Assembly: GCA_002746975.1 (NCBI GenBank)
Contig: NVXE01000009.1
Location: 22,297-85,490 of the forward strand
DNA from: Bacteroidota bacterium
Lineage (GTDB): Bacteria > Bacteroidota > Bacteroidia > Flavobacteriales_D > Sanyastnellaceae
Length of the DNA: 63,194 nt
Reading direction: 5' to 3'
Every line of letters starts with the position of its first letter. Within the stretch, counting starts at the first letter, position 1. A program made the translations under genes and the position numbers. Of this stretch, positions 1 through 63,194 are shown piece after piece. The notes beneath the pieces were generated by a model. That model did no database searches. It saw nothing but the letters and a program-made list of their open reading frames with translations, and was not told the origin of the DNA.

Positions 1-26
1 AAAACCCCATAACAAGACTTACTCAA

Positions 27-34
27 TACCTTTA
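27..34 (+). promoter_or_regulatory. -7-like box of the ABC exporter gene
   Basis: TACCTTTA matches the Bacteroidota -7 element TAnnTTTG at 7 of 8 positions and ends four bases before the ATG at 39. If it is used, transcription would begin at or next to the start codon. No upstream -33 region can be judged because the window begins at base 1. Confidence 0.45.
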
Positions 35-38
35 CAAA

Positions 39-1748
39 ATGAAAAACACCCTAAGTCTGATCCTCGCAGAGGTTAAGAACTATCAAAAACGCTTCATTTT
101 CACAGGAGTTTTGATTGTGGTACTCTCTTCAATAGTTTGGGTTAGGCCTGCCTTGATTAGGTATGCAGTAGATGTCGAAATTGCAAATGGCAACTACAAA
201 GGCATGGTTAATGTCTTCGCTTTGATTGTGTTAGTACTGCTTTTCGAAGCTCTGCTTAAGTATAGAGTTACATATCTTGCAAATTGGGTAGCCCAAAGTG
301 TGTCTTTGGACTTAAGAACAAAGCTATTTAAAAGAATCATGTCTTTCAGAATGCAGTTTTTTGATAGGACACCTGTAGGTAAGCTAGTGACTAGGCTTAT
401 AAGTGATATCGATGGAATAGCTAACGTTTTTTCTAACGGCCTTTTAAATGCGATAGGTGATCTCTTGACCTTGACGGTGGTGCTTACAGCTATGTTTATC
501 ATAAATCCATCTCTTACTTTTATTGTTATATTACCAATACCAGTTTTATTATTTGCGACAAGAATTTTTCAGAAACATATTAAAAAATCATTTGCAGATG
601 TAAGGAATCAAGTTTCTAATATGAATGAATTCGTTCAGGAACATGTTACAGGAATGCATATAGTTCAAGTCTTTAGTCGAGAGGAGGAGGAGGCGAAAAG
701 ATTTAAAAAATTAAATGGTAAGCATAGAGATGCAAATATTAGTTCTATAAAAGCATTTAGTATCTTTTTCCCCGTTGTAGAGATGTTAAGCGCGACTAGT
801 GTTGCTCTACTATTATGGCTGGGAATTGGAGGTGTTGTGAATGGTGAGATTACACTTGGTGAAGTTCTTCAATTCGTTCTATATGTATTTATGTTGTATC
901 GTCCTATAAGACAACTTGCTGATAGATTTAACGTTTTACAGATGGGGATAATAAATGCAGATAGAGTGTTCAAACTTCTTAGGTCAGACGAGAAGCTGGA
1001 AGATAAAGGCACTCGAGATGATGTGGAGTTTAACGGAAGGATAGAATTCAGAGATGTTTGGTTTGCTTATTCTGATGATAATTGGGTGTTGAAGGGGTTA
1101 TCTTTTACCGTTGAGCCTGGGTCTACGGTTGCTTTTGTTGGGTCAACTGGTGCAGGCAAAAGCACTATTATTAATCTTTTGTCTAGATTTTATGATTTCC
1201 AAAAGGGAAGTATTTTAATTGATGGGGTTGATATTAGAGATATAAAACTTTCTTATTTACGTGAGAATATTGGTGTAGTACAACAGGAGGTTTTTCTGAT
1301 GTCTGACACTCTAAGGGCGAACGTTACTTTGCACGATGATGGAGTTTCTGATAAAATGATTTGGGATGCCGCTGAAAGGGTAGGAGCAGCAGATTTTATC
1401 AGAAAACATTACGATGGGTTAGACTTACACGTTAGGGAAAGGGGGGCTATGCTTTCCGTAGGACAAAGACAACTCATAGCTTTTATGAGGGCCTACGTAG
1501 CGAGTCCTAACATACTTATTCTTGACGAAGCGACATCGTCTATTGATTCAGATTCGGAACAAATGATTCAAAAAGCTACGGCATCTATTTCTGAGGGACG
1601 TACCTCTTTAATAATTGCGCATAGACTTAGCACAATCCGAGACGCAGATAAAATTTTCGTTGTAAATGCTGGAAGAATTGTAGAGTCGGGAACTCACGAA
1701 GAATTAATTCAACTCAAAGAAGTTTACCACTCCTCCTTTTTTCTGTAA
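39..1748 (+). CDS. MsbA-like ABC exporter (fused membrane and ATPase domains)
   Basis: A 569-residue half-transporter expected to act as a homodimer in the inner membrane, exporting lipid, drug or peptide substrates by ATP hydrolysis. Residues 1-300 are a six-helix type-1 exporter membrane domain. The ATPase follows, with Walker A GSTGAGKST at about 368-376, signature LSVGQRQ at about 471 and Walker B ILILDEATS at about 492-500, and an H-loop in IIAHRLST. The length is normal for the family. The ATG at 39 is preceded by a -7-like box with a four-base spacer. Its 3' end overlaps the convergent thioesterase gene by 25 bases. The substrate cannot be read from sequence; in Bacteroidota such genes often lie beside unrelated housekeeping genes, so membership of the paa cluster is doubtful. 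Confidence 0.93.
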   Translation: MKNTLSLILAEVKNYQKRFIFTGVLIVVLSSIVWVRPALIRYAVDVEIANGNYKGMVNVFALIVLVLLFEALLKYRVTYLANWVAQSVSLDLRTKLFKRIMSFRMQFFDRTPVGKLVTRLISDIDGIANVFSNGLLNAIGDLLTLTVVLTAMFIINPSLTFIVILPIPVLLFATRIFQKHIKKSFADVRNQVSNMNEFVQEHVTGMHIVQVFSREEEEAKRFKKLNGKHRDANISSIKAFSIFFPVVEMLSATSVALLLWLGIGGVVNGEITLGEVLQFVLYVFMLYRPIRQLADRFNVLQMGIINADRVFKLLRSDEKLEDKGTRDDVEFNGRIEFRDVWFAYSDDNWVLKGLSFTVEPGSTVAFVGSTGAGKSTIINLLSRFYDFQKGSILIDGVDIRDIKLSYLRENIGVVQQEVFLMSDTLRANVTLHDDGVSDKMIWDAAERVGAADFIRKHYDGLDLHVRERGAMLSVGQRQLIAFMRAYVASPNILILDEATSSIDSDSEQMIQKATASISEGRTSLIIAHRLSTIRDADKIFVVNAGRIVESGTHEELIQLKEVYHSSFFL

Positions 1749-2140
1749 CCCATAGCACGAACATCGGCAACTCTTACTCCACTTTGGTTTAAAATAACTG
1801 AATCTACGTTTACTATTCTATGCTTCAAAGTAGTCACTATTGCTTCAGCAACAAGTGTATCGCCTATTTTCACAGGTTCCAAATGACGAATTGAGGTGTT
1901 TAAGCTGACAGCATGTCTGCCATGGGCATTTGCGGCAAAAGCAATAGCACTATCTGCTAATGCGAAGGTGATGGAACCGTGAATTATACCAAAACCATTT
2001 GCCATTTCACTTCTCGTTACCATCTCCAATTTACAAAATCCAGGAGTACATTCGATTACTTCAGCTTTGAGCCAAGCCGTCATCTTGTCGTCGAGCAACA
2101 TTTTCTGAGTGATAGAGTGTACTTTGTTTTCGTAAGTCAT
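1724..2140 (-). CDS. paaI: PaaI-type hotdog thioesterase
   Basis: A 138-residue single hotdog-fold acyl-CoA thioesterase. The motif IIHGSITFALADSAIAFAAN at about residues 52-71 matches the PaaI signature (HGG...LADSA.A.A.N), with the conserved Asp and Asn in place. In phenylacetate degradation PaaI hydrolyses ring-hydroxylated or dead-end CoA esters, freeing trapped CoA. It is the last gene of the leftward paaA-B-C-D-I run, 24 bases after paaD, which supports the assignment. The 3' end overlaps the ABC exporter gene on the opposite strand by 25 bases, so the two transcripts converge without a visible terminator. Confidence 0.9.
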   Translation of the reverse strand: MTYENKVHSITQKMLLDDKMTAWLKAEVIECTPGFCKLEMVTRSEMANGFGIIHGSITFALADSAIAFAANAHGRHAVSLNTSIRHLEPVKIGDTLVAEAIVTTLKHRIVNVDSVILNQSGVRVADVRAMGYRKKEEW

Positions 2141-2164
2141 AATATTGAAGTTGTTAATGAGAAT

Positions 2165-2680
2165 CTAGATGCATTTAAAGTGCTCAAATGGTTCAAGACA
2201 TTCATTGCAAATAAAAGAGGCTTTACAGGCTGTAGATCCAAATGGGCTAACTAGTTTTGTGTTTTTACTTTTACAAAGTGGACAGGGAATTACCCTTCCT
2301 TCTCCAGTTAAAAAAGATCTATCATGGCTTGACCCCTCAGGAGGTGCAATTCCATGTTTTTGCATTTTCTCTCTCGTTTCCTTGTTAATCCAATCTGTAG
2401 TCCAAGCCGGACTAATAGCGATTCTAACTTCTGCCTTATTGTCTATTACCCTTGCTGCAGTAAGTACGTCTTCGGCAATAACTTCAGTGGCGGGACACCC
2501 AGAATAAGTAGGTGTAATAATACAAACTACATGATCTTTTTCGAAGATTACGTCTCGAAGAATCCCCATCTCTTCAACACTAAGAAATGGTAATTCGGGA
2601 TCCATCACATCCTGCATTTGACGCTTCACTTTTATTACTAGCTCTGCACCATTAATTTCTTGATGTGGTAGATCTGACAT
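2165..2680 (-). CDS. paaD: Phenylacetyl-CoA epoxidase assembly subunit PaaD
   Basis: A 171-residue member of the MIP18/DUF59 family that includes SufT-like iron-sulfur assembly factors. The DPELPFLSVEEMG stretch near residue 27 is the domain's DPE motif, and the GCPAT segment follows near residue 82. The C-terminus has a zinc-ribbon-like set of cysteines (CPLC, then C..S..C..C, ending ECLEPFEHFKC), typical of PaaD/PaaJ. PaaD is needed for epoxidase activity and is thought to mature the iron-sulfur cluster of PaaE. The gene lies 12 bases after paaC and 24 before paaI in the leftward operon. Confidence 0.93.
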   Translation of the reverse strand: MSDLPHQEINGAELVIKVKRQMQDVMDPELPFLSVEEMGILRDVIFEKDHVVCIITPTYSGCPATEVIAEDVLTAARVIDNKAEVRIAISPAWTTDWINKETREKMQKHGIAPPEGSSHDRSFLTGEGRVIPCPLCKSKNTKLVSPFGSTACKASFICNECLEPFEHFKCI

Positions 2681-2692
2681 GATATGGTTATT

Positions 2693-3454
2693 TTACCAAG
2701 AAGCTCCTGGATGAGTACGAGGTAGGATTTGCATTTCAGCAAGCATAAATCCAAAAGCTTCTGTGTGAATTCCTTTTCGTCCACCAGTTTGCATGAATCC
2801 GTCTTCAGGACGTACCAAAGTTGCTTTTGATAGAATGTCATCGATTTTAACATCCCATTCTTTTTTAAGTTCCTCAAGGTTAGGGAGAAGCCCAGATTCT
2901 AATCCGGAGCGATCTATTTCGTCAGAAATAAACATCTCCCCAGTAAACTTCCAAAGGTCGTTTAATGACTTCTGCACTCTACTGTGACTCTCAGGTGTTC
3001 CATCACCTAGGCGTACCATCCATTTACTACTGTGATCGAAATGATAACGTATTTCCTTTACAGCTTTAGCCGCAATCCCAGCTGCTTCTGGGTTAAAAGA
3101 CTGTTGAGCAATATGTTCAGCTCGTAAAAGAGCGAATGCATCGAACAAGAATTGCCTTACTATTGTATCACCAAAATCACCGTTTGGTTGTTCAACTAGA
3201 AGTAAATTTTGGAATTCTCTACCGGATCGTAGAAAGGCAAGTTCGTCGTCTGACTTAATTCCCTCCTCGAACAAAGATCCAGCGAGAGATAAATAAGATT
3301 GTGTTTGGCCTATTAAGTCGAGAGAAATATTAGTCAGAGCTATGTCCTCCTCTAGAGCTGGTGCATGTCCACACCATTCCGCGAGGCGCTGACCTAGGAT
3401 TAAGGCATCATCTCCTAAACGCAACAGAGCATTTTTAAGTTGAGAATTATTCAT
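2693..3454 (-). CDS. paaC: Phenylacetyl-CoA epoxidase structural subunit PaaC
   Basis: A 253-residue ferritin-like helical protein, the usual PaaC length. PaaC is the non-catalytic partner that forms the heterodimer with PaaA in the bacterial multicomponent monooxygenase. Recognisable family segments are LGDDALILGQRLAEWCGHAP at the N-terminus, the EIRYHFDHSSKW helix in the middle and the HTEAFGFMLAEMQ...HPGASW ending. It starts six bases after paaB stops, so the genes are cotranscribed. Confidence 0.96.
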   Translation of the reverse strand: MNNSQLKNALLRLGDDALILGQRLAEWCGHAPALEEDIALTNISLDLIGQTQSYLSLAGSLFEEGIKSDDELAFLRSGREFQNLLLVEQPNGDFGDTIVRQFLFDAFALLRAEHIAQQSFNPEAAGIAAKAVKEIRYHFDHSSKWMVRLGDGTPESHSRVQKSLNDLWKFTGEMFISDEIDRSGLESGLLPNLEELKKEWDVKIDDILSKATLVRPEDGFMQTGGRKGIHTEAFGFMLAEMQILPRTHPGASW

Positions 3455-3459
3455 GCAGC

Positions 3460-3753
3460 TTACATATGATTAACCTCGTCGGGTAACACGTAAAATGTTG
3501 GGTGTCTATAGATCTTATCGTTCGCAGGATCGAAAAGAGCATCAGAATCCTCGGGGGCACTTGCGATAATCTTATCAGCTGGAACAACCCAGATACTTAC
3601 TCCTTCTTGACGACGAGTGTAAACATCTCGAGCATTGCCTATAGCCATTTCTGCATCTGCAGCGTGAAGACTTCCTACATGTTTATGTCCCAAACCTTGA
3701 CGGCTTCGAATAAACACTTCCCATAAAGGCCAATTTTTATTTTTATCGCTCAT
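3460..3753 (-). CDS. paaB: Phenylacetyl-CoA epoxidase subunit PaaB
   Basis: A 97-residue protein of the PaaB family, which is small and bridges PaaA-PaaC dimers in the epoxidase. Diagnostic segments are WPLWEVFIRSRQGLGHKHVG near the N-terminus, then the HAADAEMAIGNARDVYTRR segment, and SIWVVPA after it. The length is that of the family. The gene is 12 bases downstream of paaA and six upstream of paaC. Confidence 0.96.
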   Translation of the reverse strand: MSDKNKNWPLWEVFIRSRQGLGHKHVGSLHAADAEMAIGNARDVYTRRQEGVSIWVVPADKIIASAPEDSDALFDPANDKIYRHPTFYVLPDEVNHM

Positions 3754-3765
3754 ATTTAAGGTCTT

Positions 3766-4704
3766 TTACTCTTTCGTTTTTTTTTTCTCTGCATAAGCTA
3801 AAGCAGCTTCTCTAACCCAAGCGCCATCGTCGTGAGCTTTATTCCTTGCTTCTAGACGTTCATTATTACATGGGCCGTTTCCCGAAAGCACATTGTTAAA
3901 TTCTACCCAATCTATCTCACCGAAATCATAATGTCCTGTATCTTCATTCCATTTTAAATCTGGATCTGGTATTTTAAGTCCTATCAGCTCTGCCTGTGGA
4001 ACAGTCATATCTACCATTCTTTGCCTCAATTCATCATTTGAGAACCGTTTAATATTCCACTTCATGTTTTGTGAACTATGAGTGCTATTCTTATCACTTG
4101 GACCAAACATCATTAGAGATGGCCACCACCATCTATTAAGAGCATCTTGAGCCATGTCAATTTGATCTTTAGTACCCTTCATAAGCTCCATCATAATGGA
4201 ATAGCCTTGTCTTTGGTGGAAGCTCTCCTCTCTGCAAACACGAGTCATAGCACGGGCATACGGACCGTAACTGCACCTACAAAGAGGTACTTGATTCATT
4301 ATTGCAGACCCGTCAACTAGCCATCCAATAGCTCCCATATCTGCCCACGTTAAAGACGGATAGTTGAAAATACTGCTGTATTTAGCTTTTCCGCTTAGCA
4401 AATCGTCTATTAAATCAGCTCGGTCAACTCCTAATGTCTCAGCAGCAGAATACAAATAGAGTCCATGACCTGCCTCGTCTTGAACTTTTGCAAGTAAAAT
4501 AACCTTTCTCTGCAAGCTAGGAGCTCTCGTAATCCAGTTCCCTTCCGGAAGCATTCCTACAACTTCAGAATGAGCATGCTGAGATATTTGACGTATCAAA
4601 GTCTTGCGATAACCATCAGGCATCCAGTCTTTTGGCTCGATTTTCTTATCCTTAGCTACATAAGCATCAAACTCCTCTCTTAACTTTTCTTGAGTGGCAT
4701 TCAT
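3766..4704 (-). CDS. paaA: Phenylacetyl-CoA epoxidase catalytic subunit PaaA
   Basis: A 312-residue di-iron oxygenase subunit that epoxidises the aromatic ring of phenylacetyl-CoA with O2 and electrons from PaaE. The iron-ligand helices are visible as [11 protein letters not shown] (about residues 73-83) and [12 protein letters not shown] in the middle of the protein. Length and sequence order are canonical. It is the first gene of the leftward paaABCDI run. The ATG lies four bases after a TATCTTTG box, leaving no room for a ribosome-binding site. The divergent paaE starts 99 bases away. Confidence 0.97.
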
Positions 4705-4708
4705 GCTT

Positions 4709-4716
4709 CAAAGATA
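4709..4716 (-). promoter_or_regulatory. -7 box of paaA
   Basis: On the minus strand this reads TATCTTTG, a perfect match to TAnnTTTG, followed by AAGC and the paaA ATG. I see no clear TTG element at the usual -33 distance. Confidence 0.55.
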
Positions 4717-4791
4717 CTGCCTTAGCTTTTTTCCGCCTGATATATACCAAATCAGTTGATAATTACTTACCAAAATTTATTTATACCGAAT

Positions 4792-4799
4792 TACCTTCG
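4792..4799 (+). promoter_or_regulatory. -7-like box of paaE
   Basis: TACCTTCG matches TAnnTTTG at 7 of 8 positions and is followed by CGCC and the paaE ATG at 4804. With the paaA box on the other strand it makes the 99-base gap a divergent promoter region for the whole epoxidase. Confidence 0.5.
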
Positions 4800-4803
4800 C
4801 GCC

Positions 4804-5889
4804 ATGTCTAAATTTCAACCCCTTAGAGTAACTGAAATCCGTCGAGAAACGCCTGATTCAGTTTCATTATTACTTGAGCCTGTCTCAGGTGAAGTATTTA
4901 GTTTCGTTGCGGGACAGTACTTAACTCTTCGTACGACTATAGATGGTGAGGATATTCGTAGAAGTTACTCACTTTGTTCTAACCCTCAAGGAGAAGGACT
5001 TCGTGTTGCAATCAAGGAGGTTAATGGAGGAAAGTTTAGCACTTTTGCAAATCGAGAACTCAAAGTAGGAGAGACTTTAGACTCCATGCCCCCTGAAGGT
5101 AGATTTGTTGTAGACACTAGACCTAACACAAAAAATCACTTGGCCTTTGCTGCTGGTTCGGGCATCACACCGATACTCAGTATTATTAAGGACGTTTTAA
5201 CAACGAATAATTCCTCAACGTTCACTTTGTTTTATGTGAATAAGGATACCGCGAGTATTATGTTTAAAGACGAACTTGCCGATCTTAAGGATACTTATCT
5301 CGAACGTCTCCAGATCTTTAACCTTCTGACTAGAGAACCTGTTGAAATAGAACTTTTCGGCGGACGTCTTGATTCATCAAGATTATCTAGTATTTTCAAA
5401 TCAGTTGTAAATCCATCAAACTTTGACGTTGCATATCTATGTGGACCAGAAGAAATGATTATGGATTGTAAGTCATCTCTTGTTACTAACGGATTATCTG
5501 AACCAAACATCAAGTTCGAGCTCTTTACGACTTCGGCACCTGCATCTACATCTACATCAGCTTCTACAGAGTCTAAGACTACTAACTCAGCTACTTCGGG
5601 AGATAAAGTAGACATAGCAATTGTTCTTGATGGAGTAACTACGACTGTTTCAGTGAAACGTACTGGAAAATCTATTCTCGACGCTGCTCTCGACGCAGGT
5701 TTAGATGCTCCATTTTCTTGCCAAGGAGGAGTTTGTTGCACCTGCCGCTGTAAAATGACATCTGGAGAAGCTTCAATGGATATTAATTTCGCACTTGAAG
5801 AAGACGAAGTAGAGAATGGCTATGTACTAGCTTGTCAATCTCACCCTGTAGGAGATGGCCCTTTTGTTATGGATTTCGATCAACCCTGA
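4804..5889 (+). CDS. paaE: Phenylacetyl-CoA epoxidase reductase PaaE
   Basis: A 361-residue flavin/iron-sulfur reductase that passes electrons from NADPH to the PaaA di-iron centre. The N-terminal ferredoxin-reductase part has the FAD motif RRSYSLCS (about 51-58) and the nucleotide-binding AAGSGITPILS (about 116-126). The C-terminal plant-type [2Fe-2S] domain has Cys306, Cys311, Cys314 and Cys344. The two halves are joined by a Ser/Thr/Ala-rich linker (about residues 240-262) that is longer and more repetitive than usual. I chose ATG 4804 over an in-frame TTG at 4756, because the family starts with M-K/S-F...V and the -7-like box at 4792-4799 sits between them. It is transcribed away from paaA. 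Confidence 0.96.
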   Translation: MSKFQPLRVTEIRRETPDSVSLLLEPVSGEVFSFVAGQYLTLRTTIDGEDIRRSYSLCSNPQGEGLRVAIKEVNGGKFSTFANRELKVGETLDSMPPEGRFVVDTRPNTKNHLAFAAGSGITPILSIIKDVLTTNNSSTFTLFYVNKDTASIMFKDELADLKDTYLERLQIFNLLTREPVEIELFGGRLDSSRLSSIFKSVVNPSNFDVAYLCGPEEMIMDCKSSLVTNGLSEPNIKFELFTTSAPASTSTSASTESKTTNSATSGDKVDIAIVLDGVTTTVSVKRTGKSILDAALDAGLDAPFSCQGGVCCTCRCKMTSGEASMDINFALEEDEVENGYVLACQSHPVGDGPFVMDFDQP

Positions 5890-5923
5890 TTTTTTACTAA
5901 AATTTTTTCAAGAGAAAATCACA

Positions 5924-7825
5924 CTAAGTTCTTTCAGAAAGTTCAAGCCAACGCATTTCAACTTCATCTAACTCAGCGCTAACTTTTCCTAATTCTTCTC
6001 CTAGTCTAGTTAGATCTTCGTGATTATTACACGATTCGAGTTCTCGAGACATCTTGTCGCGAATTTTTTCAAGTTCTTCAATACGTGGAGTAAGTTGATC
6101 GAATTCGAATTTTTCTTTATACGATAGTCTATCAGAGTAATCTCCTTTAACAGTTTTTGAAGAAGTTATTGCTGCTTTTTTTGCATTTGCGGCAGCTATA
6201 GTTGCGATGTTTTGCTGTTCTTTGCGATCTAATCGATATTGGGTGTAGTTTCCTGGGTAGTTTCGTATTGATTTGGAGTTTTTGCCTGAGATGTCCTTTT
6301 CTCCTAAAGCCCAAACGTGTTCTACGATTTTATCCATAAAATATCTATCATGCGAGACGACAAGCAGGCAGCCTGTAAAGCTAAGTAGGAACTCTTCTAG
6401 AACTGCGAGGGTGAATATATCTAGGTCATTTGTGGGCTCATCTAAGATTAAGAAGTTAGGGTTTTTCATTAACACCCTTAGAAGATGAAGGCGCTTACGT
6501 TCACCACCACTCAGTACTTTTATATACTGGTAATGCATATGTTTGGGAAAGAGGAAGCGTTCTAGAAGTTGTGCAGCGGTAAGTTTGGCTCCTCCTTTTA
6601 GAGGAATGTAATCTGCTATTTCCCTGACGGCGTCTATAACCTTCCATTCTTCACTAAACTTTCCTCCAAGTTGGTGATAATGCCCGAAGACAACTGTGTC
6701 TCCAACAACGACTTTACCAGAATTAGGCTCTTGATTTCCCAAAATCATGTTGAGAAGTGAGGTTTTTCCCGATCCGTTATGGCCTACTATCCCAATTCTT
6801 TCTCCGCGTTTAAAGTGATGAGTAATGCCTTCAAATAATACCTTATCCCCATAAGCACAACTAATTTTATGAAGCTCCACAACTTTTCCGCCTAATCGTT
6901 CAGGTATAACAGAAATATGCATAGGATCTTCTTGCAATCTAATAGCAGCCTCTTTTTTTATTTCGTAAAAGCGGTCTATTCTACTTTTGCTTTTTCCTGT
7001 TCTAGCTGACGGTGTAGATCTCATCCAGGCTAGTTCACGAGTCATTACCTTTTTCGCTCTGTCCTTAGAAGCTTGTGCGTTATCTCGTCTTTCATCTCTT
7101 TTCTCTAGATAGTATGTAAAATTACCTTTGTAGGAATAGAGTTGATTATTTTCAAGTTCAAGAATTCGGTCACAGACATTTTCTAAAAAATATCTATCGT
7201 GCGTGATCATGAAAATCGTAGAGTTCGTAGAACTAAGTCGTTTTTCAAGCCATGCAATCATTTCAAGATCGAGGTGATTTGTAGGTTCGTCAAGAAAAAG
7301 TAATTCGGGAGCTTCTAATAAGACAGCAGCGAGAGCTGCACGACGTTTTTCACCCCCACTTAAAGTTCCTATTTTACGTGAAAGATCGTGCAAGTTGAGT
7401 TGTCCAAGGATTTCTCTTGCTCTAGCTTCGTAATTCCAAGCCTGTGTTCTATCCATAGCATCAGAAGCCTCTTGAAACTTAGGGCCTTCAGCACCTCTTT
7501 CTAACTCTTTTTCGTAGTTACGCAATGCAATAACTGCTGGGTTATCACCTATGTATAAAGTGTCTAGTAAGGTTGATTCTGTATCTAGATCGGCTTCTTG
7601 TCTAAGGAAACCCCATCTAACTCCTCCCATAAATGCTACTCTACCTGAATCAGCGGGTTCCAAATCACACAATGCGCGCATCAAAGTGCTTTTTCCAGTA
7701 CCGTTTCTCGCGACAAGAGCAACTCTTTGGCCTCGACCTATGCCAAACGTTAAATCTTCAAAAAGAACGCGTTCTCCATATCTTTTTGAAAGCCCCTCTA
7801 CCGATAATACATTCTGTTCAGCCAT
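5924..7825 (-). CDS. ABC-F family ATPase (Uup/ABCF3-like)
   Basis: A 633-residue soluble protein with two ATPase domains and no membrane part, the hallmark of ABC-F proteins that act on the ribosome. Domain 1 has Walker A RNGTGKST near residue 40, signature LSGGEKRR near 155 and LFLDEPTNHLD. The interdomain linker (about 235-300) is basic, and domain 2 has GHNGSGKTS near 350, LSGGERKR and LILDEPTNDLD. A C-terminal coiled coil (about 560-633) resembles Uup. The likely role is relief of stalled or clashing ribosomes or quality control; antibiotic resistance is possible but not shown. The minus-strand sequence TACCTTG-CGGC-ATG puts a -7-like box just before the start. Confidence 0.94.
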   Translation of the reverse strand: MAEQNVLSVEGLSKRYGERVLFEDLTFGIGRGQRVALVARNGTGKSTLMRALCDLEPADSGRVAFMGGVRWGFLRQEADLDTESTLLDTLYIGDNPAVIALRNYEKELERGAEGPKFQEASDAMDRTQAWNYEARAREILGQLNLHDLSRKIGTLSGGEKRRAALAAVLLEAPELLFLDEPTNHLDLEMIAWLEKRLSSTNSTIFMITHDRYFLENVCDRILELENNQLYSYKGNFTYYLEKRDERRDNAQASKDRAKKVMTRELAWMRSTPSARTGKSKSRIDRFYEIKKEAAIRLQEDPMHISVIPERLGGKVVELHKISCAYGDKVLFEGITHHFKRGERIGIVGHNGSGKTSLLNMILGNQEPNSGKVVVGDTVVFGHYHQLGGKFSEEWKVIDAVREIADYIPLKGGAKLTAAQLLERFLFPKHMHYQYIKVLSGGERKRLHLLRVLMKNPNFLILDEPTNDLDIFTLAVLEEFLLSFTGCLLVVSHDRYFMDKIVEHVWALGEKDISGKNSKSIRNYPGNYTQYRLDRKEQQNIATIAAANAKKAAITSSKTVKGDYSDRLSYKEKFEFDQLTPRIEELEKIRDKMSRELESCNNHEDLTRLGEELGKVSAELDEVEMRWLELSERT

Positions 7826-7828
7826 GCC

Positions 7829-7836
7829 GCAAGGTA
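7829..7836 (-). promoter_or_regulatory. -7-like box of the ABC-F gene
   Basis: The minus strand reads TACCTTGC, with the G four bases before the ATG at 7825. It is one T shorter than TAnnTTTG, so this is a weaker match than its neighbours. Confidence 0.35.
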
Positions 7837-7883
7837 CAATTGCTATGGGGGGGTGTGAGTATTTTTATTGAGAGATTTTAGAC

Positions 7884-7891
7884 TAAATTTG
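7884..7891 (+). promoter_or_regulatory. -7 box of the GNAT gene
   Basis: TAAATTTG is a perfect TAnnTTTG match and is followed by GTTT and the ATG at 7896. A TTG at 7868-7870 is closer than the usual -33 spacing, so the upstream element is uncertain. Confidence 0.55.
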
Positions 7892-7895
7892 GTTT

Positions 7896-8399
7896 ATGTC
7901 TAAGGAGAGAGATTCAAGCCCTTTAAATGAATCATTTCAGTTTTTTTGTAAAAATTGGAGTGAATTGAACAGAGATGAGCTTCATGCTCTTATTCGATTG
8001 CGAATTGATGTGTTTGTGGTGGAGCAAGATTGTCCTTATCCAGATTTAGATGGCAAGGATTTATTATCTCATCACGTATATGCGATAAAGAAGGGGGATG
8101 ATGTAGCTTCTGGAGTTTCTGCTTCAGCCACGATTAGAATTTGTGCACCCGGAGTAAGCTATAGTGAACCAAGTTTAGGTCGAGTCGTGACTAATTCAAG
8201 TTGCCGTGGGCTAGGATTAGGAATATATATGATGAAGCGAGCTATTAACGAGTGCGAACACCTATACCCCGGACAAGGAATTAGAATCTCCGCACAATGT
8301 TATCTAGATAAATTCTATACCTCTCTAGGATTTGAAACCACGGGTGAGACCTACCTTGAGGATGACATTCCACACATTCAAATGTTTCGAAAAAGCTAA
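7896..8399 (+). CDS. ElaA-like GNAT N-acetyltransferase
   Basis: A 167-residue acetyltransferase of the ElaA type. The N-terminal block LHALIRLRIDVFVVEQDCPY with the following DLDGKD is diagnostic of ElaA. The acetyl-CoA loop follows as GRVVTNSSCRGLGLGIYMM (about residues 93-111), and a family-typical SAQCYLDKFYTSLGF block lies near the C-terminus. The substrate is unknown for the family. It is a single gene between the divergent ABC-F gene and the convergent pyrG; the start follows a perfect -7 box. Confidence 0.9.
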   Translation: MSKERDSSPLNESFQFFCKNWSELNRDELHALIRLRIDVFVVEQDCPYPDLDGKDLLSHHVYAIKKGDDVASGVSASATIRICAPGVSYSEPSLGRVVTNSSCRGLGLGIYMMKRAINECEHLYPGQGIRISAQCYLDKFYTSLGFETTGETYLEDDIPHIQMFRKS

Positions 8400-8452
8400 C
8401 GAAAGAGCTTAACCGTTTTAGGCGATATGGCTTCTCTAAAAGAAGTTTGAAT

Positions 8453-10265
<1,813 letters not shown>

Positions 10266-10288
10266 TTAAGTTGTAATTTTCCATAACT

Positions 10289-11359
10289 ATGAAAGAGCTA
10301 AGCAAAACCGAGCTAATTCTTAAAATATATAACAGGTTGCATATGAGGCCTGTTACGATTAAGTCACTCAAGGCTTGGCTTGAAAGAAATTCCATAGAAT
10401 GTTCTGAGAGAAGTCTTTACAGGTATTTAAATGACCTCACGCGTAATGTATCTCAACTAGGAGAGGAGATTGAAGTTACTTACGGGGATAATAACCAAAA
10501 AACTTGGAAATTAATTCACTTCAAAATTGGCGAAAGACTAGAAGAAAGTGATATTAACTCTCTTTATATGTTTTTCTGTTTCGCTCCTGAAGCTCTCACT
10601 CGCTCTAGGATTTCATCATTTGAAAAGTTGGAGAAAATCTTCCACTCTCAAATCAGTAAAAACAATCTAACATCTAATATTAATTCCACCCAATCTCATA
10701 TACATAACACTAATTTTCAGCAATGTGAATATGAGTACCATTCTCATGAATTACTCGATAAGTTCATTTCTATTATAGAAAATAAAAACCAAATCCTTAT
10801 CACAAATTTTCAATATGACATTACTAGTATATCTGCATCAGAAGTAATAAATACGCCTTTAAACCCTGTGAAAATAATCTTCCATAGAGGCACTATTCAT
10901 ATTTGTTTTTGCAAAGATGTTAATTCGAAATTATTTGTTCTAGCATTAGAACAAATTGTCAATATTATAATATTAGAGTCACATTTTACGAGTGGAGATA
11001 TAAGCCTAAAATTTAATGCGATACTCAGAAATAGATTTGGAATCACTACAAATATCGACGATAAAATATACGATATTGAGTTGGAGTTTTCAGAAGAAAC
11101 AGGCAATTTTGTTTCCATACATTTTTGGCATAATTCACAAAAATTCGTTCGTCTTTCATCAGGTAACTATTTGCTCAAATTAAGATGTGGAATTAATCGA
11201 GAGCTAGTCGGCTGGATTATGATGTGGATGTCAAATGTTGTTGTTGCTAAACCTGCGATTTTACGATCAATAGTTCAGAGGAAATTAGCATATACCCTAC
11301 GAAATTACTCGGATAATGTTAAATTAGTATCAAATAACACATTTCTTAATAGCGATTGA
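10289..11359 (+). CDS. WYL-domain transcriptional regulator
   Basis: A 356-residue protein. Residues 1-75 look like a winged-helix DNA-binding domain (SLKAWLERNSIECSERSLYR is a good recognition-helix region). About 195-235 resembles a WYL domain (PVKIIFHRGTIHICFC followed by LEQIVNI), and about 260-340 resembles the C-terminal WCX extension, with FVRLSSG and ELVGWIMMW. Such proteins sense nucleotides or nucleic acids and control DNA repair, defence or metabolic genes. The gene stands alone, divergent from pyrG, and is clearly more A/T-rich than its neighbours (many AAT, ATA and AAA codons), which may point to acquisition. A TAATTTTC box at 10274-10281 precedes the start. Its target is unknown. 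Confidence 0.7.
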   Translation: MKELSKTELILKIYNRLHMRPVTIKSLKAWLERNSIECSERSLYRYLNDLTRNVSQLGEEIEVTYGDNNQKTWKLIHFKIGERLEESDINSLYMFFCFAPEALTRSRISSFEKLEKIFHSQISKNNLTSNINSTQSHIHNTNFQQCEYEYHSHELLDKFISIIENKNQILITNFQYDITSISASEVINTPLNPVKIIFHRGTIHICFCKDVNSKLFVLALEQIVNIIILESHFTSGDISLKFNAILRNRFGITTNIDDKIYDIELEFSEETGNFVSIHFWHNSQKFVRLSSGNYLLKLRCGINRELVGWIMMWMSNVVVAKPAILRSIVQRKLAYTLRNYSDNVKLVSNNTFLNSD

Positions 11360-11395
11360 CAGTATTTGTCATCAGAAGCGGTTTCTTTGTACTCT

Positions 11396-11490
11396 CATTC
11401 GCTGTTGAATGAATGCGGGATCACTTATTAACCAAGTTATCACACCCTCATTCCCCAAGTCTTATAATAAATATGGCTTGGGGGTGTTGT
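11396..11490. terminator. Possible terminator region between convergent genes
   Basis: The 173-base gap between the WYL gene and the convergent perM-like gene holds two short inverted repeats. CATTC/GAATG lies at 11396-11411 with a six-base loop, and CCCCAAG/CTTGGGG at 11453-11483 with a 17-base loop, followed by a T-rich stretch. Neither is a textbook terminator. I see no gene in this gap. Confidence 0.35.
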
Positions 11491-11532
11491 GTTTTAAGGC
11501 TTTATTTATTTACTAAGGTCAAATATTGATAA

Positions 11533-12627
11533 TTAATGATGCTTAATATTTTCTGTGAGAGCATCTACGAGTTTAAAACCCGATAAAAATTCTCGAGCCA
11601 CTATTCTAATTAAAGTATATCCAGGTATCGCAAGGACCATTCCTGAAATTCCACCAAGTAGTCCAGCCATACTTATTACGATGAATATCTCTAAAGGGTG
11701 AGCCATAACTCGATTTGAGAAGATAAAAGGTTGAGTGAAAAAGTTGTCTACTAGTTGTACTACAGCATAAACGAGAGCTGCATAAAGCACGTGTAATCCC
11801 CAATCGGCTGAATCTCCGGTATAAGTTGTGGCAATTATAATTAGACCAAGTCCAGTACTAGCTAGAGGGCCTAGATATGGAATAAGATTGAATATCCCAG
11901 CTATGAATCCTAGTAATAACGCGTGCTCAGAACCGAGAATAGCAAGTCCTGAACTGACCATGACACAAACTATAGTAACTTGAATAATAAGGCCACTAAA
12001 GTATCTAGTTAATAGGTGAGAAGAAGATTTCATGACTTGCTCCATCTTCTTTACTTGAGAATTTGGTGTTAGGGTGATTATAATTTTATGAAAAAGGGCA
12101 GCATCTTTTAAGAAAAAGAAAGTCATAAATAAAATGGAAAATATCGCAATAAACGCACTGCCTAAAAACCCGAATAATCCACTAAAAATACTTCCCACTC
12201 CTTCTAAGCCTATTAGGCTTTGGATTTTAGAAGAAAGAATACTAGTGGGATTTTCATCTGAGATATTTAAATTAGAAGAAATTGAATCAGCTGTGGATAA
12301 CCACTTACGCACCGTGTTAGAAATTTCTTGAGGATCTAAAGAATTCAAAGCTTTTGCTTCAGCTGTGACAAGAGGCCCAAATAAAGCAACTAGTAAACCT
12401 CCTAAAACAATGAAGCTAACAAGAGCAATTGCTGCTCCCAAAGCATCGGGTAGATTACGTCCCTTAATTTTAATTTTTGAAATTAATGTGACAATAGGAC
12501 GTCCCGCAAAGCTTAATGCTACAGACACGAGTAGATAGCCAAGAATGTCACGGAAGAAGTAGAGTGAGTAAATACCTAATAATACTCCTATAATGCTGAC
12601 GATGGTACGAGTTGTGGAATTCTGCAT
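11533..12627 (-). CDS. AI-2E/PerM-family membrane transporter
   Basis: A 364-residue multi-pass protein of the PerM/TqsA (UPF0118) family. It has about seven hydrophobic segments and the family's C-terminal block around GFIAGIFNLIPYLGPLASTG and VVQLVDNFFTQPFIF. Members export autoinducer-2 or act as sodium/proton antiporters; the substrate here is unknown. I took ATG 12627 (MQNSTTRT) rather than the longer reading from 12648, which would overlap the upstream gene. It lies eight bases after the SixA-like gene on the same strand, so the two are probably cotranscribed. Confidence 0.88.
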   Translation of the reverse strand: MQNSTTRTIVSIIGVLLGIYSLYFFRDILGYLLVSVALSFAGRPIVTLISKIKIKGRNLPDALGAAIALVSFIVLGGLLVALFGPLVTAEAKALNSLDPQEISNTVRKWLSTADSISSNLNISDENPTSILSSKIQSLIGLEGVGSIFSGLFGFLGSAFIAIFSILFMTFFFLKDAALFHKIIITLTPNSQVKKMEQVMKSSSHLLTRYFSGLIIQVTIVCVMVSSGLAILGSEHALLLGFIAGIFNLIPYLGPLASTGLGLIIIATTYTGDSADWGLHVLYAALVYAVVQLVDNFFTQPFIFSNRVMAHPLEIFIVISMAGLLGGISGMVLAIPGYTLIRIVAREFLSGFKLVDALTENIKHH

Positions 12628-12635
12628 ACGGCAAT

Positions 12636-13109
12636 TTAAGGTGTACAAACTTGATTGACGTTACCTACCCCCGCAAATATCTCGTTCCATTCGTTTATCA
12701 AAAGATTCACTTTTACACATGTGGCGGGTGTCATATAAATGGTTTCGCCAGTAATATTTTTCACTAACTGACTTATGCCGGGGTTATGTCCGACTATTAT
12801 GCATGTGTTAAATTCTTTTACATTTATACCTTCTAAGTATTTAAACCAAACCTCTGCAGTGGCGAGATACCCCTTGTCTTCAAAGAAAACTGTAATTTCA
12901 TAAGCTTGAAGTTTTTCGAGTAAAATACTAGTCGTTTCTCTTGTACGCACAGAAGTTGATGATATAATAAGAGTCTTATTAAGATCGAACTGTAATAGTT
13001 CTTCTCCTATTCTACCTACATCAATACTTCCTTTTATGGTGAGTGGTCTATTAAAATCTTCGTAGTGATTAGCAGCTTCTCCATGACGCATAATAAAAAG
13101 ATTAGGCAT
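12636..13109 (-). CDS. SixA-like histidine phosphatase
   Basis: A 157-residue protein of the phosphoglycerate-mutase/histidine phosphatase branch 1. The catalytic RHG motif is in LFIMRHGEA at residues 4-12, and the second catalytic His is in IIVGHNPGIS in the C-terminal half. The small size and KTLIISSTSVRTRETTSIL fit SixA, which dephosphorylates phosphohistidine on phosphorelay or PTS proteins. The true target is unknown. I used ATG 13109 because the RHG motif should lie close to the N-terminus; a TAAATTTA box ends three bases upstream. Divergent from the DtxR-like gene. Confidence 0.88.
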   Translation of the reverse strand: MPNLFIMRHGEAANHYEDFNRPLTIKGSIDVGRIGEELLQFDLNKTLIISSTSVRTRETTSILLEKLQAYEITVFFEDKGYLATAEVWFKYLEGINVKEFNTCIIVGHNPGISQLVKNITGETIYMTPATCVKVNLLINEWNEIFAGVGNVNQVCTP

Positions 13110-13112
13110 GAC

Positions 13113-13152
13113 TAAATTTATTGTAAAGGAATGATTAACTTTACAGCTATAA
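13113..13152. promoter_or_regulatory. Divergent control region of sixA-like and dtxR/mntR-like genes
   Basis: The 55-base gap holds TAAATTTA (minus strand, 13113-13120) three bases from the sixA-like ATG. It also has an inverted repeat GTAAAG/CTTTAC with a ten-base spacer at about 13122-13143. That repeat is a candidate autoregulatory operator for the metalloregulator, although it does not match known DtxR or MntR boxes well. Confidence 0.3.
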
Positions 13153-13164
13153 AGTAAGAACAAA

Positions 13165-13860
13165 TTGAGCTCAACTCCTAAATATAAATCGTCATCTTCA
13201 TTAACTACTTCAAGTAACAGACAAGATTATTTGAAGGCGATTTTATCGTTAGATCTAAAAGGAGCAAAGGCTAGTACTTCAGCTATTTCAGCAAAATTAA
13301 ATACTCAACCAGCTTCTGTAACAGGAATGTTTGGCGTGCTGTCAAACCTCAACCTCATTAATTATATTCCGTATAAAGGGGCTAAACTTACAGATGAGGG
13401 ACGTTCTCAGGCCATTTCGCTAGTCCGTAAACACAGATTGTGGGAGACATTTATGGTAGAAAAACTAGGATTCAGATGGGATGAGGTTCACGAGGTAGCA
13501 GAGCAGCTCGAACATGTCAATTCTGAACAATTAATTGATAGACTCGATGACTTTTTAGGGTTCCCGAATTTCGACCCTCATGGAGATCCTATACCTGACT
13601 CTTTAGGAAATATTGCCGACCGCAGATCTTTGGTTGTGGTGAGTGACCTAGAAGTGGGTAAAATGGCTTCGATAAGAGGAGTTCTGAGTAGTAGCGATTC
13701 TTTTTTAAAACACCTTGATGATCTAGGTATTCGTTTGGGACTTGAGTTTGAAGTAGTTAAAGTTTATACGTACGATGGGAGTATTCAAGTTGACAGTGCT
13801 GGGGAAAGTATGATTTGGTCTAGGAAATTAGTGGAACAACTTTTAGCAGAAGTAAATTAA
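13165..13860 (+). CDS. DtxR/MntR-family metal-dependent repressor
   Basis: A 231-residue regulator. Residues 10-75 are a winged helix (QDYLKAILSL, then NTQPASVTGMFGVLSNLNLI). The dimer and metal-binding domain follows with the family signature HRLWETFMVEKLGF and HEVAEQLEHV, plus DPHGDPIPD. A C-terminal FeoA/SH3-like domain spans about 150-231. It probably represses metal uptake when Mn2+ or Fe2+ is plentiful. The start appears to be TTG at 13165: an in-frame stop lies at 13150-13152, and the next ATG would remove the DNA-binding helices. Nine bases downstream is a ZIP transporter, its likely target and operon partner. Confidence 0.9.
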   Translation: MSSTPKYKSSSSLTTSSNRQDYLKAILSLDLKGAKASTSAISAKLNTQPASVTGMFGVLSNLNLINYIPYKGAKLTDEGRSQAISLVRKHRLWETFMVEKLGFRWDEVHEVAEQLEHVNSEQLIDRLDDFLGFPNFDPHGDPIPDSLGNIADRRSLVVVSDLEVGKMASIRGVLSSSDSFLKHLDDLGIRLGLEFEVVKVYTYDGSIQVDSAGESMIWSRKLVEQLLAEVN

Positions 13861-13869
13861 TTAGTAAAA

Positions 13870-14697
13870 ATGACATTTGACAGCTTAATTTCTTGGCTTG
13901 AGGCAATAGGTCCCGTTAAGGCAGCTCTCGCAGCTACGGTGTTCACTTGGGCGCTTACAGCAGCTGGTGCTTCCTTAGTGTTCTTTTTCGTGAATATGCA
14001 CAGAAAGTGGTTTGATACTATGCTCGGTTTTACTGGGGGAGTAATGGTTGCTGCAAGTTTTTGGTCATTGTTGGCCCCTGCAATTAACTTGTCTAGTGGT
14101 GAGGGGTTCATGAAAGTTGTGCCAGCTGCGATAGGCTTTGCGATGGGAGCTTTATTCATCTTTGGATTAGATAAAATAACTCCCCATCTCCATATTAATT
14201 TTACTAAAGAAGAAGCTGAGGGGCCCAAAACGGATTGGCATAGTTCCACTCTTTTAATACTTGCCATCACATTACATAATATTCCGGAAGGTTTAGCCGT
14301 GGGAGTTATTTTCGGAGCTGCAGCAATGGGCATTGATGGTGCTACTACCACCGGCGCGGTTGCTTTGGCTATAGGGATTGGAATTCAAAATTTCCCTGAA
14401 GGTCTAGCTGTTTCTATGCCTTTACGTCGTCAGGGGGTGAGTAGGGGGCGCTCATTTTGGTTTGGGCAGCTGTCGGCTGTTGTAGAGCCTATAGCTGGGG
14501 TTTTAGGCGCTTTTCTTGTAATCCAAATGCAGCCTATTCTTCCTTACGCTCTCGCTTTTGCAGCTGGCGCAATGATTTTTGTCGTAATTGAAGAAGTTGT
14601 GCCTGAGACACAACGTGATAAATATACTGACTTCGCTACGCTAGGTTTTATCGGAGGGTTCATAGTAATGATGTCCCTTGATGTGGGTTTAGGCTAA
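13870..14697 (+). CDS. ZIP-family divalent metal transporter
   Basis: A 275-residue inner-membrane protein of the ZIP family (GufA-like branch). The metal-binding motifs in helices IV and V are visible as HNIPEGLAVGV (about residues 136-146) and QNFPEGLAVSMP (about 173-184). It also has a short cytoplasmic histidine-bearing loop (ITPHLHINF). It would import Zn2+, Mn2+ or Fe2+. Being nine bases behind a DtxR/MntR-type repressor suggests manganese or iron as the regulated metal and a feedback loop in one operon. It converges on mpl. Confidence 0.93.
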   Translation: MTFDSLISWLEAIGPVKAALAATVFTWALTAAGASLVFFFVNMHRKWFDTMLGFTGGVMVAASFWSLLAPAINLSSGEGFMKVVPAAIGFAMGALFIFGLDKITPHLHINFTKEEAEGPKTDWHSSTLLILAITLHNIPEGLAVGVIFGAAAMGIDGATTTGAVALAIGIGIQNFPEGLAVSMPLRRQGVSRGRSFWFGQLSAVVEPIAGVLGAFLVIQMQPILPYALAFAAGAMIFVVIEEVVPETQRDKYTDFATLGFIGGFIVMMSLDVGLG

Positions 14698-14708
14698 TTT
14701 TATTTGGG

Positions 14709-16052
14709 CTAGAAAATTGCGCCTCCAAACTGACCAGAACTCATCAGTAGAATACAGTGATTGATTGTAGGGATTTCTTTGAAGCGTTTTTCGAGTTCTT
14801 TTACAGATGTGATTACTTCTATGTCGGTTCGTGCAAATGCTTCTTTTACATCTTGCTTTGAAATCGCAGGAAGTCTTTTATGCTTAACAACTTCGGGGTC
14901 GTAAAAGACAATAGCTGAATCAACATCATTCATGCTGTTTTTATATTGAGGCAAAAACTCTTTGTTAAGGCTTGAGAATGTATGAAGTTCGAATATGGCA
15001 GTGACTTTCCTATCGGGAAAGGACCCCACGACCCCAGCCTGTGTCGCTTTGAGTTTAGATGGGGCATGGGCGAAATCTCTAAAGATTACAAAGTCTTCAC
15101 GTTCAGAAACAATTTCGAGCCGTCTTGCAGCTCCTGTAAAACCGTCAATTGCCTTGTCAAACTCCGAGGGGGAGATTGATATGGCTTGGCAAATTGCACG
15201 AGCTCCAGCAAGATTTTGAAAATTATGAGCTCCCACAAGATTTGTCAAAGATGTCGAACCATCTGAGTATGTGATTTTAGATCCATGGCCTTTATTAATA
15301 CTCTTAGGAGTGGAGTATGGAATGAGTTTTATGTCAGAACGACTTAAAGAAAGGTTTGATATAAGAGAGACGATTTGGGGATCTTCGTCGCAATAAACTA
15401 ATGAGCCGTTTGGTTCAATCGTGGAAATAAACTTTCGAAAGGTATCGAGGTAGCTTTCTTCAGTTGGGAAGACGTTGATATGGTCCCAAGAAATTCCAGT
15501 AATGATAGCGATGTTAGGTTTGTAGTGAAGAAATTTCGACCTACTATCAATAGGCGAACTAAGATATTCGTCTCCTTCGATGATTGCAAGTTCGTTAGCG
15601 TCATTTAATTCGAGCATTCTATCGAACCCCTCTAATTGCGCTCCTACCATGAAATCTGCACTACGGCCTAATTTTTTTACAACGTGTAATACCATAGAGG
15701 TAATAGTGGTTTTTCCGTGAGAACCACCTATTACAACACGCAGTTTATTTTGAGTAGCGTGATATAAAAACTCGGGATAAGACTTAACGTCTAGTCCTAA
15801 TTCTTTAGCTCGAGCTAATTCTGGGTTATCTTTTCGAGCATGCATACCCAGAATAACCACATCAATTTCACTTGACAAAAGCTCAGGACGCCAACCCTCT
15901 TTAGACGGTAATAGCCCGGCCTCTTCGAGTCTACTCCGGCTGGGCTCAAAGATTTGGTCATCACTACCAGTAACATCATGCCCAGAATGAGCTAGGGCTA
16001 GGGCGAAGTTATGCATAGCGCTACCGCCTATAGCAATTAGGTGAATTCTCAT
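14709..16052 (-). CDS. mpl: UDP-N-acetylmuramate:tripeptide ligase (murein recycling)
   Basis: A 447-residue Mur ligase. Mpl joins the recycled tripeptide L-Ala-gamma-D-Glu-meso-DAP to UDP-MurNAc. The start MRIHLIAIGGSAMHNFALAL and the GHDVTGSDDQIFEPSRS block are typical of Mpl rather than MurC. The ATP site is GGSHGKTTITS near residue 110, and EGDEYLSSPIDSRSKF is the family's central motif. I used ATG 16052; the six extra residues of the longer reading have no counterpart in the family. Its divergent neighbour is the EI24-like gene. Confidence 0.93.
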   Translation of the reverse strand: MRIHLIAIGGSAMHNFALALAHSGHDVTGSDDQIFEPSRSRLEEAGLLPSKEGWRPELLSSEIDVVILGMHARKDNPELARAKELGLDVKSYPEFLYHATQNKLRVVIGGSHGKTTITSMVLHVVKKLGRSADFMVGAQLEGFDRMLELNDANELAIIEGDEYLSSPIDSRSKFLHYKPNIAIITGISWDHINVFPTEESYLDTFRKFISTIEPNGSLVYCDEDPQIVSLISNLSLSRSDIKLIPYSTPKSINKGHGSKITYSDGSTSLTNLVGAHNFQNLAGARAICQAISISPSEFDKAIDGFTGAARRLEIVSEREDFVIFRDFAHAPSKLKATQAGVVGSFPDRKVTAIFELHTFSSLNKEFLPQYKNSMNDVDSAIVFYDPEVVKHKRLPAISKQDVKEAFARTDIEVITSVKELEKRFKEIPTINHCILLMSSGQFGGAIF

Positions 16053-16120
16053 AATTGTAAAGTTGAACAATCTGTATGTGTATTAGTGACATAATGAAAA
16101 GTTTTTCTCACATTCGCATT

Positions 16121-16942
16121 ATGAAAATTATTGATGGTCTTAAATCTAACTTTAAAGCATTGCCTTTCATGGCGAGAAATGGAATGTTGATTTGGTTTCT
16201 GCCAGCAACAGTGTTGACTATCGTAATGAGTTATGCCAGTTTTGTATTAATCGATTGGGTAGTAGATTATGCTTCATTTCACTACTTAAAGTTCTTCGAC
16301 CTCAGCGAAAATTTACTGGAAGATGAATCTGACGGATTTTTCGAAATAATTAAGAACCTGCTTATTACTGCTGGTGAGTATTCTTTAAAAGCAATATTAT
16401 GGGTGGTTCTATTTATTATTAAGTTGAAATTAATGAAGTATATAGTCATTGCATTTCTAGGTCCTATAATGGCTGCTCTTTCTGAAATTGCCGAGAATAA
16501 ACTAACAGGTGTTAAAAAGCAATTTACTTTTAAACGCTGGGTCTTTGAAATTATGAGAGGATTTAGAACAGCTATTCTTTATTTATTCATAGAATTATCT
16601 ACAGCCTTGCTACTCCTATTGTTTTTTGCAATTTTGGGGTTCTTTATTCCTGTAATTATTCCTGTAATAGCAATTTTTGAAATTATTCTGACGTTCTTTA
16701 TTGGAGCCTTCTTCTATGGAGCTGCAGCGTTAGATTACGTTTGGGAACGAGAAGGAGTAGGGGCTTTGGGGTCATTGCGCAAAGCAATATCCAACTCATC
16801 TCTTGCAATAGGTGTAGGAGTCCCATTCGCGATTTGGATGATGATACCCATTATAAACTTTACGATAGCTCCAATATTCGCACCTGCAATAGCCTCAGTA
16901 TCGGCAGTTTTGTCCTTAAAAACTCAGATTAACAAGAAATAA
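16121..16942 (+). CDS. EI24/CysZ-like membrane protein
   Basis: A 273-residue integral membrane protein with about five or six hydrophobic helices, resembling the EI24 domain family to which CysZ belongs. The pattern ALPFMARNGMLIWFLPATVLT at the start, a conserved PIMAALSE-like loop and a GAAALDYVWEREG segment near the C-terminus fit. The function is unknown in Bacteroidota; CysZ itself conducts sulfate. Start choice is uncertain: ATGs at 16076 and 16094 are in frame too. I favour 16121, where a -7-like CACATTCG ends four bases upstream and the homologous region begins. Confidence 0.75.
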   Translation: MKIIDGLKSNFKALPFMARNGMLIWFLPATVLTIVMSYASFVLIDWVVDYASFHYLKFFDLSENLLEDESDGFFEIIKNLLITAGEYSLKAILWVVLFIIKLKLMKYIVIAFLGPIMAALSEIAENKLTGVKKQFTFKRWVFEIMRGFRTAILYLFIELSTALLLLLFFAILGFFIPVIIPVIAIFEIILTFFIGAFFYGAAALDYVWEREGVGALGSLRKAISNSSLAIGVGVPFAIWMMIPIINFTIAPIFAPAIASVSAVLSLKTQINKK

Positions 16943-16954
16943 AGTATTAGATTA

Positions 16955-18247
16955 TTATTTAATCTCTTGAATTATTCCCCCTACAGATTCAATATCGTCA
17001 AAGAAAGCGGGGTAACTTTTCGCAATACATTCAGCGCCAATAATTTCTATATCAGCGTCACCGGCGCATCCTAGGATGGTAGCCGCCATAACTATCCTAT
17101 GGTCTCCGTGTGAATTAAGTCGTGCAGATTTAACTTTTCCAGGATGAATTACAAGAGAATCTGTATCAATATCATGGTCGATTTTTATCCCCGCTTTTGC
17201 AAATTCAGAGATCAAGACTGAAGCCCTATCGGACTCTTTTGAAGCTAGACGATGTGCACCTCGAAGACGAGATGGTTTATTACTAAATGCAGCAAGAGCA
17301 GTAAGGACAGGGAAGAGGTCTGGAGAATTTGTTAGGTCCAGGTCAAAGGCGCGGGGGCGTTTCTTTTTTGTACTTAACCCGTCGTCAGTTCCGAGAATAT
17401 GATATCCAGCGAAAAGTAATGCTCCTTTGATTGCTGAATCGGCTTGAGTAAAATCACCTCTAAGACCAGTTATTTCAAGTTCAGGTCTTCCACATAGTGC
17501 CCCTAATACGAGTAGGGTGGCTGCAGCACTCCAATCTCCATCTATTGAAAATTCACCACCTGATGCTGTTTGGTTTGCAGGGATGTTAAAAGTGTCAATA
17601 CCTGTGTCGCTTTCTGTATGAGTATAATCCAAACCGTATGTAGACATCACTTCCTTAGTCATCTCAACATAGGGTCTAGAAGTCAGATTCTTAACGGTTA
17701 TTACCGAATCTTTCTCTGCATAAGGCAGTGCAAGTAAAAGACCTGTTAGGAATTGAGAACTGACACTTCCGTCGATAGTAATATCACCTCCGGTAATGGG
17801 CCCCTCTATTTCAATGGGTAATAATCCATCAGATGAACTCACCGTAATTCCTAAAGATGATAGCCCATCAATAACCATATTGAATGGCCTGTCTAGTAAG
17901 GTTCTTTCACCAGAAATAGAAATCTTTTCTAATGCTAGAGCCGCAATTGGAGCAAATAATCTTGCCGCTAACCCAGATTCACCTGCGTTAATCACGTTAT
18001 GTCTGGGCCTAGGAATACCTCCCTTAGATGGAGTAATTAAAATAGCATCTTTTCCAAGCTCAATTTCTGCACCAAGAAGTGCAGAAATTTCTAATGCGGA
18101 GGTTGTATCATCACATTCAGAAAGCCCATAAAGTTTGGTCTGAGAATCAGCTAAAAGAGCAGCAGCTATAAAGCGTGCGCTAAGACTTTTAGAAGAAGGA
18201 GCTTGAATTGTACCTGATAGAAGACAGGGACTGACGCGAATTATCAT
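16955..18247 (-). CDS. aroA: EPSP synthase (3-phosphoshikimate 1-carboxyvinyltransferase)
   Basis: A 430-residue shikimate-pathway enzyme that joins PEP and shikimate-3-phosphate. Visible motifs are PSSKSLSARFIAA (about 17-29), NAGESGLAARLFAPI (about 86-100, an altered form of the usual NAGT-R motif), GSVSSQFLTGLL, DGDWSAAATLLV and the terminal NSHGDHRIVMAA. It is the last gene of the leftward run trkH-menG-aroA, starting one base after the menG stop. The chorismate synthase aroC lies in the same window at 50-51 kb. The altered NAGES motif is common in Bacteroidota forms. Confidence 0.95.
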   Translation of the reverse strand: MIIRVSPCLLSGTIQAPSSKSLSARFIAAALLADSQTKLYGLSECDDTTSALEISALLGAEIELGKDAILITPSKGGIPRPRHNVINAGESGLAARLFAPIAALALEKISISGERTLLDRPFNMVIDGLSSLGITVSSSDGLLPIEIEGPITGGDITIDGSVSSQFLTGLLLALPYAEKDSVITVKNLTSRPYVEMTKEVMSTYGLDYTHTESDTGIDTFNIPANQTASGGEFSIDGDWSAAATLLVLGALCGRPELEITGLRGDFTQADSAIKGALLFAGYHILGTDDGLSTKKKRPRAFDLDLTNSPDLFPVLTALAAFSNKPSRLRGAHRLASKESDRASVLISEFAKAGIKIDHDIDTDSLVIHPGKVKSARLNSHGDHRIVMAATILGCAGDADIEIIGAECIAKSYPAFFDDIESVGGIIQEIK

Positions 18248-18248
18248 A

Positions 18249-18995
18249 CTATTTAGGTTTACGACCTATATAAATACTTGCGATACCTCCACTTAAGGGA
18301 ATTGCTTTTAACTCTTTAAATCCAGCAAACCCTAGTCTGTCAAGAAACTCTTGTCCTTCTGGAAAAGCCATAACGCTTTCCGGTAGATATGTATAAGCAG
18401 CGGGATCCTTAGAAACTAGTCTTCCTAATGAAGGCATAATATATTTAAAATAAAATCCAAATAACTGTTTGATAGGGAAGTGTTTGGGCTTACTAAATTC
18501 AAGTATTACAGTAAGTGAATTAGGTGTTAGTACACGATACATTTCACTAAGTCCTTTATCAAGATTTTCAAAATTACGTACTCCAAACCCTACTGTATAA
18601 GCGTCGAAAGATTCGTCCTCAAAAGGCAAGTTCTCAGAGTCGCCTTGAATAAGTTCAATTAATTCTGTGTAGCCTCTTGCTCTGAGTTTTTCAACGCCGA
18701 CATTTAACATTCCCTGAGAAAGATCCACCCCCGTCACCTTTTTTGAAAGCCCCATTCTAACAGCCTCAATAGCGAAGTCACCTGTGCCAGTAGCCATATC
18801 AAGGATATTTCTTGGCTTTGGATTTTCTCTTTTGAGTATCCTAATGCATCGCTTTCGCCATAGTACATCTACCCCCATTGAAAAGAAATGATTAAGGAAA
18901 TCATATCGAGGAGCTATGCTATCAAACATACGCTTTACTTGTTTCTTCTTAGCTTCCTTATCGGGGTCTGTGTATGGAGTGACTTTTGTTCCCAT
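18249..18995 (-). CDS. menG: Demethylmenaquinone methyltransferase
   Basis: A 248-residue SAM-dependent methyltransferase of the UbiE/MenG family, catalysing the last step of menaquinone synthesis (Bacteroidota use menaquinone). Motif I is LDMATGTGDFAIEA (about 65-78), and the family signatures YDFLNHFFSMGVD.LWR and GFGVRNFENLDKGL are present. The start codon overlaps the trkH stop as TAATG, suggesting translational coupling. aroA follows after one base. Confidence 0.95.
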   Translation of the reverse strand: MGTKVTPYTDPDKEAKKKQVKRMFDSIAPRYDFLNHFFSMGVDVLWRKRCIRILKRENPKPRNILDMATGTGDFAIEAVRMGLSKKVTGVDLSQGMLNVGVEKLRARGYTELIELIQGDSENLPFEDESFDAYTVGFGVRNFENLDKGLSEMYRVLTPNSLTVILEFSKPKHFPIKQLFGFYFKYIMPSLGRLVSKDPAAYTYLPESVMAFPEGQEFLDRLGFAGFKELKAIPLSGGIASIYIGRKPK

Positions 18996-20824
18996 TATCC
19001 TATCATAGTATGACCTTCGGGGTATTTAAAATGCGTTTCGAGTGCACTTCCCCCAAGTGCAAAAGCAATAGTTAATGTACCAACTCTACCGATAAACATC
19101 GAGATAGAAATGATGATTTTTCCGGCTGGGCTAAGAAGGGAGGTAAGCCCCTTACTAAGGCCTACTGTTCCCATTGCGCTTACCTGTTCAAAGGCAAGGT
19201 CTATAAAACTGAATTTGCCTGATTCGAGTAGGTTAGCCTCAGTAATAGTTAAAATGAATAAGAACACCATATTTCCTAATATAAAGAACATAAGGACACT
19301 GTATGCTCTGGACCGTAAAGTTGAGTTTATCGTGCGTTTAAATAGCTGCACATGGTCTAATCCTCTTACTGTACGCCAAACATCACTCACGATTACTGCG
19401 AAAGTAGAAGTTTTTATACCTCCACCAGTTGATGAAGATGACGCTCCTATAAACATTAGAACGATAAGAAGGAATGTCATAGGTAACCCCACAGAACCTA
19501 TATCTACTGAATTAAATCCAGCAGTACGAGTAGTTACACTTTGTAATACAGAGGTTGTGAGTTTTCCAAATCCAGACATCCCAGACAATACTCCGTTCCA
19601 CTCAAGAATAGCAAATGAAACTGACCCAATTGCAACTAGAATTAATGAAAAGTATAGAGCAATTTTAGTAGCAAATCCGATAGTTTTCCAAGGAGATCTT
19701 AGTCTAGTCCTTAACTGTACGGGGTCGAATAAATCGAAAAGCGCCACCATTCCCAAAGCCCCTATAAACACGAGTATCGTAATAACCCAATGAGCGAGCC
19801 AATTTGTAGCGACCCAAGGATGAGTGAGACCATCTGTGAATAAAGTGATTCCAGCGTTATTAAATGCAGAAACACTATGGAAAATGGAAGAGAATACTCT
19901 ATCACCGAAACTACTAAACGGAATTTCACTAGACCAAACCAATCCTAAAGCAATCGCTCCTATAATCTCAATCCCAATGCACCACTTAACAACACGACCT
20001 AGCATGCTTTTTCCACTCAAATAGCTTTCTTTATTTACAAAATCTTCTATCACATCGTGCTGACTTATCCCAACACCAAAACGAGCTGCTAATGCAAGAA
20101 ATGATGCAAAAGCGATAACGTTAAGGCCTCCAAGTTGAATGAGAGCTAGAATCACCATTTGGCCTTTAAATGTGAAGAAAACCATCGTGTCTTCAACCAT
20201 AAGCCCTGTAACACAAGTTGCGGAAGTGCTAGTAAATAAGGCGTTTATGGTACTCATTCCATTGCCACTAGTAGTCATTTCAGGCATCATTAGTAGTAAA
20301 GTGCCAATGGTAATTATGATTAAGAAACTTACTATAAATATAACAGCGGGATGTATTTTAAACTTGGGAAGTATGCTGCCCTTTCGCAGAAGCTCTGCTA
20401 TTACTACGATGAAGAAATATATTTGGATAAATAGTATACTTAAGTCTGCTCCTTCAGAGATGTTTAGCGCTTTGAATATGGGGACGTGAATTAATGTGTT
20501 AAATAATTGATGACTAACTCCTTCAATAATTAGAATGAGCATCACTATCCCCTCTATCCATGTTCTTTTAATAAACTGAGCAGGGTGGAAGTCGTAAAGT
20601 AATTTAATTAGGTAGTGACTAACATAGAAACCAAAACTAAACCTCATGATATTCATAAGATTTATGTCGCTTTGTGGTGTACTCGGATAACCGTAGTAAA
20701 AAGCAAGAACTATCAAAGCAGTTAATGAAACTACTAAATTTAGAAGCTTAAGAATTCCGAGATTTCTAGACTTAGATTTATAGAGGTAAACGTTTCCTCT
20801 TTCACGGAAATCATTAAAAGTCAT
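18995..20824 (-). CDS. TrkH/KtrB-type potassium uptake channel subunit
   Basis: A 609-residue membrane protein. The four pore loops of the Trk/Ktr/HKT family are recognisable: TSTSATCVTGLM, SAFNNAGITLF, TRTAGFNSVDIG and SAMGTVGLSKG. About 150 N-terminal residues add extra helices ahead of the core, as is seen in Bacteroidota members. It imports K+, normally with a cytoplasmic RCK subunit (TrkA/KtrA), which is not in this window. It overlaps the hldE-kinase gene by four bases (ATGA) and is coupled to menG. Confidence 0.93.
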   Translation of the reverse strand: MTFNDFRERGNVYLYKSKSRNLGILKLLNLVVSLTALIVLAFYYGYPSTPQSDINLMNIMRFSFGFYVSHYLIKLLYDFHPAQFIKRTWIEGIVMLILIIEGVSHQLFNTLIHVPIFKALNISEGADLSILFIQIYFFIVVIAELLRKGSILPKFKIHPAVIFIVSFLIIITIGTLLLMMPEMTTSGNGMSTINALFTSTSATCVTGLMVEDTMVFFTFKGQMVILALIQLGGLNVIAFASFLALAARFGVGISQHDVIEDFVNKESYLSGKSMLGRVVKWCIGIEIIGAIALGLVWSSEIPFSSFGDRVFSSIFHSVSAFNNAGITLFTDGLTHPWVATNWLAHWVITILVFIGALGMVALFDLFDPVQLRTRLRSPWKTIGFATKIALYFSLILVAIGSVSFAILEWNGVLSGMSGFGKLTTSVLQSVTTRTAGFNSVDIGSVGLPMTFLLIVLMFIGASSSSTGGGIKTSTFAVIVSDVWRTVRGLDHVQLFKRTINSTLRSRAYSVLMFFILGNMVFLFILTITEANLLESGKFSFIDLAFEQVSAMGTVGLSKGLTSLLSPAGKIIISISMFIGRVGTLTIAFALGGSALETHFKYPEGHTMIG

Positions 20825-21807
20825 GACTCTGCAATTAATTTTTCTAAGTCTACAGTAACTACGCCTCCTTTTTCACAGACTTGTGCACCTGCTCTGTTTG
20901 CAACTTCGGCAATTATTTCTGGTGATGCTCCTGATGCAAGCATCAATGCAGCAGTTGCAATAACGGTATCCCCAGCACCACTAACGTCAGTCACGTCACA
21001 AGGGCTAGCCTCAACATGAAGGTGGTCTATTTTCAAGCGGGGAGAGTTTATCCAAACACCACCAGATCCGAGGGTAGTTATTGATATTTTAGGATTTAGT
21101 CTTTCGTGAAGCTCGGTGACAGCAACTTTTAAAGAGTCGAAATTATTATTGTCGAAATTTATATCTGTCGAAAGTCCCTCGCGAAGTTCTTTTAAATTGG
21201 GTTTAAATAAATCAACTCCTGGATAGTTTAGAAATCCCTTTAGTTTAGGGTCTACTGCAACGAGAATATTGCGTTTTCGAGCTTCTGTGGTAAGACTTTT
21301 TATAAAATCAGTAGTAAGAACTCCCTTGTCGTAATCTTCAAAAATTATTACGTCGATATTATAATGGTCGATGATATAAATACAGGAGTTCAATAATTCA
21401 TTGGATACTTTACTAGATATTTCCTCGTCAGTTTCCTCATCTACTCGAAGCATATGCTCATTACCGTGAATAATGCGAGTCTTAATAGTTGTAATCCTGT
21501 TTGAAGCTCTAAGACAAGCAGAAGTCCCCATTTTTCGAGATTTAAAAAGCTCTAGAAGTCTATCTCCTGCAGAATCATTGCCTATAATCGTAGCTATATG
21601 AACTTCTGCGCCCAAAGCTTGTACATTTCTAGCAACGTTAGATGCTCCTCCAGCTCTTTCATCTCTTCCGTTCATCAAAACCACAGGAACAGGAGCTTCA
21701 GGGCTCATCCTCTCAACAACTCCATATAAATAAGCATCTATCATAACGTCTCCAACGACCAAGGCCGAAAGATTAGAGATATTATTTAATGCTTCTTTTT
21801 TCGTCAT
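20821..21807 (-). CDS. D-glycero-beta-D-manno-heptose-7-phosphate kinase (HldE kinase-like)
   Basis: A 328-residue PfkB-family sugar kinase most like the RfaE/HldE kinase domain, which phosphorylates heptose-7-phosphate for LPS core synthesis. Evidence is VVGDVMIDAYLYG and MSPEAPVPV at the N-terminus, then GGASNVARNVQALG, and the catalytic DVSGAGDTVIATAAL near residue 262. The nucleotidyltransferase domain of bifunctional HldE is missing; in Bacteroidota it is often a separate gene. It lies 39 bases after aspC and overlaps trkH by four bases. Confidence 0.88.
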   Translation of the reverse strand: MTKKEALNNISNLSALVVGDVMIDAYLYGVVERMSPEAPVPVVLMNGRDERAGGASNVARNVQALGAEVHIATIIGNDSAGDRLLELFKSRKMGTSACLRASNRITTIKTRIIHGNEHMLRVDEETDEEISSKVSNELLNSCIYIIDHYNIDVIIFEDYDKGVLTTDFIKSLTTEARKRNILVAVDPKLKGFLNYPGVDLFKPNLKELREGLSTDINFDNNNFDSLKVAVTELHERLNPKISITTLGSGGVWINSPRLKIDHLHVEASPCDVTDVSGAGDTVIATAALMLASGASPEIIAEVANRAGAQVCEKGGVVTVDLEKLIAES

Positions 21808-21846
21808 CTAAATTCAGTTCAAATATGACAAAACTTTACAGGAAAG

Positions 21847-23043
21847 TTATAATAATTTACTTACAGCTACCGAAATTCTTCTAGATGCTTCCTCAAGAAT
21901 TTCGTCTGAAGCAGCATAACTAATACGTATGCATTCGGGAGTTCCGAAAGCCTCGCCACTAACTGTAGCAACGTGAGCTTCTTCCATAAAAAACATCGCA
22001 ATGTCATCGGAGTTGTTTAAGGTATTCCCATTAAAGCTTTTTCCGAAAAGTTCACTTACATCGGGGAAAAGATAAAATGCTCCCATAGGAATATTTAAGT
22101 TTATCCCTGGAATTTTAGAAAGACTTGCGTGCATTGCATCTCGTCTTCTAAGGAATGCATCTACCATAGGTTTTGAAATAGACGGATCAGCTTCGACTGC
22201 CGCTGCCGCTGCCGCTTGAGCTATGCTGCAAGGAGCAGAAGTAAATTGTCCTTGGATTTTCGTACAAGCGTCCGCTATCCATTTAGGAGCTCCGATATAA
22301 CCTAAACGCCATCCCGTCATTGCAAACCCCTTTGAAACTCCATTTACGGTAATTACTCTATCCATCATGCCAGGTTCTGCAGCCAAACTGGCATGTCTTG
22401 GAGTGAAATTAATGAGTTCATAAATCTCATCACTTATCGTGTAAACATTATCGTGTTTTCTAAGTACATCAGCGAGATTAGATGTTTCACTCTGTGTATA
22501 AACTGACCCAGATGGATTACACGGTGAGCTGTAAATGACCATGCGAGTTTTATCGTTAATCGCATCGTCGAGAGCTTCAGGTTTGATTTTATAATCATCC
22601 TCAATACTTGTGGGTAGAACTACAGGAACACCACCAGCAACTTTAATTATCTCGGCGTAGCTAACCCAATATGGGGCAGGAAGAATTACTTCATCACCTG
22701 GGTTCACTAGTGATAGCACAACATTTGCGAGCGATTGTTTTGCACCTGAGCTAACTACTATTTGATCTGATGTATAGTTCAAACCATTATCTCTCATAAA
22801 TTTAGCGGCTATAGCTTCTCTTACTCTAACTGTCCCTGAAACGGGGGTGTAATGAGTTTCGTTTGCGTTAATAGCATCTATTCCAGCTTGTTTTAATTCG
22901 TCTGGAGTGTCGAAATCTGGTTCTCCAAGCGAAAGGGAAATTACGTCAATACCTGAAGCCTTTAGTTCGCGAGCCATACGCGCCATAGCAATAGTCGCAG
23001 ATTCGGAAAGGCGGTTTAGTAAATCAGAAGTGCTATTATTCAT
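21847..23043 (-). CDS. Aspartate-type class I aminotransferase
   Basis: A 398-residue PLP enzyme of aminotransferase subgroup I-gamma (bacterial aspartate/prephenate aminotransferase type). The PLP lysine is Lys238 in NGVSKGFAMTGWRLGY. Other features are LSLGEPDFDTP near 38, YSSPCNPSGSVYT near 170 and the C-terminal RISYAASDE. An unusual run of alanines (AQAAAAAAVEAD, near 275) comes from a GCN repeat. It leads a leftward run into the heptose kinase gene. The ATG follows a perfect TATCTTTG box by four bases. Confidence 0.93.
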   Translation of the reverse strand: MNNSTSDLLNRLSESATIAMARMARELKASGIDVISLSLGEPDFDTPDELKQAGIDAINANETHYTPVSGTVRVREAIAAKFMRDNGLNYTSDQIVVSSGAKQSLANVVLSLVNPGDEVILPAPYWVSYAEIIKVAGGVPVVLPTSIEDDYKIKPEALDDAINDKTRMVIYSSPCNPSGSVYTQSETSNLADVLRKHDNVYTISDEIYELINFTPRHASLAAEPGMMDRVITVNGVSKGFAMTGWRLGYIGAPKWIADACTKIQGQFTSAPCSIAQAAAAAAVEADPSISKPMVDAFLRRRDAMHASLSKIPGINLNIPMGAFYLFPDVSELFGKSFNGNTLNNSDDIAMFFMEEAHVATVSGEAFGTPECIRISYAASDEILEEASRRISVAVSKLL

Positions 23044-23047
23044 GGCG

Positions 23048-23055
23048 CAAAGATA
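23048..23055 (-). promoter_or_regulatory. -7 box of the aminotransferase gene
   Basis: The minus strand reads TATCTTTG then CGCC then ATG, a perfect -7 box with a four-base spacer. It probably drives the aminotransferase-kinase-trkH-menG-aroA run. Confidence 0.55.
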
Positions 23056-23122
23056 GAAGGTTCTTTTGAATTCATGCTCTAAAAAGGATGATGATATTGC
23101 CTTATTTAAACTAAAGATTCTA

Positions 23123-24619
23123 TTATGAAGTATGTTTAAGTTTATTAATAGTGGACGGCAAAAGATATAGACCCAGCCCTGTAATAAGGCCGTTTACTGG
23201 AAGTAGAGCGAAGCCAAAGCTGAACCCCCATTTAGATTTTAGGTATAACTCAAGTAAATAACATATTATGGGTGCTGAAATAGCCACAATTGGAATCAAA
23301 CTATCTGATGGAGTTCTTTTAGATATAAGGCCGAAGAAGAATAGGCCTAGTAATGGTCCGTATGTATAGTTAGCAGCAGTGAATAGGGCGGCAACAACAC
23401 TTGTGTCATTAACAGCACGGAAAGCCATAATTGCAATGAATAGCACTACGGCCATTCCTATATGCACACGTTTTCTGGTTCTATCAGCTTTGGCTTCTTC
23501 CATCTTTTCAGTGCCGATTAAATCAACACAAGCCGAAGTTGTAAGTGCTGTTAGAGCAGAGTCTGCAGAACTAAATGCTGAAGCTAGTAAACCTACTAGG
23601 AAAACGCCGCCTATCCATGTCCCTAAAGTACCTCCTAGAGCTAAGATTGGGAATAGCTTATCTGTTGCTTCTGGAATAGATATTCCCTCTGACGCAGCAT
23701 GTATGTAGAGTAATGCTCCTAGAGAAAGGAAAAGTACATTCGCCATAAAAAGGACAATAGCAAAACTTCCCATATTCAATCTTGCTGACCTAAGATTTTT
23801 ACATGAGAGATTTTTTTGCATCATATCTTGGTCTAGACCAGTCATCGCTATACATACAAACACTCCCGCTAAAAAGTGCTTTACAAAGTGATTTCCTGCT
23901 TTCCAATCGTCGAAAACAAATACTTTCGTCATTCCGCTAGACCTTACAAGATCTGGAATTGCTGTCCATTCTACTCCCTGAGCATCAGATATTGCTAGAA
24001 CTGTTAATATAACTGCACCTAGCATGCAAGCGGTTTGGACTGTATCTGTCCAAATTACAGTAGCCATACCGCCACTCCGTGTATAGAGGTAAATTACAAG
24101 CAGAACGATTGCTACTATGCCTGCGAATGCCCAATTAGGAACAGTAGAGGATAAGCCGTCACTTGAGAAAAATGGTTCAAGTATTGCGAGTTCGACGACT
24201 ATTGCGACAAGGAATAGTCTGAACGATGCGCCAATTATTCTACTCAACATAAAGAAGGAAGCTCCTGTTTTGTAGGCATGGTTTCCGAACCTATTATCTA
24301 GGTACGAGTAGATACTTGTTAGCCCTAATTTATAATAAAGAGGAAGCAGGACGACCATAATAAAAATATAGCCTACCATATATCCTAGTACCATTTGAAG
24401 GTAGGTGAAGCTTTGGGATTCAACCCAGCCTGGAATTGAAATAAAAGTAACGCCACTTAGTGAGGCTCCTACCATTCCGAATGCTACTACGAACCAAGGA
24501 GCTTTGTGGTTAGCTAAATAAAAGTCAGCTGATTTTTTATTTCGACCAGTTAGAAAGGCTATGAAAAATAAGAGGCTAATATATATACCTGCTATGAGTA
24601 AAAAAGTAGTTGAAGACAT
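23123..24619 (-). CDS. Sodium:solute symporter (SSS family)
   Basis: A 498-residue, about 13-helix symporter of the SSS family (PutP/SGLT fold). Recognisable segments are the LTGRNKKSADFYLANH first loop, GASLSGVTFISIPG near 65-78, and SGGMATVIWTDTVQTACML in the middle. The substrate is unknown. I placed the start at ATG 24619 (MSSTTFLL), where a perfect TACATTTG box ends four bases upstream; an in-frame ATG at 24634 lies inside or before that box. The longer reading to 24715 would run into recR and lacks family similarity. Confidence 0.92.
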   Translation of the reverse strand: MSSTTFLLIAGIYISLLFFIAFLTGRNKKSADFYLANHKAPWFVVAFGMVGASLSGVTFISIPGWVESQSFTYLQMVLGYMVGYIFIMVVLLPLYYKLGLTSIYSYLDNRFGNHAYKTGASFFMLSRIIGASFRLFLVAIVVELAILEPFFSSDGLSSTVPNWAFAGIVAIVLLVIYLYTRSGGMATVIWTDTVQTACMLGAVILTVLAISDAQGVEWTAIPDLVRSSGMTKVFVFDDWKAGNHFVKHFLAGVFVCIAMTGLDQDMMQKNLSCKNLRSARLNMGSFAIVLFMANVLFLSLGALLYIHAASEGISIPEATDKLFPILALGGTLGTWIGGVFLVGLLASAFSSADSALTALTTSACVDLIGTEKMEEAKADRTRKRVHIGMAVVLFIAIMAFRAVNDTSVVAALFTAANYTYGPLLGLFFFGLISKRTPSDSLIPIVAISAPIICYLLELYLKSKWGFSFGFALLPVNGLITGLGLYLLPSTINKLKHTS

Positions 24620-24623
24620 ACCC

Positions 24624-24631
24624 CAAATGTA
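24624..24631 (-). promoter_or_regulatory. -7 box of the symporter gene
   Basis: The minus strand reads TACATTTG, then GGGT, then ATG. This perfect match decides the start at 24619. Confidence 0.55.
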
Positions 24632-24658
24632 CATGTTCAAAAGGGGAGGTGGGCTTAT

Positions 24659-24666
24659 TATCTTTA
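24659..24666 (+). promoter_or_regulatory. -7-like box of recR
   Basis: TATCTTTA is followed by CGCC and the GTG start at 24671. It differs from TAnnTTTG only at the last base and shares the four-base spacer. It is divergent from the symporter box, 28 bases away. Confidence 0.5.
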
Positions 24667-24670
24667 CGCC

Positions 24671-25288
24671 GTGCAACAACTCCCATCGAGACTGATAGAA
24701 GCCGCTGTAGATCAAATTTCTACTTTACCTGGAATAGGGCGCAGAACCGCATTACGCCTAGTATTAAACTTGCTAAGGCGTGATAAAGAGCGGGTGCGTT
24801 CTCTCGCAGAATCCCTAATTGCGATGAGCGAGGGAGTTCAACCTTGTGATTTGTGTTTTAACCTAACGGAAGAAGGTACGTGCTCGATTTGTGCTACACC
24901 TGAGAGGAGTAAGAACACTATTTGTGTTGTTGAGGATATTAGAGATCTTCTAGCAATTGAAAACGTCGGAAATTTTAGGGGAGTTTATCACGTTTTAGGA
25001 GGAATTATAAGTCCCATGGACGGTATAGGGCCGTCAGATTTAAATATTGAAGCACTGTTTTCTAGAATTAATGAACTTAAATCAACCGATTTTTCTGAAG
25101 TTATTTTTGCACTCCCGGCTACTATGGAAGGGGACACAACGTCTTTCTACTTATTTAAAAAGCTTTCTTTGTTTGACATTAAAGTGACCACATTAGCTAG
25201 AGGTGTTGCTGTAGGAGAGTCATTGCAGCATGCAGATGAAGCAACCCTTGCACGTTCTATGGACAACAGAACTATTTACGAAGCCTAG
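24671..25288 (+). CDS. recR: Recombination protein RecR
   Basis: A 205-residue recombination mediator that works with RecO/RecF in loading RecA at gaps. The helix-hairpin-helix LPGIGRRTALRLVLNLL is at about 18-34. The zinc finger CDLC...CSIC is at about 57-75, and a Toprim domain starts at about 82 with CVVEDIRDLLAIE. Length is normal. The start is GTG 24671, decided by the -7-like box. It leads a rightward run, with a glycosyltransferase three bases downstream. Confidence 0.97.
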   Translation: MQQLPSRLIEAAVDQISTLPGIGRRTALRLVLNLLRRDKERVRSLAESLIAMSEGVQPCDLCFNLTEEGTCSICATPERSKNTICVVEDIRDLLAIENVGNFRGVYHVLGGIISPMDGIGPSDLNIEALFSRINELKSTDFSEVIFALPATMEGDTTSFYLFKKLSLFDIKVTTLARGVAVGESLQHADEATLARSMDNRTIYEA

Positions 25289-25291
25289 AGT

Positions 25292-27196
25292 ATGAAGCTG
25301 TCGATAATAATAGTAAGTTACAATGTTGAGGCATTCTTAACTCAATGCCTTATCTCTGTTTATAGAGCCATTTCTCACCTTTCAGATGAAACCTCATTGT
25401 CTGGTTCAGATGTAGAAGTATTCGTTGTCGACAATATTTCTGTTGATGGGACGTGTAAGATGGTTGAAGAAAGGTTTCCTTCAGTTAAGTTGATTAAAAA
25501 CCAAGATAATGTAGGCTTCTCTAGAGCAAATAACCAAGCGATTAGAGTTTCAAAAGGAGAGTATATTCTTCTTCTAAACCCAGACACCGTAGTTCAAGAA
25601 GACACCTTTTTAGAGTGTATTAATTATGCTGATAAAAACCCTAAACTAGGAGGTTTAGGGGTGCCTATGTTTGATGGTTCTGGTACATACTTACCTGAGA
25701 GTAAAAGGGGTATTCCTACACCTTGGGCTTCATTTTGTAGAATATCTGGAATTTTTCGTTTGGCCTCAAAAACGAAAAAACTTAATAGCTACTATGCAGG
25801 GCATTTAAGTCCAAATGAAAATCATCAGATTGAGGTGTTGAGTGGTGCTTTTATGTGGATGAGGAAAAGTACACTTGATGCGGTAGGGTTACTTGATGAG
25901 GATTTCTTCATGTATGGCGAAGACATAGACCTTAGCTGGAGAATAATCAAAGGTGGATGGGAAAATCATTATTTAGCTGGTACGAGGATAATTCATTATA
26001 AAGGTGAAAGCACGAAGAAGGGGAGTTTAAATTACGTCAGTATTTTCTATAAGGCGATGTTGATTTTCGCGGCGAAACATTTTGAGGGAGGGCAAGCGAC
26101 TATATATAATTTTATTATTAGAATCGCAATTTATGCTAGAGCAGGAATATCAATTATTCGTCGACTTGTGTCTAGAGCTTGTTGGCCATTTATTGAAGGT
26201 GCAGCACTTTACCTAGGACTTTTCGCACTGTTAAACTTTTACGCAGATTTCACTGGAATTGATTACAATTGGAATCAAGCTCAAAACGCATTCGGTATCT
26301 ATTCAGCTTTTTGGCTATTTGTTTTATGGCTTTTCGGAGGATATGATAAACCTTGGATTCCAAGGAGAGTAATGCAAGGAATTGTAGTTGGATCATTAGT
26401 TTTAATAGCAGGATATGGACTTCTTCCTGAAGAACTTAGATTTTCACGAGCAATACTTCTTTTAGGTGCACTGTGGTTTGCGACAGTAGTTGTTTTGGGC
26501 AGAATAACCTTTGGAGGATGGCGTTTAGGTGCCAAACCTACTTCTCGATTAATCGTGTCAGGAGATTCGGACGCAATAGAAATAAAGAAACTACTTCAAG
26601 CTATTGAATCTTTCGATGAGAGAACTGAAGCTACTACTGTTATCAGTGTAGAAGAGATAAGTACTATTGAAGATGTGGTGAGGGTTCATAGAATAGGAGA
26701 GGTGGTATTTAGCGGGCGTGATGTAAGGGCGACGGATATAATTACGGCTCTTTCTAATTTAGCAGGAAGAACTGTAGTTTGTCGAATTGCCTGGACTGAT
26801 GACGGTTCAGTCATGGGAGCAGGAGGCCCAGGTCCAGATCCAGTAACTGAGCTCGACCGTGCTATTTACGGGCCTTCAGCACGACGTACGAAACGACTAT
26901 TCGACATAATGTCATCGCTCGTACTACTATTATCGACACCGATACTTATAATTACCGGTCGCTCCAAATGGATTTCTCTATCCCTTCGTGTTATTACAGG
27001 CAAAGCGACTTGGGTGGGGTTTGATATTCCTCCTTCAAAAAACGAAGTAAAACATCGCCCTTCTATTATTAAACCCTTTGATACTGACGACGATAGAGTC
27101 CAAGAGAGATTGAATCTTGCTTATGCTCGAAAATACAATTGGTTCGAAGATATGAAGCTTGTCCTGCAAGCATTACTTTTGCAATCTGTAAACTGA
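25292..27196 (+). CDS. GT2 glycosyltransferase fused to a degenerate sugar-phosphate transferase
   Basis: A 634-residue membrane protein. Residues 1-240 form a family-2 glycosyltransferase (SIIIVSYNVEAF, VVDNISVDGT, LLLNPDTVV, and the MYGEDIDLSWRI acceptor motif). About 295-410 hold four hydrophobic helices, and about 415-510 a soluble Rossmann-like part. About 525-634 resembles a bacterial polyprenyl-phosphate glycosyl-1-phosphate transferase: RTKRLFDIMSSLVLLLSTPI matches its membrane hairpin, and ARKYNWFEDMKLVLQALL its C-terminal tail. The catalytic middle (usual KFRSM and Asp-Glu region) is missing, so phosphosugar transfer is unlikely. The protein may make envelope glycans. It lies between recR and an E2 gene in one run. 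Confidence 0.82.
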   Translation: MKLSIIIVSYNVEAFLTQCLISVYRAISHLSDETSLSGSDVEVFVVDNISVDGTCKMVEERFPSVKLIKNQDNVGFSRANNQAIRVSKGEYILLLNPDTVVQEDTFLECINYADKNPKLGGLGVPMFDGSGTYLPESKRGIPTPWASFCRISGIFRLASKTKKLNSYYAGHLSPNENHQIEVLSGAFMWMRKSTLDAVGLLDEDFFMYGEDIDLSWRIIKGGWENHYLAGTRIIHYKGESTKKGSLNYVSIFYKAMLIFAAKHFEGGQATIYNFIIRIAIYARAGISIIRRLVSRACWPFIEGAALYLGLFALLNFYADFTGIDYNWNQAQNAFGIYSAFWLFVLWLFGGYDKPWIPRRVMQGIVVGSLVLIAGYGLLPEELRFSRAILLLGALWFATVVVLGRITFGGWRLGAKPTSRLIVSGDSDAIEIKKLLQAIESFDERTEATTVISVEEISTIEDVVRVHRIGEVVFSGRDVRATDIITALSNLAGRTVVCRIAWTDDGSVMGAGGPGPDPVTELDRAIYGPSARRTKRLFDIMSSLVLLLSTPILIITGRSKWISLSLRVITGKATWVGFDIPPSKNEVKHRPSIIKPFDTDDDRVQERLNLAYARKYNWFEDMKLVLQALLLQSVN

Positions 27197-27200
27197 TTAC

Positions 27201-28547
27201 ATGGCAATCATAGATATCCTACTCCCAAAAATGGGCGAAAGTGTGGCGGAGGCCACAATTATTAAGCTATTAGTCGATGCTGGATCAAGTGTTGAAGCTG
27301 ACGAAGCTGTTGTAGAAATTGCAACAGACAAGGTAGATAGTGAGGTTCCTGCGCCAGAAGATGGCGTCCTAGTTGAGTGGTTAATCGCTGAAGGTGATGT
27401 AATCCAAGTAGGTGAACCCATCGCCAGATATGAAATAGGAGGTAGTGATAGTAATCACATGAAAACTGCTGCTCCTCAATCAGCATCTACGCCTGCTCCT
27501 CCTCAATCTAACTCAACAAACGCTCCTTCTCCTGAAGTCGTTGAGGCAGTTTCTGCTCCTTTAGCCTCTTTAGAAAACCAAAAGCTGTCTAAGTCTGGTT
27601 CATCGGGTAGATTTTACTCACCTTTAGTCAGAAGCATTGCTGAGGAAGAGGGAGTAAGTATGGCAGAATTAGAATCTATTCCTGGATCAGGGTCTGAGGG
27701 TAGAGTTACGAAAAAAGACATCCTGGGGTTCATTTCAACGGGACGAAAAACAGTCTCTGCACCTAAAGTTGTAACTCATGATGTAGCTACATCATCGAAT
27801 GATAGACATCCCGCGTTTAAATCTGTATCTGGTGGATATGAGATAGTAGAAATGGACAGGATGCGAAAGCTTATAGCTAAGCATATGTTAGACTCGGTTT
27901 CGACATCTCCTCATGTAACTTCTTTTGTTGAGGCTGATGTTACGAGTTTGGTGCTTTGGAGAAATAAAAATAAGAATGCCTTCCTAGATAAATTTGGAGA
28001 AAAACTCACTTTTACTCCTTTAATTGCTGAAGCAATAATTAAAGCTATAGGTGATTTTCCGGGTGTAAATGCAAGTGTAGATGGCGATAATGTGGTAATA
28101 CATAAGGGCATACATTTGGGTATGGCTGCTGCTTTGCCTAGTGGAAACTTGATAGTTCCTGTTATTAAGGATGCAAATTCTTACAATCTCCAAGGGCTGG
28201 CTCGTAAAGTGAACGACCTTGCGCTAAGAGCTCGACAAGGAAAACTAGAAGCAGATGATATTTCTGGTGGAACCTATACGATGTCTAATGTTGGTACTTT
28301 CGGAAATGTAATGGGAACGCCGATTATTAATCAACCTCAAGTCGGAATATTAGCTTTAGGGGCGATACGTAAAAAGCCGGCAGTTATTGAAACCCCTGAG
28401 GGTGATGTAATAGCAATTCGGCACATGATGTTTTTATCACATAGCTATGATCATAGAGTAGTCGATGGTAAGCTTGGAGGCAGTTTTGTAAAGAGAGTTG
28501 CAGAATATCTAGAGGCATTTTCGTTAGAAAGACCACTCGAAGGTTAA
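27201..28547 (+). CDS. 2-oxo acid dehydrogenase E2 (dihydrolipoyl acyltransferase)
   Basis: A 448-residue E2 core. An N-terminal lipoyl domain carries the modified Lys44 in ATDKVDSEV. A Pro/Ala/Ser linker (about 90-125) follows, then a peripheral-subunit-binding domain (SPLVRSIAEEEGVSMAELE, about 134-170). The catalytic domain ends with the HxxxDG motif SYDHRVVDGK near residue 420. It probably serves a branched-chain 2-oxo acid or pyruvate dehydrogenase complex; which one cannot be told, because no E1 or E3 gene is nearby. It begins four bases after the glycosyltransferase gene. Confidence 0.93.
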   Translation: MAIIDILLPKMGESVAEATIIKLLVDAGSSVEADEAVVEIATDKVDSEVPAPEDGVLVEWLIAEGDVIQVGEPIARYEIGGSDSNHMKTAAPQSASTPAPPQSNSTNAPSPEVVEAVSAPLASLENQKLSKSGSSGRFYSPLVRSIAEEEGVSMAELESIPGSGSEGRVTKKDILGFISTGRKTVSAPKVVTHDVATSSNDRHPAFKSVSGGYEIVEMDRMRKLIAKHMLDSVSTSPHVTSFVEADVTSLVLWRNKNKNAFLDKFGEKLTFTPLIAEAIIKAIGDFPGVNASVDGDNVVIHKGIHLGMAAALPSGNLIVPVIKDANSYNLQGLARKVNDLALRARQGKLEADDISGGTYTMSNVGTFGNVMGTPIINQPQVGILALGAIRKKPAVIETPEGDVIAIRHMMFLSHSYDHRVVDGKLGGSFVKRVAEYLEAFSLERPLEG

Positions 28548-28608
28548 TTAAGACTATTCACTTACAACTTTTGCGTATTTCAATTGCTGGAATACCTACC
28601 TTGTGTAC

Positions 28609-30696
28609 ATGAAGAAGCGTGCAAACATCTACTTATTTGTTCTTATTCTAATACTCTTTTCTACTAACAAGAGTATAGCCCAAACCTCTTCAAATAAACG
28701 GCATACACTTTCTCAATCAGACAGAAGCATATTTGATCAAGCATCAATTTTATCTGAAGAAGGAATTTACCATGAATCATCACGTCTTTGGGCAAAGCTA
28801 GTAGAGACATACCCTTTATGTGGTAACTATAAATTCTACTACGGTGTGTCTATTTTATACGCTGGCGAACCGCTGTCTAAAGTTGAGTCAGCTTTTGCTA
28901 ATTCTATATTTGACTCTGGAACTTTAATAACAGGGTCAGGAAAGTATAATGAGGATTTATGTACTGCTCCAATTGACGTTTTGGTTTACTATGCAGAAGT
29001 GAAAAGCCTGTTATATAAATTTGACGAGGCTCTAGATTTACTCAATCAATTTAAAGATAAGGCTGACAAATACAACCCGATTCACTATAAAGCGGATCAA
29101 TTATTTAAGAGTATAAATATTGCAAAAGCTCTAATGTCTAAACCTATAGATGTTACAATCACTAATTTAGGAGAAAAAGTAAACACAGAATATGACGAAA
29201 CCCATCCTTGTATAAGAGCAGATGAATATCAAATGTTTTTTACATCTAATAGACCTAGATCAAACGGTTCTAATCATGGCACATTTGATCCTAACTCTAA
29301 ACAACACTACGGGGATATTTATGTTTCAGACAGGGATTCATCATGGGGGGATGCAGAATGGGTGAATCTAGGATTGTCCAAGCATAAAAATGCAATATCA
29401 GTATCTCCTTTCGGATCAAAGCTTTTTATTTCACATGTGGATGGGTGGGAAACCTTTTCATATACTGCTAATAAGAACAAAGGCAAATGGCAACAAGCAG
29501 TTATTTCAAATAGTCAATACCCTATGCTGTCAGAAGGCTCCACTGTGTTTTCACCTAATAAGGACTTTGCAGTAATGAGTATCAGAGATGTAAAGGGAAA
29601 TACAGGTTATGATTTATATATATTCCATAAGTTATCGGATAATTCTTGGTCTGAGCCTCAAATAATGAGTGAAGTGAACTCTGATTTAGATGAAATTACT
29701 CCATTTATTTCGGCCGATGGAACACTGTTTTTTTCATCTAATGGTCTCGATGGATTAGGAGGTTTTGACTGTTATAAAACAAATTTTATTGACGGGCAAT
29801 GGTGTACTCCAATTAATTTAGGATATCCAATCAATACTGTAGATGATGATGCGCATATTGCGATTTCTGCGGATGGTTCACGTGCTTATATTTCTTCTCG
29901 TAGAAATAGACCAAATGGAGATTACGATTTATTCGAAATTTCATTCACTCCTGAATCTAGGATAGTAAATAATAATATCCTACTATTAAATTTATTGGTG
30001 TTAGAAGATGTTGATAGAGTGCAAATTAAATGCGTTGAGACGGGAGATGTTTATGACGCAGGTGTTGTTGAAGATGGTGATTTATATGTGAGATCTATTC
30101 TTTATGGCGGATTTACATACGAAGTGAGATTCTCACTCAAGGGCGAGGTGATTAAAACCGATGTAATAGAAATAAAGTCCGATGCTGGGTATCATTCATT
30201 AACAGACCCGATTAATTCAGAAGGAGGTTGGATTTCTGGTAATGAAATATTACTCGTTGAAAGGGAAGTGATAACTGAAGAAGTTGAAAATGAAGAATAT
30301 TTAAACAAAGATTCATTAGAATTGACTTCCCTGTTGGGAGAAAAGGAAGAGCTTGATAACTGGGTAGTTTTTTATGAGCTGACCCCTAAGCAAATTCATG
30401 CTGAAAAACTTGATATAGATGAAATCGCAATTGAGGTGATAAGAAGGATTAAACTAGGATTACATCCTAAAGTTTTTATTTCGTCTAGTGCTAAAGAATC
30501 CTCTAACAGATCTCTTTCTCAAACTCATGAATTCTCGGGAAAAAGGTGTGCAAATATTTATCTTAGATTAAAAGCATTGCTTTTAGAAAAAGGATATACT
30601 AATAAGTCAGAATACTCGTTTTTAAATTTTGATATAAAAGAGTCTTCAGGTTTAGAAAATGAAATACCTGATTTTGTGAGAATTGAGATTAAATAA
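28609..30696 (+). CDS. PD40/OmpA-like envelope protein (PorE-like paralogue)
   Basis: A 695-residue secreted protein with a signal peptide ending near SIAQ (residue 25). Residues 35-180 look like TPR-type helices. About 185-450 are PD40 (WD40-like) repeats, with recurring FISADGTLFFSSNGLDGLGG and IAISADGSRAYISSRR. The last 90 residues have the shape of an OmpA domain, but the peptidoglycan-contact Asp of the GHTD motif is absent (SSSAKESSN). The layout matches PorE-like proteins and the paralogue at 46.7-48.7 kb. An upstream GTG at 28603 is in frame; I chose ATG 28609. This gene is more A/T-rich than its neighbours. Confidence 0.8.
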   Translation: MKKRANIYLFVLILILFSTNKSIAQTSSNKRHTLSQSDRSIFDQASILSEEGIYHESSRLWAKLVETYPLCGNYKFYYGVSILYAGEPLSKVESAFANSIFDSGTLITGSGKYNEDLCTAPIDVLVYYAEVKSLLYKFDEALDLLNQFKDKADKYNPIHYKADQLFKSINIAKALMSKPIDVTITNLGEKVNTEYDETHPCIRADEYQMFFTSNRPRSNGSNHGTFDPNSKQHYGDIYVSDRDSSWGDAEWVNLGLSKHKNAISVSPFGSKLFISHVDGWETFSYTANKNKGKWQQAVISNSQYPMLSEGSTVFSPNKDFAVMSIRDVKGNTGYDLYIFHKLSDNSWSEPQIMSEVNSDLDEITPFISADGTLFFSSNGLDGLGGFDCYKTNFIDGQWCTPINLGYPINTVDDDAHIAISADGSRAYISSRRNRPNGDYDLFEISFTPESRIVNNNILLLNLLVLEDVDRVQIKCVETGDVYDAGVVEDGDLYVRSILYGGFTYEVRFSLKGEVIKTDVIEIKSDAGYHSLTDPINSEGGWISGNEILLVEREVITEEVENEEYLNKDSLELTSLLGEKEELDNWVVFYELTPKQIHAEKLDIDEIAIEVIRRIKLGLHPKVFISSSAKESSNRSLSQTHEFSGKRCANIYLRLKALLLEKGYTNKSEYSFLNFDIKESSGLENEIPDFVRIEIK

Positions 30697-30717
30697 TAAT
30701 TGAAAATAGTAGAGGAA

Positions 30718-31566
30718 ATGGGACTTGAAGAAGGATTAAAAAAACTGAAGCTTAAAAAACCACTTGTCGTCTTCGATTTAGAGACCACAGGAGTTCAAGT
30801 AGGAACAGATAGAATCGTAGAAATCGCAATGATCAAGGTCTCTCCTGACGGTTCTGTTGTTCGAAAGCCAGAAAAAGCAGGGAAGGAACACCGAATACTT
30901 GTAAATCCAGAAATGGCTATCCCTTTAGAGTCGTCATTAGTTCACGGTGTTTACGATGAGGATGTTAAGCAAAAACACACTTTCGGTGAAATAGCACCTG
31001 GGCTTGTGAAATTTTTAGATGGTTGCGATCTAGGGGGTTTTAATTCTAATCGATTCGATGTGCCAATGTTGGCAGAGGAATTTTTAAGAGTAGGAGTAGA
31101 CTTCGGGTTAGAGGGAAGGAATCTTATAGATGTCCAGAATATTTTTCATAAAATGGAACAGCGCACTTTAAAAGCAGCCTACAAATTTTACTGCGATAAA
31201 GAGCTAGAAGGTGCCCATGAGGCATATCCAGATACTGCTGCGACGTTAGAGATTTTGGTTTCTCAACTAGAAAAATACGAGAACACATCAATTAGTGATA
31301 GCAGAGGTGAGCAAGTAGGTCCAGTCCCTGCGGATATGGATGAACTTCATAAGTTTTGCCAACGTACTAATAATGTTGATCTTGCAGGAAGGCTGATATA
31401 TGATGATGATGGAGTTATTATTTTTAATTTCGGAAAACATAAGGGTGTTTCTGCAGTTGAACTATTAAAGAAGGATCCTGGATATTTCGGCTGGATGATG
31501 AAGGGAGATTTTCCACGCTACACAAAACGTGTCTTAGAACAAATTAAAGATGGAACTTTAAAGTGA
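30718..31566 (+). CDS. DnaQ-like 3'-5' exonuclease
   Basis: A 282-residue DEDDh exonuclease. Motif I is VFDLETTG (about 18-25), motif II is FNSNRFDVPMLAEEF (about 110-124) and motif III has His-Ala...Asp in HEAYPDTAATLE (about 170-181). The C-terminal block FNFGKHKGVSAVELL...GYFGWMMKGDFP matches the small domain found at the end of exonuclease X-like proteins. It probably has a DNA or RNA trimming role. I prefer ATG 30718 to TTG 30700, which has no support. It overlaps the next gene by four bases (GTGA). Confidence 0.9.
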   Translation: MGLEEGLKKLKLKKPLVVFDLETTGVQVGTDRIVEIAMIKVSPDGSVVRKPEKAGKEHRILVNPEMAIPLESSLVHGVYDEDVKQKHTFGEIAPGLVKFLDGCDLGGFNSNRFDVPMLAEEFLRVGVDFGLEGRNLIDVQNIFHKMEQRTLKAAYKFYCDKELEGAHEAYPDTAATLEILVSQLEKYENTSISDSRGEQVGPVPADMDELHKFCQRTNNVDLAGRLIYDDDGVIIFNFGKHKGVSAVELLKKDPGYFGWMMKGDFPRYTKRVLEQIKDGTLK

Positions 31567-32708
31567 GTAGTAAAGTGACTAGTGAAAAGCGAGTTGCTGT
31601 TCTTGTATCTAATGACCTTACGTTCGACCAACGTGTTAGGAAGACATGTGAAGTAATGATAGAGTCGGGGTATATTCCAACTCTTGTAGGGCGTGAGATG
31701 CCAGACTCACAACGATACACTGGCCCATTTAAAGCAATACGATTCACTCTAAAAAAAAATAGGGGTCCTTTATTTTATTTAGAACTTCAACGGACATTAT
31801 ATAAATGGCTTAAAACGGCTGAGGTAGATGTGATTTGGGCAAATGACCTAGATACGCTTCTTCCTGCGATACTCATAGGTCGTAGAAGAGGAATACACGT
31901 AGTATATGACTCTCATGAGTTTTTTACTGAAGCAGCAGGTTTGTCAGGTAGGCCGTTTAGGCGTTTTGTTTGGCTTATGATTGAGAGGTATTGTGTACCA
32001 AAGCTTAATAGAATGCTCACCGTTAATGAATCTATAGCAGGTAAATATCGAGAGAGATATGGAGTCAAAGTAGATGTCTTGAGAAATATGCCGATTCTGA
32101 AAGAAGTCCCTGAAAAATATTCCCTCCTTAGAGAACCATTCGCTAAATATGGAATTCCATTAGATTTACCAATTTTGCTTCTTCAGGGGGCGTATATGGA
32201 TAAAGATAGAGGAGCAAAGGACGCTGTTGAAGCGTTAGAGGTCATGTCTGATGTCAGGCTTGTTCTTGTGGGTAGTGGTGTTGAGTGGGAGGAGTCTCGA
32301 GAAAGGTTGAATAATCCTAAGTGGAAGGGACGATTACATTGCATACCAAAACTCCCATACGATGAATTGCGGAAATTGACAGCAGCGGCTGATGTAGGTC
32401 TTTCACTAGATAAGGGCTTACATCCTAACTACCTTTTAAGTCTTCCGAATAAGTTGTTTGATTTTATTCATGTAGGACTACCTATTGTAGCAAGCCCTAT
32501 GGTAGAAGTTAGTAAAATCGTTGAAGAAAGTGGAGTAGGGGTAGTTATTAGTGAGGTAACCTCGACGAAAATTGCATCAGGAGTAAGCGAAATTTTATCG
32601 CAACCTAGAGAGTTTTGGTATGAAAAATGTATGAAAGCAAGGGAAGACTATCACTGGGGAGTTGATTCACACCTTATCAACGAAAATTTAGCTGAAGCTT
32701 CGAAATAA
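31563..32708 (+). CDS. GT4-type glycosyltransferase
   Basis: A 381-residue GT-B fold glycosyltransferase. The N-terminal half has the family-typical VLVSNDLTFDQRVRKTCEVM and YDSHEFFTEAAGLSG. The C-terminal half has the nucleotide-sugar region LSLPNKLFDFIHVGLPIVAS. Function is probably in surface glycan synthesis; donor and acceptor are unknown. The start is GTG at 31563, overlapping the exonuclease stop by four bases. It ends the rightward run that began with recR. Confidence 0.88.
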   Translation: MSSKVTSEKRVAVLVSNDLTFDQRVRKTCEVMIESGYIPTLVGREMPDSQRYTGPFKAIRFTLKKNRGPLFYLELQRTLYKWLKTAEVDVIWANDLDTLLPAILIGRRRGIHVVYDSHEFFTEAAGLSGRPFRRFVWLMIERYCVPKLNRMLTVNESIAGKYRERYGVKVDVLRNMPILKEVPEKYSLLREPFAKYGIPLDLPILLLQGAYMDKDRGAKDAVEALEVMSDVRLVLVGSGVEWEESRERLNNPKWKGRLHCIPKLPYDELRKLTAAADVGLSLDKGLHPNYLLSLPNKLFDFIHVGLPIVASPMVEVSKIVEESGVGVVISEVTSTKIASGVSEILSQPREFWYEKCMKAREDYHWGVDSHLINENLAEASK

Positions 32709-32725
32709 ACCGTAGTTAGCTTGTG

Positions 32726-33508
32726 TTATGCGATTTTCTTGGAACACCACTTCAGCCTAGTCCAAATTCCCTGAATAATATCACTCCATAAGGAGTTAAA
32801 TACTTCGTGTTTCAGCTCTCTTTCCTCTTTATAAAGTGATTTGTTAAATTGTCGACTTACTCCTCCTGGGCAAACTCTTGCAAGCACTTCGTTTTTACAA
32901 TCACAAATAAGTCCGTTTTTCCATAACTTTAGGTGAAAGTGATAATCTGCGAGCACCTTATACCTTAGGTCAAATGGACTAATACTCCCTAGGTTATTTT
33001 TAAATAATGCCCTTGAATAAATTACCCCTTGATGATGTATAGTATTCTTCCACTTTATTTCAGGCCCCCATGTAGGCGAGTAAAATTCTGGCACACCGGA
33101 CTCTCTAGGAGGAAGTAGATGAACTCCAAAAGCAGCTAATTTCGTATGAGTATTATGTTTGTTTTTTAAAAATACATTTAATAGATCCATCCAATTTTCA
33201 GATGGTAAATCCCCAGTTCCCATAAACCAAACCCATTTCCCTTTTGCGATTCTAACTCCCTTGTTCATAGCGTCATAAATACCAGCATCTTTTTCTATGA
33301 TAGCTTTAGATATCAGATTCTCATTTTCGTTAATCCATTGTTCGCTACCATCAGAAGACTTCCCATCAATAACTATAATTTCGAAATCAAAATATGAAGA
33401 AGTTCTTTTTTGTTTTTTAAACGACAATATGGTCTTTTTCAGTCCTCCAAGTTGATTGAAGGATGGTATAATAATACTCAGGATAGGTAAGTTTGAAATT
33501 GAAGGCAT
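32726..33508 (-). CDS. GT2 glycosyltransferase
   Basis: A 260-residue GT-A fold family-2 glycosyltransferase, similar to those of surface-polysaccharide loci. LSIIIPSFNQLGGLKKTILS is at about 10-29, and the metal-binding region EIIVIDGKSSDGS is followed by DAGIYDAMNKGVRIAKGKWV. The end of the domain is well formed and no membrane segments are visible. It is the last gene of the leftward run M16-like, ftsE, GT2, starting 14 bases after ftsE. Confidence 0.88.
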   Translation of the reverse strand: MPSISNLPILSIIIPSFNQLGGLKKTILSFKKQKRTSSYFDFEIIVIDGKSSDGSEQWINENENLISKAIIEKDAGIYDAMNKGVRIAKGKWVWFMGTGDLPSENWMDLLNVFLKNKHNTHTKLAAFGVHLLPPRESGVPEFYSPTWGPEIKWKNTIHHQGVIYSRALFKNNLGSISPFDLRYKVLADYHFHLKLWKNGLICDCKNEVLARVCPGGVSRQFNKSLYKEERELKHEVFNSLWSDIIQGIWTRLKWCSKKIA

Positions 33509-33522
33509 TAAAGCTGTGTTTG

Positions 33523-34197
33523 CTATTTCGACTCTATGAGTTCACCTTTTTCACATAAAAGAATCTTACCCGGAAATTCAGTCATTGAAGCATGATCATG
33601 TGTTGCCATGAGCACACTGCATCCTGTTGAAGTCAACCCGTGAAGTAATTGTAAAATGTCACGAGTAGTTTCAGGGTCAAGATTCCCTGTGGGTTCATCA
33701 GCAATAAAAAGTGATGGAGAATTTAAAAGCGCTCTAGCGATAGCTACTCTTTGTTGTTCACCTCCCGATAGTTCATGTGGGAATTTATACCCTTTATGTG
33801 GAAGTCGAACTCTTTCTAGCACTTCGTCAATTCTTGTTTTAATTTCATTTTTAGAAGACCAACCTGTCGCTCTAAGTGCAAAATCTAAATTATCTCCGAC
33901 AGTTCTGTCAGATAGCAATCCGAAGTCTTGAAATACGATTCCTAGCTTACGCCTCAGCAGGTATACGTTTCTTCGAGTTAATGTCTTGAGATCTACTCCA
34001 CATACTTCACCCTCACCATTTTCAATTTCGAGGTCACCATATAAAGCACGTAATAAGCTCGATTTACCACTTCCAGTCTTTCCAATAAGGTACAGGAATT
34101 CACCCTTATCTATTTTAAGGTTAACATTATCTAGTACAACGTGCTCTTGTTGTTTAAGACATACAGACTTAAGACGGACTAAGGGTGACTCACTCAC
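33523..34197 (-). CDS. ftsE: FtsE-like ABC ATPase
   Basis: A 224-residue ABC ATPase of the LolD/FtsE type. The Walker A is IGKTGSGKSSLLRAL (about 37-51), the signature LSGGEQQRVAIARALL (about 140-155) and the Walker B LFIADEPTGNLDPETT. The VFQDFGLLSDRTVGDNLDFAL stretch is characteristic of FtsE. It would work with FtsX at the division site to drive peptidoglycan hydrolysis. No ftsX is next to it, so FtsX must be elsewhere. It lies directly downstream of the M16-like gene with one base between. Confidence 0.85.
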   Translation of the reverse strand: MSESPLVRLKSVCLKQQEHVVLDNVNLKIDKGEFLYLIGKTGSGKSSLLRALYGDLEIENGEGEVCGVDLKTLTRRNVYLLRRKLGIVFQDFGLLSDRTVGDNLDFALRATGWSSKNEIKTRIDEVLERVRLPHKGYKFPHELSGGEQQRVAIARALLNSPSLFIADEPTGNLDPETTRDILQLLHGLTSTGCSVLMATHDHASMTEFPGKILLCEKGELIESK

Positions 34198-34198
34198 T

Positions 34199-36259
34199 TT
34201 AATTGAGGTTAAATATGGTTTGATCTATCTCAGGATTAATCACGACAACACCGATACGAATAGCCATTCGCTTAGTGCCTTTAGTGATAACGATTTCCAT
34301 AGGAAACTGAACGCCTTCACCTAAGTCTAAATAATTATTATAGGTTGTCGTAATGGTTATAGTTCCTTCACCTTCTTCAGATTTTAAAGACTTAGTGAAT
34401 GCAAGTTTTTTCGATTGTATATCGAAATAACAAGTCAAGTTAATTATTCCCTCAGAAAGAAATTGTACCACATGAAATGATTTGCCATTAATTTCTTCAA
34501 TCCCTAATAATTCAGGCTCTACACCTAAAGTAGATGCGTTTAAAAGAAACAAAGGGTCTAGATTTTCCCATTTAGCCAAAGCTAGTTCATTGCCAACTAT
34601 AGGTGAACTAGGCCCCATTTGGGCTGTATAACCACCATTATCAGTGACCACAGTAGTCATTATTTCTTGACCACTAACAGAAAAAGAGGTGCGAGAACCA
34701 CGTTTCCCTTTTTTATAGCTAGCAGTTTGATTAAACCCCATGGTCATTCCACCTCCAGCTTCCATAGATCCAGTACGCGAAATGCCCTTGAGTTTTGAGA
34801 TGAATTTAATGCCCCCAATTGCTTCATAGTGCTCAGTAATCACTGATTCAGCTGTAACTCCCGACTCAGAAGATCTACGAATAATTAAAGGTTTGCCATA
34901 AGTATCAAACTGCTCCACTACACCATTTGTAGAGAACTTATGTAATGATTCAATTACACTTTTATTACCGACACAAGTAATATACATTTGGTCAGGCTGT
35001 AAGTATTTTTTTGCTACTTTTTGCACATCCTCAATAGTTACGGCCTCTAGTTTTTCAAGATATGTTGAGTAATAATTTTCAGGTAGATTATATCGCACAA
35101 TATTCAGAGCAAATCGAGCTATAGTAGCAGGATTCTCAAGAGATCTAGTAAAACTTTCAATCATGTAGTTTTTCGTTACTGATAGAGACGCACTATCAAC
35201 CGGCTCATTTATAATGCGCCTTATTTCATATAAAATCTCTACTATAGCACTGTCTGTAACTTCATTTCTAACATCGGCATAAGCTGTAAATGAGCCTACT
35301 AGAGGGTCAGTGTTAAAGATTGATCTAGAATCAGAGGTATATGCTTTGTCTTCTCTAAGATTATTCATTAAACGGCCTGAAGAAGTACCGCCCCCTAAAA
35401 TGTTATTCATAACTGATGCAGCAATTGCATCATCAGAATTTGGAGGCATATTGATAATATGTGTAAGCTTTATTACACTTTGTACAGCGCTATCTATGGG
35501 GACGAAACATGTTCTAGTACTCAATGGTCTGGCAGGACTGGCCCATCTTTGATAAGGCATATTCCCCCTTTTCCATTCACCGAAGTAAGTATTTGCCTTT
35601 GCGTAAGCTGTATTTGGATCGATATCTCCTACTACAATTAAAGATCCTATGTTAGGACGAAAATAAGTTTTGTGAAAGTCAACAAAGTCATACCTAGTTA
35701 AAGACTCCAAGCTACTGGCAGTAGTTACTTCTCCATAAGGATGTGTTTCTCCATATTTCAATGCTCTAGCAAGTATATTAGATATCTCACTTGGAGATGT
35801 TTCTGATGCTATTAGTCCAGACAGTGCTTGTGTACGAAGCCTATCTAGCTCTTGTTGTGGGAATGATGGTGAATATAGTATTTCTGACATCAAGCTAAGT
35901 AACTCGTTTGTATTCTTGGTTAAAGAAGCCCCACGTATACCTTTAGAACTTACACTTAGATTAGCGCCCAAAAATTCGATCTCTTCATCTAATTCAGACT
36001 TGGTTTTATTAATAGTACCTGCACGCATGAAATCTCCGAAAAGATCAAGCATTCCAGCTTTTTCGCCTTCGTAAATAGGGGAGTGTTCCATAGATAATGT
36101 CCAACTAATGTTAGGTGTTCTGTGGTCTTCGTGAATGACAACATGTAAACCATTTTCCAAATCAAATTCAGTGAATTCAATAGAGGGAGAATTTTGTCCA
36201 TATGTTATAGAAAACAAAGAGAAAAAAGAGATAGAACTAAGCAGAAATTTTATGATCAT
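34199..36259 (-). CDS. Zinc-site-less M16 (insulinase-like) protein with LolA-like C-terminus
   Basis: A 686-residue secreted protein with a signal peptide ending near ITYGQ. Residues 25-460 have the two-lobed M16 peptidase fold (FDLENGLHVVIHEDHRTPN at about 31-49 and the RPNIGSLIVVGDID stretch). The zinc motif HxxEH is replaced by GMLDLFGDFMRAGT, so the protein should not be a zinc protease. The last 200 residues (from HYEAIGGIKFISKLKG) resemble the lipoprotein-carrier or LolA-like beta domain. In many Bacteroidota the dead M16 partner is encoded beside an active one; no active copy is adjacent here. Start at ATG 36259. Confidence 0.85.
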   Translation of the reverse strand: MIIKFLLSSISFFSLFSITYGQNSPSIEFTEFDLENGLHVVIHEDHRTPNISWTLSMEHSPIYEGEKAGMLDLFGDFMRAGTINKTKSELDEEIEFLGANLSVSSKGIRGASLTKNTNELLSLMSEILYSPSFPQQELDRLRTQALSGLIASETSPSEISNILARALKYGETHPYGEVTTASSLESLTRYDFVDFHKTYFRPNIGSLIVVGDIDPNTAYAKANTYFGEWKRGNMPYQRWASPARPLSTRTCFVPIDSAVQSVIKLTHIINMPPNSDDAIAASVMNNILGGGTSSGRLMNNLREDKAYTSDSRSIFNTDPLVGSFTAYADVRNEVTDSAIVEILYEIRRIINEPVDSASLSVTKNYMIESFTRSLENPATIARFALNIVRYNLPENYYSTYLEKLEAVTIEDVQKVAKKYLQPDQMYITCVGNKSVIESLHKFSTNGVVEQFDTYGKPLIIRRSSESGVTAESVITEHYEAIGGIKFISKLKGISRTGSMEAGGGMTMGFNQTASYKKGKRGSRTSFSVSGQEIMTTVVTDNGGYTAQMGPSSPIVGNELALAKWENLDPLFLLNASTLGVEPELLGIEEINGKSFHVVQFLSEGIINLTCYFDIQSKKLAFTKSLKSEEGEGTITITTTYNNYLDLGEGVQFPMEIVITKGTKRMAIRIGVVVINPEIDQTIFNLN

Positions 36260-36301
36260 AACTGATGAATAATTGTGGTCCAAGTTAATGCCTTAGGGCG
36301 G

Positions 36302-36309
36302 TATCTTTC
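36302..36309 (+). promoter_or_regulatory. -7-like box of hutH
   Basis: TATCTTTC differs from TAnnTTTG only in the last base and is followed by CGGC and ATG at 36314. It decides the start between two in-frame candidates. Confidence 0.5.
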
Positions 36310-36313
36310 CGGC

Positions 36314-37852
36314 ATGAAAGTGGAAAAATTTATGCTCGATTCTGAGTGGTGGACTCTTGAGGATTTATTCAATAGATTAGATAACTTTTTGACGGATGAG
36401 TACAAGTGGGGGATGGATGATGTGGTTCTGTCTAGAGTAGAGAAATGTCACGCTTATCTCGCAAATAGAATTGTATCTAAAGACGAAGTAATATACGGTG
36501 TAAACACAGGATTTGGAGCATTAGCAAACACTAGAATAGATGGTGATAAGCTCTCAGAGCTGCAATGTAAAATACTTATTTCACACGCGTGTGGTGTAGG
36601 TGAAGAGGTGCCTGAGATAATAGTCAGTACTATGCTTCTTCTTAAAGCAAAGGCTTTGGGTCAAGGGTATTCTGCAGTAAATCCGGCTACGATTCAAAGA
36701 CTTCTTGATATGCTTAATAAAGGCGTGATGCCCATTGTCCCATCTCAAGGTTCTCTTGGAGCTTCAGGTGATTTAGCACCACTTTCTCATTTGGCTATAC
36801 CTATGATAGGAGAGGGCGAAGTAAGTATAGATGGCGATGAACCTGTACATGCATCTGTAGCCTTAAAGCAATTTGGATGGTCTCCTTTAGAGTTAGGTCC
36901 TAAAGAAGGCTTGGCCCTTATCAACGGAACCCAAATGATGTTAGGTTATGGTGTGGTTTCTATGCTTCGTATCGAACAGTTAATGGAATGGGCTGACGCT
37001 ATAGGCGCTTGGTCTTTAGAGTCGTGGAGTGGGTTAGAATCCCCTTTCGATCATGATATTCATCGTATAAGAAACCAACAAGGAGCAATGGATGTTGCTG
37101 CTTCTGTAAGATCATGGGTTAAAGGATCAGAAAAGATGAGATCGCCACGTAATCATGTTCAAGATCCATACTCGTTTAGATGTATGCCTCAAGTTCATGG
37201 TGCTACACGTGATATTGTGATTGATGCTCGTGAACTTTTTGAAAACGAAATTAATGCAGTTACGGATAATCCACTTGTATTCCCCGACGAAGATAAAATT
37301 TTGTCTGGAGGTAATTTTCATGGACAGCCACTTGCTTTAGCTCTTGATAGGCTTACTCTAGCCGTTCATGAGTTAGCTTCTATTTCTGAACGTCGTATTT
37401 TCAAACTAATGAGTGGAACTAGAAATCTTCCAGCATTTCTGGCAAAAGACCCGGGATTAAATTCGGGGTATATGATAGCTCAATACACAGCAGCCAGTTT
37501 GGTCTCTTTAAACAAACAGCTTACAACACCCAGCTCAGCGGATAATGCTGATAGTTCTAATGGCCAAGAGGATCACGTTAGTATGGGAGCAAATGCTGCT
37601 TTAAAGCTATGGATGGTCATCGACAACGCAGAACAAGTTTTAGCTATCGAAGCACTATGTGCTGCCCAAGCTTCAGACCTAGGAGCTCAAGCTGGTTTAG
37701 GGGCAATGTCTCCTCGCCTTGAGGCTCTTCAAAAGTCTCTTCGTAAATCTATTCCATTCTTAGAGGAAGATGCATTTATGTCACCACTTTTGGAAGACGC
37801 ACTAGATTGGATCTCATTAAATAACCCTAATACAATTTCACCATGCCTTTAA
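36314..37852 (+). CDS. hutH: Histidine ammonia-lyase
   Basis: A 512-residue enzyme that converts histidine to urocanate, the first step of the Hut pathway. The Ala-Ser-Gly that forms the MIO electrophile is at 150-152 (GSLGASGDLAPLSH). Other signatures are YGVNTGFGALANT and QDPYSFRCMPQVHG. The start ATG 36314 fits the -7-like box; an earlier in-frame reading from 36275 adds unsupported residues. Other Hut genes (hutI and ftcD) lie 14 kb away. The last ten bases overlap the downstream methyltransferase gene. Confidence 0.95.
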   Translation: MKVEKFMLDSEWWTLEDLFNRLDNFLTDEYKWGMDDVVLSRVEKCHAYLANRIVSKDEVIYGVNTGFGALANTRIDGDKLSELQCKILISHACGVGEEVPEIIVSTMLLLKAKALGQGYSAVNPATIQRLLDMLNKGVMPIVPSQGSLGASGDLAPLSHLAIPMIGEGEVSIDGDEPVHASVALKQFGWSPLELGPKEGLALINGTQMMLGYGVVSMLRIEQLMEWADAIGAWSLESWSGLESPFDHDIHRIRNQQGAMDVAASVRSWVKGSEKMRSPRNHVQDPYSFRCMPQVHGATRDIVIDARELFENEINAVTDNPLVFPDEDKILSGGNFHGQPLALALDRLTLAVHELASISERRIFKLMSGTRNLPAFLAKDPGLNSGYMIAQYTAASLVSLNKQLTTPSSADNADSSNGQEDHVSMGANAALKLWMVIDNAEQVLAIEALCAAQASDLGAQAGLGAMSPRLEALQKSLRKSIPFLEEDAFMSPLLEDALDWISLNNPNTISPCL

Positions 37853-38613
37853 TTGAAGATATGGAGCGCACTGGTTCTTGGCTTTTTCGTTGGAGAAGTT
37901 TTCTTCCGTTAGTACTTGTACCCGCAGCTCTTTACGTCTCGTTTATCGATGATGATTTCCCATCTTTTTCTGATCCACGTTGGATTATTATCTGTTTAGG
38001 AGTAGGTTTCTTAGGCCAAATAATTCGTGCTTTCACTATAGCTTACGTACCTAAAGGAACTTCAGGTCGTAATACATCTGAGGGACAAGTTGCAGAAACC
38101 CTAAATTCAAAAGGTATGTATGGTTACATGCGCCACCCTCTTTATACTGGGAACTTTTTTATGTGGCTTGGAGTTGTTATGTATGCGGGTAATTTATATT
38201 TCACCATTGTAATATCTGTAATATTTTGGATCTATTACACATTAATAGCAATGACGGAAGAAAGGTTTCTAAGAGGTAAGTTTGGGGATGCTTATATAGA
38301 ATGGGCTTCAGGCATTCCGGCGTTCTTTCCAAGAACCTTAAAATGGAAAAGCCCTGGAGTTTTCTTTTCATATAGAAATGTTCTTAAACGCGAATATAAT
38401 GGCGCTTTTGCGATGATTCTTTCTTTTGCAGCTCTTGATGTTGCTCATACTTTACGTATGGGCATAGACTCAGGACTATCCCTAGAAAATGCTATAGGCA
38501 TGAGTTCTTTTATGCAAACTCTATTAACAATATGTTCTGTTTGTTTTCTAACTCTTCGGTTTATAAAAAAGCGAACAAAGATATTAGACGTAGAAGGTCG
38601 TGAATACGTTTAG
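37843..38613 (+). CDS. Isoprenylcysteine/phospholipid methyltransferase-like membrane protein
   Basis: A 256-residue integral membrane protein with about five helices. The cofactor-binding part GMYGYMRHPLYTGNFFMWLG and the later EERFLRGKFGDAYIEWASGI are hallmarks of the ICMT/PEMT superfamily. It may methylate a lipid or small hydrophobic molecule; no prenylated protein substrate is known in bacteria. It overlaps the hutH 3' end by ten bases, so it is probably cotranscribed, but no link to histidine use is evident. Confidence 0.82.
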   Translation: MPLIEDMERTGSWLFRWRSFLPLVLVPAALYVSFIDDDFPSFSDPRWIIICLGVGFLGQIIRAFTIAYVPKGTSGRNTSEGQVAETLNSKGMYGYMRHPLYTGNFFMWLGVVMYAGNLYFTIVISVIFWIYYTLIAMTEERFLRGKFGDAYIEWASGIPAFFPRTLKWKSPGVFFSYRNVLKREYNGAFAMILSFAALDVAHTLRMGIDSGLSLENAIGMSSFMQTLLTICSVCFLTLRFIKKRTKILDVEGREYV

Positions 38614-38657
38614 AGAGTTAAGGATAGTGATGATAGGTCACTCTCAACTAGAAGAAA

Positions 38658-39470
38658 TCACGTAACAGAAGCTTTTCGCATTATTCTACGTAAAAGGGAG
38701 GGGAAAAACCGATGAATGTAAACAGCAAGTATTTCGGACCTGCCTATTAGAATTAAATCCTTTCTTCGATCAACACCTTTAGCTAGTTTTTTTGCACATG
38801 CTAAAGGTGTCATCCCTGCTCCAGTCTTCTTATCCATAGTTCCCTGCTTAGTACCATCTCCTACAACCGCATTAAGCGAGATATCAGTTGCGATAAAACC
38901 AGGGCAGACCAAACTTATTCCTATTCCATCCTTAAAATGTTCAGCCCTCAAAGCCTCAAAAAATCCGTGTAAAGCATGTTTCGCACCACAATATCCTGAA
39001 CGTAGAGGAGAAGAAAATAAACCCATCAAGCTTGTAACAACAACGAATTGTCCACTTTTTTTCTGTATGAAATGGGGTAGGAGCTCTTTTGTGAGGGCTA
39101 TAGTACCGAAATAGTCAATCTCCATAACTCTTCTATCTACTTCAAGAGAAGTGTCTATTGCTAAAGATCGTTGACTGATTCCTCCACAATGTATCATTAA
39201 ATCCACCTCCTTTACTTCGTTTAAAACATCTTTTACTATCCCCTGAAATTTAGAAGAATCACCTAAATCAAGTGGCGCAATAACGAAATTACCATCTCCT
39301 TTCAAATCAAGTTGACGGGTTAATTTGGATGCGACTCTCTCAAGTTCATCTTTTCTACGAGAAGATAATATTACTCTAGCCCCACGAGAAGCATAAACCT
39401 CTGCGCAAGCACGGCCTATACCGCTACTAGCACCAGTAATCCATACCGTTTTTAGTTCCTCGCTAGGCAT
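38658..39470 (-). CDS. Short-chain dehydrogenase/reductase
   Basis: A 270-residue classical SDR. The NAD(P) site is TGASSGIGRACAEVY (about 12-26), and the active site is the SGYCGAKHALHGFFEALRAE block (Tyr and Lys of YxxxK). The substrate is unknown; the VCPGFIATDISLNAV and following region is typical of the dehydrogenase/reductase SDR family member 7-like group. It is 21 bases downstream of gyrB on the same strand. Confidence 0.92.
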   Translation of the reverse strand: MPSEELKTVWITGASSGIGRACAEVYASRGARVILSSRRKDELERVASKLTRQLDLKGDGNFVIAPLDLGDSSKFQGIVKDVLNEVKEVDLMIHCGGISQRSLAIDTSLEVDRRVMEIDYFGTIALTKELLPHFIQKKSGQFVVVTSLMGLFSSPLRSGYCGAKHALHGFFEALRAEHFKDGIGISLVCPGFIATDISLNAVVGDGTKQGTMDKKTGAGMTPLACAKKLAKGVDRRKDLILIGRSEILAVYIHRFFPSLLRRIMRKASVT

Positions 39471-39491
39471 AGCCTTCTATTAAGCATTCTT

Positions 39492-41543
<2,052 letters not shown>

Positions 41544-41605
41544 TTATTAAGGTAAATGTGCTATTTCTCCACTAATAAACGGTGTTATTCACAAGTTTTT
41601 GTAAA

Positions 41606-43345
41606 CTAGAAAGCGTAGCTCGCACCTAGCATTGCTTGGAAGCCTTGAACAGAGTACCCAGCCCACTGTCTGTAATTGGAATTTGTTATGTTACTTAACT
41701 TCATCCAGACTGATGTTCTGCGGTTATATCTGTACTCTACACCAATATTTGCATCTATGTAAGATGGTAAATCTGCATTGTAGTAATAGACATCACCAAT
41801 TTGTTGGAACGCAACAGATTCAGCTGATGGTTTTATTTGTGTGATGGCTTGTCTCGACCCCATTATTTGTACTGAAGCATCAATGGAGAATTTTTCTAGA
41901 AATTCATAACGTGCATCAATACTCCATTTAGTTGAAGGTAGATTCCATGCCGCTTCTAAGCCATTTGTATCGTATGTGAATAAGCTTCCTGCAACTCTTA
42001 AGTTAAGGTTATTAAAAAGATCAAGTGTAAGGTATCCACCTATTTCTTTTACCCCAAGAGTGTCGTAAATCGTAGAAAAACGAGCTCCTGAGTCAAAAAG
42101 GCTATCATTTACGAAGTACATATAATCCTCGTAATGAGTTGATGAAGCATAAATTTGAAAGCTGATAGCTTGTGTTAATGTTCCTCTCATACCGACTTCT
42201 AAATCTCGTGACCTACTTGTTGTAAGGAACTCTGAATCAGGTGTAAGTTGATAAAATGAATTCTTCTGAATGACTGAAGCGAAACGATTTTGTTCTAATC
42301 CTCCATCTAAGCTAACGTATGGAACGAAAACGTCCCTCAAAATCCTTATAGAGGCTTCTAATTTAGGATAGAAGTGAAAAGTGGAGCCCAGTCCGTTGCG
42401 ACTTTGTGAATCAGCATCTATCCAAAGCCCAGCACCTGCACGAATTGTCAAAGGCCCACGATAACTTGTCGCTGTGGGAGTGAGGCTGATAATAGCACCA
42501 TCAGTCTTAGTAGTGTCTCCTTGAAGTGAAGTCATCTGTAGTCTATCAACATTTATTGAACCATCAAGAGCAAATCGTTCTTGATCAACGAATTTCCCCA
42601 TACTGAAAGTGCCCTCAAAATAGTTTTCGGTTGTCCCTGATAAATCACGAAATTGCTGCCAACCTAAATCTATTTCATGATTCATATCTGTACTGTCGCG
42701 ATGATGACTTTTGAAAGAGACATTACCACCGTACTTTAAATATCGTTCATGAGTACCTAATGATGTGTCAGGAGGTAATGTGTCACTTTTCACATTACCA
42801 TAATAAACAATGTTATCTCTTTCGATATTAGCGGCTAAATCGACTCGTTCTTTTCCGATAAACCGGCTAAGCCAAACACCAGCATCGCTATCCTGAAACC
42901 TTTCATCAACGAGTCCTAATGGTGCGTCAGTAGCAAAATGCGAAGACTGGAATCCCCATGTTCCTTCTCGAGACCTTAAATCGGTCATACTAAGTTCAAT
43001 AATGGGTGTGTTATAAACTCCGTACCCAGCTCTAGCATAACCACGGTAAAGTAGTGAAAGAGGTGCGTCAACTCTAAGTCTAACAGGGTCAATCATTGTC
43101 CAAATAGGGTTCACATTCATTCTTTTAGCAAGAAGTCTATATGAAAACTCTTTGTTTCCGCTTTCAAGGGTACGTAGTTCTGGCCAACTTTGTAATTTAA
43201 GAGCATCTTTAACAACCATTTCTCTTTCACCTACGAACGTAACGTCCATCTTAAGTGTGTCAGAGTTAGAAGTTGAAGCTTCTTGAGCATAAGTTGATGA
43301 ATTGATAACAATTAACGATAGTATAGGTAGTGTAATAGATTTCAT
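41606..43345 (-). CDS. Outer-membrane beta-barrel protein (TonB-receptor-like)
   Basis: A 579-residue secreted protein with a signal peptide ending near STYAQ (residue 20). The long run of alternating amphipathic strands and a C-terminal phenylalanine (MLGASYAF) are typical of outer-membrane barrels. The final strands resemble TonB-dependent receptors (YRYNRRTSVWMKLSNITN). No plug domain is obvious, so it is more a barrel-only protein. Its ATG overlaps the stop of the TPR gene as TAATG, so the two are probably partners. The role is unknown. Confidence 0.8.
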   Translation of the reverse strand: MKSITLPILSLIVINSSTYAQEASTSNSDTLKMDVTFVGEREMVVKDALKLQSWPELRTLESGNKEFSYRLLAKRMNVNPIWTMIDPVRLRVDAPLSLLYRGYARAGYGVYNTPIIELSMTDLRSREGTWGFQSSHFATDAPLGLVDERFQDSDAGVWLSRFIGKERVDLAANIERDNIVYYGNVKSDTLPPDTSLGTHERYLKYGGNVSFKSHHRDSTDMNHEIDLGWQQFRDLSGTTENYFEGTFSMGKFVDQERFALDGSINVDRLQMTSLQGDTTKTDGAIISLTPTATSYRGPLTIRAGAGLWIDADSQSRNGLGSTFHFYPKLEASIRILRDVFVPYVSLDGGLEQNRFASVIQKNSFYQLTPDSEFLTTSRSRDLEVGMRGTLTQAISFQIYASSTHYEDYMYFVNDSLFDSGARFSTIYDTLGVKEIGGYLTLDLFNNLNLRVAGSLFTYDTNGLEAAWNLPSTKWSIDARYEFLEKFSIDASVQIMGSRQAITQIKPSAESVAFQQIGDVYYYNADLPSYIDANIGVEYRYNRRTSVWMKLSNITNSNYRQWAGYSVQGFQAMLGASYAF

Positions 43346-46300
43346 TATTCGTTGTCTTGAATGTCGTTATCGTTTCCGTTCTCATTGTTATCTGAGTTCT
43401 CGATAGAGTTCTCAATAATATCTGTTCCATGTAAATCTTCACCCTCAAGAGATTCAATCTCAAGTAAAAGATCGGAACAAGCACTTTGCACCCAATCTGT
43501 ATCTACGTTTTCGATAATGCTTTCTGCAGTAGCACGAGCTTGAAAAAGATCATCAAGACTTATATAAGTTTTTACGAGAAGGAGAAAGCCTTTATACTTC
43601 CATTTGTTATAAGTAGAGTAGTCACTAACTAGTGTGAATAGATTCTGCTCAGCATTTTCAAAATCCCCTTTGTCAAAAGCGATTTTAGCAATCATATACT
43701 GAGATTCTGCCCCAACATTGCCACCATACTTTACAGTTGACTCAAAAAATTCTAGTGCCTTTTTAAGTTCTGATGAATCGTAGTGAATTCGTCCTAACCA
43801 AAGAGCCGCTGTTCTTTTTATTGATTCGGGTGTGCCCGGGTCTGTATAAACTGAGTTAGCGAATGTGAATGCTTGTGCAGGCTGATCTAAGAGATAGTAA
43901 CAACGCATTTGGCCTATAGAAGACTCAAGTTTATTTGCTTGAATACTGGCGATCTCAGCGAGAAGTCTATAGTGTGTCAATGCACGAGGATAGTCGCCTT
44001 CATTCCAAGATAATGTTGCGGCCGCTAAAGCAGCGGCTTCAGTAAAGTCACCAGGAGGTAAAGAGAGTACGACTTCATATGCTAAAAGCGCACCACTTTT
44101 GTCTGAAGCATGGTTTAAGCACGCAGCGAGGTAAAAATGTGCCTCATCTTTATGATGACCATCTTCATATTGTCTTAGATATTCCTCAAGTCTTGGCAGA
44201 GCTTTAGTGTATTCTCCTTCAAGTGCCAAACCTACTGCTGCATCGAATAGCCTTGTCTCAATATCTTCCCCAGATAATCCCACAGCTGGAGGAAGGTTGT
44301 CTAATAACCCACGCTCAATTAACAGAGGTTCTACAATGTTGTATGCGTCAGCCGCTACGGGATCGTTTCCATAAGTCGTCCTTATCCTATCCCAAGTTAA
44401 AAGGACGTCATCAGGTCTGTTTTGCTTAATTCCAATTAAACAAAGATCTACTAGAGCTTCTTTAGTCCTAGGGTTTCTAGGGTGAGCCGTTAGAAGTTCG
44501 TCAAGTCTTCGACGTGCATCGTCAAGTTCATTTCGTTCGATTTGAGTGCGAGCACTCTCGTAAAGAGCATCGACAACAAATCTAGATTTAGGATATTCTT
44601 CGAGTAAACGGTCCAAACCTTCTATTTGTGATTCTAATGCTAACGGGGAGTCAGTCAAACTTACTGACATCGCTCTTTGGAACAAGATATAGTCAATATT
44701 ACCGGCGTCTCTTTCTAAACAACGGTCATAATACGTTACTGCTCTATCAAATTCTTTTTTCGCATAGAAACAATCGGCTGTTCTGAGCTCTGCATCATTA
44801 AATCGTTGAGGAGAATCGTCTGGATGTGCTTCGAGGTAAGAACGAAAAGCAGAAAGGGCGTCAAGATATTTTTTTTGCTTGAATAGAGAATATCCACGAG
44901 CGTAATCTGCTGCAGGATAGTAACTACTTAGATATCCGCCAGGAGCCCTTGCGAATTTGGCATAAGATGATGTCGCATTAATATAATCACGCATAGAAAA
45001 GTAACACTCTCCTTGCCAATAGTATGATTCTGCAGCTAGTTGTGCGTCAATAGGGTATGTGCGAACCTTGTCGAAATACGTTAGGGCTTGTGTGTATTTA
45101 CCTCCTTGATATAATTCTACTCCTCTGTTGTAGGCCAAAAGTTGGTAAGACTCTTGTACGGTTAGGTCTTTATCTCGAATTTGGTCAAGAGCGTTAAGAG
45201 CCCTATCATAATCTCTACTTGTTAGATATACTTCAAGAAGGAAGCGATAAGCTTCATCTCTTCTTACAGAGTTGGGGTATTTATCTAGATAAGTCTGAAA
45301 TGCTGTTATAGCATCGTCAAAAGGGTTGTATGATAATTCGAAAGCAAGTTTTGCATAGCTGAAAAGTGCATCCTCCATGATTTCGATATCGTAATCTTTT
45401 GAAGCAGCCCTTCCGAAAGCACTTCTTGCCTTGTCTTTTTGGCCTAATTGAATATAACAATCAGCCATATGATAGGTAGCATTTTGACCAAGTTTATTGT
45501 CCTCACGAGCGGTTAGAGCTAGTACATCTAATGCATCTCTCCAAGCTCCCATTCTATATCTAGTGTACCCAACTTCGTAAGCGAACTCGGGTTTCCGCCC
45601 AGGGCCTCTAGTTCCTTCCCAAGCCTGTTCAAGGAATGGAGAAGCACCTTCAAAATCTTGGTCTTTGTAAAAGGCATCACCTACAAGTCTTGCAACCTCG
45701 GTTTTCTCTTCATCTTCTAGTCCAGACGACTCATTAAGTAGAGTAGGACCGTATTCCTTAAGACGAGCGAATTGTGAAGTAGCATGGAGTGTTTGGGCTA
45801 TATAAACAGGGACGATGTTTACGAAATCCTCAGTGTTTGCAATAGATTCAAAACCCTCGAGAGCTACTTGAGGATTTCCATTTAAATAAGCGATATGACT
45901 GAAATAATAAGTAGCTGGAGCCCAGTAAGCACCATCGGATTTCATAACTTCAAATAAATCGTATCTAGCTTCTTCAAACTTCTCTCTTTCGAATAAGCTA
46001 TGTCCTCTTTTAAACCGCAACTCTCTTTGTTTGTCAACAGAAAGCTGTCTAATGTCAACTCTGTTAAATGCTTCGGCAGCTTTTTTATAGTGCCTTCTTT
46101 TATAATGATGGTCAGCTATCTCCCAAAGCGCTTTTTGCACGTATGGACTTTCGGGGTATGCTGTTATAAATGCATCTATTCTGTATTCGGCATCTCTATG
46201 ATATAAGTTAAGTGCGCAGATTGCTTCGTGAAATGCGGCTGAGACATACCTTTCGGATTTAGGATCTGCTTCGAGCTCCATGAATTCATCATAGTTCTTC

Positions 46301-46488
46301 ATCGCTAATGCAAACTGTTCTTTATTGAATGCGTCTTCTGCTTTAGACCAAACCCTTTCAACGCGTATCAAGTCATGAGTAAATTGCCCATATGCATGCA
46401 TAGAAGGCAATAACGCAAACCCAGCAATAATCAGTGTTGTCGAGACTTGGCGAGTGATTGAGTTAAAAATATTTCTGTATATTATCAT
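43345..46488 (-). CDS. Large TPR-repeat periplasmic protein
   Basis: A 1047-residue protein with a signal peptide ending near HAYGQ. Almost the entire length is tetratricopeptide-type repeats, with recurring patterns such as ALTYFDKVRTYPIDAQLAAE and SYYWQGECYFSMRDYINATS. The last 40 residues form an acidic, Asn- and Glu-rich tail. Such repeats serve as scaffolds, so it probably assembles an envelope complex with the downstream barrel protein to which it is coupled. I used ATG 46488 because the signal peptide starts there; ten residues lie before it in the longer reading. Confidence 0.82.
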   Translation of the reverse strand: MIIYRNIFNSITRQVSTTLIIAGFALLPSMHAYGQFTHDLIRVERVWSKAEDAFNKEQFALAMKNYDEFMELEADPKSERYVSAAFHEAICALNLYHRDAEYRIDAFITAYPESPYVQKALWEIADHHYKRRHYKKAAEAFNRVDIRQLSVDKQRELRFKRGHSLFEREKFEEARYDLFEVMKSDGAYWAPATYYFSHIAYLNGNPQVALEGFESIANTEDFVNIVPVYIAQTLHATSQFARLKEYGPTLLNESSGLEDEEKTEVARLVGDAFYKDQDFEGASPFLEQAWEGTRGPGRKPEFAYEVGYTRYRMGAWRDALDVLALTAREDNKLGQNATYHMADCYIQLGQKDKARSAFGRAASKDYDIEIMEDALFSYAKLAFELSYNPFDDAITAFQTYLDKYPNSVRRDEAYRFLLEVYLTSRDYDRALNALDQIRDKDLTVQESYQLLAYNRGVELYQGGKYTQALTYFDKVRTYPIDAQLAAESYYWQGECYFSMRDYINATSSYAKFARAPGGYLSSYYPAADYARGYSLFKQKKYLDALSAFRSYLEAHPDDSPQRFNDAELRTADCFYAKKEFDRAVTYYDRCLERDAGNIDYILFQRAMSVSLTDSPLALESQIEGLDRLLEEYPKSRFVVDALYESARTQIERNELDDARRRLDELLTAHPRNPRTKEALVDLCLIGIKQNRPDDVLLTWDRIRTTYGNDPVAADAYNIVEPLLIERGLLDNLPPAVGLSGEDIETRLFDAAVGLALEGEYTKALPRLEEYLRQYEDGHHKDEAHFYLAACLNHASDKSGALLAYEVVLSLPPGDFTEAAALAAATLSWNEGDYPRALTHYRLLAEIASIQANKLESSIGQMRCYYLLDQPAQAFTFANSVYTDPGTPESIKRTAALWLGRIHYDSSELKKALEFFESTVKYGGNVGAESQYMIAKIAFDKGDFENAEQNLFTLVSDYSTYNKWKYKGFLLLVKTYISLDDLFQARATAESIIENVDTDWVQSACSDLLLEIESLEGEDLHGTDIIENSIENSDNNENGNDNDIQDNE

Positions 46489-46661
46489 ATGTAGAATGTT
46501 TCGAGCGAAATACAACAACTTATATTACGAAAATACCGTTCTATTGGAATATAACTATTCATCTAGCTCGATGTTCTTAACGCTCTAATGTGTGTGATTA
46601 GCGCTTTAATTATGGTTTTTTTTGAAAAACACACACACTAAAAATTGAAGAAAGTACTGCT
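46489..46661. other. Intergenic region upstream of the TPR gene
   Basis: A 173-base gap without a gene. It contains a GT/AC inverted repeat (GTGTGTG at 46591-46597 and CACACAC at 46631-46637, loop 33 bases), and a run of eight T's. These could form part of a terminator for the OmpA/PD40 gene that ends at 46662. A minus-strand TATTTTCG box lies about 35-40 bases before the TPR ATG and could be its promoter. Confidence 0.4.
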
Positions 46662-48725
46662 TTACTTTACTGTAAACTCGGTTCTTCTATTGTTTGCCCT
46701 CCCTTCTTCTGAAGAGTTGTCCGACTTAGGTCTCTCTTCTCCAAAACCTGCGGAACTTATACGAGAGGAACTAATTCCCTTTTTCTTAAGAAAGTTTGCA
46801 ACGACTTCAGCTCGTATTTCACTTAACAATAAGTTATCCTCTGAACTACCGATATTATCTGTATGCCCTTCTATTAAAATTGATAATTTCGGATGTTCTA
46901 TTAGGTATTCAGATAACGAACCTAAAATTAATTTTGTTGACTTAGTCAGTCTACTTTTATTTGTTTCAAATTGAACGTCTTCAAGCTCAAAAGCGTCAAT
47001 TTCAGAAGCTTTTTCAGCACGTACAGTTATTGCTTGAGAAGCTATAGAGGCTTTGGGGTCTTTATCATCTGAACTGTCTTCTACAAGATATACCACCTTT
47101 GCCTCGAATGCCAAATTGTCCCCATTAACATGGAGTATAACGTCCTCTACTCTAGCAGTATGGATAATAGCGGCGAATGATCCATCATCTTTATTTAACT
47201 CAATCTCTTCGACCTGTTTACTTTGAACGTATTCTAAAGTGAGTCTAACATCATCAGAAGGAGGTGTAGGGTCAACAACTCCATGAATCACTACGATTTC
47301 TTCTGGTCTTAAAGACTCTGGTACAGGAAATGTTAGAATATCAAGCCCTTTAGTTCCTGGTCTTCTACTGGCAAAAAAAGCTTCTTTTCCGTTAGCGGAT
47401 ACGACAAGGCCGTGTTCGTCACCGTCCGTGTTTACAGGGGTGCCGAAATTAACGGGGTCACTCCAAACTCCGATAGAATCCCTTTTCGTCATCCATATAT
47501 CATAACCTCCTCCTGAGGGTTTGCGATTACTTGAAAAATAAAGAGTATTTCCGTCAGGGTGTAGAAAGGGTGCTTTTTCTTGAGCACCAGTAGATATGGG
47601 ATACGGAAGTTTAATAGCTTGAGTAAATTTTCCGTTTTCATCCTTTTCGCTAACAAAGATGTCCATTGTAGGATTCCCGTCAGAATCTGGAGTAGAATTT
47701 TTTCTAGCTGAAGCAAAGAACAGCTCTCTGCCATCTGAGCTAAGTGCAGGTTGAGACTCCCATCCCTGCTCAGTGTTAATTTCAGGGCCTAGAACTTTTA
47801 AATCATCCCAATAATATATGAAATGTCCCTCGTCATCAATGCCATCAACCTTATAGGTGGTGCTAAATAGGTCAATGTTTTGGGGATTTCCAGAAACAGG
47901 ATTAGATGTAGCGATTATTAATAGCCTATTATCAATCGATAAGCTCACCCCACCGTAATTATCACCAATATTAAAAGGATAATCTAAAGCTTGTCCTTGA
48001 CTGAACAAGTCGTTAGGTCCCATCCTTCTAGACATTGTAAACTCCTCAATACGTTTTGTCATAACATCTCCTCTTGACTTTTTATTCCTAGCGCGTGTGA
48101 ATAATAAAATAGTGCCATCAGGAGAAAGTGCTGGTAAATATTCGTCCTCACTTAGGCTAGTGTTGGGAAGAGGAGTAGGGGTATATAATCCACTATTAGC
48201 AAAGTATTGTATTTCAAACTTCACTTCTGGAAGCAAAGATTTAGCATCTCGTCGTTTTCTTAGGATGGACTTATTTTCGTTCGTTTCTGTTAATTCTAAA
48301 AACAGCTCGAATTCATTTAATGCAACTTCAGTTTCTCCAGAAATGAAAGCTAATACTCCCAGCATATAGTTTGCTTCTGGAAACTCGTTGTTAATGTCGT
48401 TAGCGCAAGCTGACGTCCATTGTTCAATAGCTATTCGACATTCCGAGACTAGTTCTGTGTTTCGCTTTGCCGATTTAAATAATAACTTTGAAATTGCTTC
48501 GTATGCAACGCCGAATGTTTCGCCATAGTCATCTTGAATTTCAATAGCTTCGTAAAGAAGCTCTATCTTTTCATCAGTAGTCAGCTTCTTATTCTTTTTA
48601 GATTCAGTAGCTTTTTCGAATAATTTCAACGACTTAGAGGAAAGTTCCGTCGGAAAAGGACAGGTTTGGGCTGAAGCTTGAAAAAACAGAAAAACTAGAA
48701 TTACTGCTAGCGGGAGTTTAGACAT
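46662..48725 (-). CDS. PD40 and OmpA envelope protein (PorE-like)
   Basis: A 687-residue protein with a signal peptide ending near QASAQ (residue 20). Helical TPR-like sequence spans about 35-150. PD40 beta-propeller repeats (about 180-470) include PALSPDGTILLFTRARNKKS and FLHPDGNTLYFSSNRKPSGG. The C-terminal OmpA domain (about 580-687) has the peptidoglycan-binding EGHTDNIGSS followed by LSEIRAE and EEGRANNRRTEFTVK. The design is that of PorE-like proteins linking an envelope machine to peptidoglycan. It overlaps the transporter gene by eight bases. Confidence 0.88.
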   Translation of the reverse strand: MSKLPLAVILVFLFFQASAQTCPFPTELSSKSLKLFEKATESKKNKKLTTDEKIELLYEAIEIQDDYGETFGVAYEAISKLLFKSAKRNTELVSECRIAIEQWTSACANDINNEFPEANYMLGVLAFISGETEVALNEFELFLELTETNENKSILRKRRDAKSLLPEVKFEIQYFANSGLYTPTPLPNTSLSEDEYLPALSPDGTILLFTRARNKKSRGDVMTKRIEEFTMSRRMGPNDLFSQGQALDYPFNIGDNYGGVSLSIDNRLLIIATSNPVSGNPQNIDLFSTTYKVDGIDDEGHFIYYWDDLKVLGPEINTEQGWESQPALSSDGRELFFASARKNSTPDSDGNPTMDIFVSEKDENGKFTQAIKLPYPISTGAQEKAPFLHPDGNTLYFSSNRKPSGGGYDIWMTKRDSIGVWSDPVNFGTPVNTDGDEHGLVVSANGKEAFFASRRPGTKGLDILTFPVPESLRPEEIVVIHGVVDPTPPSDDVRLTLEYVQSKQVEEIELNKDDGSFAAIIHTARVEDVILHVNGDNLAFEAKVVYLVEDSSDDKDPKASIASQAITVRAEKASEIDAFELEDVQFETNKSRLTKSTKLILGSLSEYLIEHPKLSILIEGHTDNIGSSEDNLLLSEIRAEVVANFLKKKGISSSRISSAGFGEERPKSDNSSEEGRANNRRTEFTVK

Positions 48726-50133
48726 TTAACTCACCTTCACTTGATGCCACAAGTGTACAGACAGTTCCGTCACCAGTAACATTTACAACAGTTCTGCACA
48801 TATCTAGAATCCTGTCAACTGGAAAAATTAATGCAATCCAAGCAGGATTTAATCCCACGCTTTCAAGAACTATAATCATTAAGACCAAACCAGCACTTGG
48901 TACAGCCGCCGCACCGATTGATGCTAGAGTGGCTGTTAATACTATTACCATTTGTTGGGCGATTGATAAATCTACCATGTGAAACTGAGCCAGGGCAACT
49001 ACGGCAATGGCTTGGTATAAACTAGTGCCATCCATATTCACTGTAGCGCCTATGGGTAGCACGAAGCTTGAACTACGTTCTGAAACACCTAACTTCTCTT
49101 CGACGCATTTCATCGTTACTGGGAGCGTGGCTACAGACGACGAAGTTGAAAAAGCAGTAATCTGAGCATCTCTCATTCCGGACATGAACTTTCGCCACGT
49201 CATTTTCTTAACAAACAATGCAATGATAGTAGGGTAAACTATGAAAGCCATGATTCCTAATCCTAAAATCACAACAGCACTGTATCTAAGAAGGAATGTT
49301 AGAAGTTGTTGAAAATGTTCTGGGTCAGTTCCCGCGGCCTTCACTATTTGACCTGCCATAAGAGCAAAAACGAATACTGGCATCGCTTTCATAACTACCC
49401 AAACCATCTGTACGAAAACTTCATTCATAGCATCCACAGCTCTTACAACAGTGCCTTTCTGCTCTCTTTTCAACCCTGTTACAACTACGCCAAAAAATAT
49501 TGCGAAGAAGATGATTTGCAGCATTTGCATATCACTTAACGATTGGAAAATATTTTTCGGTACAACATCTACTAGGGGTTGAAGGGGGCCACTAGCCTTC
49601 GTTTTATCTGCTTTATTTAGCTTGTCATTTACCCAATCATTTGTTGTTTCGCTTTCGTTCCGAATTTCTTCAACTTTATCAGCTAATGCGGGATTTAAGC
49701 TAAGATTTATATCATCTAACCGAATAATATCATTAGCATCACGCCAAACCTCATACCTTAATCTATTCGTCTCTCTCAAGGCCTCACTTGCGTGCTCCCC
49801 AGGTTTGAAAAGATTTACAAGCACAAGCCCTACAATAACTGCAAACATTGTGGTAGTAAGATAAATAGCAAGGGTTTTAGCTCCCATCCTTCCGAGTTTT
49901 TTCATGTCACCCAAGCTCGCAACACCACTGATAATACTGAAAAGCACGAGAGGAACTGCTATGAGCTTAAGAAGGTTGATGAAAATGTCGCCAAAAGGCT
50001 GAATCCAGTTTAAAGTGAACTCATTCCATCCAAATCGGACGCTCATCCACGCATATACAACTCCAAGTAGGAGTCCTATTATTACTTGCCAGTGTAAGGC
50101 CAAACCTTTGCTTGTCGTTTCTTTCGTCGTCAT
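48718..50133 (-). CDS. Dicarboxylate/glutamate:cation symporter
   Basis: A 471-residue DAACS-family transporter. The family signature is visible near the C-terminus as STSSSVATLPVTMKC and the GATVNMDGTSLYQAIA segment, with AAVPSAGLVLM after it. It takes up glutamate, aspartate or dicarboxylates with sodium or protons. An insertion of about 60 residues (from NLFKPGEHASEA to KASGPLQPLV) lies between helices. The ATG at 50133 overlaps the aroC stop as ATGA, so the two are translationally coupled. Confidence 0.92.
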   Translation of the reverse strand: MTTKETTSKGLALHWQVIIGLLLGVVYAWMSVRFGWNEFTLNWIQPFGDIFINLLKLIAVPLVLFSIISGVASLGDMKKLGRMGAKTLAIYLTTTMFAVIVGLVLVNLFKPGEHASEALRETNRLRYEVWRDANDIIRLDDINLSLNPALADKVEEIRNESETTNDWVNDKLNKADKTKASGPLQPLVDVVPKNIFQSLSDMQMLQIIFFAIFFGVVVTGLKREQKGTVVRAVDAMNEVFVQMVWVVMKAMPVFVFALMAGQIVKAAGTDPEHFQQLLTFLLRYSAVVILGLGIMAFIVYPTIIALFVKKMTWRKFMSGMRDAQITAFSTSSSVATLPVTMKCVEEKLGVSERSSSFVLPIGATVNMDGTSLYQAIAVVALAQFHMVDLSIAQQMVIVLTATLASIGAAAVPSAGLVLMIIVLESVGLNPAWIALIFPVDRILDMCRTVVNVTGDGTVCTLVASSEGELNV

Positions 50134-51215
50134 AGTCTTGCTGATCGTTGTCTTAATAAATGGTCGCATAAAACTAGTGCAACCATAGCTTCTACAATAG
50201 GAATTGCACGAGGAAGTACACAGGGGTCATGTCGACCTTTCCCTTCCAAGATGATTTTACTCCCATCCTTGTTTATTGAGTTTTGTGCTTTTTGTATAGT
50301 GGCTACAGGTTTAAAGGCAATTCGTACTATTATTTCATCACCGTTTGAAATACCTCCTTGTATTCCTCCAGAATGATTTGTAGTTGTGTACATTTCACCT
50401 TTTTTGTTTAAGTCGAACGCATCATTATGCTCAGAACCTTTCATTAAAGTTCCACTAAAGCCCGAACCTATCTCTATTCCTTTTACAGATGGAATGCTCA
50501 TTAAAGCTTTAGCAATATCAGCATTTAATTTATCGAAAACAGGTTCACCCCAGCCCGCAGGGACGTTTCTGGCAACTACGACTATTGCACCACCTACAGT
50601 GTCACCTGAGTTACGTACTTCGCGAATCCTCTGAATCATTCTATCAGCTATATCTGGAGAAGGACATCTAACGATATTTGACTCTATGACTTCTCTATCG
50701 AAATACTTAGGAGGGAAGGGCACGGAAATATCTTGTACCCGTTCAACATATGCACATATTTCAGTGTTGTTACTCTTTTTAAGCAATTGCTTTGCGATAG
50801 CTCCCCCCACCACTCGACAAGCTGTTTCCCTAGCAGAAGATCGTCCTCCGCCTCTAGCATCTCTAAATCCATACTTTTTATCATAAGTAAAGTCTGCATG
50901 AGAAGGGCGGTACGAGTTTTCTAGATGATCATAGTCCTCACTTTTAGCATCGGTGTTCTCAATTCTAAAACCAATAGGAGTTCCAGTAGTAGTCTGATTG
51001 ATTACACCAGATGATATTTCTACCAAATCTTTCTCAGTTCTTTTTGTAGTAATCTCAGAACTGCCAGGTCTGCGCCTGTCTAATTCATTCTGAATTTGTT
51101 CTAAATCAATGATTAACCCTGCAGGCATGCCATCAAGAATGCCCCCAATTGAAGCCCCATGGGATTCACCAAATGTAGTTATCTGCAATAGCTTACCAAA
51201 AGTATTTCCTGACAT
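50130..51215 (-). CDS. aroC: Chorismate synthase
   Basis: A 361-residue enzyme that forms chorismate from EPSP. The start MSGNTFGKLLQITTFGESHG is the family's N-terminal pattern, and RPSHADFTYDKKYG, then GRSSARETACRVVGGA (about 125-140) is the central signature. The final GRHDPCVLPRAIPIVEAM is present. I chose ATG 51215 over a longer in-frame reading from 51251 because that extension would overlap hutI's start and has no counterpart. It heads the leftward run to gltP-like and OmpA genes. Confidence 0.97.
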   Translation of the reverse strand: MSGNTFGKLLQITTFGESHGASIGGILDGMPAGLIIDLEQIQNELDRRRPGSSEITTKRTEKDLVEISSGVINQTTTGTPIGFRIENTDAKSEDYDHLENSYRPSHADFTYDKKYGFRDARGGGRSSARETACRVVGGAIAKQLLKKSNNTEICAYVERVQDISVPFPPKYFDREVIESNIVRCPSPDIADRMIQRIREVRNSGDTVGGAIVVVARNVPAGWGEPVFDKLNADIAKALMSIPSVKGIEIGSGFSGTLMKGSEHNDAFDLNKKGEMYTTTNHSGGIQGGISNGDEIIVRIAFKPVATIQKAQNSINKDGSKIILEGKGRHDPCVLPRAIPIVEAMVALVLCDHLLRQRSARL

Positions 51216-51244
51216 AGGTTGCAAGGTATAACTTGCAGCCCATG
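51213..51244. promoter_or_regulatory. Palindromic divergent start region of aroC and hutI
   Basis: These 32 bases form an imperfect palindrome: 26 of the 32 positions equal the reverse complement. It begins with the aroC start codon (minus strand) and ends with that of hutI (plus strand). Each half carries a TAnnTTG-type -7-like box six bases from its ATG: TAACTTG for hutI and TACCTTG for aroC, sharing the central TATA. The core arms TGCAAG/CTTGCA flank six bases. Confidence 0.5.
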
Positions 51245-52507
51245 CGAGCACTCTTTAAAGACATCAAAGGTTTAGTTGGTTACTACGAAAATCCTCCAAA
51301 CTTCGTTGCGGGAGAAGAAATGAAGCAATTTCCCGTGATGGAAAATGCTTGGATAGAGGTTGTAGGAGGTAAAATTATTGCTGCTGGACCTATGTCTACT
51401 TGCCCTAAAATCCCTTCAGCTTCGTCGAAGCCTATAGTAATAAATTGTAAAGGAAGGTTCGTTATCCCTTCGTGGTGTGACAGTCATTCTCATCTTGTAT
51501 ATGCAAATGACAGGGCCGGAGAGTTTTTAGATAGGCTCAGGGGGCTTTCGTATGAAGAAATAGCATCAAAAGGTGGAGGAATTTTAAATTCGGCAAGAGC
51601 ATTGCAAAAAATGCCTGAGGATGAACTTTTCGACCTGTCTTTAGACAGACTTCTCAATGTAGTTAAGCTTGGGGTAGGTGCTCTTGAGATCAAATCCGGT
51701 TATGGCTTGACCCTTAAAGCAGAGCATAAAATGCTAAAGGTTATTAAGAGACTCAAATCTGTATCACCTATTCCTCTTCGAGCTACATTTCTCGGATGTC
51801 ATGCAGTTCCATCAGAATTTAATAACTCTTCTGACTACACGACACATGTAATAGAGGATATGCTTCCTTTATTTAAATCTGAAGGACTTGTGGATTACGT
51901 TGATGCTTTTTGTGAGACCGGGTATTTTTCATTAAATGACACAGAGAGATTAATGGTTGCTGCTACAGGTTTAGGCATTAAATCTAAAGTACATGTAAAT
52001 CAGTTTAATATGCTTGGTGGAGTAAATCTTTGCGTTAATAATAATGCGCTCACCGTTGATCACCTTGAAGTAATAAATGACTCTGATATTGAGGCTTTAA
52101 AGTCGAGTATGCAAGGTGGTTCACCAACATTTCCTGTCGCCCTGCCACTTTGCTCACATTTCTTGGGTCTACCATATACACCTGGTCGTAAGCTAGTAGA
52201 TGCTGGCCTTCCTCTAGTTCTTGCCACAGACCAAAACCCTGGTACATCGCCTTCTGGAGATATGACAGAGGTAGTTAGATTAGGCTCTATTAAAATGGGA
52301 CTCGAACCACTTGAGGCCATTGCGGCATCAACTCTTAATGGAGCGGCTGCAATGGAGTTGCAATCTGAAGTAGGTACTATCACTCCTGGAAAACGAGCTA
52401 ATTTCATCTTAACCCGTGAGTTAAACGGTCTTGAGGATATCCCTTATAGGCTTAATGATGTTGTTGTTGAAAAGGTCTTTGTTAATGGTGAAGTTTGGAT
52501 AGGTTAG
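51242..52507 (+). CDS. hutI: Imidazolonepropionase
   Basis: A 421-residue metal-dependent hydrolase that opens imidazolone propionate to N-formimino-glutamate in histidine degradation. The metal-binding DSHSHLVYANDRAGEF is at about 80-95. GVGALEIKSGYGLT and the later LATDQNPGTSPSG segments are specific to HutI. The ATG 51242 was chosen over TTG 51233 because of the short spacing to the palindromic box. It is followed after 38 bases by ftcD, the next step of the pathway. Confidence 0.95.
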   Translation: MRALFKDIKGLVGYYENPPNFVAGEEMKQFPVMENAWIEVVGGKIIAAGPMSTCPKIPSASSKPIVINCKGRFVIPSWCDSHSHLVYANDRAGEFLDRLRGLSYEEIASKGGGILNSARALQKMPEDELFDLSLDRLLNVVKLGVGALEIKSGYGLTLKAEHKMLKVIKRLKSVSPIPLRATFLGCHAVPSEFNNSSDYTTHVIEDMLPLFKSEGLVDYVDAFCETGYFSLNDTERLMVAATGLGIKSKVHVNQFNMLGGVNLCVNNNALTVDHLEVINDSDIEALKSSMQGGSPTFPVALPLCSHFLGLPYTPGRKLVDAGLPLVLATDQNPGTSPSGDMTEVVRLGSIKMGLEPLEAIAASTLNGAAAMELQSEVGTITPGKRANFILTRELNGLEDIPYRLNDVVVEKVFVNGEVWIG

Positions 52508-52533
52508 AGGTCTGAAAAAGCCACTGTGTGTGG

Positions 52534-52541
52534 TAGTTTTG
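52534..52541 (+). promoter_or_regulatory. -7 box of ftcD
   Basis: TAGTTTTG is a perfect TAnnTTTG match, followed by CCTT and ATG 52546. It implies that ftcD has its own start site, although hutI ends only 38 bases upstream. Confidence 0.5.
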
Positions 52542-52545
52542 CCTT

Positions 52546-54237
52546 ATGCAAAGACTCATTGAATGTGTACCAAATATTTCTGAAGGCCGCCGCCCAGAAA
52601 TCATTAACGCCGTAACTGCTGTTATAGAAACTGTAGATGGGTGTAGACTTTTAGATGTAGATCCAGGAAAAAGTACTAATCGCACGGTAATAACTTTTGT
52701 CGGACCGCCTGAAACAGTTGGAGATGCTGCTTTCCTAGTTATTAAGAAGGCTGCAGAATTAATTGATATGTCTAAACACTCGGGAGAGCACCCACGTATG
52801 GGAGCTACTGATGTTTGTCCTTTTGTGCCTGTTGCCGGTGTTACAATGGCAGATTGTGTAAAGGTCGCTCATGCATTGGGAAAGAGAGTAGGAGATGAGC
52901 TAGGTATTCCGGGATATCACTACGAATCAGCAGCACTTATTCCTGAACGTAAAAATCTCGCTATTTGCCGTAAGGGAGAATATGAAGGGCTAGATAAACT
53001 TTCTAGCAATGACGCTAGACCCGATTTTGGCCCCGCAGAATTTAATTCTCGCGCCAAATCAACTGGAGCAACCGCTATAGGAGCTCGCGATTTCCTTATT
53101 GCCTATAATATCAATCTTAATTCGACTTCGTCGCGAAGAGCAAATGCTATTGCTTTCGATATACGAGAAGCGGGGAGGATTAAACGCGAAGGAGGTAAAA
53201 TTTCAGGAAAACCTGTACTAGATGCTTCAGGCGAACCTCTTCGTGAGCCCGGTTCTCTAAAGGCTGTCAAAGGAATAGGTTGGTATATTGAGGAGTATGG
53301 TATTGCCCAGCTTTCCCTTAACCTGACTGACATAAATATTACGCCTACTCACATAGCTTTCGATGAGGCCTGTGCAAAAGCTGCTGAACGTGGAATTAGA
53401 GTTACAGGTTCGGAATTAGTAGGCTTAGTACCTCTCAAGGTTATGACTGATGCAGCGGACTATTTTTTGAGGAAACAAAAACGCTCTACAGGAATTTCTC
53501 AAGATGAAAAGATTAAAATTGCTGTCAAATCACTAGGCCTTGATGACCTAGCACCTTTCAAGCCAGAAGAGCGTATTATCGAATATCTTATCGGAGGTTC
53601 TGGCGCTTTTCCTTTATTAGAAAAAAACCTCCGCGAATTTTCTGACACTACCGCTTCAGAATCTCCAGCTCCTGGAGGAGGTTCTATAGCTGCGTATTCT
53701 GGCGCTCTAGGCACAGCTCTGTCAACCATGGTAGCGAACTTAAGTGCTAACAAAAGAGGTTGGGATGACCGCTGGGAAGAGTTTAGTACTTGGGCTGATA
53801 AAGGACAAACATATCACTCCCAACTTCTCGCTCTGGTTGATGCCGATACTGATGCATTCAATGGAATTATGGATGCTTACGGTCTTCCTAAGTCAACAGA
53901 CGACCAAAAACGCGCACGAAATATTGCCATCCAAAATGCAACGAAACACGCTATAGAAATTCCTATGCAAGTGGCAGAAATTGCTCACGATGCTTTTGAG
54001 GTCGCCGAAGCCATGGCTCAATTTGGCAATCCCAATTCAATCACAGACGCAGGAGTGGGAGCCATGTGTCTAAGAACCGCAGTTCTTGGCGCAATTCTAA
54101 ACGCTCGTGTAAACACAGCTGACCTCGTGGACGAAGCTTTCGTAAGCTCAACACTCTCTCGTTGCGCCGAACTCGTTTCCAGTGTTAAATCAAAAGAAGC
54201 CACTGTACTCGCCCGAGTTGACGAGATTCTTTCATAG
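52546..54237 (+). CDS. ftcD: Bifunctional glutamate formiminotransferase/cyclodeaminase
   Basis: A 563-residue fusion. Residues 1-325 are the formiminotransferase (IECVPNISEGRR at the start, SGEHPRMGATDVCPFVP near 77-93), moving the formimino group of N-formimino-glutamate to tetrahydrofolate. Residues 355-563 are the cyclodeaminase (SESPAPGGGSIAAYSGALG near 371), which releases ammonia to give methenyl-tetrahydrofolate. Bacteroidota commonly use this route instead of HutG or HutF. It ends before the bidirectional terminator at 54311-54350. Confidence 0.94.
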   Translation: MQRLIECVPNISEGRRPEIINAVTAVIETVDGCRLLDVDPGKSTNRTVITFVGPPETVGDAAFLVIKKAAELIDMSKHSGEHPRMGATDVCPFVPVAGVTMADCVKVAHALGKRVGDELGIPGYHYESAALIPERKNLAICRKGEYEGLDKLSSNDARPDFGPAEFNSRAKSTGATAIGARDFLIAYNINLNSTSSRRANAIAFDIREAGRIKREGGKISGKPVLDASGEPLREPGSLKAVKGIGWYIEEYGIAQLSLNLTDINITPTHIAFDEACAKAAERGIRVTGSELVGLVPLKVMTDAADYFLRKQKRSTGISQDEKIKIAVKSLGLDDLAPFKPEERIIEYLIGGSGAFPLLEKNLREFSDTTASESPAPGGGSIAAYSGALGTALSTMVANLSANKRGWDDRWEEFSTWADKGQTYHSQLLALVDADTDAFNGIMDAYGLPKSTDDQKRARNIAIQNATKHAIEIPMQVAEIAHDAFEVAEAMAQFGNPNSITDAGVGAMCLRTAVLGAILNARVNTADLVDEAFVSSTLSRCAELVSSVKSKEATVLARVDEILS

Positions 54238-54310
54238 AATTCACATTGTTTACTTTAAGTTTTGTTGTTAAATCCAGATTTAAAGTATTTGTTTAGTCGA
54301 ATTTTCAGCA

Positions 54311-54350
54311 AAAAAAAAGCCGTTACCTAATAAAAGGAACGGCTTTTTTT
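54311..54350. terminator. Bidirectional intrinsic terminator between ftcD and rplS
   Basis: The arms AGCCGTT-a-CC and GG-AACGGCT pair with one bulged A and an eight-base loop. They are flanked by A8 on the left and T7 on the right, so the hairpin plus T-run works on both strands. It stands between the convergent ftcD and rplS genes. Confidence 0.9.
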
Positions 54351-54388
54351 GGATAAAATATCTTTAACTCAAGTATTCTAAAACACTT

Positions 54389-54736
54389 TTAAATTCTACG
54401 CTCCTTAATACGAGCAGATTTACCAGTAAGATTACGTAGGTAGAAAATTCTAGCTCTACGAACAACTCCGTGCTTGTTTACAACAATGCTGTCAATGTGA
54501 GGGCTATTTACAGGGATAATACGCTCAACACCTATTCCGCTAGACATTTTACGGATAGTGAAAGTTTCAGTCATTCCGTGTCCGCGACGTTGAAGAACAA
54601 CTCCTTGGAAAGCCTGAAGACGCTCCTTTTTACCCTCTTTAATCTTGATAGTTACAGTAACAGTGTCTCCTGCACCAAATTGTGGCCACTCACGTGACTC
54701 AACCATCATATTTGTAATCTCCTTAATTCGCTCCAT
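54389..54736 (-). CDS. rplS: Ribosomal protein L19
   Basis: A 115-residue large-subunit protein at the interface with the 30S subunit. The sequence from FGAGDTVTVTIKIKEGKKE, through the LQAFQGVVLQRRGHG, to the FTIRKMSSGIGVERIIPVNS block is canonical. It follows trmD after a 72-base gap, the usual trmD-rplS order; a minus-strand TAATATTG in the gap may be an additional promoter. It ends at the bidirectional terminator. Confidence 0.98.
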   Translation of the reverse strand: MERIKEITNMMVESREWPQFGAGDTVTVTIKIKEGKKERLQAFQGVVLQRRGHGMTETFTIRKMSSGIGVERIIPVNSPHIDSIVVNKHGVVRRARIFYLRNLTGKSARIKERRI

Positions 54737-54808
54737 AGTGATGTTCTTAAACCCGTCTAAATTCGGGGTGCAATATTACGAAAAAAACGAAAGCAAACAG
54801 CATTAATT

Positions 54809-55492
54809 TTAACTTAATCCTTCAAGTAAATCTGGTCGACGTTTTTTTGTTCTTTTTAGAGCTTCATTTTCCTCCCATTCTTGAATCTTTTTGTGATCTC
54901 CACTCAGAAGAACTTCAGGCACTTTCCAACCATTATATTCAGCAGGTCTAGTGTATACTGGTGGAGCTAATAATCCGTCTTGGAAAGAGTCAGTTAAAGC
55001 ACTCATTTCATCACCTATTACACCGGGGATAAGACGAACTAGTGCATCAGTTAATACTGCTGCAGCTAATTCACCACCACTTAAAACATAGTCGCCTATA
55101 GATATTTCTAAAGTAACGAAATGATCGCGAAGTCTTTGGTCTATGCCTTTGTAATGGCCACAAATCATTAACAGATTACCACAAAGTGAAAGAGAATTTA
55201 CACGGCCCTGATTAAGTCTTTCACCGTCAGGAGTTAAAAAGATAATCTCATCGTAGTCCGTTTCGGATTTTAATTTAACAATTGCGTCGTGTATAGGCTG
55301 CATTGCTAGCACCATGCCTGCAGCACCTCCAAAAGGAGTGTCATCTACTTTTCTGTGTTTATCCTTTGTATAATCTCGAATGTCATGTAGGTGAACTTCG
55401 ACTAGGCCTTTGTCTATGCCTCGTTTCACTATGCTCTCTGCGAAAGGGCCGTGTAATAAGCCTGGCAGTACGGTAAGTATATCTATTCTCAC
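54809..55492 (-). CDS. trmD: tRNA (guanine-37-N1)-methyltransferase
   Basis: A 227-residue SPOUT methyltransferase that makes m1G37 in tRNAs to prevent frameshifting. Characteristic are [20 protein letters not shown], the [18 protein letters not shown] loop, [11 protein letters not shown] and the [13 protein letters not shown] trefoil knot. Length is normal. Order trmD then rplS is conserved, but the usual upstream partners rpsP and rimM are absent; instead an S46 peptidase gene lies upstream, separated by a terminator. Confidence 0.98.
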
Positions 55493-55516
55493 CTTGTAAA
55501 GGTAGGATTATTTAGC

Positions 55517-55560
55517 CAAAATAAAACCCCGAATAACCGTTAGATCATTCGGGGTTTTGG
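55517..55560 (-). terminator. Intrinsic terminator after the S46 peptidase gene
   Basis: The 12-bp perfect arms AAAACCCCGAAT (55523-55534) and ATTCGGGGTTTT (55547-55558) enclose a 12-base loop. On the minus strand the stem is followed by TTTTATTTTGG. It ends the S46 peptidase transcript 24 bases after the stop and isolates trmD. Confidence 0.88.
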
Positions 55561-55583
55561 AATAATAATTCCTTAAAAATACA

Positions 55584-57782
55584 TTACTTAGGATCAGAAA
55601 TTGCCTCTTCTGAAGTAGTTACATTCTTTGTATCCCAAACTAAGTCCATTTCGTCTATCAAGTTTGTAGCGCCAGAAAATTTGTCAATAATCCATAATAC
55701 GTATCTGATATCCACAGAGATTGTACGTTGAAGTGATGGCTCAAATGCAATATCGCCACTCATAGCCTCCCAGTTCCCGTCGAAAGCAATCCCTATAAGG
55801 TCACCGTTTGCATTCATGACAGGGGATCCAGAGTTTCCTCCAGTGATGTCAGTACCGTGAATAAAACAAATATTTAACTCACCGCTATCATCAGCATATT
55901 GTCCATAGTCACGAGCAACGAGTAACTCCTCTAAACGTGCAGGAACTACAAACTCAGGATCTGAATTGTCCATCTTTTGAAGGATACCATTAGCCGTTGT
56001 CACAAAGTCATACTCTACGGCATCAGCCGGTGAGTAATCACCAACCGGTCCATAAGTACAACGCATTGTAGAGTTAGCATCTGGGTAAAACGCCTTGTTC
56101 GGTTGCATTTCTCGTAGTCCTTTCACGAAAAGTCTATACCCTTTGTCGAAATCTGCTTGTGCGCTACTCTCCATTGAACCGAAATATGCTTGAAGAATGC
56201 TCATAGCAGCACTTATAGCAAGGTCTTTGTCTAAATCTTTTTCAGAAGGATTTTCAATAAAAGCACGTGCAGACTCCTCGCTTACTAAGAAGCTCTTTGC
56301 ATACATCTTAGTTGCATACTTTTCTATACTCCCTTTAAACTTAGAGTCAACTGTAGCGAAAAAAGAAGGTAGATGCTCAGGAGCAATGTCTTCTTTATAC
56401 TTAGTCATAAGATTCGTGAATAAATCACGATCTGTAGCCATGTCGTAGTCTTTGAAAAAGTTGTCACATAATCCAGAAAGTCTTTCTTTTGTTGCTTCAA
56501 CAGTTTCAGCATCATCTGAAAATAGACCACTTGCAGTTCTGCCAAACCTAACAGCAAATAATGTAATATCAGAACCGATAAGTCCAGCTTCAAGAGCATA
56601 AACATCAGCTTTTGCAGTTGCATCTGTTGCTTTGTAGTAATTCTCAATTAAACCTAAAGCTTCTCCATATTCAGCTTTAGTTGAAGGGCTAGACTCTACC
56701 CAAGCAGCAAAACGCTTTTCGATTGCTTGCTTTTGAGAGTGTACATCTAATGCACGTAATCCTTTAGACTGTCCGATGTAATACTTCCAATAGTTTGCAG
56801 TTTGTGCGTACTTAGCAGCGTATTGAATGCGAACACCTAGATCGGCATCCATGTGCTTCTTCATGGTCTTCAGCTTTAGGTCCCGTATATCAACAACACT
56901 AGGATTGTGCAGTTCAAGCGCTTGCTCAATTCCCCAGCTGCTTAAAAAGCGATCTGTACTTCCTGGATACCCCATTACCATAGTGAAGTCACCCTGTTCA
57001 ACACCTTCCATGCTTATCTTTAAGTGACGCTTAGGAGAGTAAGGAATGTTTGATTCAGAATAGTCTGCAGGATTATTATCAGCATCAGCATATATTCTTA
57101 GCATTGAAAAGTCACCTGTGTGTCGAGGCCACATCCAGTTGTCAGTGTCTCCTCCATATTTACCAACACTTTCAGGAGGTGCACCTACTAATCTTATATC
57201 TGTGTAAGTATTATAAACGAACATGTAAAATTCATTTCCGTAATAAAAGCTTTTTACTTCATAATCGTACCCTTCAGTATCACCTTCATTAAGTTCTTTT
57301 AGGAGGCTTTTTTTAGCCGAATCAATTGCCTCATTGCGATCCTCTTCGCTCATATCTGAGTTTGTGTCTGCAAGGATTCTAGATGTTACATCTTCAATAC
57401 GAACTAGAAAGCTCACCTCGAAACCGTCGATATGCATTTCTTGGTCTTTGCTTTTAGCGAAGAAACCATCTGTCAGATAATCGTTTTCAGGTGAACTAAA
57501 TCCTTGAATAGCACCATAAGCACAGTGATGATTAGTAAGGACAAGACCTTGTGAAGAGATGACTTCGGCAGTACAACTTCCTCCATTGAGCCTAAGTACT
57601 GCGTCTTTAATTGAAGCGTTATTGATATCGTAAATGTCATCAGCGGTTAAGCGGAATCCAGAGTTCTGCATAGAGGCCTCGTTAATTTCTTTTAGAGTGT
57701 GCATTAGCCACATTCCCTCTTGAGCTCCTGCGAAAGGAGAGAAGAAAATTGTGACAATGGCGATTAATAAAATACGTTTCAT
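55584..57782 (-). CDS. S46 dipeptidyl-peptidase (DPP7-like)
   Basis: A 732-residue secreted serine peptidase with a signal peptide ending near PFAGAQ (residue 21). The catalytic triad is visible as His86 (TNHHCAYG), Asp224 (RHTGDFSML) and Ser651 (GGNSGSPV). Residue 669, 18 after the catalytic Ser, is Gly (FDGNWE). In this family Gly there marks DPP7-like enzymes (hydrophobic P1), whereas Arg marks DPP11 (acidic P1). It releases dipeptides from peptides in the periplasm, feeding amino acids to the cell. It has a terminator downstream. Confidence 0.93.
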   Translation of the reverse strand: MKRILLIAIVTIFFSPFAGAQEGMWLMHTLKEINEASMQNSGFRLTADDIYDINNASIKDAVLRLNGGSCTAEVISSQGLVLTNHHCAYGAIQGFSSPENDYLTDGFFAKSKDQEMHIDGFEVSFLVRIEDVTSRILADTNSDMSEEDRNEAIDSAKKSLLKELNEGDTEGYDYEVKSFYYGNEFYMFVYNTYTDIRLVGAPPESVGKYGGDTDNWMWPRHTGDFSMLRIYADADNNPADYSESNIPYSPKRHLKISMEGVEQGDFTMVMGYPGSTDRFLSSWGIEQALELHNPSVVDIRDLKLKTMKKHMDADLGVRIQYAAKYAQTANYWKYYIGQSKGLRALDVHSQKQAIEKRFAAWVESSPSTKAEYGEALGLIENYYKATDATAKADVYALEAGLIGSDITLFAVRFGRTASGLFSDDAETVEATKERLSGLCDNFFKDYDMATDRDLFTNLMTKYKEDIAPEHLPSFFATVDSKFKGSIEKYATKMYAKSFLVSEESARAFIENPSEKDLDKDLAISAAMSILQAYFGSMESSAQADFDKGYRLFVKGLREMQPNKAFYPDANSTMRCTYGPVGDYSPADAVEYDFVTTANGILQKMDNSDPEFVVPARLEELLVARDYGQYADDSGELNICFIHGTDITGGNSGSPVMNANGDLIGIAFDGNWEAMSGDIAFEPSLQRTISVDIRYVLWIIDKFSGATNLIDEMDLVWDTKNVTTSEEAISDPK

Positions 57783-57832
57783 ATATCAGGTTTTAATTAA
57801 TTTCGGATTTTAGATTTTAAAATTTGGTCAGG

Positions 57833-58345
57833 CTACTTTTCTGTTTCAGGCTTTGCAGTCCAATCTATTTTACTCATCAAGTTTTCAATTTTTTTATATA
57901 GTTCAGTTAAGTTTGGACCATCATACCTATTAAACACGGTCTTTCCGTTTATCGTAGATATTGTAGCTGGAATATCCATTATCATAGGATTGTCGTATCT
58001 GTCTTCAAGAAGAAAATACCCTGAACCTTGAGCATATTGGATGATGTCAGAAACTTCATCTAATGGTGCAGTTCCTTCATAGTTACCATTATCTAATGTT
58101 CTACCCAACACTTCTTCAGCAAAACGACCTACTCTAAGTGTTGCCTTTCCATTGTTCAAAACCTCAAAATTATAAGATGGACATGTGCCGTAACACATTG
58201 TCTTTTGAAGGGCTATTGATATTTCTAATGGCACAAATGTATTAGCAACTTTAGATTTTTGATTACAACTAAATAAAATTGCAAGAATCGAAAAAGCAAA
58301 ACCTATTTTAAAAAAGTGATATGTTTTAATTGAAAAGGGGGACAT
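57833..58345 (-). CDS. DUF6438-like lipoprotein
   Basis: A 170-residue protein with a lipobox (AILFSC, Cys27), so probably an outer- or inner-membrane lipoprotein. The mature part has the DUF6438-type KTMCYGTCPSYNFEVLNNG (about 50-68), with the conserved C-x3-C-P-x-Y motif. The function is unknown. Its ATG overlaps the yidC stop as TAATG, suggesting coupled expression. No enzyme motif is visible. Confidence 0.78.
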   Translation of the reverse strand: MSPFSIKTYHFFKIGFAFSILAILFSCNQKSKVANTFVPLEISIALQKTMCYGTCPSYNFEVLNNGKATLRVGRFAEEVLGRTLDNGNYEGTAPLDEVSDIIQYAQGSGYFLLEDRYDNPMIMDIPATISTINGKTVFNRYDGPNLTELYKKIENLMSKIDWTAKPETEK

Positions 58346-60279
58346 TATTTTTTCTTGCGCTTGTCTTTAGCAGCTTTTAGGTCTTTAGTTTTCTTAACCT
58401 GTTCTTTCTGCATTTCTGCTAATCGTTCTTGAAAAGCTGATTTCTTTTTAGGATTCTTTACGTTGGCATCAATCTTAGCAAGAATCTTATCTTCATTGAT
58501 GAAATAACGCTTTATAATTAGCATTTGGCCTATAGAAACTAAGTTAGCTGCTAGGTAATAAAGGCTCAAGCCAGAAGCAAATTTATTGAAGAAGAATAAC
58601 ATTGTGAATGGAATGAAATTCTGAATAACCTTCATGTTAGGCATACCTGGTTGAGAAACCTGAGGGGGCTGATTTGCAGTAGTCATTCTCATGTAAAAGA
58701 AAATGGAAATAGCCATAAGAACAGTGAATCCACTAATGTGACTTCCATACATAGGAATTGAGAATGGAAGGTCAATTATGCTATCGTATGCCGCAAGATC
58801 GTCAGCCCAAAGGAAGCTCTTTCCACGTAAGTCAATGTTCGCAGGGAAGAATCGGAACATTGCATACAAAATAGGCATTTGAAGGAGAGCCGGGAGACAA
58901 CCCGCCATAGGATTTACGCCAGTCTTTCTATAGAGCTCCATTGTTGCTTGCTGGCGTGCTGTACTATCATCCTTGTGTTCTTCGTTTATTTTCTCAATGT
59001 CTGGACGAAGCATTTTCATCTTCGCAGAGCTTAGGAAGTTCTTCCATGTAATAGGGAAGAGGAACATCTTAATTATTAAGGTTATTATAAGAATGATAAG
59101 TCCTGCACTAGCAATTCTAGAATTTAGAAAATCGTAAATAGGAAGGATAAAGTTGCGATTGACCCAACCAAAAATCCACCAACCATAATCTATAATCCTT
59201 CCCGCTTCCTCTAAGCCTGTATTATTAAGTAATTCAAGATCGTTAGGTCCGAAATAGAAAGAAAGTTCGTGTTCCATTGTATTTCCACGTACCTCAGCTA
59301 TCATAGGGAGGTCTGCATTAAAGCTCAGAGTTGATGTTGTGTCATCTTCAAAGAGTTCATTTGTGAGCACAGCTCCTACTTCAAATCCTCCATCTCTAGA
59401 AACTATTGCTGAGAAGAAATCCTGTTTGAAATCAACCCACTCTAAGTCATATTCAATAACTTCTTCATCGCTTCTGCCTTCGCTGAGGTAGTCGCGTCCT
59501 CTTCCTTCTTCCTTATAAAATATAGATGTATGCTGTCTTTCCCACTGTAACCCCTTCTCGTTTCTCAATCCAGTAGCAGACCAAATCAAATGCTGTTCAG
59601 GTAGAACCTTTTTATCTAATCCTCTAAAGGTGATACGTGTATCAAGTTGATACCCATTTAAAGTATGAACTATCTCAATCGATCCTCCGGATTCCGTAAC
59701 GGTTTTGAGATACATGGTAGTATCAGTTACAGATGTCATTAGAAAGTTAAGCTCACTCATCTTAAGACGACCAGTACCTGGAACGTCGAATTGAATATCC
59801 ATATAACTTCTTTGAGTATCCCAAAGTTCTATAGGTTCTCCGTCTCCATATCTAACATTGCCATCGATTAGTGTAGCTGATGTTGGTAAACCGCCTCTAG
59901 AATTAATCTTAACATCTAAAACGTATGATGCAATCGAGTATTCCTTATTTTTTCCATAAATAGAAGGTGCAAATGGCCCGTACTTGTCTATTACCTCCTT
60001 CGAAATAATTAATTTACCTAAAGAATCATTAGCAGGTAAGTTAATCCCTGAAATATTGTTGTTGCCAAGTAATGCTGAATTAACACTTCCATCACCATCC
60101 TCAGACCAAAGCCCCTCGTCGTTAGGGTGGGTTTTTTCTGAATTCTCAAAGTTCGCAGACTCTATTTCTGCAAGTCGCTCCATTTCAGCGATTTCCTCTT
60201 CAGTAGGTGCTGTGTACCAGTTATAGCCCATTAAGAGCACAAACATTAATACGAATCCTATAATTGTATTTTTATCCAT
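58345..60279 (-). CDS. yidC: Membrane protein insertase YidC
   Basis: A 644-residue insertase of the Bacteroidota type. A single N-terminal helix (IIGFVLMFVLLMGYNW) is followed by a large periplasmic domain (about 30-360). The conserved five-helix Oxa1 core (about 370-590) contains KMLRPDIEKINEEHK, MAGCLPALLQMPILYAMFR and NFIPFTMLFFFNKFASGLSL. The C-terminus is a basic tail rich in lysine. It inserts and folds inner-membrane proteins. It lies 45 bases after kdsC and is coupled to a lipoprotein gene. Confidence 0.97.
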   Translation of the reverse strand: MDKNTIIGFVLMFVLLMGYNWYTAPTEEEIAEMERLAEIESANFENSEKTHPNDEGLWSEDGDGSVNSALLGNNNISGINLPANDSLGKLIISKEVIDKYGPFAPSIYGKNKEYSIASYVLDVKINSRGGLPTSATLIDGNVRYGDGEPIELWDTQRSYMDIQFDVPGTGRLKMSELNFLMTSVTDTTMYLKTVTESGGSIEIVHTLNGYQLDTRITFRGLDKKVLPEQHLIWSATGLRNEKGLQWERQHTSIFYKEEGRGRDYLSEGRSDEEVIEYDLEWVDFKQDFFSAIVSRDGGFEVGAVLTNELFEDDTTSTLSFNADLPMIAEVRGNTMEHELSFYFGPNDLELLNNTGLEEAGRIIDYGWWIFGWVNRNFILPIYDFLNSRIASAGLIILIITLIIKMFLFPITWKNFLSSAKMKMLRPDIEKINEEHKDDSTARQQATMELYRKTGVNPMAGCLPALLQMPILYAMFRFFPANIDLRGKSFLWADDLAAYDSIIDLPFSIPMYGSHISGFTVLMAISIFFYMRMTTANQPPQVSQPGMPNMKVIQNFIPFTMLFFFNKFASGLSLYYLAANLVSIGQMLIIKRYFINEDKILAKIDANVKNPKKKSAFQERLAEMQKEQVKKTKDLKAAKDKRKKK

Positions 60280-60324
60280 TGAGGCGCGAAGTTAGTTAAG
60301 TGTTATTCGAAACCTATTGAATTA

Positions 60325-60843
60325 TTACCATTTATGAGCATTTTCTGAAGACCAAAGCCCTTTTAATCTCATCGCTTGCTCTAATAAATCTCTTACACAC
60401 CCTCTACCACCACATTTGGGACTAACATAATCTGCTACATTCCTTATTTCCTCTACTGCGTCATCAGGGCAAACCGCGAGTCCTGCATTGCTCATTGCGT
60501 GAAGATCGGGAATGTCATCTCCCATATACGCTACCTTATCTAAAGAGATGTTCAATTTCGTACAAAGCTCATTCAACGATTTCAGTTTATCACTACATCC
60601 TAAATGTACTTCTTTAACTCCCAGTTTTTCCATTCTTACTCCAACCGCTTTTTCATTCCCGCCAGTTAATACTGCTATCTTAAGGCCTTGCTTAACGGCC
60701 CATTGTACAGCAAATCCGTCGCGTGTTGAAGCTTGTCTAACTTGACTTCCATCAGGTAATAGTAGAACGATGCCATCAGTAAACACTCCATCGTAATCGA
60801 ATACGAAAAGCTCTATTTCTGCTAGTTTAATTTTGTAATTCAT
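60325..60843 (-). CDS. kdsC: KdsC-like HAD phosphatase (KDO-8-phosphate)
   Basis: A 172-residue C0-type HAD phosphatase. Motif I is FVFDYDGVFTDGIV (about 13-26), motif II AVLTGGNEKAV, and motif III AYMGDDIPDLHAM. The size fits the tetrameric KdsC family, which releases phosphate from KDO-8-phosphate in LPS synthesis. Closely related KDN-9-P or YrbI-like substrates cannot be excluded. It overlaps the upstream DUF2520 gene by 17 bases. Confidence 0.9.
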   Translation of the reverse strand: MNYKIKLAEIELFVFDYDGVFTDGIVLLLPDGSQVRQASTRDGFAVQWAVKQGLKIAVLTGGNEKAVGVRMEKLGVKEVHLGCSDKLKSLNELCTKLNISLDKVAYMGDDIPDLHAMSNAGLAVCPDDAVEEIRNVADYVSPKCGGRGCVRDLLEQAMRLKGLWSSENAHKW

Positions 60844-61636
60844 GGCTATCCGCTATATGCTTGCTTAAAAACTTGTAAAAGTCGACAATGCTAGTCGATT
60901 TTCTGCTTAGACGCAGTGATTTGTCTAAACTATAGAGTAACTCAAGATGTTTCTTTTGGCTTCCGTAATCGTGTCTGAGAGCGACACCTGTTTGGCGTGA
61001 AAAGGAGCTGCTATCAATAGCCCCTCGAGCCATATCTTCAGCTAACTTGTTTAAGATGTTCTTAGGTAGGTTTGCTTCCGACAAGATAGTCTGTGAAAGT
61101 GCCAAACAATGATTCGCGAAATTATCAGTAAAAACAGCTGCTAGGTGTACTTTAGCTCTGACATCTAATGGGGCGTAAAAAGGTTTGCCATGAATAACTT
61201 TTACAAGTTGATTAAGAATCTCACTGAAACTTTCACTACTTGCTTCTACACCAAATGAAATGTCACGGAAATTTTCGTTGATAGATTCAGGGTTTATGCT
61301 TTTTATAGGCCAAAGTACTCCACATTCATTTCCGAGTGCTTCTTTTGCAGTGACTCCAGAACAATGAAATTTATTTACTGTTGATGGAACTAAGCTAGCG
61401 ATATCTTTAATGGCATCGTCACTTACAATTATTGCCAGAGCATCAATATCTGTTCTAATTTTACTGATATCGTCGACAATAATAGCTCCCGTTATTTCTG
61501 ATAATTTATGGGTAGATTGCAGAGATCTCCCATAAACTTCGACAATATCTACACCATTAGCTCTCCATTCTCGTCCTAGAGATATAGCTACTCGTCCAGT
61601 ACCAATAATGCTTATTCGCAATTGTATAGAATGCAT
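60827..61636 (-). CDS. DUF2520/Rossmann-like oxidoreductase
   Basis: A 269-residue protein with an N-terminal Rossmann fold (RISIIGTGRVAISLGREW, about 7-24). The C-terminal helical domain (LAAVFTDNFANHCLALSQTI) is typical of the F420/NADP-type proteins annotated DUF2520. The function is unknown; in Bacteroidota it is regularly found next to kdsC, as here. Its ATG overlaps the upstream stop as TAATG. Confidence 0.85.
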   Translation of the reverse strand: MHSIQLRISIIGTGRVAISLGREWRANGVDIVEVYGRSLQSTHKLSEITGAIIVDDISKIRTDIDALAIIVSDDAIKDIASLVPSTVNKFHCSGVTAKEALGNECGVLWPIKSINPESINENFRDISFGVEASSESFSEILNQLVKVIHGKPFYAPLDVRAKVHLAAVFTDNFANHCLALSQTILSEANLPKNILNKLAEDMARGAIDSSSFSRQTGVALRHDYGSQKKHLELLYSLDKSLRLSRKSTSIVDFYKFLSKHIADSHELQN

Positions 61637-62670
61637 TATTTATTGTTATTGTGTATTTGATAAATCAAAAAAAAGATTCCTATTATTAAAAAGAAGCCCC
61701 CCAGCCAAAGAATTTCTAATAGCGGTAAAATTACACTTTTTATTATTACAACATTTCCTATAGGAGTATCTCTTAAATCCTCCTTAACGCTTATTTGAAA
61801 ACCAAACAAAAGTGAATGGTAGGTGTAATCATGGAAATGCCCTTTACACTTAAATGGAGTTGCTGTAAAAATAAGTTTACCAGGAGTACCGCTGATCCAA
61901 TCTTCAGACTTATCTATCTGAACAGAACTAGGGAAGGGGAGTATGCTCCAATTTTCATCTAAGTCATTGATAAATCTATTTGAAGCTAAGTGCTCTTTAA
62001 TAGATCTAAAATACATTTTATTAAACTCTACAATTTGCCCTAAAGGATATCTTTGAGGAGAAATTTCAAAGAGTTCAATTAGGTATTCATCCTTTTGAAC
62101 ACCATCATTAACATCTACGTAATTAGCGAAATAAGGTCCTACCTGAATAGTGTCTCCTTGTACCAAAACTATTTCATTATTGATGTTTGAAGAAAAGACG
62201 ACCTCCTTTTGGCTTGCTGTAAATACTATGCTGAAAATCATTATTGATGCTCCAAATAACACAATCGAAATTGAAGATATAAACTGCTTTTTTTCAAATT
62301 TTGTAAATAGAAAAAATCCATTTGAGATAGTAGAAAAAAGAGAGGCGAAAATCAATATTACTTTTAAAACTTCATATAGATTAAAGGTGTAAGCTCTTAA
62401 TATGAGTAAAGTGATTAAAGTTGAAGAAAGAATAGGTAATGCGAAGCTCCTTTTTTTGTTTGGTAAAAGCCAAGGGTAAGCACCAGAAATTAACATAAGA
62501 CAAACGCCTAGTGATGTTAATATTTTAAGTGGGTAATGGTTGTTTACATCTGAAAAGCACGAAACACAGATAACGATGCCAGCTAGAATTAATAAAGCAC
62601 CTCCGATAAATCTCCAAAAAGCTCTACTTAAAAGCGATTCGTTCTGTTTTCTATAGCCATTCATTGGCAT
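61636..62670 (-). CDS. Membrane protein resembling the C-terminal part of CcmF
   Basis: A 344-residue protein with four or five N-terminal hydrophobic segments (about 15-160), a periplasmic domain and a single C-terminal helix. The stretch VQGDTIQVGPYFANYVDV and the end LLEILWLGGFFLIIGIFFLI resemble the last part of CcmF. This suggests a cytochrome c maturation or related role, but the similarity is weak and I assign no function. It is A/T-rich and lies between the exonuclease and DUF2520 genes, four bases after the former. Confidence 0.6.
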   Translation of the reverse strand: MPMNGYRKQNESLLSRAFWRFIGGALLILAGIVICVSCFSDVNNHYPLKILTSLGVCLMLISGAYPWLLPNKKRSFALPILSSTLITLLILRAYTFNLYEVLKVILIFASLFSTISNGFFLFTKFEKKQFISSISIVLFGASIMIFSIVFTASQKEVVFSSNINNEIVLVQGDTIQVGPYFANYVDVNDGVQKDEYLIELFEISPQRYPLGQIVEFNKMYFRSIKEHLASNRFINDLDENWSILPFPSSVQIDKSEDWISGTPGKLIFTATPFKCKGHFHDYTYHSLLFGFQISVKEDLRDTPIGNVVIIKSVILPLLEILWLGGFFLIIGIFFLIYQIHNNNK

Positions 62671-62674
62671 ATAG

Positions 62675-63194
62675 TTACACTATATTCATGGGTTTCGCAA
62701 CACGAATGAATAGTTCGGCCATATTTTTTGCATCAGCGATAGCCCGATGCTGCGTTCCATTAAACTCTAGTCCCTCAAGCTTTAGAGCATTTTTAAGACC
62801 TATTTGGTTTTTAGAACCTTTGAATTTACTGTAATGCCTTTGTAAGCAAGCCCAATATTTGAGCCACTCAAGTTCCAAATTGTGAAGCCTTGCATCTTGT
62901 ACGAACTGCCTATGATCAAATTCGCCCCAGCTAAATAAAGCTGTGCGAGTTTCGTCATAATCCATCCAATCAGCAAACTTTTTTACTACGACATCAAAAT
63001 TGTCAGCATCTTCAACATCGTCTTGAGTTATGCTAGTCAGTTTCGTACAAAATTTATCTATCTTAGGGTGTAATACGGGGCGAATAAATTCACAAAACTC
63101 GTCGACAATTTCTAATTTTTCGTTGACTTTTACGGCACCGATCTCAATGATTTCAACCTTTCTAGGCTTTGGGCTCCTCCAGCATGTTGCCTCT
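62675..63194 (-). CDS. ERI1/KapD-like 3'-5' exonuclease, 5' end beyond the window
   Basis: This is a partial gene. The frame continues upstream of the ATG at 62965 to the window edge without a stop, and residues there read EATCWRSP, then RKVEIIEIGAVKV. That is motif I of DEDDh exonucleases (the Asp should lie just outside). Motif II is SWGEFDHRQF and motif III is HRAIADAKNM, giving a complete site. The family (KapD/ERI1) trims RNA or DNA 3' ends. At least 172 residues are visible; full length should be about 180. Confidence 0.92.
   Translation of the reverse strand, partial: EATCWRSPKPRKVEIIEIGAVKVNEKLEIVDEFCEFIRPVLHPKIDKFCTKLTSITQDDVEDADNFDVVVKKFADWMDYDETRTALFSWGEFDHRQFVQDARLHNLELEWLKYWACLQRHYSKFKGSKNQIGLKNALKLEGLEFNGTQHRAIADAKNMAELFIRVAKPMNIV

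Follow-up and report, generated by a model that had tools for sequence, protein, structure and literature searches.

What is the C-terminal half of a predicted family 2 glycosyltransferase (GT2) derived from, and what might it still do? The question is raised by the 634-aa open reading frame (ORF) with an ATG start at 25,292–27,196 (+) in the ORF list of the window, the window being the whole stretch of 63,194 nucleotides that was analysed. The original prediction took its product for a GT2 domain fused to a phosphoglycosyl transferase (PGT) without a catalytic core, the hairpin and tail of which, in the last 110 residues, would act as a membrane anchor or as an acceptor-lipid site. The fusion itself was borne out by profile matches to WbaP and PglC, by Foldseek and by VIA-align: the gene, present as a single copy in its own genome, encodes a GT2 joined to what by homology is a catalytically dead large PGT.

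The GT2 catalytic domain covers residues 1–245 (25,292–26,026, +). It matched PF00535 with 78.6 bits against a cut-off of 23.3, which places the protein in the GT2 family, and GT2 enzymes were the only proteins among the best 50 Foldseek matches of the full-length model. No Pfam family other than GT2-type ones, and hence no CoA_binding_3 (PF13727), was detected in the window protein up to E 1, and none of the named GT2 models of NCBIfam reached its curated cut-off. Residues D47, D52, D98, E210, D211, D213 and H235 were invariant in all 61 aligned members; the six acidic ones are presumably the metal-binding and catalytic residues of GT2 enzymes. Because of this invariance the GT2 part looks active, with sugar transfer predicted from the intact motifs. 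The fold and motifs are shared with GT2 enzymes of the rhamnosyltransferase, TarS and PglI types, which, unlike the window protein, are not known to carry a PGT half.

The homology of the second half to PGTs emerged from several profile comparisons. TIGR03025, the NCBIfam model of large PGTs, matched residues 310–554 (E 1.2e-8, below its curated cut-off), indicating that the PGT homology begins far ahead of the final 110 residues, and the last 115 residues scanned alone matched the Pfam family Bac_transf at E 0.25, below the cut-off. When profile A2, built from 60 C-terminal halves, was compared with the PDB, the seven top matches comprised WbaP chains (E 2.7e-9 to 4.9e-8) and PglC chains (E 0.0019 and 0.0033); nothing else fell under E 0.01, and the next matches were unrelated proteins at E 0.7. 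Profile A4, built from 29 members of greater divergence, aligned with WbaP 8t53 at E 5e-33; this alignment is collinear over profile positions 17–386 and is interrupted by a single large gap, about 64 residues long, in which the KFRSM segment falls. The same profile matched PglC at E 2.6e-16. Both CoA_binding_3 and Bac_transf exceeded the Pfam cut-offs in the three divergent relatives scanned (L184, L188 and L116), Bac_transf being aligned only from profile position 94–97 of 179 onward. Moreover, residues 23–466 of the intact PGT encoded elsewhere in the same genome aligned in one piece with the profile of the dead domain. By these alignments, the whole second half is derived from a large WbaP-type PGT. 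The PGT origin proposed for the last 110 residues is correct, and their being the limit of the remnant is rejected by TIGR03025 and A4, since the homology spans approximately residues 280–634 (about 355 residues) and includes a four-helix transmembrane (TM) bundle and a cytosolic DUF.

Specifically, four long helices (residues 267–407; 26,090–26,512, +) match the TM bundle of WbaP in the AlphaFold model, the TIGR03025 match and the 8t53 profile alignment. They are followed by a Rossmann-like DUF (residues 417–500; 26,540–26,791, +), recognized in the AlphaFold model and by VIA-align and as CoA_binding_3 in the relatives. After the segment aligned with the WbaP hairpin come the PGT-type re-entrant membrane helix (residues 528–554; 26,873–26,953, +; alignment and AlphaFold) and, beyond a deletion junction, a remnant of the PGT C-terminus (residues 559–634; 26,966–27,193, +; alignment, A2 and A4), in which GKATWVGF resembles GDMSLVGPRP and YARKYNWFEDMKLVL resembles the PGT tail helix. 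The same order of TM bundle, DUF, re-entrant helix and tail occurs in the large monotopic PGTs (WbaP, WcaJ and EpsZ; TIGR03025, PF13727 plus PF02397), and the TM bundle and CoA_binding_3 DUF that precede their PGT domain are present here by homology. Unlike these enzymes, the window protein lacks the catalytic core and the Asp-Glu dyad, and its PGT part sits behind a GT2 domain. WbaP is both the best structural and the best profile match of the dead half.

The full-length AlphaFold model (mean pLDDT 85.8, pTM 0.78) shows the helices and the Rossmann-like DUF, and the C-terminal half was also modelled alone (mean pLDDT 86.2, pTM 0.76). WbaP 8t53 was the sole Foldseek match of this half with E < 0.001 (E 1.9e-6), with low TM-scores of 0.27–0.29. 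VIA-align likewise ranked WbaP first (Z 10.2, 291 residues, rmsd 12.5), with a margin of only about 1 over unrelated Rossmann folds (9.0); PglC was middling (Z 7.1, rank 27), aligned to model residues 249–357, which correspond to residues 526–634 or so of the window protein. The low TM-scores and the large rmsd indicate that the relative arrangement of the domains is different or incorrect. The structural comparison that had been proposed as a check does relate the C-terminus to PGTs; the case for homology is carried by the sequence profiles rather than by structure scores.

The segment at residues 501–523 (26,792–26,860, +) aligned with the beta-hairpin of WbaP (AlphaFold and 8t53 alignment), which is described in PMC10942596 as Asn251–Gln268 swapped between the two chains of a dimer; this hairpin was matched to the segment with a numbering offset of 52, by our own count. 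An IIGSN-type motif lies here in 47 of 61 full-length members. It is absent from the window protein (VMGAGG...), and residues 511–523 have pLDDT values < 50 in its model.

At the deletion junction (residues 554–560; 26,951–26,971, +), defined by the alignments, by Pfam in the relatives and by A4, about 50–65 residues of the PGT core (GPVF..., KFRSM) are gone and the dyad positions are replaced. In the intact PGT of the same genome, the dead profile leaves a stretch of about 49 residues (GPVF to KFRTM) unmatched, and Asp376-Glu377 face N-R. KFRSM-like or DExPQ-like patterns were absent from all 50 fetched loci, including the window's own copy. At the alignment positions of the dyad, as given by the genome's own intact PGT, Glu was found in 0 of 98 sequences, Asp in 2 and both in 0, the alignment being unsure there for the Bacteroidia set. 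The two features expected of a large PGT at this place, KFRSM and the catalytic dyad, are therefore missing, as had been foreseen, and by alignment one internal deletion took out this region. Because the dyad is lost, transfer of a phosphosugar to Und-P by the dead half is expected to be absent. Several members outside the window's class retain about 35 extra residues between hairpin and remnant, indicating that decay has gone further in the window's class. Intact GT2-PGT fusions were considered as intermediates and rejected: none of 20 candidate loci with split matches had the motifs. Several of these members keep about 35 more residues, and N-R or other residues occupy the dyad positions.

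Literature searches did not turn up any earlier report of a dead large PGT joined to a GT2; a mention is possible in the PNAS 2021 network paper, which reportedly defines the class of bifunctional PGTs (Bi-PGTs). Large PGTs, bifunctional PGTs and GT2 enzymes are already known (PMC10942596 and PMC10653937), and Bi-PGTs are described as having a fused domain joined to a monoPGT catalytic domain (PMC10942596). The window protein resembles this class in that a PGT-type domain is fused to another functional domain, and differs from it in that its PGT is dead and lacks the catalytic domain. Since the catalytic core was looked for and is absent, the protein would act as a GT2 and is a member of neither the PGTs nor the Bi-PGTs.

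The fusion belongs to a vertically inherited, conserved family and is a single-copy core gene. At E 1e-60, the family search called for by the original prediction detected it in 77 of the 80 genomes that represent the window's order (66 of 67 of the better genomes), a few of the 77 being fragments at contig ends and one having an internal TAA. The GT2 part was detected at E 1e-50 in 251 of 295 genomes of the window's class, and the open frame measured 640–720 aa for most class copies among the matches listed. Other classes of the phylum also carry the fusion; the phylum search, with matches in 250 of 395 genomes, mixes the family with ordinary PGTs at weak E and gives no family count. Relatives were encoded in at least 574 stretches, and gene neighbourhoods were analysed for the best 80 (81 loci with the window's own). 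The copy with the internal TAA (G656:C3:1450406-1452127) is interrupted near the start of the PGT remnant. In three other loci (L131, L133 and L134), ORFs of 1310, 850 and 816 aa have extra sequence ahead of the GT2 and dead PGT, which might reflect start choice or further fusions.

In the window's class, the gene lies in a housekeeping stretch, flanked upstream by recR (24,671–25,288, +; 42 of 81 loci) and downstream by a 2-oxoacid dehydrogenase E2 gene (27,201–28,547, +; 40 of 81 loci); many of the 81 loci are truncated where their contig stops. No PGT was found near the fusion in class loci at E 1e-20 with a search model built from two sequences. Outside the class, 20 regions were inspected, one per family code, a choice that was not blind, as nearby PGTs had already been seen in some of these genomes. 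The fusion was present in all 20; an intact PGT lay 0.7–2.5 kb away on the same strand in 14, and no PGT was found in the region in the other 6. A GT2 resembling polyprenyl-phosphate-sugar synthases (below the named cut-offs) occurred in 14 of the 20 loci, 12 times within 45 bases, accA in 18, 17 times within 95 bases, and a Wzx-like flippase gene in 6. The company of PGT, synthase-like GT2 and Wzx points to undecaprenyl-linked glycan assembly. As a separate observation, in L169–L188 the fusion nearly always adjoins accA and often genes for a YbgC thioesterase, nadC and the Wzx-like protein, so that fatty-acid and glycan genes form a conserved cluster there. The intact PGT that adjoins the fusion in L172 has 827 aa, about 350 above the usual length, and PGTs of G255, G352, G023 and G166 likewise have long open frames.

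Each of the 80 fusion genomes searched, drawn from the 250 phylum matches, has an intact PGT (best E 3.4e-75 to 1.7e-64), which alone says little because most bacteria with such pathways have one. The window's own genome, 95% complete, has one PF02397 match, an intact PGT of 475–480 aa (L239, G000:C11:178500-198000) among housekeeping genes, which include those for an OmpA family protein, a shikimate kinase and a transaldolase; no other polysaccharide genes were seen near it in the ten ORFs scanned. In a 53-row tree it grouped with 10 of the 11 PGTs adjacent to a fusion (support 100/99, 14 rows). A tree of 77 intact large PGTs, with five genomes lacking a large PGT among the rows dropped, contained a 24-row partner clade (SH-aLRT 95) made of two sister groups, one of 13 rows that includes the adjacent PGTs and one of 11 that includes PGTs of the window's class. 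A clade drawn strictly from the last common ancestor of those adjacent to a fusion comprises the 13 rows, none from the window's class. On these trees, the sole PGT detected in the window's genome is a close sister of the adjacent partner PGTs. The 53-row tree also separated all 21 dead domains from the 32 intact PGTs by a branch supported at 100/100 (unrooted; long branch, 1.28), and the dead-domain profiles scored the adjacent PGTs (11) above non-adjacent ones (20; one-sided p 0.0023 and 0.0098). That the partner PGT gave rise to the dead domain is not claimed, the tree placing neither root nor source.

On balance, we consider it probable, with some reserve, that this core GT2 extends the undecaprenyl-diphosphate-linked sugar (Und-PP-sugar) of the partner PGT, with the dead half as a scaffold for membrane and protein contacts. 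A separate intact large PGT would make the Und-PP-sugar, to which the GT2 domain would add the next, probably the second, sugar. A large PGT would have lost its catalytic core in a common ancestor of the sampled members and been kept as a scaffold that fixes the GT2 to the membrane on its cytosolic side, while DUF and hairpin may contact another protein, either a second copy or the partner PGT. The membrane anchor of the original prediction fits this arrangement. Against it stand the class loci and outside loci that lack a nearby PGT, the missing hairpin motif in the window protein, the low Foldseek TM-scores to WbaP, the strict 13-row clade without class PGTs, and five orthologues without any C-terminal half.

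These five belong to a series of shortened forms surveyed in 31 chosen genomes of the window's class, which contained 16 loci with forms of 371–527 aa and five with forms of about 277–292 aa, i.e. the GT2 domain alone. RecR or E2 lay beside 12 of the 16 mid-length loci and RecR beside all five GT2-alone loci, indicating that the shortened forms are orthologues by position. All three forms of about 520 aa and all 13 of about 371–399 aa end before or near the PGT remnant. Nine of the 16 keep the IIGSN-type motif and end 16–20 residues from its start, and these therefore stop ahead of the remnant; several of the nine share one genus or family code and are not independent. The series suggests that the remnant is the least needed part.

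The partner PGT may vary with the length of the fusion. The 24-row clade contained a PGT of 7/7 full-fusion genomes (own included), 3/10 with mid-length forms, 0/4 with the GT2 alone and 1/6 without the gene; with long-branch sister groups counted, the numbers were 7/7, 8/10, 2/4 and 2/6. The contrast between full and shortened forms gave a Fisher p of 0.001 for the 24-row clade versus 0.25 with the long-branch sisters, the genomes not being independent, and is no more than a hint. In two genomes with mid-length forms (G021 and G025), a PGT lies 3–5 kb from the GT2 gene and falls outside the partner clade. In G115, where the mid-length form (L196) lacks the hairpin motif, the only PGT detected is small, with a 224-aa open frame.

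A tentative, more specific version is that the dead half is a docking pseudoenzyme that would form a mixed dimer with the intact partner PGT through paired DUFs and exchanged hairpins. PGT and GT2 would then work as one unit, passing the Und-PP-sugar between their active sites, and lineages losing the half would have changed their partner PGT too. A precedent for control of a large PGT by a separate protein exists in Myxococcus, where EpsW acts on EpsZ via the DUF and catalytic domain of the latter (PMC12802240); EpsW, however, is a response regulator and neither a PGT relative nor a glycosyltransferase.

The second half could instead be a mere leftover membrane anchor of an old bifunctional PGT-GT enzyme with no specific partner. 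In line with this, its sequence changes more quickly than that of the GT2 domain (mean majority frequency 0.40–0.61 vs 0.75), and it has been trimmed or lost in several lineages. Such a passive role is rather doubtful, however, given that the half is near-whole in the 77 of 80 genomes of the order, that G509 is invariant among the aligned members and K534 and D538 of the re-entrant helix are invariant in 61 of 61, and that the linkage to a PGT outside the class is strong.

Conservation of the same helix, including P550 (at least 90%), would also agree with the acceptor-lipid site of the original prediction, in which the PGT remnant would be a binding site that makes undecaprenyl-linked sugar accessible to the GT2 domain. 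The GxxTWVG stretch is retained in full-length forms, and Y611 and D620 of the remnant are conserved at 90% or more. A lipid-presenting site is nevertheless unlikely as the main role, and less probable than a scaffold, because the shortened orthologues drop the remnant first. Its tail is the least conserved stretch, the core with the phosphate-binding and catalytic groups is missing, and the five GT2-alone orthologues manage with no such half, leaving this part of the original prediction with little support.

By analogy with the WbaP DUF, which binds UMP and uridine sugars according to PMC10942596, the DUF might be a uridine nucleotide sensor that regulates the GT2. It outlasts the remnant in the shortened orthologues, but its positions are poorly conserved (0.44), which makes a sensor improbable. 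That the fusion reflects an error of assembly or gene calling, or a local deletion that arose recently in the window's genome, is ruled out for practical purposes by the identical architecture in many genomes.

Pfam and NCBIfam name the gene as a GT2 only, and this annotation can be corrected in that the second half is, by homology, a fossil PGT and more than a TM region. If the scaffold reading is true, a core gene of a large phylum would mark a lipid-linked glycan pathway in which a pseudoenzyme physically links the first step to the second, and the long-discussed question of PGT-GT complexes would become testable in a natural deletion series (full length, ~520, ~390 and ~280 aa).

Further downstream in the window, a 697-aa PD40 protein is encoded at 28,603–30,696, in a cluster present in 28 of 81 family loci; the CHU_0125 OmpA-like and T9SS PorE models match its residues 137–457 only, far below their cut-offs. 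In addition, a GT4 gene (31,563–32,708) and a second, unrelated GT2 gene (32,726–33,508) lie 4–6 kb downstream of the fusion.
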